Positions 1 to 39,718 of a stretch of 39,718 nucleotides of DNA are shown here, piece after piece; position 1 is the stretch's first letter; the number at the start of each line of letters is the position of its first letter. The notes under the pieces are model-generated. The model saw only the letters and a program-made list of their open reading frames with translations. It made no database searches and was not told where the DNA came from. This DNA comes from an uncultured Opitutales bacterium (GTDB lineage: Bacteria > Verrucomicrobiota > Verrucomicrobiia > Opitutales > UBA2995). The position numbers and the translations under genes are program-made. The stretch spans positions 1 through 39,718 of the forward strand of contig CALJGU010000170.1 in NCBI GenBank assembly GCA_938075565.1, read 5' to 3'.

Positions 1-9
1 AAATGCAAT

Positions 10-32
10 CGGGGGATAAACCCCCTCCTACA
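10..32. repeat. REP-like palindrome (GTAG plus hairpin)
   Basis: The minus strand reads GTAGGA followed by a perfect 5-bp GGGGG/CCCCC stem around TTTAT. A GTAG tetranucleotide next to a short hairpin is the hallmark of REP elements mobilised by RAYT (Y1 REP) transposases. It sits in the leader of the first sulfatase gene, about 65 bases before its start. A RAYT gene is not present in this window. The element may continue beyond the left edge. Confidence 0.5.
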
Positions 33-95
33 GTGCACCTATTTGCAATCACCAAAACTTGCCAGATTCCTGTCTATAACTATTGTCATCCATTT

Positions 96-1859
96 ATGCT
101 TAAAAAAGTTCTCACCTTTGGTTCCCTCCTTCTATTGTTCATCCTTGCCCAGACTTTTGGCTCTCAACCCAACATCGTGGTCGTCCTAACTGATGACCAA
201 GGCTGGGGAGATCTGAGTTTCAATGGAAACACCAACCTCAGTACGCCCAATATCGATCGCTTGGGAGCGGAAGGTGCGTCCTTTGATCGCTTTTATGTGT
301 GTCCGGTTTGTTCTCCGACGCGGGCTGAGTTTTTGACCGGGCGGTATCATCCTCGCAGCGGTGTTTTCAGTACCAGTGCTGGGGGCGAACGCATGGATCT
401 CGATGAGCAAACCATCGGCGAAGTCTTTCAGCAAGATGGCTACAGCACGGGCATGTTTGGCAAATACCACAATGGCATGCAGCATCCCTATCATCCGAAC
501 AGTCGAGGATTCGATGAGTTTTATGGATTCTGCTCTGGGCATTGGGGGCACTACTTCAGCCCTCCGCTCGAGCACAATGGTGAGATCGTTCAGGGCGAAG
601 GGTTCATCATTGATGACCTGACGAACAAAGCGATGGACTACATGGAAAGCCAGGTGAAGGAAGGGAAACCGTTTCTGGCCTATCTCGCTTACAACACCCC
701 CCACTCTCCCATGCAGGTGCCTGAGGAATTCTGGAAGAAGTTTGAGAATGCTGATCTGGCGATGAAACACAGGGACCCGGAAACTGAAAATCCTCCTCAC
801 GTGCGGTCTGCTTTAGCGATGTGCGAGAACATCGATTGGAATATTGGTCGCTTGGTTGACAAGATCGATGCGTTGGGTGCCACGGAGAATACCATCTTCA
901 TCTATTTCTGCGACAACGGTCCCAATGGTGCACGTTGGAATGGAGGCATGAAGGGGCGTAAGGGATCAACGGATGAAGGAGGCGTTCGCTCTCCATTGTT
1001 GTTCAAATGGCCTGCCCAGATTCGAGCGGGTAAGCAGGTCAATTCGATTAGTTCGGTGACGGATCTCCTCCCTACCCTCGCCGACATGGCTGGAATTGAT
1101 TACACACCAGCCAAACCTTTGGATGGTCTGAGCATTAAATCATCGCTCCTTAGCGATTATAGCCCTGCCCCTGATCGTATGATTTTCACTCATTGGCGTG
1201 ACAAGGTAAGTGTGCGCACCCAACGATTCCGCTTGGATAATAATGGAGAGCTCTTCGATATCGTGAATGATCCTGAGCAGCGGAATCCTGTCACAGACAA
1301 GCATAAGGATATCACTGAAAAACTTCGTGAAGCTGCCGCCGACTGGACAAAGGACGTAGTCTCTCAAATAGGTGATGTTGAACGCCCCTTTGTTATCTGT
1401 CATCCGGATGCTCCGATGACCCAGCTACCTGCACGGGATGGGATTGAGCATGGAACGATCAAGCGTTCGAACCGTTATCCTAACAGCTCCTACTTTCTCA
1501 ATTGGACCGATGAAGGCGATTCGATCACCTGGGATGTTCAAGTGGCGACAGCTGGAACCTATGAGGTAGAGCTTTATTATGCCTGCCCGGCTGAAGACGT
1601 CGGCTCTTCCATCGAGCTTCGCATGGGCGATTCTGTTCTACGTGCCAAGATCAGCGAAGCTTGGGATCCGCCTATCATCGGTGCCGCGGAAGACAAAGTC
1701 GTTCGGGCAGAGTCCTACGAAAAGGATTTTAAACCGATAAAGATCGGAACCATCGACCTACCGAAAGGCGATGGGGTGATTAGTCTGACGGCTCCCGAGA
1801 TTCCCGGAAGCCAAGCGCTGGAGTTTCGTCTGCTGACTCTGAGACCGGTGGATTCGTGA
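96..1859 (+). CDS. Exported sulfatase (FGly type) with C-terminal beta-sandwich-like extension
   Basis: Hydrolyses sulfate esters, probably on polysaccharides, outside the cytoplasm. From the ATG at 96 the 587-residue product begins with a Lys-Lys plus hydrophobic signal peptide (about residues 1-22); the open frame runs back to the window edge, but this start is preferred because it places the signal peptide at the N terminus. The FGly motif C-S-P-T-R has its modifiable Cys at residue 72. Metal-ligand pairs are DD at 33-34 and DN at 273-274. Residues roughly 430-585 follow the catalytic domain and resemble a carbohydrate-binding-like beta-sandwich (inference from pattern only). The gene is convergent with the NHL-repeat gene and separated from it by a palindromic repeat. 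Activity needs a formylglycine-generating enzyme, which is not in the window. The exact substrate cannot be read from the sequence. Confidence 0.9.
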   Translation: MLKKVLTFGSLLLLFILAQTFGSQPNIVVVLTDDQGWGDLSFNGNTNLSTPNIDRLGAEGASFDRFYVCPVCSPTRAEFLTGRYHPRSGVFSTSAGGERMDLDEQTIGEVFQQDGYSTGMFGKYHNGMQHPYHPNSRGFDEFYGFCSGHWGHYFSPPLEHNGEIVQGEGFIIDDLTNKAMDYMESQVKEGKPFLAYLAYNTPHSPMQVPEEFWKKFENADLAMKHRDPETENPPHVRSALAMCENIDWNIGRLVDKIDALGATENTIFIYFCDNGPNGARWNGGMKGRKGSTDEGGVRSPLLFKWPAQIRAGKQVNSISSVTDLLPTLADMAGIDYTPAKPLDGLSIKSSLLSDYSPAPDRMIFTHWRDKVSVRTQRFRLDNNGELFDIVNDPEQRNPVTDKHKDITEKLREAAADWTKDVVSQIGDVERPFVICHPDAPMTQLPARDGIEHGTIKRSNRYPNSSYFLNWTDEGDSITWDVQVATAGTYEVELYYACPAEDVGSSIELRMGDSVLRAKISEAWDPPIIGAAEDKVVRAESYEKDFKPIKIGTIDLPKGDGVISLTAPEIPGSQALEFRLLTLRPVDS

Positions 1860-1861
1860 CG

Positions 1862-1934
1862 GTAGGGCAAGAGCTTCCAGCTCTGCCGATTGGTTGGTCG
1901 TCGTGGCGGCATTGCGAGGACGCAATAGCCCTAC
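1862..1934. repeat. BIME-like pair of inverted REP units
   Basis: Outer ends are GGTAGGGC (1861-1868) and GCCCTACC (1928-1935), so each end carries GTAG reading inward. Left unit: AGAGC (1870-1874) pairs with GCTCT (1880-1884), extended by GGC/GCC around a bulged base. Right unit: ATTGCG (1911-1916) pairs with CGCAAT (1921-1926), extended in the same bulged way. Two GTAG-hairpin units in opposite orientation match the architecture of bacterial interspersed mosaic elements. It fills almost the entire gap between two convergent genes, so it may also act as a bidirectional transcription terminator. Confidence 0.65.
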
Positions 1935-1946
1935 CCCTAACAAAGA

Positions 1947-2939
1947 TTAGAGGCGCTTTAGGAACGAGACTCGACCGGTTTGGTTCCAGTCCTGGACGTA
2001 GAGGTTGCCGTCATTGTCGTAGGTGAGTCCGTGTGGGGCGGTAAAGATACCTTCTGCGATATTGGGCAACGGTGTTTTGAAGGCAGCCCATTGTGCTTCG
2101 TCGGGGTTGTCTCCCAGAAATGCCACCGGCACTCCTTCTTTGTTTACGATGGTAACGCGACCTTGGAGTTCAGCGACGGCTACGTAATCACTATAAATAT
2201 CGATTGAACAAGGACGGCGCAGGAACTGAGCGTGAATCCCAATGAGATTCCCATCGAGGTCGTAGTGCTTAAGGCGACGGTTTTCACGGTCAGCAACTAG
2301 GAGGCGGGGTGTTTCATAGCGATAATCAACGGTGACACCGTGACAGGTTTTGGTGTCTTCGAGACCTTCGCCTTTGCTGCCAAATGTTTTGAGGAGTTTA
2401 CCCTTGGGGCTGAAAATATGAATGAGATTGGAGCCGTAGCCTACCACCGCATAAATGCGACCGTCGGGACCAACAGTCACTCCGGTTAAGCCTTTGAAGG
2501 TTTCCGGGATGGGTTGTTTGTCCGTGCTTCCGATCTCCAACACCAGTTTGCCCTGGAGGTCGATTTTGATGATGCGCTCCATCGCCTTGTGGGCTGCGTA
2601 GAGGTATTCAACGCCATATTCCTCGTGGATTTCCAATGAGTGCGAACCCGAGTATTCTTCGCCCAGACTTCTCAGGTATTTCCCGTCGGTTGAAAATACG
2701 GCAATGCCGCGCTCCTTGTCGGTGGTGACATAGACGTTTCCGTTTTTATCGACTGCAACACCTCCGTGAGTGGAACCCATCTCGTTTCCATCGGCGAATG
2801 ATTGCCAGTGGGTGTTAATCTCGAAGCGGTGCTGGCCGTTGCCCGTGACGACTTTGTGTCCTTTGGCGAATGAGGCTGAGGTTGTAGCTGCGAGAAGCGC
2901 TATTGGGAAAATGAGATTTGAAACGAGGCGATTTTTCAT
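1947..2939 (-). CDS. Secreted NHL-repeat beta-propeller protein
   Basis: A 330-residue protein with an N-terminal signal peptide (hydrophobic stretch about 8-24, Ala-rich cleavage region) followed by repeated blades of the NHL type, with recurring G-V-x-V-D/G-x-x-G-x-x-Y-V elements (for example near residues 60-70, 150-165 and 300-315). NHL propellers are usually binding scaffolds; some relatives are lyases, but no catalytic assignment is justified here. It lies between two sulfatase genes: convergent with the first and divergent from the second across about 106 bases that should hold both promoters. That setting suggests a periplasmic or surface role in the same glycan-related function, which is inference. 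Confidence 0.8.
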   Translation of the reverse strand: MKNRLVSNLIFPIALLAATTSASFAKGHKVVTGNGQHRFEINTHWQSFADGNEMGSTHGGVAVDKNGNVYVTTDKERGIAVFSTDGKYLRSLGEEYSGSHSLEIHEEYGVEYLYAAHKAMERIIKIDLQGKLVLEIGSTDKQPIPETFKGLTGVTVGPDGRIYAVVGYGSNLIHIFSPKGKLLKTFGSKGEGLEDTKTCHGVTVDYRYETPRLLVADRENRRLKHYDLDGNLIGIHAQFLRRPCSIDIYSDYVAVAELQGRVTIVNKEGVPVAFLGDNPDEAQWAAFKTPLPNIAEGIFTAPHGLTYDNDGNLYVQDWNQTGRVSFLKRL

Positions 2940-3045
2940 GAGACAGGGTGAATAGGTTTAAGGGGCATGAAAGTGATCTTCCCAAATATTTCAACAGACA
3001 ATCATCCCGCTTGATGAAATTGCTTTCCTGCTGTTTCATGGAGTT

Positions 3046-4641
3046 ATGCTGACAAGGCCCCTTTGGATTCTCCTAGTTTGGATTTCTCTATTCAGTTCAA
3101 CCCTCATTGCGGATGAACGGCCCAACATCATTCTCGTCGTGGCCGATGACATGGGGTTTTCGGATGCTGGCTGTTACGGAGGAGATATCCAAACGCCTAC
3201 TCTTGATAGTCTGGCTGAGAACGGATTGAGGTTTTCGCAAATGTATTCCACCGGGCGTTGTTGGCCTTCTCGTGCGGTGTTGATGACAGGTTATTATGCT
3301 CAACAGGTGGGAATGGATCCTCGAAAGGGAAAGGAATGGCCCAGCTGGAGTCGGCTACTTCCCATGCGCCTTAAGGAGGCTGGCTACCGGAACTACCATT
3401 CCGGGAAATGGCATCTCAGAGGTATGCCTGCTGATTCGGCTGTGAGTGGATTCGATCGGTCCTTTTATTTGGGGGATCAGGATCGGTTCTTCAGCCCGAG
3501 GAAGGTTTTTGTAGATGACGAGCCGCAACCAGCGATTGAGCGTGATTCCGGATTCTACTCCACCGTGGCTAAGGCGGATTACGCGATTGAATTTCTGGAA
3601 GAGCATAAAGCTGAAACGCCTGATCAACCCTTCTTTCTCTACTTGGCCTTTTTTGCACCACACTTCCCGCTTCATGCGCTTCCCGAGGATATTGAGAAAT
3701 ACCAGGACGAATATTTAAGGGGTTGGGATATTGTGGGGAAAGAGCGTTGGTCCCGGTTGACGGCAATAGGTATGGTCAATTCGGGATTGGCAGAACGAAG
3801 GCAGGACATCTTTCCGCCCTGGAATCTTTCCGATGATGAATTGGTTTCTCAAATCCACCCAGGAGAAGTGGCCTATGCCCTGCCCTGGGATGACCTGACT
3901 GAAGAACAGCAACGTTTCCAAGCAACCAAGATGGCAATCCATGCTGCTATGATTGATCGCATGGATCAGGAGATTGGGCGAGTGAAGGCGGAAGTTGAGC
4001 GTATTGGTGAATCTGATAACACCTTATTTATTTTTGTATCCGATAATGGGGCCAGTGGCGAAATGATGAACCGCGGTGACAGGCACGATCCAGCTGCACC
4101 TCTTGGTTCTGCTGGGTCCTATCTTGGACTTGGCCCTGGGTGGTCGACGGCCGCCAACAGTCCCTTTTCCTTCCACAAGCATTGGAATCACGAAGGAGGC
4201 ATTTCATCGCCCATGATAGTTAGTTGGCCTAAAGGAATTCAGGCCCGTGGGGAGCTTCGCCATACTCCAGCGCATTTCATCGATCTCTATCCCACTATTT
4301 TAGACCTTGCTGGTGGTGAGGCCGAGTCGCCTAAAGAAGGACCCTCCTTGCCCGGACGCAGTTTGGTTTCCGCTTTCAATGCACCCGTCGATTGGTCAGA
4401 TCGATTTATATATTGGGCCCATTCTGGAAATAGAGCCATTCGGCAAGGCAGCTGGAAGGCTGTTACTCGCCGGGACAATGAGGAGCGGTGGGAGTTATAT
4501 AATCTTGAAGATGACCGAGCTGAGCTGAATGACCTCGCGACATCCAAACCGGATAAGCTGAATACGTTGGCAACCGCCTGGGAAACCTTGGAAGTTCAGT
4601 TTAACAAAGACTTTGAAACGGGCACGCACTCGATTAAATAG
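3046..4641 (+). CDS. Exported sulfatase (FGly type)
   Basis: A 531-residue arylsulfatase-family enzyme starting at an ATG preceded by GGAG. The signal peptide is about residues 1-22. The FGly motif C-W-P-S-R has its Cys at residue 72, the metal pairs are DD at 34-35 and DN at 333-334, and the signature continues with LMTG. It lacks the long C-terminal extension of the sulfatase gene at 96-1859, so the two are different subfamilies rather than a recent duplication. It diverges from the NHL-repeat gene and ends about 70 bases before a tRNA gene, with a candidate terminator between. Expected role: sulfate release from algal or host glycans in the periplasm or outside the cell. Substrate unknown. 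Confidence 0.9.
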   Translation: MLTRPLWILLVWISLFSSTLIADERPNIILVVADDMGFSDAGCYGGDIQTPTLDSLAENGLRFSQMYSTGRCWPSRAVLMTGYYAQQVGMDPRKGKEWPSWSRLLPMRLKEAGYRNYHSGKWHLRGMPADSAVSGFDRSFYLGDQDRFFSPRKVFVDDEPQPAIERDSGFYSTVAKADYAIEFLEEHKAETPDQPFFLYLAFFAPHFPLHALPEDIEKYQDEYLRGWDIVGKERWSRLTAIGMVNSGLAERRQDIFPPWNLSDDELVSQIHPGEVAYALPWDDLTEEQQRFQATKMAIHAAMIDRMDQEIGRVKAEVERIGESDNTLFIFVSDNGASGEMMNRGDRHDPAAPLGSAGSYLGLGPGWSTAANSPFSFHKHWNHEGGISSPMIVSWPKGIQARGELRHTPAHFIDLYPTILDLAGGEAESPKEGPSLPGRSLVSAFNAPVDWSDRFIYWAHSGNRAIRQGSWKAVTRRDNEERWELYNLEDDRAELNDLATSKPDKLNTLATAWETLEVQFNKDFETGTHSIK

Positions 4642-4664
4642 CGCTCCTAATTTCTCCATATCGC

Positions 4665-4711
4665 AGCATTGACTACCGATACTGCATTCGTTCCAATGCT
4701 CGCTCTTTTTT
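4665..4711 (+). terminator. Candidate Rho-independent terminator
   Basis: AGCATTG (4665-4671) pairs perfectly with CAATGCT (4694-4700), followed by a run of six T ending at 4711, directly against the first base of the tRNA. The 22-base loop is longer than ideal, which lowers confidence. It would end transcription from the second sulfatase. Confidence 0.4.
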
Positions 4712-4788
4712 GGGCCCTTAGCTCAGTTGGTTAGAGCAAACGACTCATAATCGTTTGGTCCTCGGTTCAAGTCCGAGAGGGCCCACCA
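4712..4788 (+). tRNA. tRNA with CAT anticodon, likely tRNA-Ile2 (lysidine type)
   Basis: A full 77-nt cloverleaf. Acceptor 4712-4718 pairs with 4778-4784, D stem GCTC/GAGC, anticodon stem AACGA (4739-4743) with TCGTT (4751-4755), anticodon CAT at 4746-4748, T stem CTCGG/CCGAG. The CCA end is encoded (4786-4788). The anticodon arm ACGACTCATAATCGT and following TTGGTC are close to E. coli ileX rather than to elongator or initiator tRNA-Met, and positions 4-6 are CCC as in Ile2. If so, C34 is converted to lysidine by TilS and the tRNA reads AUA. Calling it Met instead remains possible. Confidence 0.9.
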
Positions 4789-4817
4789 TTCAATACTTTA
4801 AAAGAAGCCGATCGGTT

Positions 4818-5834
4818 TTAGATCTTATTGATCCGATTGTAGAGAACTGCTTTGTAGAAGGCCGTTTTAAACGATACCAGCCTCTTTAACCTGGTAATGA
4901 GAACGAAGAATGGAGACACATTCGGCGGTGTCGTCAGAGACAAGGTCATTTGGTCTAACGCACTTCTTAAGGTCTTGGGTACACACTCATCTGCGAAATA
5001 GTTTTCGTAAATGGTTCGAGCGTTTCGGCCCATTTCCAGACTGTCCTCTTTGTGCTCCTGTAATATATGGTGAAGCTCTGATAGATGCTTTTCCTTAATG
5101 CGTAAGGAGCAAGAGTCCCAATCTACAAAGGAAGGTTTGACCCACTCGTCTGAAATGATGACTGGAGCTACTCCAAAACGCATAGAATCAAACAAACGCA
5201 TGGATGAAGGGCCACGTCCCCGGGGGCAGATGCTAAAGTGACTCTTTCGAATCATGCTCACGTATCGTTTTTGGGCGGTTTCGGAATCCAGATCGTCGTT
5301 CTCCTCAAAGTGATGATAATCCTTTGTAACTGTGATATCCATATCGGGATAATTCCCAAATAGTTTTACAAGGCGAAGGCGTATGATGTGAGATGGGTAT
5401 CCCAGAAAAGTGGCAAGAAAGTCTTTCTGGGGAATCTCTTCATCGTTGGAGATTTGAATCTGTTGATTGGGAAATCGTCGATTTAACCAAGGATAATGCC
5501 AACCATCAATAAAACGACCAATTGAGCATGAACTAAGCCCGCTTGAATATAAGCCCGGCAAAATCTCGATGGGTTGGTCACACTCGGTGACGATAATAGA
5601 TTTTTCGGGGTAGTCGGTAACGGCTTTTAATTTGTGAACTTGCCCAAATTGATAGGGCTCCGAAAAGTCTGTAATCAGAATCCAATCTGCTTGCTCTGGA
5701 TCTTCGCAGGCAACCAGGTGCTCTGATTGAGTTTCGACCGATTGGATATAGTAGTTTTTTTCATCCTCAATATCTGGGTCGATGTTAATAAAATGGAGTT
5801 TGAGAGGCTTGGGCATCCTTAGATTATCCGTCAT
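4818..5834 (-). CDS. Exostosin-like glycosyltransferase
   Basis: A 338-residue protein without signal peptide or clear membrane segment. Residues around 195-230 carry the exostosin (GT47-like) pattern C-P-R-G-x-G-P-S-S-x-R-L-F-D-S-x-R-F-G followed by a hydrophobic V-A-P-V-I-I-S and D-E-W. In this fold that region binds the nucleotide-sugar donor. It probably adds a sugar to a surface polysaccharide or glycolipid; donor and acceptor cannot be told. It is a single gene between a tRNA and folE2, with no other glycan-assembly genes beside it. It stops about 29 bases from the tRNA on the opposite strand. Start taken at the first ATG; an in-frame ATG six codons later is also possible. Confidence 0.75.
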   Translation of the reverse strand: MTDNLRMPKPLKLHFINIDPDIEDEKNYYIQSVETQSEHLVACEDPEQADWILITDFSEPYQFGQVHKLKAVTDYPEKSIIVTECDQPIEILPGLYSSGLSSCSIGRFIDGWHYPWLNRRFPNQQIQISNDEEIPQKDFLATFLGYPSHIIRLRLVKLFGNYPDMDITVTKDYHHFEENDDLDSETAQKRYVSMIRKSHFSICPRGRGPSSMRLFDSMRFGVAPVIISDEWVKPSFVDWDSCSLRIKEKHLSELHHILQEHKEDSLEMGRNARTIYENYFADECVPKTLRSALDQMTLSLTTPPNVSPFFVLITRLKRLVSFKTAFYKAVLYNRINKI

Positions 5835-5893
5835 TTATTGCATTGTGTCACGTTTGTCGAACAGAGAATGCGGTCGTTCTTCAAATAACAGAA

Positions 5894-5929
5894 AATTCTT
5901 ACTTTAAATAAACTCACCGAGTGAGAATT
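5894..5929. promoter_or_regulatory. Dyad in the glycosyltransferase/folE2 divergent region
   Basis: AATTCTTAC (5894-5902) is complementary, with one mismatch, to GTGAGAATT (5921-5929), and a nested perfect hairpin CTCAC-CGA-GTGAG occupies 5913-5925. It lies about 60 bases upstream of the glycosyltransferase start and 170 bases upstream of folE2. It could be an operator or an RNA hairpin; no known regulator motif is recognised. Confidence 0.3.
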
Positions 5930-6098
5930 GAGTTTTGCCTGACATGGGTTAAGACTTGGACCACTGCAACATAGACTCTTCGATAGCCTTTTGACGATAT
6001 CGGGTCTGAAGTAAATCCATTGACCTAATGGGTTTTAGCTCGCAAGGTTCCCGGCTAATTTTCGACCAAGCCCATTAAAGCCAACGCCTAAGACATCT

Positions 6099-7055
6099 AT
6101 GAGTAATCCTATTCCAGATTCCCATTCGAAACCAAGTCGTGACTATGACGAGACGTTTCAGTCGAGTGAGGAGTACCGGGAATCCTTGCCGGATATACAG
6201 AATGCCCATTCAGATTATATTTCGGGTGCGAAGGTGGCGATCAACCAGGTTGGTATATCCAACTTTAAATTGCCGCTGAATTTCAGAACGAAGGATGGTG
6301 GCGTCATAAACTTGGAAACAAGCGTCACCGGAACTGTTTCTTTAGCTAAGGATAATAAGGGCATAAATATGTCCCGCATTCTCCGGGTGTTCTATGAGTT
6401 TAAAGATGACGTGTTCAGTTGGGCCGAAATTGAGAAGATCCTTCGAACCTATCTGGATCGCCTGAGCAGCCAGGATGCTCGGTTAAAACTGTTTTTCAAC
6501 TACCCTATTTCTCAAACCAGTTTACGGAGTGAGCTGGATGGATTTCAGTATTATCAGGTGATGATGGAAGGTGTGATGAGTGGTGACGGTCACTTTCATC
6601 GAAACCTACAGGTAGACTTTGTTTATTCCTCTGCCTGTCCCTGTTCAGATATGCTTTCTGAGCATGCTCGAGATGAGCGAGGTGCTTATGGAATTCCTCA
6701 CTCCCAAAGAAGCAAGGCTCGCATATTGGCTGAGCTTGCCGAGGGCGTAGATCTCCCCATCGAGGATTTGGTTTCGCATTGTGCAAATGCCTTGAAGACC
6801 GAAACCCAGGTTATGGTTCGCCGAGAAGATGAGCAGGCCTTTGCGGAGCTCAACGGAGCCTACATCAAATTTGTAGAAGACGCTGCGCGACTCGTCTATG
6901 AAGGGCTGGATACGGTTGAAGAGATTGTCGATTTTCAGGTATCGATCGCACACCTTGAATCCCTGCATTCACACGATGCAGTTGCAGTAATAACCAAGGG
7001 AATTCCCAATGGATTCCGCGGTGATTTCGAAGATTTTCGGAATCTTATCTGCTAG
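6099..7055 (+). CDS. folE2: GTP cyclohydrolase FolE2 (type IB)
   Basis: Converts GTP to 7,8-dihydroneopterin triphosphate, the first step toward tetrahydrofolate. The 318-residue protein carries the family signature L-P-D-I-Q-N (30-35), the metal/active-site segment A-C-P-C-S (179-183), G-I-P-H-S-Q-R-S (198-205, with His201) and a C-terminal E-S-L-H-S-H-D-A. FolE2 tolerates different divalent metals and often replaces zinc-dependent FolE; no folE is visible here. The N-terminal 25 residues are a low-complexity extension rich in Ser, Asp and Glu. The gene stands alone, convergent with atpC, with a shared hairpin in the 61-base gap. Confidence 0.95.
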
Positions 7056-7067
7056 AAAGCAATCTAT

Positions 7068-7090
7068 AGAAAAGGATATGCTCCTTTTCT
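7068..7090. terminator. Candidate bidirectional terminator between folE2 and atpC
   Basis: Perfect 9-bp inverted repeat AGAAAAGGA (7068-7076) and TCCTTTTCT (7082-7090) with a 5-base loop, in the gap between the convergent folE2 and atpC genes. It has no separate long T tract, but the stem itself gives TTTTCT. It would end folE2 transcripts and the ATP synthase operon. Confidence 0.5.
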
Positions 7091-7116
7091 CAAAGGACAA
7101 CAAGGGGTAACTAGTT

Positions 7117-7530
7117 CTACTTACCTTTGTTTTTAGCTAGCTGCTGAACCAGTGCGAAACGTACCTTCGCTTCCAGAGCAAGGATTTCGTCTGGATCCAA
7201 ATCCTGTCCCTCAGCTGCTTTAAGAGCCTCTTCTGCGCGGCGTTTTGCTTCTTCGACAGATGCAAGGTCGATGTCCTCGATATCTACTGCTGCCTCCGTC
7301 AGAACTGAGACCGTGTCTCCGATGACTTCGGCAAACCCATTATCCACTGCTAGCAAGTCTAGATCGCCTTCTTTGGTGACCGCCAATTCGCCTGCCAAGA
7401 TTTCAGTAATCAGCGGGATGTGACCCGGAAGAATACCTACTTCACCTGAGGATGTGGGCAACACCACAGAGTCTACAGTCTCACTGTAGACTTTTTCTAC
7501 GGGTGTTACGATTTCGAGTTTGATGGGCAT
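7117..7530 (-). CDS. atpC: F-type ATP synthase epsilon subunit
   Basis: The 137-residue epsilon subunit of the central stalk, which couples gamma rotation to the c ring and can inhibit ATP hydrolysis. The N-terminal beta-sandwich carries the conserved pattern V-L-P-T-S-S-G-E-V-G-I-L-P-G-H-I-P (about 24-40), and the C-terminal part is a charged helical hairpin (about 85-135). It is the last gene of the atp operon, two bases after the atpD stop codon. Confidence 0.97.
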   Translation of the reverse strand: MPIKLEIVTPVEKVYSETVDSVVLPTSSGEVGILPGHIPLITEILAGELAVTKEGDLDLLAVDNGFAEVIGDTVSVLTEAAVDIEDIDLASVEEAKRRAEEALKAAEGQDLDPDEILALEAKVRFALVQQLAKNKGK

Positions 7531-7532
7531 GA

Positions 7533-8969
<1,437 letters not shown>

Positions 8970-8978
8970 TTAAATGTA

Positions 8979-9842
8979 TTATCCGTTGGATGCGGTTGCG
9001 GCTGCGATTTCTAAAATTTCCTGGGTGATAGCTGCTTGACGTGCCTTGTTGTAATCAAGCGTTAGACTATCCACCAAATTGTTGGCGTTGTCGGTGGCAG
9101 ATTTCATAGCCACCATACGGGCACTGTGTTCAGAGGCTTTTGCTCCTCGAACCATGTTAAAGAACTCACGGCGAACAAACAGAGGTAGTAAGTCAGTGAG
9201 AATCTTTTCCACGTCGGGTTCGAAATTCAGTTCCCGATCGTCCTGGGATCCTTCTTCTATACCCAAGGACTTTAATGCATCCTCGATGCTTGTGAGTGGT
9301 AATAGTGGTACCAGACGTGGGTCTTGTTTGAGCGTATTGACGAAACCGGAATATAGTATTTCCAGTGTATTAATAGTACCATCCAAGAAGGATGAAATCG
9401 CAAATTCAATGACTGTTTTTACTTCTGGGAAAGTGGTATTGTCAGATACCGAAAAGTCCGCGATCAAATCACGTCCGGAACGGCTAATAAACTGTGCAGC
9501 TTTGCGTCCTACAGTGATATATTTAATCGACTCTGACTTTTCTGGAATTTCGCGGAAGAGATTGGCGTTCAGACCACCGCAGAGTCCTTTGTCAGTGCTG
9601 ACTAGGATTATCCCGCGGCTTTTCACTTCACGTTCTTCAAGAAATGGATGCGTGAATCCCAACACCCCATTTGCGACTGGTCCCATGATTCTGGCAAGAA
9701 GCTGTGCGTATGGACGACCAGCTAATGCAGCGTCTTGAGCGCGCTTCATCTTAGAAGCCGCCACCAGCTGCATCGCCCGAGTAATCTGGGAGGTGTTTTT
9801 GACCGACTTTATTCGGCGTCTGATGTCGCGTAAATTAGCCAT
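8979..9842 (-). CDS. atpG: F-type ATP synthase gamma subunit
   Basis: Rotor shaft of F1, 287 residues. It opens with the conserved N-terminal helix pattern R-D-I-R-R-R-I-K-S-V-K-N-T and I-T-R-A-M-Q-L-V-A-A-S-K-M. The matching C-terminal helix near 240-285 (A-R-M-V-A-M-K-S-A-T-D-N-A and I-T-Q-E-I-L-E-I) forms the coiled coil inside the alpha3-beta3 hexamer. It lies 8 bases after atpA and 21 before atpD. Confidence 0.98.
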   Translation of the reverse strand: MANLRDIRRRIKSVKNTSQITRAMQLVAASKMKRAQDAALAGRPYAQLLARIMGPVANGVLGFTHPFLEEREVKSRGIILVSTDKGLCGGLNANLFREIPEKSESIKYITVGRKAAQFISRSGRDLIADFSVSDNTTFPEVKTVIEFAISSFLDGTINTLEILYSGFVNTLKQDPRLVPLLPLTSIEDALKSLGIEEGSQDDRELNFEPDVEKILTDLLPLFVRREFFNMVRGAKASEHSARMVAMKSATDNANNLVDSLTLDYNKARQAAITQEILEIAAATASNG

Positions 9843-9850
9843 TTGGAAGC

Positions 9851-11395
9851 TTAGCTAGTGTATCCAGCTTGCCAGGACTCGATTGCTGATTTCAGTTCAG
9901 CGGTCAATTCGTCTGAGAGTTTCTTTTCACGGCGGATGCTTGCAAGCAGGTCTGCTTTTGCTGAAGTAAGGTTTTCTTCCAGATCACCCATAGCCGTTTG
10001 AACATTCGCTACTTCGATTTTGTCGACGAAACCGTTTTGAACGGCCCACATGAGCGCTACTTGGACTTCTGCCGTTTTCGGAGAGAAGGCGGGCTGCTTG
10101 AAGAGTTCCACAATGCGGGAACCACGATCGAGTTGCGCTTTGGTCTTGGCGTCGAGATCTGAACCAAACTGGGCGAAGGCCTGGAGTTCGCGGAACTGAG
10201 CAAGCTCAAGTTTCACGGAACCCGCTACTTGCTTAATTGCTTTAATCTGGGCCGCTGATCCCACACGAGAAACGGATAGTCCTACCGAAATCGCAGGACG
10301 GATACCTTGGTTGAATAAATCTGTTTCCAGGAAGATCTGTCCGTCGGTGATGGAAATCACATTGGTCGGAATATAGGCAGATACGTCACCGGCCTGTGTC
10401 TCAATAATGGGTAAGGCTGTTAGTGATCCTCCTCCGTTATCTTTATTCAAACGAGCAGAGCGTTCGAGCAAACGTGAGTGGAGGTAGAAAACATCACCGG
10501 GATACGCTTCACGACCAGAAGGACGTTTTAGAACCAATGAAATTTGGCGGTAAGCAACGGCTTGTTTGGAAAGGTCATCATAAATGATCAACGCATCCAT
10601 TCCGTTTTGCATGAACCACTCACCCATTGCGGTTCCACCGTAAGGAGCCAGGTATTGGTTGGCCGGATTGTCGGCTGCAGGTGCTGTTACCAGGATGGTA
10701 TACTCCATTGCGCCTGCTTTTTCCAAGACACCGATCGTCCGAGCGATGTTTGAATTCTTCTGACCAACCGCAACATAGATGCTATACACGGGGCGGAAGT
10801 CTTCTGGAAAGGTGCCGTCCTCATTCTTGTGCTGATTGTTGATCTTCGACTGATTGATAATGGTATCAATCGCGATAGTAGTCTTACCCGTTTGGCGGTC
10901 ACCAATGATAAGCTCACGTTGACCACGGCCAATAGGAATCATCGCATCAATCGGCATGATTCCAGTTTGAAGCGGTTGGTCTACCGACTGACGTGGTAGA
11001 ATACCGGGAGCAATTTTTTCGAGAGGATTAAATTCAGTAGCTTCGATAGGGCCTTTGCCATCCACTGGCTCACCTAGCGCGTCAACGACACGACCAAGTA
11101 GTCGTTTACCGACTGGAACTGATAGTAGTCGTCCAGTAGTGTTTACCTCATCTCCCTCTTTCAAGTGACTGGTGTCCCCAAGAACGACACAACCGACTTC
11201 CTCTTCTTCGAGGTTAAGAGCGATTCCGGTCAGGCCACCGGGAAACTCAATCATCTCATTATACATGACCTCGGAAAGGCCATCTACTTTTGCAACACCG
11301 TCCCCTACCATGACGATATTTCCGGTGTTCTTTTTAATGGTCGCCGTTTCGAGTTTGGCGATTTCCTGTTCGATTTGTTCTATTATCGAGCTCAT
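9851..11395 (-). CDS. atpA: F-type ATP synthase alpha subunit
   Basis: Non-catalytic nucleotide-binding subunit of F1, 514 residues. It has Walker A G-D-R-Q-T-G-K-T at 165-172 and the conserved segment [10 protein letters not shown] near residue 375. Length and order (after atpH, before atpG) are standard. Start at the ATG at 11395, 15 bases after the atpH stop. Confidence 0.99.
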
Positions 11396-11410
11396 GGGTC
11401 TTATAAAATG

Positions 11411-11806
11411 TTATCGTACTGATTTTGCGAGGTTGTCGAGGCGACCAGCCACAGAGGCATCGAAGATGTCGTCTCCGATAGAAATTCGAAAACCGGCAAT
11501 AAGGTCTGCGTTTTCTACTGTGCTAGTAGTGATGGTGCGATTATAATTCTGGGAAAGGTGCTGTTGAATGGAGGCAATGCCTGCCTCATTGATTTGTCCT
11601 GCATACTCAATAACTGCATTACTGCGGTTTGCGGCTTGCTTTATATAATACAGGTAGTGCTTGAGCACTGTCTTTGGTTTACGTGGTGGTTTGTTTCGCA
11701 GCGTTTCGAGAACTGCTGCCACCTTCTCAGGCGAAACGAGTCCGTTGTCTTGCGACAATTCTGCAAGCTTCTTGGCAAACTGTTTGAGTGATGCGTCTTT
11801 ATCCAC
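11411..11806 (-). CDS. atpH: F-type ATP synthase delta subunit (short form)
   Basis: Peripheral-stalk subunit joining b to F1. Only 131 residues, against about 175-180 in most bacteria. The C-terminal conserved pattern L-I-A-G-F-R-I-S-I-G-D-D-I-F-D-A-S-V is intact (about 102-119), so the shortening falls in the N-terminal helical domain. It starts at GTG (11806), one base after the atpF stop codon, so translation is probably coupled. No frameshifted upstream extension is possible because atpF occupies that DNA. A naturally short family form is more likely than a truncation. Confidence 0.88.
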   Translation of the reverse strand: MDKDASLKQFAKKLAELSQDNGLVSPEKVAAVLETLRNKPPRKPKTVLKHYLYYIKQAANRSNAVIEYAGQINEAGIASIQQHLSQNYNRTITTSTVENADLIAGFRISIGDDIFDASVAGRLDNLAKSVR

Positions 11807-11807
11807 T

Positions 11808-12377
11808 TTATGAGCCTACGCTGGTGAGCTCTTCAGTTGCTGATTTGCTGAAGCGCGATTTTTCATCCTCTGAGAGTTCCTTAGTGAGTATTTTGGAAGT
11901 TGTATCCACTACCAGGCGGGTGACTTCTTCGCGAACTTCAGTGAGCATCTTCTTACGCTCGAGGTCGATGGCCTGCTTGGCCTTGTTGATCATTTCCTCA
12001 GTGCGCGCTGATGTTTCTTCAGCCTGCTTGTCTGTTAGCGCCTTTGCATTGTTGCGTGCTTCGGCTAGAATTGCCTGGGCGTCTTGCTGAGCTTTTTGCA
12101 GTGTTGCTGCGTGTTGCTGCTCGGAGTCTGCCAATTTGGCTTTTGCTTCTTCAGAGAACTCTAATCCTTCGGCGATCGTCTTTTGACGTTCCTCGATGGT
12201 AGCGAGCACGGGTTTGAATGCAAAGCGGTAAAGTAAGAATGCAACAACCGAGAAGTTGATGATCTGGAATACGAGGATTCTAACATCGAGGCCGAAGTTA
12301 TTAAATAACTCCATTATGCTTGATCCTCCCTCGGCGTGAGCCTCAGTCGCAGCTAAGAATAGAAAATTTTCGACCAT
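11808..12377 (-). CDS. atpF: F-type ATP synthase b subunit
   Basis: Peripheral-stalk subunit: one membrane helix (about 34-55, ending Y-R-F-A-F-K-P-V) followed by a long charged coiled coil to residue about 165. The product from the ATG at 12377 has 189 residues, with a signal-like first 20. A second in-frame ATG at 12314 begins M-E-L-F-N-N-F-G-L-D and has a strong GGAGG ten bases upstream, giving a 168-residue form of more usual length. The GGAGG also encodes Glu-Gly-Gly in the longer form, so the choice is open. Only one b-type gene is present. Confidence 0.95.
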   Translation of the reverse strand: MVENFLFLAATEAHAEGGSSIMELFNNFGLDVRILVFQIINFSVVAFLLYRFAFKPVLATIEERQKTIAEGLEFSEEAKAKLADSEQQHAATLQKAQQDAQAILAEARNNAKALTDKQAEETSARTEEMINKAKQAIDLERKKMLTEVREEVTRLVVDTTSKILTKELSEDEKSRFSKSATEELTSVGS

Positions 12378-12389
12378 GATTTAAAAGGG

Positions 12390-12420
12390 TTAGCGTGGTC
12401 TGGATTGCAGACCACGCTAA
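12390..12420. promoter_or_regulatory. Strong intercistronic hairpin between atpE and atpF
   Basis: Perfect 13-bp inverted repeat: TTAGCGTGGTCTG (12390-12402) and CAGACCACGCTAA (12408-12420) with a 5-base loop. It begins 8 bases after the atpE stop codon on the minus strand and ends 12 bases before the atpF start. The downstream side on the minus strand (CCCTTTTAAATC) has only a short T run, so full termination is doubtful. A 3' stabiliser or partial terminator that raises atpE over the downstream genes fits the need for many c subunits per complex. Confidence 0.7.
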
Positions 12421-12428
12421 TAAAGAAT

Positions 12429-12647
12429 TTATCCAACTGGGTTATTCAGGAAGATGGCAAAGAAGGCTACCCCTTCGGCAAGAGCCATACCAATAATTGC
12501 TTGAACAAGAATTTTGCCCGACGCGCCTGGGTTGCGACCAACACTTTCTGCTGCTTTTGCACCCACGAGACCTACCCCGATTGCTGCACCGAGACAACCC
12601 AGTGCTCCTTGAATACTTCCTGTAATTTCAGCGATTACTTCGATCAT
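12429..12647 (-). CDS. atpE: F-type ATP synthase c subunit
   Basis: A 72-residue hairpin of two membrane helices. The polar loop G-R-N-P-G-A lies at about 37-42 and the ion-carrying carboxylate is Glu58 in L-A-E-G-V. The sodium-type signature is absent: the first-helix position normally Gln in Na+ rings is Val, and Glu58 is followed by Gly rather than Ser/Thr. Proton coupling is therefore likely. It is separated from atpB by 91 bases and followed by a strong hairpin before atpF. Confidence 0.97.
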   Translation of the reverse strand: MIEVIAEITGSIQGALGCLGAAIGVGLVGAKAAESVGRNPGASGKILVQAIIGMALAEGVAFFAIFLNNPVG

Positions 12648-12738
12648 TATATTTTTGATTATGTGTTAACTAGGTTCGCGGCCTCCAAACATCGGTGTCT
12701 TTCGACTGGCTTGGTACGACCATGAAATGGTTTAAAGA

Positions 12739-13614
12739 TTAGTGAGCATGCTCCTCCGAATCGTCGTGATTACAGATTAGGCCGATGTAGACTGAGACCA
12801 AGATTGTGAATACCAGGGCCTGAACAAGTCCGACCAGCAGCTCGAGAAAGTAGAAAGGAACGGGCACAATCCATCCAGCGAGACCCGTCATGCTGTGAAG
12901 TAAATTCTCTCCTCCAAATACATTGCCGAACAAGCGGAATGGAAGAGACACGTTTCTGAAAATGATGGATAGCACTTCAATGAAGCCGACGAAAACGAAG
13001 ACGACGGTTAAGAAGTAGAAAAGAATGGTTGGGGTCTCCTTCTTGTCTGCCTTGTTACCAAACAGGTCGAAAATGAGTAGTTTGGGACCAGCAAACTTCA
13101 TGACAAAGTAGATCCAGGCAACAAAGTGAACCAATGCCAGAGCCAGGGTCATGTTGAGATCTGCGTTTGCGGGACGGATGTAAGACTGGAAGTGGCCGTG
13201 GTCATCCACAAAACCTATGGTGCCCACTCCTGGAAGTAGTCCGCTCCAGTTGTGCAGCAATATGAATGTGAAAAATCCAACTAGTAGAGGAAACGTTGGT
13301 TTAACCAAATGCTTTCCTACTATCGGTTCGATGATTCCCTTCACTCCTTCAACGAGATTCTCCACGACAAGCTGTCCGCCGGTTGGAACCAGTTTAGGTT
13401 TTTTGACCAGAAACCTTATAAGTAGAATGATAAAAGCCGATAAAACCCAACTCGTAACCATCGAGTTAGTAATAGGCATACCAAATACTTCGGTCAGCTT
13501 TGTAGCGTTAGGGGTCAGTTCTCCGTGTGCATTGGAGGTAATCAGGCAGCTAAAGCCGATGTAAGACGCAACTTGTAATACCCGATTCGTGAAATTTATA
13601 TGGTAATTTCTCAT
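12739..13614 (-). CDS. atpB: F-type ATP synthase a subunit
   Basis: Membrane channel subunit that passes ions to the c ring. It carries the essential Arg in S-L-P-F-R-L-F-G-N-V-F-G-G-E and the conserved last helix L-V-G-L-V-Q-A-L-V-F-T-I-L. The start at 13614 (291 residues) is chosen because AGGG lies about 10 bases upstream and the product then begins with a short signal-like segment ending N-A-H-G. The frame is open back to an ATG at 13683, which would add 23 residues without a visible ribosome site. First gene of the atp operon in the window. Confidence 0.95.
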   Translation of the reverse strand: MRNYHINFTNRVLQVASYIGFSCLITSNAHGELTPNATKLTEVFGMPITNSMVTSWVLSAFIILLIRFLVKKPKLVPTGGQLVVENLVEGVKGIIEPIVGKHLVKPTFPLLVGFFTFILLHNWSGLLPGVGTIGFVDDHGHFQSYIRPANADLNMTLALALVHFVAWIYFVMKFAGPKLLIFDLFGNKADKKETPTILFYFLTVVFVFVGFIEVLSIIFRNVSLPFRLFGNVFGGENLLHSMTGLAGWIVPVPFYFLELLVGLVQALVFTILVSVYIGLICNHDDSEEHAH

Positions 13615-13987
13615 AAGTGTCAGCCCTGACATCTTAAAAAGCCATTTGAATTGAAGAAACAGTGAGTTGGGGTCAATCCCCATTTACAAAAATTAAGAAA
13701 CCTTTTTTATAGATAGAGATTCTTGACTGATCAGGGTCATTGGAGGAATTAATCTGATATCAATTATTAGGACAACAATACCTATGCCCCAACCAAGAGA
13801 TTTAACTGGTTCAATATACAAGAGTAAGAAGCTGAGATCCAACGCATCGGTTAAGAAACCATCGGCGTGGGTAGTACCCATTCAAGGAGTATCTGCAGGG
13901 TTTCGCCGCCTTCGCTTCAGCACTTTTTCGTTCTCGGTTGGGTTGCTAATCGCTATCGCGATCCTTGGGCAGTTTGCCCTGATGACT
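13615..13987. other. Gap between trmB and atpB, probably atp operon leader
   Basis: No convincing gene was recognised. An AtpI/AtpZ-like gene is common in this position but no frame shows its pattern. Two small hairpins follow trmB on the minus strand: GGGCA/TGCCC (13967-13979) and ATCGC/GCGAT (13949-13962), neither with a T run. A promoter for the atp operon probably lies here, but no clear -35/-10 pair could be fixed. Confidence 0.4.
13693..13881 (-). CDS. Possible small membrane protein, doubtful
   Basis: A 62-codon ATG frame with a hydrophobic middle (about residues 17-47, including L-G-W-G-I-G-I-V-V-L-I-I-D-I). It lies 9 bases before the longest possible atpB frame, in the place where atpI-type genes are often found. 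There is no clear ribosome-binding site and no family resemblance. An equally long plus-strand frame (13784-14005), also with a hydrophobic segment, crosses the same DNA, so either or both may be chance. Confidence 0.22.
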   Translation of the reverse strand: MGTTHADGFLTDALDLSFLLLYIEPVKSLGWGIGIVVLIIDIRLIPPMTLISQESLSIKKVS

Positions 13988-14629
13988 TTATTTCGCTGGG
14001 TTTAAAACAGCGGCGAGTGAGTAGTGCTTATTCTTTGTTAGCTCCTGAAAAACGGTGACTGCCACTTCAGGCCAAATAACATCTTCCTCAAGCTGCCACC
14101 TGTTGGATTCGTCAATCAGCTCCTGAGTCCACTCAAGGTAGGGCTCATAGTCAGAGCGTAAGAATAGTTGGCTGGCCTCTGCGGCTTTGTCCGCTAGTTG
14201 GCTCAGGAAGTCCGTTTGGACGATGCGATTCTTGAAGTGCCTTTTCTTCGGCCATGGATCCGGGTATAAAATCCAGGTTTTGGCGATTCGCACATGTTTC
14301 GGCAAAAGCGCTAGAAATTCCATGCTGTCGCAATCGTAAAACCAGACATTTCCCAGCTTCGCACGATCAGCCTTTCTAAGAGCTTTGTAGATCCTGCCTC
14401 TGTTTACATCGATCCCGATACAGGTTTCATCTTGAAAGGCTTCTCCGTAGGCAGTCAGAAAATGTCCGTGCCCACACCCGACTTCCAGGGTAATTGTATC
14501 TGTGTTCGCCAGCTTCTCGGCCAACATCTTCTTCAGGGCTTCACGCTTCTCCAGAATCTTTTGGTAGACCTCTGGCTTCATTCGCTTTGCCAGCTCAGGA
14601 TCGGTTGAGTTTATAAATAATTTTGTCAT
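13988..14629 (-). CDS. trmB: tRNA (guanine-N7-)-methyltransferase
   Basis: Makes m7G46 in tRNA using S-adenosylmethionine. The 213-residue product shows the SAM loop E-V-G-C-G-H-G-H-F-L (about 49-58), the acidic I-G-I-D-V-N end of strand 2, and the TrmB signature Y-P-D-P-W-P-K-K-R-H-x-K-N-R near 120-135. The start codon overlaps the stop of the histidine kinase gene by one base (TAATG), which indicates translational coupling. Confidence 0.96.
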   Translation of the reverse strand: MTKLFINSTDPELAKRMKPEVYQKILEKREALKKMLAEKLANTDTITLEVGCGHGHFLTAYGEAFQDETCIGIDVNRGRIYKALRKADRAKLGNVWFYDCDSMEFLALLPKHVRIAKTWILYPDPWPKKRHFKNRIVQTDFLSQLADKAAEASQLFLRSDYEPYLEWTQELIDESNRWQLEEDVIWPEVAVTVFQELTKNKHYSLAAVLNPAK

Positions 14630-15906
14630 TAATCCTTGATCGGCAGGTTGATCTGAATTCGCAGTCCCCCACCCTTTACGTTTTCTGCCTGAACTGTTCC
14701 ATCGTAAAGAGCGGCGATTCGCTTTACGATACTTAGCCCAAGACCTGTACCACCTTTGTTCCGGGACCTTCCCTTTTCAACGCGGTAGAATCGTTCAAAT
14801 ATTCTGGGCAGATCTTCTTCTGGGACGCCATTCCCGTCGTCTTCGACCCAAAGGATCGCTGCCTTGTTTTCAAGTTGGGCTCCGATTTTCAGGGTGGTGC
14901 CATATGGCGTGTATTTAGTGGCGTTGTTTAGAAGATTCTCCAGCACTTGCTCCAACTTGCTACGGTCAGCTTGCACTTCAATCTCTTCTTCAGGCACTTC
15001 GAGAGACACATCCACCCCATGGTTCTGGAACCGGTCGCTGTATATAGATAACACATGGTTCACCAGTGCGTTGAGTCCTATCGGTTCTTTTGTGGTACTA
15101 GCTTCTGTCGATTCAATCTTGGCTAACGAAAGTAAGTCTTCCAAAAGATCGTTCATGCGATCTGCATTTTTTTGAAGTTTACCTAAAAACCTCATCCTAA
15201 GCTCAGCAGGCATGGTTTCGCTATCTTGATTAAGGGTATCGGCATATCCCTTTATGATCGTTACGGGAGTTCGAAGTTCATGGGAGACGTTGGCGACAAA
15301 TTCTCGTCGGATGGTTTCTTGCTCCTTGCCTTGGGTGATTTCGTAGAAAATCAGTAAGATTAGGTCTTCTGCTTCGGATGAATCGGCTTTGGCCTTGGCT
15401 CCTGATACTCTCACCCAGCGTTTTTCGTTGGATTGAATAAACTCAATTTCTGTTGGTTCACTTGTCCCGTTTGCCTTGATTTGATCAATGATTGCTAGGA
15501 GGCCTGAGTTTGAGAACAAGACTTCGAGGCGCTGACCTGTAATTTTCTGAGAACCAATCCAGCTATTAAAGGAGTTCCTCAACGCTTTGTTAGCCATTAG
15601 GATACGGTTGCTGCCGTCAAGTATGACAACTCCCTCACCCATGTTTTCAAGAGTAGCCTCGAGTTGTTCGCTGTGACTGGTTCTGGCCCGATTGAGGTTG
15701 GAGTTCTCCAGGATCAGCTTGTTCAGTCTCTTTGTGAGGCGTCGCATGTATTTGGATTTGCGCGTCTCGTTTTCGCCTTCATGCAAGTAACTCTGACGGG
15801 CCTTCAGGGAGGCCCCCAGGTGCTTTACGTAGTTTCTGTAGAGTAGGTATCGTCTAATAAAATAGATGAGCGCTACGGACAAAACTAGGATGACGAATAC
15901 ATCCAT
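14629..15906 (-). CDS. PhoR-type sensor histidine kinase
   Basis: A 425-residue membrane kinase: one N-terminal membrane helix (about 2-18), a basic linker and coiled coil (about 30-80), a PAS domain (about 80-195), a HisKA domain with phospho-acceptor His near 209 in F-V-A-N-V-S-H-E-L-R-T-P, and a HATPase domain with N, G1 (D-D-G-N-G-V-P) and G2 (G-G-T-G-L-G-L-S) boxes. With a single membrane helix and no periplasmic domain it resembles the PhoR group, which senses through PstSCAB/PhoU; none of those genes is here, so phosphate sensing is inferred. It lies 3 bases after the response-regulator gene and overlaps trmB. Confidence 0.85.
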   Translation of the reverse strand: MDVFVILVLSVALIYFIRRYLLYRNYVKHLGASLKARQSYLHEGENETRKSKYMRRLTKRLNKLILENSNLNRARTSHSEQLEATLENMGEGVVILDGSNRILMANKALRNSFNSWIGSQKITGQRLEVLFSNSGLLAIIDQIKANGTSEPTEIEFIQSNEKRWVRVSGAKAKADSSEAEDLILLIFYEITQGKEQETIRREFVANVSHELRTPVTIIKGYADTLNQDSETMPAELRMRFLGKLQKNADRMNDLLEDLLSLAKIESTEASTTKEPIGLNALVNHVLSIYSDRFQNHGVDVSLEVPEEEIEVQADRSKLEQVLENLLNNATKYTPYGTTLKIGAQLENKAAILWVEDDGNGVPEEDLPRIFERFYRVEKGRSRNKGGTGLGLSIVKRIAALYDGTVQAENVKGGGLRIQINLPIKD

Positions 15907-15909
15907 TGT

Positions 15910-16608
15910 TTAGTTTTCAGCAACCTTGTAGCCTACCCCGCGAATTGTTTCTATTATATCTGCTTGGTTACCAAGCTTTTCCCGCAATCTTCGAATATGG
16001 GTATCCACGGTTCGGGTTTCAGTGTCGCTTTCGTAATTCCAAACACTAGTCAGGAGGCTTTCTCGAGTCTGAACCTTTCCCTTTCTATCGATCAAAAGTT
16101 TTAGAAGTTTAAATTCGGTTGCTGTGAGCTCTACTCGCTTGCCGTCTACTTCTAGGAGGAATTGCTCTTCATCAAGGAAAACTCCACGAATACTGAAAGC
16201 CGTGGTCGATGGCGTTGGATCATTCTTTTGGGTCCGCTTGAGAATGGCTTTAACACGAAGAACTAACTCTTTAATGTTGAAGGGTTTACAGATGTAGTCG
16301 TCCGCTCCTGTTTCCCAGCCGAGAATTTTATCTTCATCTTCGGATTTTGCAGTTAAGAACACAACTGGCACTTCCTTTAATTTACTATCAGCTCGAATCA
16401 TACGGCAGATCTGGATCCCATCTATTCCAGGCATCATTATATCGAGAATAAATAAATCGGGCTGAAAGTCCCTTCCAATACCAAGTATCAATGTGGGATC
16501 GTTGATGGCTTTGACATTAAGCCCTTCAGCACCAAGGTGATAGCAGATCAATTCTGTCACATCTTCCTCATCATCAAGCACCAGAATTCTACTATTGTTG
16601 TAGTTCAT
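15910..16608 (-). CDS. OmpR/PhoB-family response regulator
   Basis: A 232-residue regulator. The receiver domain has the acidic pair at 12-13, phospho-acceptor Asp56 in F-I-L-D-I-M-M-P-G, and the conserved Lys in C-K-P-F. A winged-helix DNA-binding domain follows at about 135-232, with the recognition-helix region near R-T-V-D-T-H-I-R-R-L-R-E-K-L. GGGAG lies 7 bases before the ATG. Its partner kinase follows at once. PhoB-like by pairing and domain type; other OmpR-family roles cannot be excluded. Confidence 0.85.
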   Translation of the reverse strand: MNYNNSRILVLDDEEDVTELICYHLGAEGLNVKAINDPTLILGIGRDFQPDLFILDIMMPGIDGIQICRMIRADSKLKEVPVVFLTAKSEDEDKILGWETGADDYICKPFNIKELVLRVKAILKRTQKNDPTPSTTAFSIRGVFLDEEQFLLEVDGKRVELTATEFKLLKLLIDRKGKVQTRESLLTSVWNYESDTETRTVDTHIRRLREKLGNQADIIETIRGVGYKVAEN

Positions 16609-16677
16609 GATTCAACTCCCAATATATACCAGTAGGCTAAAAATCAGGAAAGGATGTGTGGCAATAAAATTAACTGA

Positions 16678-18543
16678 TTACTTCAGTTTGCCCGCTTCCA
16701 GTAAAACCATGAGGATGCTAATGTCTGAAGGATTTACACCGCTTATCCGCTTTGCTTGGCCCAATGTAATTGGTTGAATGGAATTTAGTTTTGCCGCACT
16801 TTCATTCCGTAGTCCTCTAACCTTCTCGTAATCAAATGGGGTTGGTAACTTAATTTTATCTACAGAAGCCATGCGCTCCACCAGCCGAAGTTCTCTTTCG
16901 AGATAGCCCTTATATCGAAGCCGGTAGAGTACTTCTGATTGAATCTCGGGTGTCTCGCTTAAAAACTCTTTTGGAAAATCAATATCCGTTTCATTTCTGC
17001 GTATAGCTTCTGCAAAAGTGCCGCCTTTGGTCTTTTGACCTTCGAGGTTTTGTGACCAATTATCAATCGAAGAAATTTTGCAATCTATTTTAGCCCAACG
17101 AGTAGAAGATAAAAGATTAGAATCTTTTGCTTTCTTTGACAGCCGAATCTCTGCGCTACCATGATTCAATAGAAGTCTGTGCTCTGCACGGCTTGTAAAC
17201 ATTCGATACGGCTCAGATGTGCCTTTTGTAACAAGGTCATCTATCAATACTCCTATGTACGACTCATGCCGTTCGAGTATAAGTGCTTCTTCTCCCCTAC
17301 TCTTTTTAACCGCATTTACGCCTGCTAGTAATCCTTGGCCGGCGGCCTCTTCATATCCGGAGGTCCCGTTGATTTGACCGGCAAAGAATAAATTTTCTAC
17401 GAGTTTAGATTCTAAAGATGGATAAAGTTGAGTTGGGGGAGCAAAATCATATTCGACGGCATATGCGGGTCTTAACAGTTGCGCGTTTTCCAATCCTTGT
17501 ATGGTTTCCAGCATTTCCTCTTGGATTGTAAACGGCAGACTGGTTGAAAGGCCATTAATATAGAACTCATTGGTGTTTCTACCTTCGGGTTCAAGAAATA
17601 GCCTATGACGATCTCTGTCGCAAAATCTGACAATTTTATCCTCAATACTTGGACAATACCTTGGGCCAGTTCCCTCGATAGCACCGGAATACATAGCTGA
17701 TTGATGCAGGTTATCCCTTATTAAGTCGTGCGTTTTTTCAGATGTATAGGTGATCCAACATGATATTTGGTCTTTTCCTGGCTTCCAACCGAGTTTGGTT
17801 TCACCAGGATGTTCCACGTGGAACATATCCGATTCGTCACGAGTATCGTAAAATCCAAACAAAGTTGGTTCAGGATCACCAGGTTGTTCCTCTAATACTG
17901 AAAAATCAATGGATCTACCAAGTATTCTGGGGGGAGTGCCCGTTTTTAAGCGCTCTAACTCAATACCTGCTTGAATAAAGCTATCTGAAAGAGATTCAGC
18001 GCTGAAGTCGCCCATTCGGCCACCTTTATTGGTTTTCTTGCCCACATGCATAAGCCCTCGAAGAAAAGTTCCTGTAGTGACAACTACACTGTGAGCAAAA
18101 AATTCTATTCCAAGGTTGGTATTACAGCCAATAACACGATCACCTTTAAAAATGAGTCCTGTAACGGTAGCCTGGAATAGGGTGAGGTTTTGTTGATGTT
18201 CTATCGTGTGCTTTAATCTAAATTGGTAAGCTTTCTTATCGGATTGAACTCTTGGTGCCTGAACTGAAACGCCTTTAGATGAATTGAGTAGTCGAAATTG
18301 AATTCCTGTAGTATCAGCATTAACACCCATCTCACCACCCAAAGCGTCGATTTCTCTGACAATGTGACCTTTGGCTTGGCCACCAATAGCTGGATTACAA
18401 CTCATGGCTCCAATGGTATCGATGTTACCGCTGAGGAGTAGGGTAGAGGATCCCATTCTTGCGGCCGCCAGTCCGGCTTCAACACCGGCATGACCGGCTC
18501 CACAAACAATGACATCAAAAGGCTTCTTATTACTGATAATCAT
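16678..18543 (-). CDS. mnmG: tRNA uridine-5-carboxymethylaminomethyl modification enzyme MnmG (GidA)
   Basis: With MnmE it installs the cmnm5 group on U34 of tRNAs reading split codon boxes, using FAD, methylene-THF and glycine. Of 621 residues, the FAD loop G-A-G-H-A-G is at 15-20, the family motif C-N-P-A-I-G-G near 49-55, and a late [12 protein letters not shown]. Residues 240-245 read M-F-H-V-E-H and are encoded by a perfect parS palindrome, which appears to be a small insert in a loop. The start codon touches the mnmE stop codon with no gap, matching the two proteins' role as a complex. Confidence 0.98.
17809..17826. promoter_or_regulatory. parS: parS centromere site (ParB binding) inside mnmG
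   Basis: The 16-base core TGTTCCACGTGGAACA (17810-17825) is a perfect palindrome, extended to 18 by flanking A and T. It matches the known bacterial parS consensus TGTTnCACGTGnAACA, including the form known from Pseudomonas. It lies in frame inside mnmG. parS sites cluster near oriC, and parAB and mnmG commonly sit there, so this places the window near the origin (inference). Confidence 0.85.
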
Positions 18544-19899
18544 TTACTTCCCAATACAAAAGCTCGCAAAAAGTTTATCTAAGATGCGTTCATTATCGAT
18601 TCGGCCAACTATTGCTTCAAGATTCGTCATTGCTTCTCTCAAATGATTTGCAACCAGTTCTGCTGGTTCTTCTATTCGGAGCAAATTTGAGGCGGTCTTT
18701 AGTTCGTATTTTGCCGTTTCAAGGGCTGCGTGGTGACGAGCACCCACTGCAACTACATCTCCCTGGCTTGAAATCTTTGGTTCACCTAACAGGTCTGCAA
18801 TTGATCTACGGAGATTGTCGATACCGGTTTGTTCTGTGGCTGATACGCTCACGCTTCTGAAGGATTCAAATTGCTTGTTCTGATTATTGTTCTCGGGCAA
18901 ATCAGATTTGTTCTTAATAACGATCGTTTTACCCGGTATCAAAAGGTTGAATACGTCAGTGTCGAAGGAGGGTGGGGGAGCAGAAGAATCGATTGTAAGC
19001 AATATGATGTCACTTAAAGCAATCTGTTCCAACGTTTTATGAATGCCTTCTTGTTCGATTGTGTCATCGGTTTCATGGATGCCTGCTGTATCTATTATAT
19101 TGATACGATAGGGCTCCACGAAAAACGACGCCTCAATATAATCACGAGTTGTTCCGGGACGATCACTAACAATGGCTCTTGATTCTCCCAATAAACAATT
19201 CATCAAGCTACTCTTACCCGCATTGGGTTCTCCAATGATGATGGCCTTAACTCCTTCTCTTAAATAGATCCCAGTTTGGGCTGTTTCAGATAGGGATTTA
19301 ATTTGATCGGTCAGACCTTCGATTTTCTGTCTGGGAGCATTTTCTTCTTCAGCGGGTAGGTCTTCTTCCGGGAAATCAATATAGGCTTCGATTTCTGCTA
19401 CAATTTGAAGAAGTTCTTCGACCAAATTGTTGATTCGTCTGCTTAAGCTTCCTTGTAACTGATTTGATGCTGCTTTAAATGACAATTCAGTTCTTGCCTT
19501 GATAAGATCTATCACCGCTTCTGCCTGGCTGAGGTCGAGCTTACCATTCATGAATGCGGTTTGCGTAAATTCCCCTGGCAGTGCATGTCTGCATCCACGC
19601 GTAACTAAGTCTTCTAGAACACGTTGGAGTATATACGGATTGCCGTGACATGAGATCTCAAGCATAGGATCTCCCGTGTATGATGCATTCTTTTCGAAAT
19701 AAGAATAAACAACCTGATCTAGAAAGTTTCCCTCTAAATCAATGTAATTTGCGTAGTAGGCGTGTCTTGGGGTAGGGGACTCCTCTCCAAATATGGAATG
19801 AATAAGATCCGTACATAAGGAACCACTGCAGCGAATTACCCCTAAAGCGGATTCACCGTGTGGTGTTGATAAGGCTGTATAAGTGTCCTGTGGCTCCAT
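18544..19899 (-). CDS. mnmE: tRNA modification GTPase MnmE (TrmE)
   Basis: GTPase partner of MnmG in U34 modification. The 451-residue product has an N-terminal folate-binding domain, a helical domain, and an inserted G domain: G1 G-E-P-N-A-G-K-S (223-230), G2 D-R-P-G-T-T-R-D, G3 D-T-A-G, G4 N-K-S-D. It ends with the C-terminal F-C-I-G-K motif whose Cys is needed for modification. It lies 14 bases downstream of recA and immediately before mnmG. Confidence 0.98.
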   Translation of the reverse strand: MEPQDTYTALSTPHGESALGVIRCSGSLCTDLIHSIFGEESPTPRHAYYANYIDLEGNFLDQVVYSYFEKNASYTGDPMLEISCHGNPYILQRVLEDLVTRGCRHALPGEFTQTAFMNGKLDLSQAEAVIDLIKARTELSFKAASNQLQGSLSRRINNLVEELLQIVAEIEAYIDFPEEDLPAEEENAPRQKIEGLTDQIKSLSETAQTGIYLREGVKAIIIGEPNAGKSSLMNCLLGESRAIVSDRPGTTRDYIEASFFVEPYRINIIDTAGIHETDDTIEQEGIHKTLEQIALSDIILLTIDSSAPPPSFDTDVFNLLIPGKTIVIKNKSDLPENNNQNKQFESFRSVSVSATEQTGIDNLRRSIADLLGEPKISSQGDVVAVGARHHAALETAKYELKTASNLLRIEEPAELVANHLREAMTNLEAIVGRIDNERILDKLFASFCIGK

Positions 19900-19913
19900 T
19901 GAATGAAGGAAAA

Positions 19914-20981
19914 CTATCCTTCATCCCCGTCCTCTTCCGTGGACGCAATCACTTTTCCTACACTTGGATTAACTTTTTCCATTATCGCAGCCTTTATTTC
20001 TACCTGCTGATCAAGGTTTTCCATGAGGTGTTGCTTTGCAGCTTCACGTCCTTGACCGATAAGGTCACCTTTGTAGGAAATCCACGCACCTTTCTTGTCC
20101 AATATACCGTGTTCAACTCCAAGATCGATTAAAGATCCCGTTTTGGAGATTCCTTCGTTATACATAATATCGAACTCACATTCGGTAAATGGGGGTGCTA
20201 CTTTGTTCTTAACAACCTTCACGCGTGTTCTGTTCCCCATCACTTTGCCTGAGGGGTCCTTTATCTGACCAATTCGACGTATGTCCATGCGAACAGAAGC
20301 AAAAAACTTCAAAGCACGGCCACCTGGAGTTGTTTCTGGACTCCCGAACATCACACCAATCTTTTCGCGGATTTGGTTGGTGAACATACAAACGCACTTA
20401 CTTTTATTAATGGCTCCGGCCAAGCGTCGCATTGCCTGACTCATCATTCTGGCCTGTAATCCGACTGTTGTGTCACCCATTTGACCATCCAGTTCTGTTC
20501 TGGATACCAAAGCGGCAACGGAATCGAGAACGACTACGTCAACTGCCCCGGATCGTATGAGGGTCTCGGTGATGTTCAGGGCGTCTTCTCCGCTTTCAGG
20601 TTGAGAAATCATTAGTTCGCTGAGATCTACTCCAAGAACACGGGCATATTTTGGGTCTAGAGCATGTTCAACGTCAATAAAGGCAGCGGTTCCACCGTTT
20701 TTCTGTGCTTCAGCAATTAAACCAAGGCAAAGAGTTGTCTTACCTGATGATTCCGGTCCGTAAATTTCACAGATACGTCCGCGAGGTATTCCCCCTATAC
20801 CGAGAGCAAGGTCGATAGCGACCGATCCTGTAGAAATACAGGATACATTGAGCTTGGGAGATTCACCCAGACGCATAATGGCGTTTTCGCCAAATTGCTT
20901 GTTGATTGCTGATATCGCGAGATCGAGGTTCTGTTTACGATCATCGCCGAAGTTTGTTTTTGGTTTTGCTGCTTTTGCCAT
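19914..20981 (-). CDS. recA: Recombinase RecA
   Basis: Strand exchange and SOS co-protease, 355 residues. Walker A is G-P-E-S-S-G-K-T-T (75-83), and the family signature [14 protein letters not shown] appears near 235-248. The C terminus is acidic (E-E-D-G-D-E-G). It heads a minus-strand run with mnmE 14 bases downstream, an unusual but clear arrangement. A dyad about 90 bases upstream could be its operator. It is divergent from a MazG-like gene. Confidence 0.99.
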
Positions 20982-21070
20982 AATATTTGACGAGAAAAAG
21001 GGTTGTCTTAATAGGAATTTCCACCGTCATTTCATGGAGATTCTTTGATTTCTGAGGAATTAAACGATTA

Positions 21071-21086
21071 GTGAACATAGTTTCAC
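21071..21086. promoter_or_regulatory. Dyad between recA and the MazG-like gene, possible SOS operator
   Basis: GTGAAC-ATAG-TTTCAC is an imperfect palindrome (GTGAA/TTCAC arms). GAAC-N4-TTTC differs by one base from the GAAC-N4-GTTC core bound by Gram-positive-type LexA. It lies 90 bases upstream of recA and 41 upstream of the divergent gene. No lexA gene is in the window, so the assignment is tentative. Confidence 0.35.
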
Positions 21087-21126
21087 TGGATGTCCACAAT
21101 TATTTTTCGAGCCCCAGAATTTTGCA

Positions 21127-21501
21127 ATGATTGACCAACAAGATCAGGAAATTACTCTTCAAAAAATAAAGGATGCGGTTCAGGCTTTTGCGTCTGAGCG
21201 TGATTGGGAGCAATTTCATACCCCGAAGAATCTTTCTATGGCGATTGCTGCCGAAGCGGCTGAATTAATGGAGCATTTTTTGTGGCATGACGGGCAACAA
21301 TCATTCGAGGCACTTGATAATCCGAAAAAGCACCAGGAAATTGCGGAAGAGCTCGCAGATATCATCATCTATGCTCTCGAATTCGCGAATATCACCAAGT
21401 TGGATGTCGCTACCATCATTCAGGCAAAAATGAAGGCCAATGCCGAAAAATACCCGGTTGAGAAAGCCAAGGGCAGGGCGGACAAGTATACTGAGCTTTA
21501 G
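21127..21501 (+). CDS. MazG-like nucleotide pyrophosphohydrolase
   Basis: A 124-residue all-helical enzyme predicted to hydrolyse (d)NTPs to NMP plus PPi, cleaning the nucleotide pool. Metal-binding residues appear as E-x2-E in A-E-A-A-E-L (43-47) and E-E-L-A-D (74-78), and the opening E-R-D-W-x-Q-F-H-T-P-K-N-L and closing K-A-K-G-R-A-D-K-Y are typical of the RS21-C6/dCTPase-like group. Divergent from recA and convergent with the SulP gene (33-base gap). The shared promoter region with recA makes a link to DNA damage possible but unproven. Confidence 0.88.
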   Translation: MIDQQDQEITLQKIKDAVQAFASERDWEQFHTPKNLSMAIAAEAAELMEHFLWHDGQQSFEALDNPKKHQEIAEELADIIIYALEFANITKLDVATIIQAKMKANAEKYPVEKAKGRADKYTEL

Positions 21502-21534
21502 GAGAGTTTTAAAAATGCCTACCGATTTGGCTGG

Positions 21535-23340
21535 TTAGCTTTTGTTAGGATCTACGTAAATTCTTACCTTTGCTGATTTCTTTCCAAGAATCTCTTGAGC
21601 ACGCTTAAGTGCTTTGGCGGTTGAGAGATTTGGATTTGAAGGAGTATCCATGAAGAAATTTCTTCGACCAACCGCGGCCAGGATGCCGGAGCCTTTAAAG
21701 ACTTTATAGACATCCCTTCTGGCTCCGCTCACGATCAATCGGCGACCACGTTCACGAATATAAAGAATTAGTTCCTCCAAAGCCATCATGGTGGTGGCAT
21801 CCAAATGGTGCGCATTCCGCATCTTCAGAATGATCACCTTCAGATTGGGCTCCTCGCTCACGATGCGAATTTGATCCCGAAACAGTTCTGCCGCACCGAA
21901 GAATAATTCTCCTTCCACGTGAACGATCGATATATGTTCATCTGCTCGGTCCTGCTTTTTCTTCAGCTCGGTCAGATCTCCCTGCTCATTGAAGGTGTAT
22001 TCGATTAATTCTGGCGTGCTCGCCTTCCTTAGAAACAGCACAATCGAAGTCCCTGTCCCCAAGTAGATCGCAAAGTCCAATTTGAAAAGCAGCCCAGCAA
22101 TTAAGGTCAGATAAAACACAATGGCATCCGTGGTCGTCGATTTGGAAACAATACGGATCTGATGCCGATTGATGAGGGAGATACCCACTCCGATAACAAC
22201 TACAGCCAATGCGGCCCGAGGAATGTACCCAATAAAGGGTCCCAGAGTGAGCACTCCAGTCAGGCACAGCAACCCGGCAAAGATGTGCGACATCGCAGTC
22301 CGGCTTCCACTGGTGAAATTAAGTACCGATCTCGTGAGAGATCCCGACGCTGGCATTCCGGATACAAAGGCACTTGCCAAGTTGGCCGCCCCCATACCAA
22401 GCATCTCCTGATTGCCGTTGATGCGTGCGCCCGTTCGAGCTGCTAGAGATTTTCCAATGGAGGAGCCTTCTAGGATTGCCAGGAAAGCAATAGCCAGAGC
22501 TCCTGGAGCCAATTGATTGATCAGTCCAAAATCCGGGATAGGCAAACTTGCAGGCAACATACCCAATGGCACTTCATCCAACATCACTAGCTCGTATCCA
22601 TTGCGGTTGAAGATAATCCCAACCAGAGACATCACGACCAGAGTCAGCGCCACATTGGGTAACATAGGCAGCTTTTTGATTAGCCCAAAATAGAGCACAA
22701 AGGTCATGGCTCCAAGTCCAAGCGAAGGCCAGTGCACTTGATCGAGGGAGGAGAGCGTTCGTTCCAATACGGCAATAAACGTGCTGGCCCCTTGAATTTC
22801 AAATCCCATGACACTGTCCAATTGATTGGCAATGATTAGGATGGCTGCCGCGGAGATATAGCCCGTCACCACGCTGCGCGAAATATATTGGATCAGATTA
22901 GCAACACCAAGAATAGCCCCCAGGATCAAAAACAGCGCTACCAGCAAGAGAAGGGTGGGCATAGCAGCGAGCTTCTCCGACACCAGGACCATGCCACCGA
23001 TAGTACTCATCAGCATAACGGATGTCGCATTGGTAGGCCCGAGTGCAATAAAGCGACTGCCTGAAAACAAAGGTCCGAAAATACTGGCTATGGCTGCACA
23101 ATAAATACCGTATTGCACCGGCAGACCGCCGATTAAAGCGTAGGCCATCCCTTGTGGAAATGCGAGTAGAGCCACATTAAAACCTGCTCTCAGATCAGCC
23201 AAGCCAGTCTTTGGGGTGTACCCCTTTAACTCTTTGCGAATAGGAAACAGATCCAGGGCATTCCTCTTAAAGCTGTCCTTAACTGCGTTGCTGGCGACCC
23301 GCGCCCTTCTGGCTAATTTTGTTCGTTTGTGGCTTTGCAT
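21535..23340 (-). CDS. SulP-family anion transporter with STAS domain
   Basis: A 601-residue inner-membrane protein from the ATG at 23340 (a TTG six codons earlier is possible). The membrane domain begins with the SulP pattern D-L-R-A-G-F-N-V-A-L-L-A-F-P-Q-G-M-A-Y-A and spans about residues 45-440 with 10 or more helices. A cytoplasmic STAS domain (about 465-570) has the D-A-T-T-M-M-A-L-E-E-L turn. Family substrates include sulfate, bicarbonate and dicarboxylates. Sulfate would suit a genome with several sulfatases, but the gene is not beside them, so substrate stays open. Confidence 0.9.
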   Translation of the reverse strand: MQSHKRTKLARRARVASNAVKDSFKRNALDLFPIRKELKGYTPKTGLADLRAGFNVALLAFPQGMAYALIGGLPVQYGIYCAAIASIFGPLFSGSRFIALGPTNATSVMLMSTIGGMVLVSEKLAAMPTLLLLVALFLILGAILGVANLIQYISRSVVTGYISAAAILIIANQLDSVMGFEIQGASTFIAVLERTLSSLDQVHWPSLGLGAMTFVLYFGLIKKLPMLPNVALTLVVMSLVGIIFNRNGYELVMLDEVPLGMLPASLPIPDFGLINQLAPGALAIAFLAILEGSSIGKSLAARTGARINGNQEMLGMGAANLASAFVSGMPASGSLTRSVLNFTSGSRTAMSHIFAGLLCLTGVLTLGPFIGYIPRAALAVVVIGVGISLINRHQIRIVSKSTTTDAIVFYLTLIAGLLFKLDFAIYLGTGTSIVLFLRKASTPELIEYTFNEQGDLTELKKKQDRADEHISIVHVEGELFFGAAELFRDQIRIVSEEPNLKVIILKMRNAHHLDATTMMALEELILYIRERGRRLIVSGARRDVYKVFKGSGILAAVGRRNFFMDTPSNPNLSTAKALKRAQEILGKKSAKVRIYVDPNKS

Positions 23341-23465
23341 CCAATAGTACGAATTCAACTTCGACGGCTGAACTCGATGGCAGCATGTTTTTCAAAAGCC
23401 GCACTGTGAACCGCTAACTCTTGGAGAGCAATCTTCTAGGTATATAATATCAAGTACCGTAAAGT

Positions 23466-23632
23466 GCTAGGGAGTATTTGTGAATTCTGGAACGAGAGGA
23501 TGAGATGAGATTTAGAGTCCAAAATCTAGCACAAGAACGAGGCGAAACGAGATTCCCCGATTTTGCAGTGCTGGGTTTTGGGCCAAAAGCCCGCTCATCA
23601 TCGACGAGAGGAATTTGCAAATACTCCCTAGC
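23466..23632. repeat. MITE-like element with 15-bp perfect terminal inverted repeats
   Basis: GCTAGGGAGTATTTG (23466-23480) and CAAATACTCCCTAGC (23618-23632) are perfect inverted ends of a 167-base unit. Similarity continues inward (AATTC next to each end), and an inner pair CCAAAATCTAGCAC (23519-23532) and GTGCTGGGTTTTGG (23568-23581) is complementary at 12 of 14 positions. It contains no plausible gene. The right end supplies the uvrC stop codon (23628-23630). No clear target-site duplication was seen. It could be a MITE, or a structured RNA or terminator region. Confidence 0.6.
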
Positions 23633-25127
23633 TTTCCTCGCCGCCTATTTTTTGTTCAAACGACCGCTGCAAGAATTCCCAAAGTTGTTGCGAGAGTTTG
23701 GGGCCAAAACCATCGACTCCCTGAATATCCTCCACCGAAGCCTTTCGCAAACGGTCCAGGGAACGAAAGTGTTTCATAAGATCAGCTCGCCTGACCTTTC
23801 CGAGTCCTGGAAATTCGTCCAGGATGGATTCCTTAATTTTCTTGGAGCGGAGGTTGGCGTTAAAGGTATTGGCAAAACGGTGAGCCTCATCCCGGATGCG
23901 CTGCAGGAGTTTTATGCCAGGTGACTGTGGCATCAGGTTCATCGGCTTCCGCTCGTCTGGAAATATGATTGTTTCCCTTCGCTTCGCCAAACCGATCAAC
24001 GGGGGAGGCTCGATGCCCAGAATCATGAACGCCTTGATGGCTGCTCCTACCTGGCCGGCTCCTCCATCGATTACAACCAGTTCCGGAAACGGTTTCTTCT
24101 CTTCGTGCAATCGGCGGTAGCGTCGACCGACGACTTCTTCCATGGCTCGGAAGTCATCATTCCCCACAAAGCTCTTTATTTTGAATCTTCGATACTGGTT
24201 GTTGGCGGGCTTGCCATCGACGAAGTGTACCATGGATGCCACTACGAACGTTCCCGAGATATGCGAAATATCGAAGCACTCCATGCGACGGGGTAGGGTA
24301 GGGAGTTCTAGAGCTTTCTTCAATTGCTTCATCCCGTACCCACTATCGGATACGATCACAGGTGCTCGTTTGAATCGCCGGTCTTTGGTAATGGTTTTTT
24401 CCAATGCAGCAACGACGTCCCTCAGCTCTGCAGCCTTTTCGTATTGCTGATTTTCTGCAGCCTTTTGCATGGCCTCCTTCAGTTCGCCCAACCATTCCTT
24501 CGCCTTGCCTTCTAGAAATTCGCAGGCTTCCTCCACGCGCTCCGCGTAACTCTCCGTTGTCACAAAGTTTGAGTGCCCGTAGATTTCTCCCCGTACATCG
24601 TCATAGAGGCGATAGTTTCCGTCCTCCTGTAGCTGCGGAGTGGTATCATTGAGGAGTATCCCGAACTTCAGTCGCATTTCCGCCAACGTCTTTCGTAGCA
24701 GACCGGAGTATGCAAATGGGCCAAAGTAGCGGGCCGTGTCATCGCGCTGATTTCGTACTAACTGGAACTTTGGGAACTTCGCCTTTCCATCCAGGCGGAT
24801 GAGCAGGAAACGTTTATCGTCTATGAAATCGGTATTGTATTTGGGCCGCCACTGCTTGATCAGTTTCCCTTCAAGCAAGAGTGCCTCCGTCTCCGATTTC
24901 ACCTGTAGCACCTCAAAGTCGTGAATCACTTTGACCAGGCTTCGGATCTTCGGATGGGTGATTCGTTTCCGGGATGCTTGAAAATAGGTCGAGACCCGCT
25001 TCTTAAGGTCCTTGGCTTTTCCTACATAAATAATCGTGCCCAAACGATCCTTCATCATGTACACACCCGGCTTGTGAGGTAATTGCCTTACCATCTCCTT
25101 TAACTTTGACTGGTCGGGTATCGCCAT
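23628..25127 (-). CDS. uvrC: UvrABC excinuclease subunit UvrC, short, without Fe-S cysteines
   Basis: Makes both incisions in nucleotide excision repair. The 499-residue product from the ATG at 25127 has a GIY-YIG domain (G-V-Y at 21-23, Y-V-G at 34-36), a UVR/UvrB-binding helix pair (about 215-245), the RNase H-like endonuclease half with Asp286, Asp354 and His416, and C-terminal helix-hairpin-helix repeats (about 435-490). Most UvrC are near 600 residues and carry four Cys after the GIY-YIG domain that bind a [4Fe-4S] cluster; this protein has only two Cys in all (202 and 284), so the cluster motif is missing. The frame is open upstream to a TTG at 25205. Its stop codon lies inside an inverted-repeat element. 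Confidence 0.95.
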   Translation of the reverse strand: MAIPDQSKLKEMVRQLPHKPGVYMMKDRLGTIIYVGKAKDLKKRVSTYFQASRKRITHPKIRSLVKVIHDFEVLQVKSETEALLLEGKLIKQWRPKYNTDFIDDKRFLLIRLDGKAKFPKFQLVRNQRDDTARYFGPFAYSGLLRKTLAEMRLKFGILLNDTTPQLQEDGNYRLYDDVRGEIYGHSNFVTTESYAERVEEACEFLEGKAKEWLGELKEAMQKAAENQQYEKAAELRDVVAALEKTITKDRRFKRAPVIVSDSGYGMKQLKKALELPTLPRRMECFDISHISGTFVVASMVHFVDGKPANNQYRRFKIKSFVGNDDFRAMEEVVGRRYRRLHEEKKPFPELVVIDGGAGQVGAAIKAFMILGIEPPPLIGLAKRRETIIFPDERKPMNLMPQSPGIKLLQRIRDEAHRFANTFNANLRSKKIKESILDEFPGLGKVRRADLMKHFRSLDRLRKASVEDIQGVDGFGPKLSQQLWEFLQRSFEQKIGGEES

Positions 25128-25452
25128 GGAGGAATAGTCGTTTCTCAATTCATAGGTTTCAAAGAGACCAGATGTGATGAAGAGCAAGGCGCGGGCTGAA
25201 AGCAAGTGCGGGAACGTAGTCTTCTACGCGACCAAGCGGATTTTAGTCTGGAACGAAGCTTATCGTGCATGTTGTCTCTAGCCTTCGAAAGTGCCTCTTT
25301 GAGGTACTATCTTCAACGATAGTATTCATTTCCAGCCAAGTCTCGACTAACCGCTGATTTTTTAAATAGGTATTGCCCGGACTTTTGAGGGCGCTTGAAA
25401 CTATGATAAAATTTTCGAGATATTCTGACAATTCACAAGACCAGACCATCCA
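25128..25452. other. Divergent uvrC/cinA intergenic region
   Basis: About 325 bases without a recognised gene. It should hold the promoters of uvrC and cinA. The uvrC-proximal part (about 25170-25255) contains the hairpin CGTAG-TCTT-CTACG (25210-25223) and looks like a repeat unit; read on the minus strand it shares short blocks (AAAATC, GTTCCC/ATTCCC, AGCCCGC) in the same order with the element at the uvrC 3' end. No promoter could be fixed. Confidence 0.35.
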
Positions 25453-26709
25453 TTGAAAACGGCACCTACTATTGATCTTATTACCATTGGAGATGAGCTT
25501 CTCCTTGGACTCACTCGAAATGGGCATCTTACCTATCTCGGTGAACAGCTGGCCTTTCGTGGAGCAGCTCCCAATCGCAATATCGTTTGCCGCGACGAAG
25601 CGGGCGAGATTCGGGCTAACTTTGAGCTCGCCTGGAGCGAGGCCGACATCGTCATCACGACCGGTGGTTTAGGTCCTACGTCAGATGACCGCACTCGCGA
25701 TATCATCGCCGAAGTGCTGGAGCTGGAGCTTCTTTACAGTCAGGATGTTGAAGACGCGATCCGCGAGCGATTCCGCTCCTTCAGCAGCACCATGGGAGTC
25801 AATAACAAGAAGCAGGCTTACTATCCTGATGGGGCTGACATTATCATGAATGCCCAGGGCACCGCGCCCGGACTGTGGCTCGAGAAGGATGGAAAGCTTC
25901 TGATCATGTTGCCTGGGCCACCGCGCGAGCTGAACCCCATGTTTGAAAACCAAATCCTTCCGCGCTTGAGTGAAGAAGGCCGATTGGCAGATGCTGCTCA
26001 GATTATCTCCTTTCAAACTTCAGGAATAGGGGAGTCGTCCCTCGAACTCGAATTGGATCCGATTCTCAATCCCCATGAAGATATCAATGTAGCCTTTTGC
26101 GCTCATTACGGTACGGTCGATGTGCGACTCTCGTCCATCACAGGGGATTCGTCTTTAGATTTTGTCCGGGAGCTCGCTGAATCGTGTATCCAGAAATTAG
26201 AATCTCATTTTCTCACCCACGGCATCCGTGGAATCACCCCTGTCATCCTCGACCTGCTGCGTGACCGCCAAGAAACCATCGCGGTGGCAGAATCCTGCAC
26301 AGGCGGATTACTGGGTGCTGCACTTACGGCTGTTCCAGGTTCTTCAGATGTGTTTCAGGGAGGGACGATTACTTATACCAACCAAGCCAAACACGAAATC
26401 CTCGGTGTAGCGCAATCCGATCTTGATCAATACGGTGCTGTCAGTGAACAGGTCGCCCGGGCCATGGCTGAAGGCGTTCGCGAAAAACTCCACAGCACCT
26501 GGGCGCTTTCCACGACTGGCATCGCAGGACCGGGAGGTGGAACTTCCGAAAAACCAGTTGGCACAGTCTTCGTTGGTATGGCTGGTCCGGATGGATCATT
26601 TGCCAAGCAATTGGACTTACGTGGCAACCGTGGTATTGTTCGCGAACGAACGGTTGGTGTTGCTCAAGATATTTTGCGTAGACGGTTATTGAAAATGGTG
26701 GGCAACTAA
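25453..26709 (+). CDS. cinA: CinA-family protein (nicotinamide-nucleotide amidase)
   Basis: A 418-residue two-domain protein. The N-terminal COG1058/MoaB-like domain (about 1-175) has I-G-D-E-L-L-L-G and T-T-G-G-L-G-P-T-S-D-D, linked to ADP-ribose/NAD pyrophosphatase-type activity. The C-terminal PncC domain (about 255-415) has A-E-S-C-T-G-G and S-T-T-G-I-A-G-P-G-G, the NMN deamidase that recycles pyridine nucleotide. Start is TTG at 25453; a stop codon lies nine codons upstream and no ATG fits. It is followed after 25 bases by holA on the same strand. Confidence 0.93.
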   Translation: MKTAPTIDLITIGDELLLGLTRNGHLTYLGEQLAFRGAAPNRNIVCRDEAGEIRANFELAWSEADIVITTGGLGPTSDDRTRDIIAEVLELELLYSQDVEDAIRERFRSFSSTMGVNNKKQAYYPDGADIIMNAQGTAPGLWLEKDGKLLIMLPGPPRELNPMFENQILPRLSEEGRLADAAQIISFQTSGIGESSLELELDPILNPHEDINVAFCAHYGTVDVRLSSITGDSSLDFVRELAESCIQKLESHFLTHGIRGITPVILDLLRDRQETIAVAESCTGGLLGAALTAVPGSSDVFQGGTITYTNQAKHEILGVAQSDLDQYGAVSEQVARAMAEGVREKLHSTWALSTTGIAGPGGGTSEKPVGTVFVGMAGPDGSFAKQLDLRGNRGIVRERTVGVAQDILRRRLLKMVGN

Positions 26710-26734
26710 TCCCTAGTTGGTTCTTCGTATCACT

Positions 26735-27844
26735 ATGGCAGATTTCAACTTCACATTCATTTGCGGCGCCGATGACTTTTGGGTCACTCGGGAGGCGAAG
26801 GCTGTGTTCGAAGATGCCTCCAAAGATGTGGCCGATCCGGAGTTCGGATTGGAAATCGTCAATGGAGCTGCCGGCAATGTCTCCGAGGTTGAAGATGCGG
26901 TGAATCGCTTTGCCTCAGCCGTACAGACCTTGTCCTTGTTCGGTGACAAAAAAATAGTCTGGTTCAAAGACATTACCTTTCTGGCTGACTCGGTGACAGG
27001 AAGAGCCGAAGGCACCATTACCCAGGTGGAGCGCTTAAAGGATTTGCTCAGCACATTGGACCCTTCTGCCGTTACGGTGATCATGTCTGCCTCACCCATC
27101 GATCGTCGTCGGGCGTTTCAAAAATGGTGTGAGAAAAACTCGAATTATACTTTGGCTGACTCAGGCAAACCAGCCGAGCAGGAAGCCCATCTCCGAGAGC
27201 TCGTGCAAAAAGAAGCTCAGGCCCTGGGTATCGAAATCCCGTTCAATCTGGTCACCATCCTGTTGGGCAAACTCAACGGCAACGCACGCCTGGCCATGAT
27301 AGAAGTTCGCAAGATTGCGACCAATATTGGTGAAACAGAGAAAAACGTTACCGAGGAGTTGCTCAACGAACTCGTGCCGAATTTTGGTGAAGGAGATTTC
27401 TTCGAGCCCGTGGAAGCCTTCTACTCGATGAACCTCGAGTGGACCCTGGAATCGCTGCGTCGCTATTTCTTCATAGCCAAAGATTCGCGCCCACTGCTCA
27501 CCAGTCTGCAGAATCGCAATCGCTTGATGATCCAGATGAAGGCCCTGCTGATGTCGGGACAACTTCGTCAGGGACCCCGTGGCATTGACAAAAGTAGCCT
27601 TGAGCGAGCGGCCTCCATGCACACCCAGGCCTTCGCCGGTGAAAACGGAAAGTCTGCCTTCAATGTCTTTACTCAAAACCCCTGGTATCTAGGCCGTCTC
27701 GCTGCGCCCTTAGGCAAGCTATCGCTCAGGAACCTCGTCGACTTCCAAAAGGAATTTCTCCGTGGCTTCCGTGATATCCTGGCCCGCCCAACAGAGCAGC
27801 AGGAAGTGATGCGTGAGATGATGGTGCGCTGTCTGAGCCGGTGA
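26735..27844 (+). CDS. holA: DNA polymerase III delta subunit
   Basis: Clamp-loader subunit that opens the sliding clamp. The 369-residue product from the ATG at 26735 begins with the family pattern F-I-C-G-A-D-D-F-W-V-x-R-E-A-K, then a domain ending in V-T-V-I-M-S-A-S and W-C-E-K, followed by helical collar-domain sequence. It lacks Walker A, as expected for delta. Sequence conservation in this family is low, so the call rests on N-terminal pattern, length and domain order. Probably co-transcribed with cinA. Confidence 0.85.
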   Translation: MADFNFTFICGADDFWVTREAKAVFEDASKDVADPEFGLEIVNGAAGNVSEVEDAVNRFASAVQTLSLFGDKKIVWFKDITFLADSVTGRAEGTITQVERLKDLLSTLDPSAVTVIMSASPIDRRRAFQKWCEKNSNYTLADSGKPAEQEAHLRELVQKEAQALGIEIPFNLVTILLGKLNGNARLAMIEVRKIATNIGETEKNVTEELLNELVPNFGEGDFFEPVEAFYSMNLEWTLESLRRYFFIAKDSRPLLTSLQNRNRLMIQMKALLMSGQLRQGPRGIDKSSLERAASMHTQAFAGENGKSAFNVFTQNPWYLGRLAAPLGKLSLRNLVDFQKEFLRGFRDILARPTEQQEVMREMMVRCLSR

Positions 27845-28013
27845 GATTCTTGGTAAGTACTCTCATTTATTATCCGTTTCTGATCGATATCACAAAGAAA
27901 ACCTATGCTTAGCTCATTTGCTACGCCTTGAACCTTTCTTGACAAAGTTTGCTCTAAGAAGATATCGAAGGTGAGCCTAGACAATTACAACGGCTTGGGT
28001 GTTAAGTGTTATT

Positions 28014-28520
28014 ATGTCCATTTCTGAATCCTTAGAAACTGCACTAAACGATCAAATCGGTATCGAGTTTGAGTCGTCTTATAATTACCTGTCCATGGCA
28101 GCCTATTTTGAGGTGAACTCCTGGGATGGCTTTGCCAACTGGATGCACATGCAGAGCGATGAGGAGCGAGAGCATGCCATGAAGTTTTACCACTACCTGC
28201 TTGATCGGGGTCGCGACGTGGTTCTACCTGCGATTCAGGCACCGACGGTTGAGTTTGATTCGGTTCTGTCCGTTTTTGAAGCGAGCCTGAAACAGGAACA
28301 GCATGCAACTTCGACTATCAATCGGCTCTACAAGCTGGCACTGGAATCCGATGACTATGCCACGGTTTCTTTTCTGAAGTGGTTCATCGATGAGCAGGTT
28401 GAAGAAGAGAAAACCGTTTCTGGCATGATCGACAAGCTGAAGCGGGCTGGGGATAATCCTGAGACGCTCCTGCTGCTGGATCAGGTGGCCGCTGCTCGAA
28501 AGCCAGATAGCGGTAATTAA
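28014..28520 (+). CDS. Bacterial non-heme ferritin
   Basis: Iron-storage four-helix-bundle protein, 168 residues from the ATG at 28014. Ferroxidase-site residues are visible: Glu18, Glu51 and His54 in E-E-R-E-H-A, Glu95, and Gln128 and Glu131 in D-E-Q-V-E-E-E. This set matches FtnA-type ferritin rather than bacterioferritin (no heme-ligand Met pattern recognised). It stands alone between holA and purB with about 170 bases upstream; no Fur box was recognised there. Confidence 0.93.
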   Translation: MSISESLETALNDQIGIEFESSYNYLSMAAYFEVNSWDGFANWMHMQSDEEREHAMKFYHYLLDRGRDVVLPAIQAPTVEFDSVLSVFEASLKQEQHATSTINRLYKLALESDDYATVSFLKWFIDEQVEEEKTVSGMIDKLKRAGDNPETLLLLDQVAAARKPDSGN

Positions 28521-28648
28521 AAAGGATATCGGCTGTCTTTCGACCGCCGCTACATGGTAGCCGCAGTGGCGATACTTCGGATGTATGCATTTCTGGAATT
28601 GCCATTTGGAAATGAACGGGCTGCAATGCGCCGTTTTATAGAACTGCC

Positions 28649-30067
28649 ATGATCCCCAATGTTTTAGCTGAACGGTACGCGTCTGCGGCCATTAAAGATA
28701 TCTGGTCCGGAGAGGGCCGCATAGTTCTCGAACGCGAGCTATGGATTGCCGTGATGAAGGCGCAGGCAGACCTGGGTTTAGATATACCAGCCGAGGCGAT
28801 TGCTGACTACGAAAGAGTTAAAGGTCAGGTCGACCTGCAGTCGATTGATGAACGCGAGCGTAAGTTGCTTCACGACGTGAAGAGCCGCATTGAAGAGTTC
28901 AACGACCTGGCCGGCCATGAGCACATTCACAAAGGCATGACCAGCCGTGACCTGACAGAGAACGTAGAGCAGCTTCAGGTCTATCGCTCCCTCGAAGTGT
29001 TACTGACCAAAGTGGCTTCCGCAGTCATCCGGCTAACCGGCAAGGCGGTTGAGTACAAGGACATTTTGATTTCTGGTCGCACGCACAACGTGGCCGCTCA
29101 GCCCACCACCTTTGGCAAGCGCTTGGCGATGTATGCCGAGGAGCTTTCTTTGGGCTTGGAACGACTCGAGTCTTTGGTAGCGAATTATCCGGTTCGGGGA
29201 CTGAAGGGCGCGGTGGGCACCCAGCTTGATAGTTTGACGCTTTTCGAAGGCGATCAGGACAAAGTCGCCCAGCTGGAGCAAAAGGTAGTTAAACACCTGG
29301 GCATCAGCAAAGTGTTTACCAATGTGGGGCAGGTATATCCTCGTAGCCTCGACTTCGAAACCGTTTCTACCTTCTTCCAAATCAGTTCGGGCATGAGTGA
29401 CTTCGCCAAACAGATCCGTTTGATGGCCGGTCATGAATTGGCCGGTGAAGGTTTCGCCAAAGGGCAGGTGGGTAGTTCCGCCATGCCGCACAAGATGAAC
29501 AGTCGCAGCTGCGAGCGTATCAATGGATTCCATACAATTCTCAATGGCTACCTGAACATGACCGCCGGGCTGGCGGGCGACCAGTGGAACGAAGGGGATG
29601 TATCCTGTTCTGTGGTACGCCGCGTGGCATTACCCGATGCGGTCTACTGCCTCGATGGCCAGTTGGAGACTTTCCTCACCGTCCTCGGCAACATGGAGCC
29701 TTATCCTGAAGTCATCCGCCTCGAGAACGAGAAGTATTTTCCCTTCCTCGGTACCACCACCATCATGATGGAAGCAGTTAAGGCCGGGGCCGGTCGCGAG
29801 TCGGCTCACGAAGCGATCAAGGAACACGCGGTCGCAACCATTCGCGACATTCGTGCCGGATCCATCCAGACCAATGACCTGGTTACCCGTCTGACGAACG
29901 ACGATCGTATTCCTTTGGATCAAACACAGCTCGATGCCATCTTCGAAGACGAATCTCGCCTTTCCGGCATGGCCAAACATCAAGTGAACGCATTGGCTGA
30001 AAGAGCTGAAGCGATCGGGCAGCAGTATCCGGAAGCAAAAGACTATCAGCCTGGACGAATTTTATAG
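28649..30067 (+). CDS. purB: Adenylosuccinate lyase
   Basis: Acts twice in purine synthesis, on SAICAR and on adenylosuccinate. A 472-residue fumarase/aspartase-superfamily protein with the signature G-S-S-A-M-P-H-K-M-N-S (about 275-285) containing the mobile catalytic-loop Ser, and S-G-R-T-H (about 136-140). The M-N-S-R-S-C-E-R form of the signature follows one known subgroup. ATG at 28649; single gene. A weak TTCCC/GGGAA hairpin follows the stop codon. Confidence 0.95.
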   Translation: MIPNVLAERYASAAIKDIWSGEGRIVLERELWIAVMKAQADLGLDIPAEAIADYERVKGQVDLQSIDERERKLLHDVKSRIEEFNDLAGHEHIHKGMTSRDLTENVEQLQVYRSLEVLLTKVASAVIRLTGKAVEYKDILISGRTHNVAAQPTTFGKRLAMYAEELSLGLERLESLVANYPVRGLKGAVGTQLDSLTLFEGDQDKVAQLEQKVVKHLGISKVFTNVGQVYPRSLDFETVSTFFQISSGMSDFAKQIRLMAGHELAGEGFAKGQVGSSAMPHKMNSRSCERINGFHTILNGYLNMTAGLAGDQWNEGDVSCSVVRRVALPDAVYCLDGQLETFLTVLGNMEPYPEVIRLENEKYFPFLGTTTIMMEAVKAGAGRESAHEAIKEHAVATIRDIRAGSIQTNDLVTRLTNDDRIPLDQTQLDAIFEDESRLSGMAKHQVNALAERAEAIGQQYPEAKDYQPGRIL

Positions 30068-30105
30068 TCCATTCCCATATTAGGGAAAATGATTGTGTGA
30101 GTGAG

Positions 30106-30269
30106 AACATGAAAGATTGGGAACACATGGATCTCGCGATCCACTTTACGAGGAAGAGGTTGTCAAAGGTCAGAATCTCCTATTTGGAGAAGCGAAAGCG
30201 ACAATAGCATTCCCCGGTGTTTGCAAAGAGCCAAAGTTCATTCGCTTCCAGGTACTGGATGTTTTCTGA
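30106..30269 (+). pseudogene. Frameshifted fragment homologous to the end of the downstream surface-protein remnant
   Basis: Encodes N-M-K-D-W-E-H-M-D in one frame, then after a one-base loss D-P-L-Y-E-E-E ... A-T-I-A-F-P-G-V-C-K-E-P-K-F-I-R-F-Q and V-L-D-V-F-stop in the next. These line up block by block with the last 50 residues of the remnant ending at 31091 (L-K-D-W-E-R-M-D, then A-T-I-A-F-P-D-V-C-E-E-P, then V-L-D-V-F). In the second copy the matching spacing is 24 rather than 23 bases, which locates the deletion near 30130-30138. No 5' part of the gene remains between purB and this fragment. Confidence 0.7.
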
Positions 30270-30350
30270 AAGCGGACTACTTGTTGCTTAAGAAGGGGTA
30301 ACAAGGCTGCTACTGGGGAATTCCACCCAGTAAATCCTTTACAGTAATTC

Positions 30351-31091
30351 TTGTTTTTGGTTTTTGAGCCTCCTTTCATTGACCCGGTGGCAAATCAAAA
30401 TGTGGATCCCGCCACATCAAACACCATCGATCTGGTTCTGGATGATATTGATACCCTTTTGGATGACATGGAAATTACAGTCAGGACGGCCCATCCCGAA
30501 TTGATAGGAGAACTGGTGGTGACAGGTATGGGTGCCAACCGGAAGATTTCTTACAAAACTTCCAGTCTCCTTTCAGGTTTTGCCTCGATTTCCGTGGAGG
30601 TATTCGATGGCAAGGACACCCGGTCCACCTCCATTCCGATCTTAATTGGTAGTGAGATGACACCCTTCGAAGGTTTCCTGGCCGCTCATTTTGGTGAAGA
30701 AGAGTTGGACAACGCTAAACTAACATCTCCTATCCTCGACCCGGACAAGGACGGTATTCTTACGGTCATTTAGTTTCTCCTTGGGACGAATCCCACTGAA
30801 TTTAACAAGTCTTCTGAAGCTATGAAAGTTGCCTTCGATTCGGATGGCGGCCAGTGCAAGCTCACCTTGGATTTCAAGAAACGTCTGGATGATTCCAACG
30901 TCCAAGGCCATATATGGACAAGCCAGAACCTGAAGGACTGGGAACGGATGGATGGTGGGAATCCTATCTATGAGGAATCTGGACAACAGGGTCAAAATCC
31001 ACTTTACGAAGATACTACTGCTACCATCGCATTCCCAGATGTTTGTGAGGAACCTCACTTCATTCGTTATCAGGTTTTGGATGTGTTCTGA
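30351..31091 (+). pseudogene. Remnant of a cadherin-like/tandem-repeat surface protein with an in-frame stop
   Basis: One frame runs from 30351 to 31091, interrupted only by TAG at 30771-30773. Before it lies a cadherin-like (tandem-95 type) repeat: V-A-N-Q-N-V-D, then V-V-T-G-M-G-A-N-R-K, then V-E-V-F-D-G. Across the stop the text reads D-P-D-K-D-G-I-L-T-V-I-stop-F-L-L-G-T-N-P, where the family pattern D-x-D-x-D-G-x-x-x-x-x-E-F/Y-x-L-G-T-N/D-P expects Glu; GAG to TAG is the simplest change. A C-terminal domain follows (W-T-S-Q-N-L-K-D-W to V-L-D-V-F). The frame begins after a stop at 30345 with only a TTG, so the N-terminal bulk of a large exported protein is also lost. Confidence 0.7.
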
Positions 31092-31200
31092 AACGGTGGA
31101 TTTCCAGGCAGATCGCTTTATTTTCCAGTAGCGCGTCTAAAAGATTGCCAAGGTTGAATCGGAAAATCTACTTTCCTCGCTTTAATCTTTGAAATAGCCA

Positions 31201-32460
31201 ATGTCTGAACTAACTGGAAATTGTCTGGTGGCCCAATCGGGAGGCCCCACAGCCGTGATCAATGCGAGTGTTGCAGGAGTTGTAAATGAAGCTCTCAACT
31301 ACGAATGTATCGAGGAGATCTATGGAGGTCTGAATGGGATTTTGGGGATTCTCAATGAGGATTTGATAGATCTAGCCGGAGAATCGCAGCAAGCCATCCG
31401 TGGCCTGCAACATACTCCGGGAGCAGCATTGGGGACTTGCCGCTACAAGCTGAAAAAAGATTCAGATTATGAGCGCGTGCTTCAAGTATTTGAGGCCCAC
31501 AATATTCGCTACTTCTTTTACGCGGGTGGAAATGATTCCCAAGATACCGCTAACAAGATTTCCAAGCTGGCCAAGGAAAAGGGTTATGAGCTTCGTGTGA
31601 TTGGCATTCCAAAGACCATCGACAACGACCTCGTAGCGACGGATCACTGCCCAGGTTACGGTAGTGTGATTAAGCATATTTCTACTACGGTTCGCGAAAT
31701 GGCCTGCGATCATGAGGCGATGGGACAAGGTGATCTCGTTTCCATCCTCGAAGTCATGGGACGCAATGCAGGCTGGATAGCCGCGGGTGCTGCCTTGGCA
31801 AAACGCCGCGACAAACCCAATGATCCGCCACATTTGATCTACCTTCCAGAGGTGCCTTTCAGTGCGGAGAAATTTCTAAGCGATGTGCGTCGCACTCTTT
31901 CCAAGGAGCGTTACTGCATGATCGTCGTGGGTGAAGGTCTGGTAGATGCTGCCGGCAACTACGTCCACGCAAGCTCATCTGCTACCGATGCGTTTGGCCA
32001 TAGCCAGCTCGGTGGAGCAGGGGACTATTTGCGCGATCTGGTTGAATCCAATTTAGGAATCAAAGCTCGCACTGCGAAATTTGGTATTAGCCAACGCACG
32101 GCTGCAACACACGCTTCTAAAACAGACAGTGACGAAGCGTTTCTCGCTGGAGAAGCCGCGGTTAAAGCAGCCATCGATGGAGTAACCGACAAGATGGTGA
32201 CTCTCATCCGTGGTGAAGCTGATCAGTATGTTTGTGAAACAGGTCTAACTGATCTCGAGGAAGTTGCCAACGGTGTGAAAACCTTGCCAGGTGACTGGAT
32301 CAACGAAGATGGCACCAGCATGAGCTTCCAATTTGTGAAGTACGCGCTTCCACTCATTCAAGGTGAGATCGATGTGCCGTTCGAAAATGGGCTGCCTAAA
32401 TTTGCTGCGCTCGGAAAGACGCGTATCTTCCGCTTACTCGAGCCGTTCCAAAGCGAATAG
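31201..32460 (+). CDS. pfp: Phosphofructokinase, probably diphosphate-dependent
   Basis: Phosphorylates fructose-6-phosphate in glycolysis. The 419-residue product has the family loop G-G-N-D-S (109-113) and P-K-T-I-D-N-D (137-143). In this family Gly after the first acidic position and Gly in P-G-T-I-D mark ATP enzymes, while Asp112 and Lys138 as here mark PPi-dependent ones, which run reversibly. Asn111 replaces the Asp usual in G-G-D-D-S, a variant seen in one PPi-type subgroup. Single gene, downstream of a decayed gene and convergent with the SDR gene (27-base gap). Confidence 0.88.
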   Translation: MSELTGNCLVAQSGGPTAVINASVAGVVNEALNYECIEEIYGGLNGILGILNEDLIDLAGESQQAIRGLQHTPGAALGTCRYKLKKDSDYERVLQVFEAHNIRYFFYAGGNDSQDTANKISKLAKEKGYELRVIGIPKTIDNDLVATDHCPGYGSVIKHISTTVREMACDHEAMGQGDLVSILEVMGRNAGWIAAGAALAKRRDKPNDPPHLIYLPEVPFSAEKFLSDVRRTLSKERYCMIVVGEGLVDAAGNYVHASSSATDAFGHSQLGGAGDYLRDLVESNLGIKARTAKFGISQRTAATHASKTDSDEAFLAGEAAVKAAIDGVTDKMVTLIRGEADQYVCETGLTDLEEVANGVKTLPGDWINEDGTSMSFQFVKYALPLIQGEIDVPFENGLPKFAALGKTRIFRLLEPFQSE

Positions 32461-32487
32461 CACTTAGGGCTTCGTCGTTCAGCTAGT

Positions 32488-33192
32488 TTATTCGTTCAGA
32501 TCCTGGTTCAAACTCCAAGGGATCAAGGCACCGCTGCGGTCAACAAATTTGCCAGTGTGGTCCATGGTCGAATTTGCGAACACTTCCCGCATCAGCCGGA
32601 CTGAATCCTCGATTTCATAGGGAGCGTCTTCGCCACCCATGTCCGTTTTTGTGTGGCCCGGGCGCAAGCAGACGTAAGGGATCTTCCTTTCCTTTAGGTC
32701 TGTCGCCAGAATGACGGCTGCTGCGTGGGCTGCTGCCTTCGTTGTGCGATACAAATAGTAGCCGCCTCCTTCGTAGGTTTCCAGACAGCCTTGTTGGCTC
32801 CCGATGACCGAAGCGACGGGATTCTTTGAGGCAGCCAGGTTTTCGATCAAAGCAATAGTCAAAAGAACCGGTGCCATCACATTCACTTTAAACGCATCCA
32901 TCCATCGATCTTCTTCAATGCCAGAAAACCCCTCTGACTTTGAAACATCGTTTACCCCGGCATTATTGATTAGCAAGTCGACGGGTTCCTGGTGGATGGA
33001 TCTGGCAAATGCTTCAATGGCTCCTGGGTCTACGAGATCCAAAGGGCATACCGATACCTCAAGTTTTTGGAGCTCTTCGGCTGCATCGGGCTTCCGGCAG
33101 CACGCAAAGACTTTCCATCCTTCAGCTTGGTATTGCCGGGCAAATTCCAACCCCAGTCCTCGATTGGCCCCGGTAATGACTACGGTAGGCAT
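32488..33192 (-). CDS. Short-chain dehydrogenase/reductase
   Basis: A 234-residue classical-type SDR: T-G-A-N-R-G-L-G cofactor motif (7-14), N-N-A-G (76-79), catalytic Ser132, Tyr148 and Lys152 (Y-R-T-T-K). Arg34 after the second strand (C-C-R-K-P) favours NADP(H). The overall look is of the C-factor/sniffer-like group. It lies 11 bases downstream of the Gfo/Idh/MocA gene and is probably its operon partner, which suggests a role in sugar or keto-sugar reduction, not proven. Confidence 0.85.
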   Translation of the reverse strand: MPTVVITGANRGLGLEFARQYQAEGWKVFACCRKPDAAEELQKLEVSVCPLDLVDPGAIEAFARSIHQEPVDLLINNAGVNDVSKSEGFSGIEEDRWMDAFKVNVMAPVLLTIALIENLAASKNPVASVIGSQQGCLETYEGGGYYLYRTTKAAAHAAAVILATDLKERKIPYVCLRPGHTKTDMGGEDAPYEIEDSVRLMREVFANSTMDHTGKFVDRSGALIPWSLNQDLNE

Positions 33193-33203
33193 AGGAAGTT
33201 GGC

Positions 33204-34586
33204 CTAAACTTTATAATAGTGTTCCCAGCCTTTTCTTACAGGAGGACCTTCCAATAGCTGGTTACCTATTTTGCTGTTTTTGAACCGCTTTTTCTTCGTG
33301 TCGAATTGCAAGCTTCCACCTAGGTGCTGTGCAATTACGCCTAGGAGAAATACCTGTGTTAGCGGCGCAGATATATGGAAAGGCGAACGGGACTTTTCTT
33401 TTCCCATACAGGCCAAAGCAAAATTCTTAAAGTGATCGGAATTCTTCAATGGGAACTTGGGCAAGCTCGGAGCCATGTCACGATATTTGTCTTCGGGGAT
33501 GATGCGCAGCACATCGCTGTGGGTTCCCCCAAGGAAGTTGAGGTCCTTGCTATAAATGAATTTTCCATTTCGGGCGACCTTTGGATTAGGTCCCATTTCC
33601 TTGGGCGCATCAGGAATGTTTTCAACCCCATCGTACCACCACACTTTAACTGGTGGCATTTTGGCGCGCTTCGCAAAATCAAAACGAATGGTCGATGCCT
33701 GAGGGAAGATGTAGTCGTTGGGACCATCCCTTTTCTCGGCTTCGATCGTGTGTGGAAGGCCAAGCTTTAGGAAGCGATGGCAAGTATCCAGAATATGGGG
33801 ACCCCAATCACCGAAAGCTCCATTTCCGTAATTAAACCAGCTGCGCCAGTTTCCGGGGTGTAGCTTTTCATTAAAGGGTTTTTCCGGGCGGGTCATGTTC
33901 CATAGATCCCAGTCGATGGTGTCGGGAGCATCCTGAGCTTCGTAACCCTTGATTTCCCAGCCATGCCAGCGGCGAGGACTGTTCATATAGGCAACGACGC
34001 GATCCACATCCTTTATGATTCCTGCTTCATACCAGGCTTTGAACTGGAAGTAATTGCCGCCGGAATGTCCTTGGTTTCCCATCTGGGTCACCAAGCCGGT
34101 CTTCTTTTCCATGGCCATGAGGATTTCGCATTCCTCAAAGGTGTGAGCGAGGGGCTTTTCCACGTAGACGTGTTTGCCACGCTCCATGGCATGCATGGTG
34201 ATCGGGAAGTGTGCGTGGTCAGGTACTACAACGGCCACGGCATCAAAGTTATCACCCTCTTTATCGAAGAGTTCACGGTAATCTTGGTAGGCGGGTGGGC
34301 GAGGAAACTTCTGGCGCATTTCTGCCGTCCAGTCTGAACCGATGTCGATATCGCAAATGGCGACGATATTTACGATGCCGGTCGCGTCTAAAGAGTCCAT
34401 AACCTGGCGACCACGACCACCGATTCCGATCACGGCCATGTTCAGTTTTTCACTCGGGGCGACGCCTTTCGATTTCGATTCCTTCGATTGGGCCACTGTC
34501 AGGTTGGGCAGGAACATCATGGAGGATGCGGCTGCTGAGGAAGCGATGAAGGAACGACGGTTTAACTGATTGTAGATTTTAGACAT
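33204..34586 (-). CDS. Tat-exported Gfo/Idh/MocA-family oxidoreductase
   Basis: A 460-residue NAD(P)-dependent sugar dehydrogenase-type protein. The N terminus has a twin-arginine signal N-R-R-S-F-I (Arg10-Arg11) and an Ala/Ser-rich hydrophobic stretch to about residue 32, so it is exported folded with its cofactor. The Rossmann loop G-I-G-G-R-G is at 54-59 and the family E-K-P at 143-145. It lies between a double DUF1080 gene (39 bases upstream) and an SDR gene. Exported members next to DUF1080 proteins are linked to oxidation of sugars at C3 for keto-glycoside cleavage; the substrate here is not known. Confidence 0.92.
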   Translation of the reverse strand: MSKIYNQLNRRSFIASSAAASSMMFLPNLTVAQSKESKSKGVAPSEKLNMAVIGIGGRGRQVMDSLDATGIVNIVAICDIDIGSDWTAEMRQKFPRPPAYQDYRELFDKEGDNFDAVAVVVPDHAHFPITMHAMERGKHVYVEKPLAHTFEECEILMAMEKKTGLVTQMGNQGHSGGNYFQFKAWYEAGIIKDVDRVVAYMNSPRRWHGWEIKGYEAQDAPDTIDWDLWNMTRPEKPFNEKLHPGNWRSWFNYGNGAFGDWGPHILDTCHRFLKLGLPHTIEAEKRDGPNDYIFPQASTIRFDFAKRAKMPPVKVWWYDGVENIPDAPKEMGPNPKVARNGKFIYSKDLNFLGGTHSDVLRIIPEDKYRDMAPSLPKFPLKNSDHFKNFALACMGKEKSRSPFHISAPLTQVFLLGVIAQHLGGSLQFDTKKKRFKNSKIGNQLLEGPPVRKGWEHYYKV

Positions 34587-34625
34587 GGGTAATGGGTGGT
34601 AAAATAATTCTGAGTGAAATGGTTT

Positions 34626-35990
34626 TTAAAGTTCGCGTATCTTGATGCTGCGGTAACTGACCTTGTCATTGTGGTCTTGAAGGGAAATGCCTCCTGAATC
34701 GTGGAGGCCAAATCCTTCCTTGTCGGCATACTTACTGCGGGCGACCAAGGCATGGAAAATGTTACTGCCACGTTCGTAGGAAACGACTTTGAAGCCATTG
34801 AGCCAGTGTTCCACTTGGCCGTTGGGTTGGACAATAACCCTGCCATGGTTCCAGCTGCCTATGTTTACGGGGACGTTTCGTGTGGAAACTTCGCGGTAGG
34901 CAGGAATCAAGTCATACAGGGAAGCACAGGTGCGATTGCCTACCACTCCTTGCTTGGCATCTGGATGCACTTTGTCATCGAGCACTTGATATTCCAGGCC
35001 GAGTGCAGCTTTACCCGGCTCGGTGACAAAATATTTCACACCGCTGTTGGCTCCCTTGGTCATGAGGAATTCGAAATCCAACTCAAATGCGCCATACTTT
35101 TTGGTCGTTACAATATCGCCTCCAAGTTTTTCCTGACCTTCTGGCGTTGGTAGAACAGTGAGTGTTCCGTCTTTGATTTCCCATCCTTTTTCAGGGGCTT
35201 TATCGGAGGCTACATTGCGCCACCCATTGAAGTTCTTGCCATTCCAAAGGAGCTCCCAACCTTGTCGTCTTTCATCTCGAGTCATGTTGTTGGGGATAAT
35301 ATTTCGGATGTATAGGCCTTGGTTTTCGGTAGGGCCTTTGACGTCTTCATTTATTCTTATGTTACGCCACGAAACTTCCTTTCCTATAATGTCTTCATTT
35401 TTTCCAACGCCATGAACTTGCAGGGCGATAAAGCCATTGGGTGTAAGGTCATCAATCAGGTGAGATACGGGACTTCCATTTAACCATGTGCGAATAGAGT
35501 TCCCAATACACTCTATCCGTACTTCATTCCAATCGTTCTGTTTATAAAGTAATTTAGCCTCTGGATTGAGATCAACGGGGTAGAGCCAGCCACGACGAGC
35601 CTCATCATAGATTCCACCTGTCCAACGCCTTTCAGCTGTATCAAGCTCGTACTGATACCCGTGCACACGGCCTTCCCTGTATTCAGGAAAGCTCTGGCTG
35701 CGGAACTGAATTCCCGAATTCAACCCATTGTCTACTTTCACTTCCAGGATTAAAAGAAAATCGCCGTAGCTCTTATCTGTGGTGAGAAAGGTGTTTGGCG
35801 ATTTCGGCACAGATTTTCCAACAATCGCTCCATCTTCGATGCGGTATTCGGCGTATCCGTTTTTCTTGGTCCAGCCATCCAACGACTTTCCGTCGAACAG
35901 GCTGACCCACTCTGACCTCGCGGTTATCGCGCTCAGGCTGAGCAGTAAAAGGGTGATGATGGAAGTGGGTCTTATATATTTTAGTTTCAT
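34626..35990 (-). CDS. Double-domain DUF1080 (3-keto-disaccharide hydrolase-like) exported protein
   Basis: A 454-residue secreted protein. The signal peptide (about 1-26) is followed by two tandem DUF1080 domains, each opening with the L-F/W-D/N-G-K-x-x-x-G-W signature (31-40 and 248-257), then N-S-G-I/V and a W-N-x-x-R/G-R pattern. The first domain ends near 215 and the second at the C terminus. DUF1080 is a concanavalin-like beta-sandwich; some members hydrolyse 3-keto-glycosides. First gene of the likely operon with the Gfo/Idh/MocA and SDR genes, so it may cleave what the exported dehydrogenase oxidises. Tandem duplication within one chain may separate binding from catalysis (speculative). 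Confidence 0.9.
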   Translation of the reverse strand: MKLKYIRPTSIITLLLLSLSAITARSEWVSLFDGKSLDGWTKKNGYAEYRIEDGAIVGKSVPKSPNTFLTTDKSYGDFLLILEVKVDNGLNSGIQFRSQSFPEYREGRVHGYQYELDTAERRWTGGIYDEARRGWLYPVDLNPEAKLLYKQNDWNEVRIECIGNSIRTWLNGSPVSHLIDDLTPNGFIALQVHGVGKNEDIIGKEVSWRNIRINEDVKGPTENQGLYIRNIIPNNMTRDERRQGWELLWNGKNFNGWRNVASDKAPEKGWEIKDGTLTVLPTPEGQEKLGGDIVTTKKYGAFELDFEFLMTKGANSGVKYFVTEPGKAALGLEYQVLDDKVHPDAKQGVVGNRTCASLYDLIPAYREVSTRNVPVNIGSWNHGRVIVQPNGQVEHWLNGFKVVSYERGSNIFHALVARSKYADKEGFGLHDSGGISLQDHNDKVSYRSIKIREL

Positions 35991-36330
35991 TGTCCTATAA
36001 ATGTGGAGTCGCGGTGTTTGGAAGTTGTTCCTCGCCTTTAATTTCTAACACGTGTGTGAAATGGGCAAACAGTATCTGTCCTGGGATTTATTTTATAAAG
36101 GGTAAAACATCACCAAAAGGCGTTTGAACGGAAGGATGCGAAGATCACATACTAAGCTTATGAGTGATGGCAATCTAGAAACAGTCTGGATAGTTGTTCA
36201 GAAAATGACTTTTTGGGGACCTATTCATCGAAATTCCGTAAGCTAAATGCGAAAACTTCTTCATGAAAGATTGTAGGTTTCGGGTTTTCTGGCCCAATCT
36301 ACTTTCTTAGGAGTTATTATCTTTTGATTG
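35991..36330. other. Divergent region between the DUF1080 gene and the NRPS gene
   Basis: About 340 bases with no gene recognised. It should contain promoters for both directions, none identifiable with confidence. Near the NRPS start is a dyad AGATTG (36268-36273) with CAATCT (36295-36300), enclosing GGG/CCC. The block AATCTACTTTC at 36296-36306 recurs upstream of pfp at nearly the same distance from the start codon. Confidence 0.35.
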
Positions 36331-39300
36331 ATGCCTGCTAATTCTCATTCTTCGCTAAAGGCAAGTTCCATGCAAACAGCCATGTTGGTTGCAGGCATTC
36401 GTGAAACGCCGCTGCCCTTGTATGTACAGCAACTGACTTGGAGTTTCAATGAATCCATAGACGTGAGCCTGTTCAAGAAAGCCTGGTCGACGGTTTTCAG
36501 CAGACACGATACCTTTCGACATCAATTTAAGGTTTCCGCGAGCGGACAGATGGAAGTTTCGGTCGGCAAGCAGTTGAGAGTGCATATTCGACATCTGGAT
36601 TTGAGCGCTAAGGCAGGAAAAGAACGCTCCTCCTACTTGCAATCGTTCAAGCGAGATGACTTTCGTCGAGGATTTGCGGGCTTGAAGTATCTTTGCCGTT
36701 TAACGCTTCTTCAATTAGGTCCCTCCAGATTTCAATTGGTATGGACTTCGCATCACAGTCTTTTCGACGGGCGGGCGCGTTTGATACTCATTCAGGAATT
36801 TCAAGAGTGCTACCGTGCATTAAAAGAAGGAGTGCGTCCCAACTTATCTAAGGCAGGGTTGTATGCGGATCATCTTCGCTGGATTGAGAAAAAGTCATTT
36901 TCTCAATCAAAGACCTTCTGGAGCAAATACCTTGATGGGTTGACGGAGGCTACTCCACTGGATTTGGGAACTATTGAGAAACCGAAATCTCAATCCTGTT
37001 CAATTAAGGGAACTACCAGTGCACTTTCAAAGGACTTGTCAGCGCAGGTAAAACGTTGGTCTGCGAAGTCCGGATATTCGCTCAACCTTTTGTTTCAAGC
37101 GGCATGGGCGATCTATCTTTGGCGAACGACGGGAAAGCAGGTAGTTGCTTTTGGAGGAACTCGAGCCTGTCGGAAGTCTTCCATTCCTGGTGCTGAAAGT
37201 ACGGTAGGCATATTCGTGAACACCATTCCAGTTTGTGTACGCTTTGATCGCATCAAAACGGTTAGAGACCTCCTGGCTTCACTCAAGAGTGGCTGGCTAG
37301 ACATGGGGCCACACGAGCATTCACCAGCTGAGTTAATTAAGGAAGCGATTTCTTTGCCTGATCGAGAGCCTCTTTTTAATAGCCTTATTGGTTTCGAGAA
37401 ATACCATTTGGAGCATTTAGTAGTATCACCCGAGGGAAAGCCTTATCGCTTCGAGCTACATGGGTTAACGGACCTTCCTTTGGTGATTCAAGCCTACGAC
37501 GGCAAGCAAATCGATCTCACTGCCAGCTATGATTCAGCCCGGTTTTCGACGTCTGCTATTTCAACGATTTTAACGAGTCTACAAACGATTTCCTCTCAGT
37601 TGATTGGATCACACTGTGCACGACTTTCGACCTTGTCGTTAGTTAACAAGCGGCAATCCAACATTATCATACGGCACTCGCAGGGCAAAGCCCAAAGCTG
37701 GAGTGGCCTTTCTGTTCAGGCCCGTTTTGCTGAGATCGCTCAACGTTATCCAGACCAGATCGCCCTATGCCAGGGGACAGAGAAGCTTAGCTACCGAGAG
37801 CTTGATCAATACTCCAATCAATGGGCTCGCTTCCTAAAGAAACAAGGGGTTGCTCCTGGATCTTCCGTTGGCTTGTTCTTCGAACGAGAGCCAAAGTTGC
37901 TGGTTGTGATATTGGCTGTATTGAAAGCGGGTGCCTCCTACGTACCCTTCGATGTAGAATATCCAAAGGATCGATTGAAGTGGATGCTTTCGGATGTGAA
38001 ACCTGAGCTGCTCCTTTCCAGTGTGAGTTTGTCTACCGAGATGAAGCAGTTGGGTTTAAACGCGCTATTTTATGAAGAGCTGGAAGGGCGGGTGGCCAGG
38101 TATTCTAAACAACCGCCCTCCGTCTTTGTAGATGAAGATTCAGCTGCATACACGATGTATACTTCTGGCTCTACGGGAAATCCCAAGGGAGTCGTCATTC
38201 CTCACCGTGGGATCACACGCCTTGTGATCGATACAGATTATGTGCGTCTAAATGACCGCACCTGCACGCTACAAATGGCTCCCGTATCTTTTGATGCTTC
38301 CACTTTTGAGATATGGGCACCGCTACTAAATGGAGGCACCTGTGTGCTGTATCCTGGTCGCATGCCCGACATCGAGGTTCTCAAATCGCAAATAGCTGTT
38401 CATGGAATCAATACCTTATGGCTCACCGCCTCCTTGTTTAACTTCATTGTAGATTCCGATTCGAAATCACTTCAAGGAATTCGCCAGTTACTCGTCGGAG
38501 GAGAAGCCTTGTCGCCTGTTCATATTGGAAAGGCCTATCGAGCCTTGTCCAGAATCCAGATAATCAATGGATATGGGCCGACAGAAAATACCACTTTCTC
38601 ATGTTGTTACCGAATCCCCAAAGATTTTTCCGCAAGGAAGCAGGTCCCTCTCGGATCGGCTATTGCAGGTTCGTCGGCCTACGTTCTGGACGCTAGCCAG
38701 CAACTTGCCCCAATCGGCGTTCCTGGCGAGCTTTACGTCGGTGGGAGAGGAGTTGCGCTTGGCTATTTTAACCGGAAAAAACTGACTGCGTCCCGCTTTC
38801 TTCCTGATCCATTTGCCAGTTCAGAGGAAAGCCTCATGTATGCAACCGGTGACAAAGTGCTGCTTAACGAAGCAGGTAATTTTGAGTTCCTCGGCCGCCA
38901 GGATGATCAAGTAAAAATTCGAGGGCATCGAATTGAGCCTGGGGAAATTCAGGCTCAGTTGGTGAACTGCCCAAAGGTTAAGGCAGCTTTTGTAAAAGCA
39001 GAGACTGTTAGGAATGCAACGATGCTATTCGCATTTGTTGTTTTCAAAAGGCAGGACACACAAAACATATCTGTCACAAAGTCCTGGCTGAAGGATCATG
39101 TACCCGAATACATGGTACCCGGTGAATTCGTAGAGAAATCATCCCTGCCGCTTACCGCGAATGGCAAGGTCAATGCCTCAGCATTAACGATTCCTGAACG
39201 CAGCGCTTTCCCCAAGCCTATCATAGGCACAGGCAAGCTATCGCCCACGCAGAAAATCTTGCGACAGTTTTGGATAAAGATTCTCGGGATTGCGCCGACT

Positions 39301-39718
39301 AGTATTCGCGAGTCTTTTCTAAACTCCGGCGGACACTCCATGTCAGCAATCAACTTCATCTTCAACATACGCAGTCGATTCAATATCGAGTTGCCGTTTT
39401 GTGTATTTGAAGAGCACGACAGCATTGAACAGTTGGCTAAGTGGATCGATGAGAAATCGATGCCCAACTCCACAAGGAAACTTCAGCACTTCAAGATAAA
39501 GCCGGTCAAGGTAACGGCTAGGAATGAATTAAGCCCAAAGTGGAGCGCCGGTTACGAAAAAATGATTCTCAAGCCAACGAACGCCATGTCCATTACGCGC
39601 GGATTTGTTCTGGAGGGCTCACTCAACAGGCGTTGTTTGCAACAAGCCATCAATCATCTTATAGGTATCCATGAGCGACTTCGGACCAAGGCGACTCAAG
39701 AAAACAAAAAGCTTTATG
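36331..39718 (+). CDS. Non-ribosomal peptide synthetase (C-A-PCP-C..., 3' end beyond window)
   Basis: An open frame from ATG 36331 to the right edge (1129 codons, no stop). Condensation domain: H-H-S-L-F-D-G at 141-147 and T-V-G-I-F-V-N-T at 291-298. Adenylation domain (about 460-955): T-S-G-S-T-G-N-P-K-G (611-620), F-D-A-S-T-F-E (654-660), N-G-Y-G-P-T-E (746-752), Y-A-T-G-D, G-R-Q-D-D-Q-V-K-I-R-G, and N-G-K-V with Lys946. Carrier domain: G-G-H-S with the phosphopantetheine Ser1003. A second condensation domain begins near 1070. Pocket residues Asp655, Ala656, Phe659, Trp697, Leu721, Gly723, Gly747, Thr755, Phe756 and Lys946 give D-A-F-W-L-G-G-T-F-K, close to the known valine code D-A-F-W-I-G-G-T-F-K. 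An N-terminal C domain suggests a lipopeptide start or an upstream partner. GGAG lies 17 bases before the ATG, so a later start (36370 or 36382) is possible. Confidence 0.93.
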   Translation, partial: MPANSHSSLKASSMQTAMLVAGIRETPLPLYVQQLTWSFNESIDVSLFKKAWSTVFSRHDTFRHQFKVSASGQMEVSVGKQLRVHIRHLDLSAKAGKERSSYLQSFKRDDFRRGFAGLKYLCRLTLLQLGPSRFQLVWTSHHSLFDGRARLILIQEFQECYRALKEGVRPNLSKAGLYADHLRWIEKKSFSQSKTFWSKYLDGLTEATPLDLGTIEKPKSQSCSIKGTTSALSKDLSAQVKRWSAKSGYSLNLLFQAAWAIYLWRTTGKQVVAFGGTRACRKSSIPGAESTVGIFVNTIPVCVRFDRIKTVRDLLASLKSGWLDMGPHEHSPAELIKEAISLPDREPLFNSLIGFEKYHLEHLVVSPEGKPYRFELHGLTDLPLVIQAYDGKQIDLTASYDSARFSTSAISTILTSLQTISSQLIGSHCARLSTLSLVNKRQSNIIIRHSQGKAQSWSGLSVQARFAEIAQRYPDQIALCQGTEKLSYRELDQYSNQWARFLKKQGVAPGSSVGLFFEREPKLLVVILAVLKAGASYVPFDVEYPKDRLKWMLSDVKPELLLSSVSLSTEMKQLGLNALFYEELEGRVARYSKQPPSVFVDEDSAAYTMYTSGSTGNPKGVVIPHRGITRLVIDTDYVRLNDRTCTLQMAPVSFDASTFEIWAPLLNGGTCVLYPGRMPDIEVLKSQIAVHGINTLWLTASLFNFIVDSDSKSLQGIRQLLVGGEALSPVHIGKAYRALSRIQIINGYGPTENTTFSCCYRIPKDFSARKQVPLGSAIAGSSAYVLDASQQLAPIGVPGELYVGGRGVALGYFNRKKLTASRFLPDPFASSEESLMYATGDKVLLNEAGNFEFLGRQDDQVKIRGHRIEPGEIQAQLVNCPKVKAAFVKAETVRNATMLFAFVVFKRQDTQNISVTKSWLKDHVPEYMVPGEFVEKSSLPLTANGKVNASALTIPERSAFPKPIIGTGKLSPTQKILRQFWIKILGIAPTSIRESFLNSGGHSMSAINFIFNIRSRFNIELPFCVFEEHDSIEQLAKWIDEKSMPNSTRKLQHFKIKPVKVTARNELSPKWSAGYEKMILKPTNAMSITRGFVLEGSLNRRCLQQAINHLIGIHERLRTKATQENKKLY

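Follow-up and report, generated by a model that had tools for sequence, protein, structure and literature searches.

The window, a stretch of 39,718 nucleotides, is one whole contig (C170) of the draft genome of an uncultured Opitutales bacterium (4.6 Mb in 367 contigs, 90.9% complete). Its minus strand encodes MnmG (GidA), a tRNA-modification protein of 621 amino acids (positions 16678–18543) that matched Pfam PF01134 and NCBIfam TIGR00136, the latter with 761 bits against a cut-off of 525. Upstream of mnmG, on the same strand, lie an mnmE-like GTPase gene (18544–19899) and a recA-like gene (19914–20981), and downstream of it phoB-like and phoR-like genes (14629–16608, also minus strand). These neighbours are open reading frames named by recognition, and tblastn was run for the mnmE-like, recA-like, and phoBR-like genes. 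In tblastn searches of the fetched relatives, the mnmE-like gene also adjoined mnmG in many cases, and the recA-like neighbour was found in several. Elsewhere in the window, three ORFs (3–1859, 3046–4641, and 34626–35990) were likewise recognized as two sulfatase-like genes and one DUF1080-like gene.

Within the mnmG coding sequence, positions 17809–17826 carry ATGTTCCACGTGGAACAT, which is identical to its own reverse complement and hence a perfect 18-base palindrome belonging to neither strand. Its core is the parS core TGTTCCACGTGGAACA, and the 16 bases at 17810–17825 are an exact copy of the parS consensus TGTTNCACGTGNAACA. On the minus strand, the palindrome is read in frame as M240 F241 H242 V243 E244 H245 of MnmG, so that the original prediction of an exact parS in mnmG, translated as MFHVEH at residues 240–245, was borne out for palindrome, core, and frame. 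This was the sole match to the consensus in the window even when up to three mismatches were allowed, a level at which 1.44 matches would be expected by chance. In the whole draft genome, the exact site again occurred once; from the base composition of the window, 0.018 exact sites are expected by chance per genome and 7e-6 per mnmG. We rejected near-consensus sites elsewhere in this genome as further parS candidates: at up to two mismatches there were nine matches, including that at 17810–17825, against 20 for a reversed control pattern, and the other near matches therefore look like chance.

The peptide falls in a variable loop of MnmG (residues 236–257; positions 17773–17838, minus strand), which was delimited by a gap in structural homologues, low pLDDT, and the alignment of the order. 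In pairwise comparisons with two MnmG proteins of solved structure, it is aligned to a gap, covering residues 235–244 against the Aquifex (A. aeolicus) protein and 237–243 against that of E. coli, as anticipated from the claim that the hexapeptide is an insert in a loop. An AlphaFold2 model built with 30 sequences (mean pLDDT 76) gave residues 223–257 a pLDDT below 50 and almost no secondary structure; values below 50 were also seen in other stretches of the protein, for example 75–101. The model is consistent with the peptide being an insert in a tolerant loop.

Conservation and codon usage within the order

Among 53 genomes of the same order, the window's own counted in, 41 contained the exact site. 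It lay inside mnmG in 40 of these 41 and was the only exact site of the genome in 32 of them. The sole exception, G009, has its exact site outside mnmG and a degenerate mnmG loop. Its site (L017:1501-1516; G009:C14:27491) lies 20 kb from mnmG, is read in frame as MFHVEQ, and was apparently relocated; the ORF that bears it is cut by the end of the fetched stretch, has at least 745 amino acids, and had no match in Pfam, NCBIfam models, or PDB sequences. The remaining 12 of the 53 have no exact site; in six of them the mnmG loop is unassembled (G021, G023, G031, G048, G051, and G052), five are reduced genomes that lack ParB, and G033 keeps degenerate copies and FHVEQ. An apparent insert in the MnmG of G033 was discarded, being a run of X that stands for unread bases. 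FHVE[HQ] occurs in frame two or three times in each of five genomes (G008, G026, G027, G038, and G044).

We also took 23 further mnmG genes of the order, picked by MnmG similarity; 18 had the exact site and five had one mismatch. FHVEQ is retained with one synonymous base change within the palindrome in G098 (CAT) and G249 (GTA), and in G103 with an altered base just before the peptide, one base off the consensus; in G103, G185, and G245 the one-mismatch site comes with a changed amino acid. A minority of genes in the order thus show drift by one base. The original prediction had named retention of the peptide after loss of the palindrome as an outcome that would speak against it; this does occur, in G033, G098, G103, and G249, and these are exceptions among 64 genes.

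A GTDB scan for the exact site, set at the spacing expected from the DTR motif, returned at least 118 stretches and, because it required the exact site, is uninformative on codon freedom. Among the matches listed, 80 titles named mostly Opitutaceae, Puniceicoccaceae, Opitutia, Opitutales, or unspecific Verrucomicrobia, and also Cerasicoccus, Pelagicoccus, and Cephaloticoccus. Two of these titles, Akkermansia muciniphila (L195) and Polynucleobacter meluiroseus (L223), we take to be mislabelled bins, because their MnmG is 64–66% identical to the window's, like that of the remaining stretches.

As a codon control, we aligned 38 mnmG genes of the order encoding more than 600 residues, out of 41 bearing FHVE[HQ], which were chosen for the peptide and not for an exact parS. 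Across these genes, the amino acid was invariant in 168 columns, Met and Trp excluded, and only F241, H242, V243, and E244 were written with a single codon throughout; the commonest codon of the next best column had a share of 0.79, and the median was 0.47. FHVE was encoded by TTC CAC GTG GAA in all 47 FHVE[HQ] copies of the 41 genes, for which the product of the genes' own codon frequencies is 10^-72.6, ignoring kinship. In 44 of the 47, the preceding codon was nTG with a freely variable first base, and the final base of the H or Q codon was also variable. Since the FHVE columns alone among the 168 were frozen to one codon, the control supports a constraint at the DNA level, which the prediction had implied; together with the frame switching described below, it indicates that selection acts on the DNA and not on the peptide.

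Occurrence in the class and phylum

In the class outside the order, the exact site was present in 119 of 188 genomes and absent from 69. Where site and mnmG were both among the matches listed, a set of 34 genomes biased to the best-matching MnmG, the site was in mnmG in 31. Of the fetched loci, 21 of 30 had it directly in MnmG, and by position it is probably in MnmG in L275 and L297 too. Sites outside mnmG were found in all seven genomes of family f43 with sites seen, and in G162, G265, and G139. No exact site was present in 75 class genomes, six of which belong to the window's own order; a match with one mismatch exists in 67 of the 75 (115 such matches in total vs 28 for the control). Among the 30 genomes with this match and mnmG both among the matches listed, 25 have it in mnmG. 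One-mismatch sites explain only part of the genomes that lack an exact one. A one-base variant, TGTTCCATGTGGAACA, which turns CACGTG into CATGTG, is common to G122, G126, G156, G173, G217, G235, and others; it sits within mnmG in many of these genomes, which have no exact site, and perhaps reflects a shifted ParB preference.

Outside the class, 29 of 73 genomes of the phylum had an exact site and 44 did not. The site was within mnmG in 27 of the 29; in L391 it lies 3' of mnmG, and in L397 sites are found in mnmE and upstream of mnmG. The 44 mnmG sites found outside the class are read as FHVE (33), CSTWN (9), or VPRGT (2), and in G308 all three frames are used within one MnmG protein. With three readings in mnmG, a function of the peptide does not explain the site. 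In three out-of-class loci (L395:1501, L396:2870, and L397:2048), an exact parS is in frame in the adjoining mnmE, where it reads LFHVEQW or MFHVEQW, and in two of these three genomes it is additional to a parS in mnmG. At L253:4445-4971, about 0.5 kb downstream of mnmG, a second, incomplete mnmG-like stretch bears a parS of its own and resembles a partial duplication.

ParB and its relation to the site

The presence of parB in the genome, which the original prediction required, was confirmed on another contig, C354. The protein scored 180.7 bits against TIGR00180 (cut-off 58.45) and has the domains ParB_N, HTH_ParB, and ParB_C; against the Noc model it stayed below the cut-off (238 vs 315). 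It aligns with R173 and G201 in Caulobacter numbering and, counted by hand along the alignment, has A and Q at the permissive positions 179 and 184. Passages of an earlier study report that R173 and G201 fix the reading of parS in Caulobacter and are absolutely conserved in ParB (PMC7383237). By these residues, the protein is a ParB of the parS-reading type. The gene (G000:C354:6500-8000; L048) lies between genes for a LysM protein and a SecG-like protein; der-like and fmt-like genes are found upstream, and the seven ORFs scanned here, parB itself among them, include no ParA.

ParB was detected in 43 of the 53 genomes of the order. Of the 40 genomes with ParB and an assembled mnmG loop, 38 had the exact site in mnmG, the exceptions being G009 and G033. 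Where ParB was not found and the loop was assembled, this was true for two of seven genomes (G003, 75% complete, and G015, 95% complete); the other five are reduced genomes of 0.8–1.1 Mb that keep MnmG and lack both site and peptide. The association between ParB and the exact site gave a Fisher p of 2.6e-4 with kinship ignored. Neither MnmG nor ParB was detected in G031 and G048 (0.8–0.9 Mb). In the class, two single-contig genomes of 0.9 Mb (G067 and G075) have MnmG but neither ParB nor a site, one-mismatch versions included, and their congener G130 has both ParB and the site. ParB was matched in 233 of 237 class genomes, in 230 of them over the cut-off, and most class genomes without an exact site still have ParB, so that no simple rule holds there.

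Position relative to the replication origin

Because the window genome is too fragmented for a skew plot, we read the position of the origin from relatives. GC skew, sampled at 20 places in three single-contig genomes of the order, switched sign beside the site, with partly noisy values in G040. On finer sampling, the skew minimum lay 43 kb (G001), 19 kb (G011), and 83 kb (G040) from the site, or 0.7–1.9% of the genome, and in G026, sampled at seven places, the sign changed within about 77 kb of it. In four same-order relatives, then, parS is origin-proximal, its distance from the skew switch being at most about 2% of the genome. A search for DnaA boxes around the switch gave no cluster: no 600-base stretch held more than two boxes at one mismatch or less.

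In the familiar gidAB-parAB origin cluster, parS stands beside parAB and dnaA. This arrangement was found neither in the window genome, where parB and dnaA are on contigs other than C170, nor in the four relatives. There, dnaA is 319 kb (G001), 1.04 Mb (G011), 1.94 Mb (G040), and 271 kb (G026) from the site, and in G040 almost opposite the skew-defined origin; parB is 0.9–2.05 Mb from parS. The prediction had placed both the origin and parAB nearby: the skew of the four relatives agrees with the former, and the distant parB contradicts the latter. In nine further genomes of the order, mnmG and dnaA are roughly 0.3–2.4 Mb apart, according to listed coordinates and rounded lengths. Because of these distances in all 13 genomes, dnaA is a poor marker of the origin in this order. 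We also searched for dnaA in seven outgroup genomes, in which it was 67 kb (G080), 26 kb (G086), 7 kb (G343), and 0.58 Mb (G260) from the site; in G065, G092, and G097, dnaA begins the contig and the site lies close to its other end, for which rounded lengths give no distance. It appears that dnaA moved in this order and that mnmG kept its place at the origin together with its parS; four genomes supply the skew data behind this.

Discussion

We consider it very probable that the palindrome is a functional chromosomal parS centromere, carried in the reading frame of mnmG and marking the origin region; binding of ParB is what the sequence evidence points to. In ParABS systems, ParB binds parS, loads there, and spreads over adjoining DNA, and ParA moves the resulting complex. 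By the same route, ParB would bind the palindrome in mnmG, load, and spread over the neighbouring DNA, and ParA would move this complex together with the origin, thereby driving segregation. Because mnmG remains near the replication origin, the site could label the origin region for segregation even with dnaA and parB far away. Selection would retain the 16 bases, with FHVE[HQ] as the incidental result of translating them in one frame. The coding location is probably cheap, since the loop accepts different in-frame readings, and it would keep the site at the origin.

Four other explanations have to be weighed against this one. A single 16-mer in one metagenome-assembled genome is conceivable as a chance match, given 0.018 expected per genome; against 7e-6 expected per mnmG, however, 40 of 53 genomes of the order carry the site in mnmG, and it recurs across the phylum; with these order-wide counts and the out-of-class recurrence we reject chance, whose probability is negligible. 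The hexapeptide might instead matter to MnmG itself, through contact with tRNA or MnmE, and the palindrome might be incidental coding. The FHVE residues are indeed invariant in the alignment of the named loci, which were selected for the exact site, and FHVE is the commonest frame outside the class. Codon control and frame use nevertheless led us to reject a functional peptide, and we regard it as highly improbable: each of the four residues keeps one codon in 38 of 38 genes where other invariant residues vary, the frames CSTWN and VPRGT occur in mnmG outside the class, the number of FHVE[HQ] copies varies, the peptide is missing from five ParB-less genomes that retain MnmG, and it faces a gap in the A. 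aeolicus and E. coli proteins.

Another protein might read the palindrome, since CACGTG is a common recognition palindrome and could serve a Noc-like protein or a CACGTG-binding regulator. This is very unlikely in view of the conservation of all 16 bases, the outer TGTT and AACA included, the absence of the site along with ParB in the order sample, its closeness to the skew switch in four genomes, and a ParB in the same genome that has parS-type R and G residues and stays under the Noc cut-off. The main role of the site might also be local, with bound ParB repressing or tuning the mnmE-mnmG-phoBR unit and segregation relying on weaker sites. The intragenic location would fit such a role, as would the effect of ParB on promoters next to parS3 and parS4 in Pseudomonas aeruginosa, as given in the title of that study (PMC5521831). 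We think it unlikely, considering that 32 of the 41 order genomes with an exact site have no other and that the flanking genes change among relatives while the site remains.

The preferred reading, a parS centromere at the origin, has partial precedents. Passages on Thermus thermophilus HB27 describe a single chromosomal parS (parSc) within gidB, near the origin and directly preceding parA, and put some 6 kb between parAB and oriC (PMC4409726). As there, a gid-family gene for RNA modification holds a single parS in its coding sequence close to the origin; unlike the gidB site described in those passages, the present one is in mnmG (gidA), is distant from parB and dnaA in the order, recurs in the phylum, and is read in several frames. 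In P. aeruginosa, nine of the ten sites parS1-10 most likely lie within coding sequences, according to the passages concerned, and the title of the same paper states that one of the four parS closest to oriC is necessary and sufficient (PMC4368675). Unlike those many sites in different genes, genomes here usually have one to three, mostly in one MnmG loop. The palindrome belongs to the same class as that of the Caulobacter and B. subtilis ParB/Noc work, whose R173 and G201 are present in the window genome's own ParB; the passages of that paper include no verrucomicrobial protein (PMC7383237). In a Hi-C study of gut bacteria including Akkermansia muciniphila, passages place the origin by parS and GC skew and note that dnaA is not always at the origin (PMC10197239), as in our data, where parS and skew place the origin and dnaA is unreliable as a marker; those passages mention neither the gene that holds the Akkermansia site nor codon-level retention. 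Our searches of an open-access library turned up no description of parS in mnmG of Verrucomicrobiota, and the survey of Livny et al. 2007 may discuss it. Intragenic parS sites are thus already known, and the notable feature here is that they recur throughout the phylum in a single loop of the same housekeeping protein.

One DNA stretch would here do two jobs, as a segregation signal in its bases and as tolerated filler in its translation, a reading suggested by the frozen codons and the frame changes within one gene. More broadly, and with some confidence, we propose that the main ParB-loading centromere of Verrucomicrobiota has been in mnmG since early in the phylum, with mnmG, in place of dnaA or parAB, the fixed landmark of the origin and its loop a landing pad for parS. 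If this is true, the loop gains, duplicates, frame-shifts, and replaces parS copies, and a DNA signal for an essential process is stabilized by residence in a housekeeping gene. The site would be a candidate origin marker for assemblies of Verrucomicrobiota in orders where dnaA misleads. The ParB-less genomes without the insert would form a natural experiment on the keeping or losing of centromeres, and the sequence of MnmG alone would report whether a lineage still uses ParABS.
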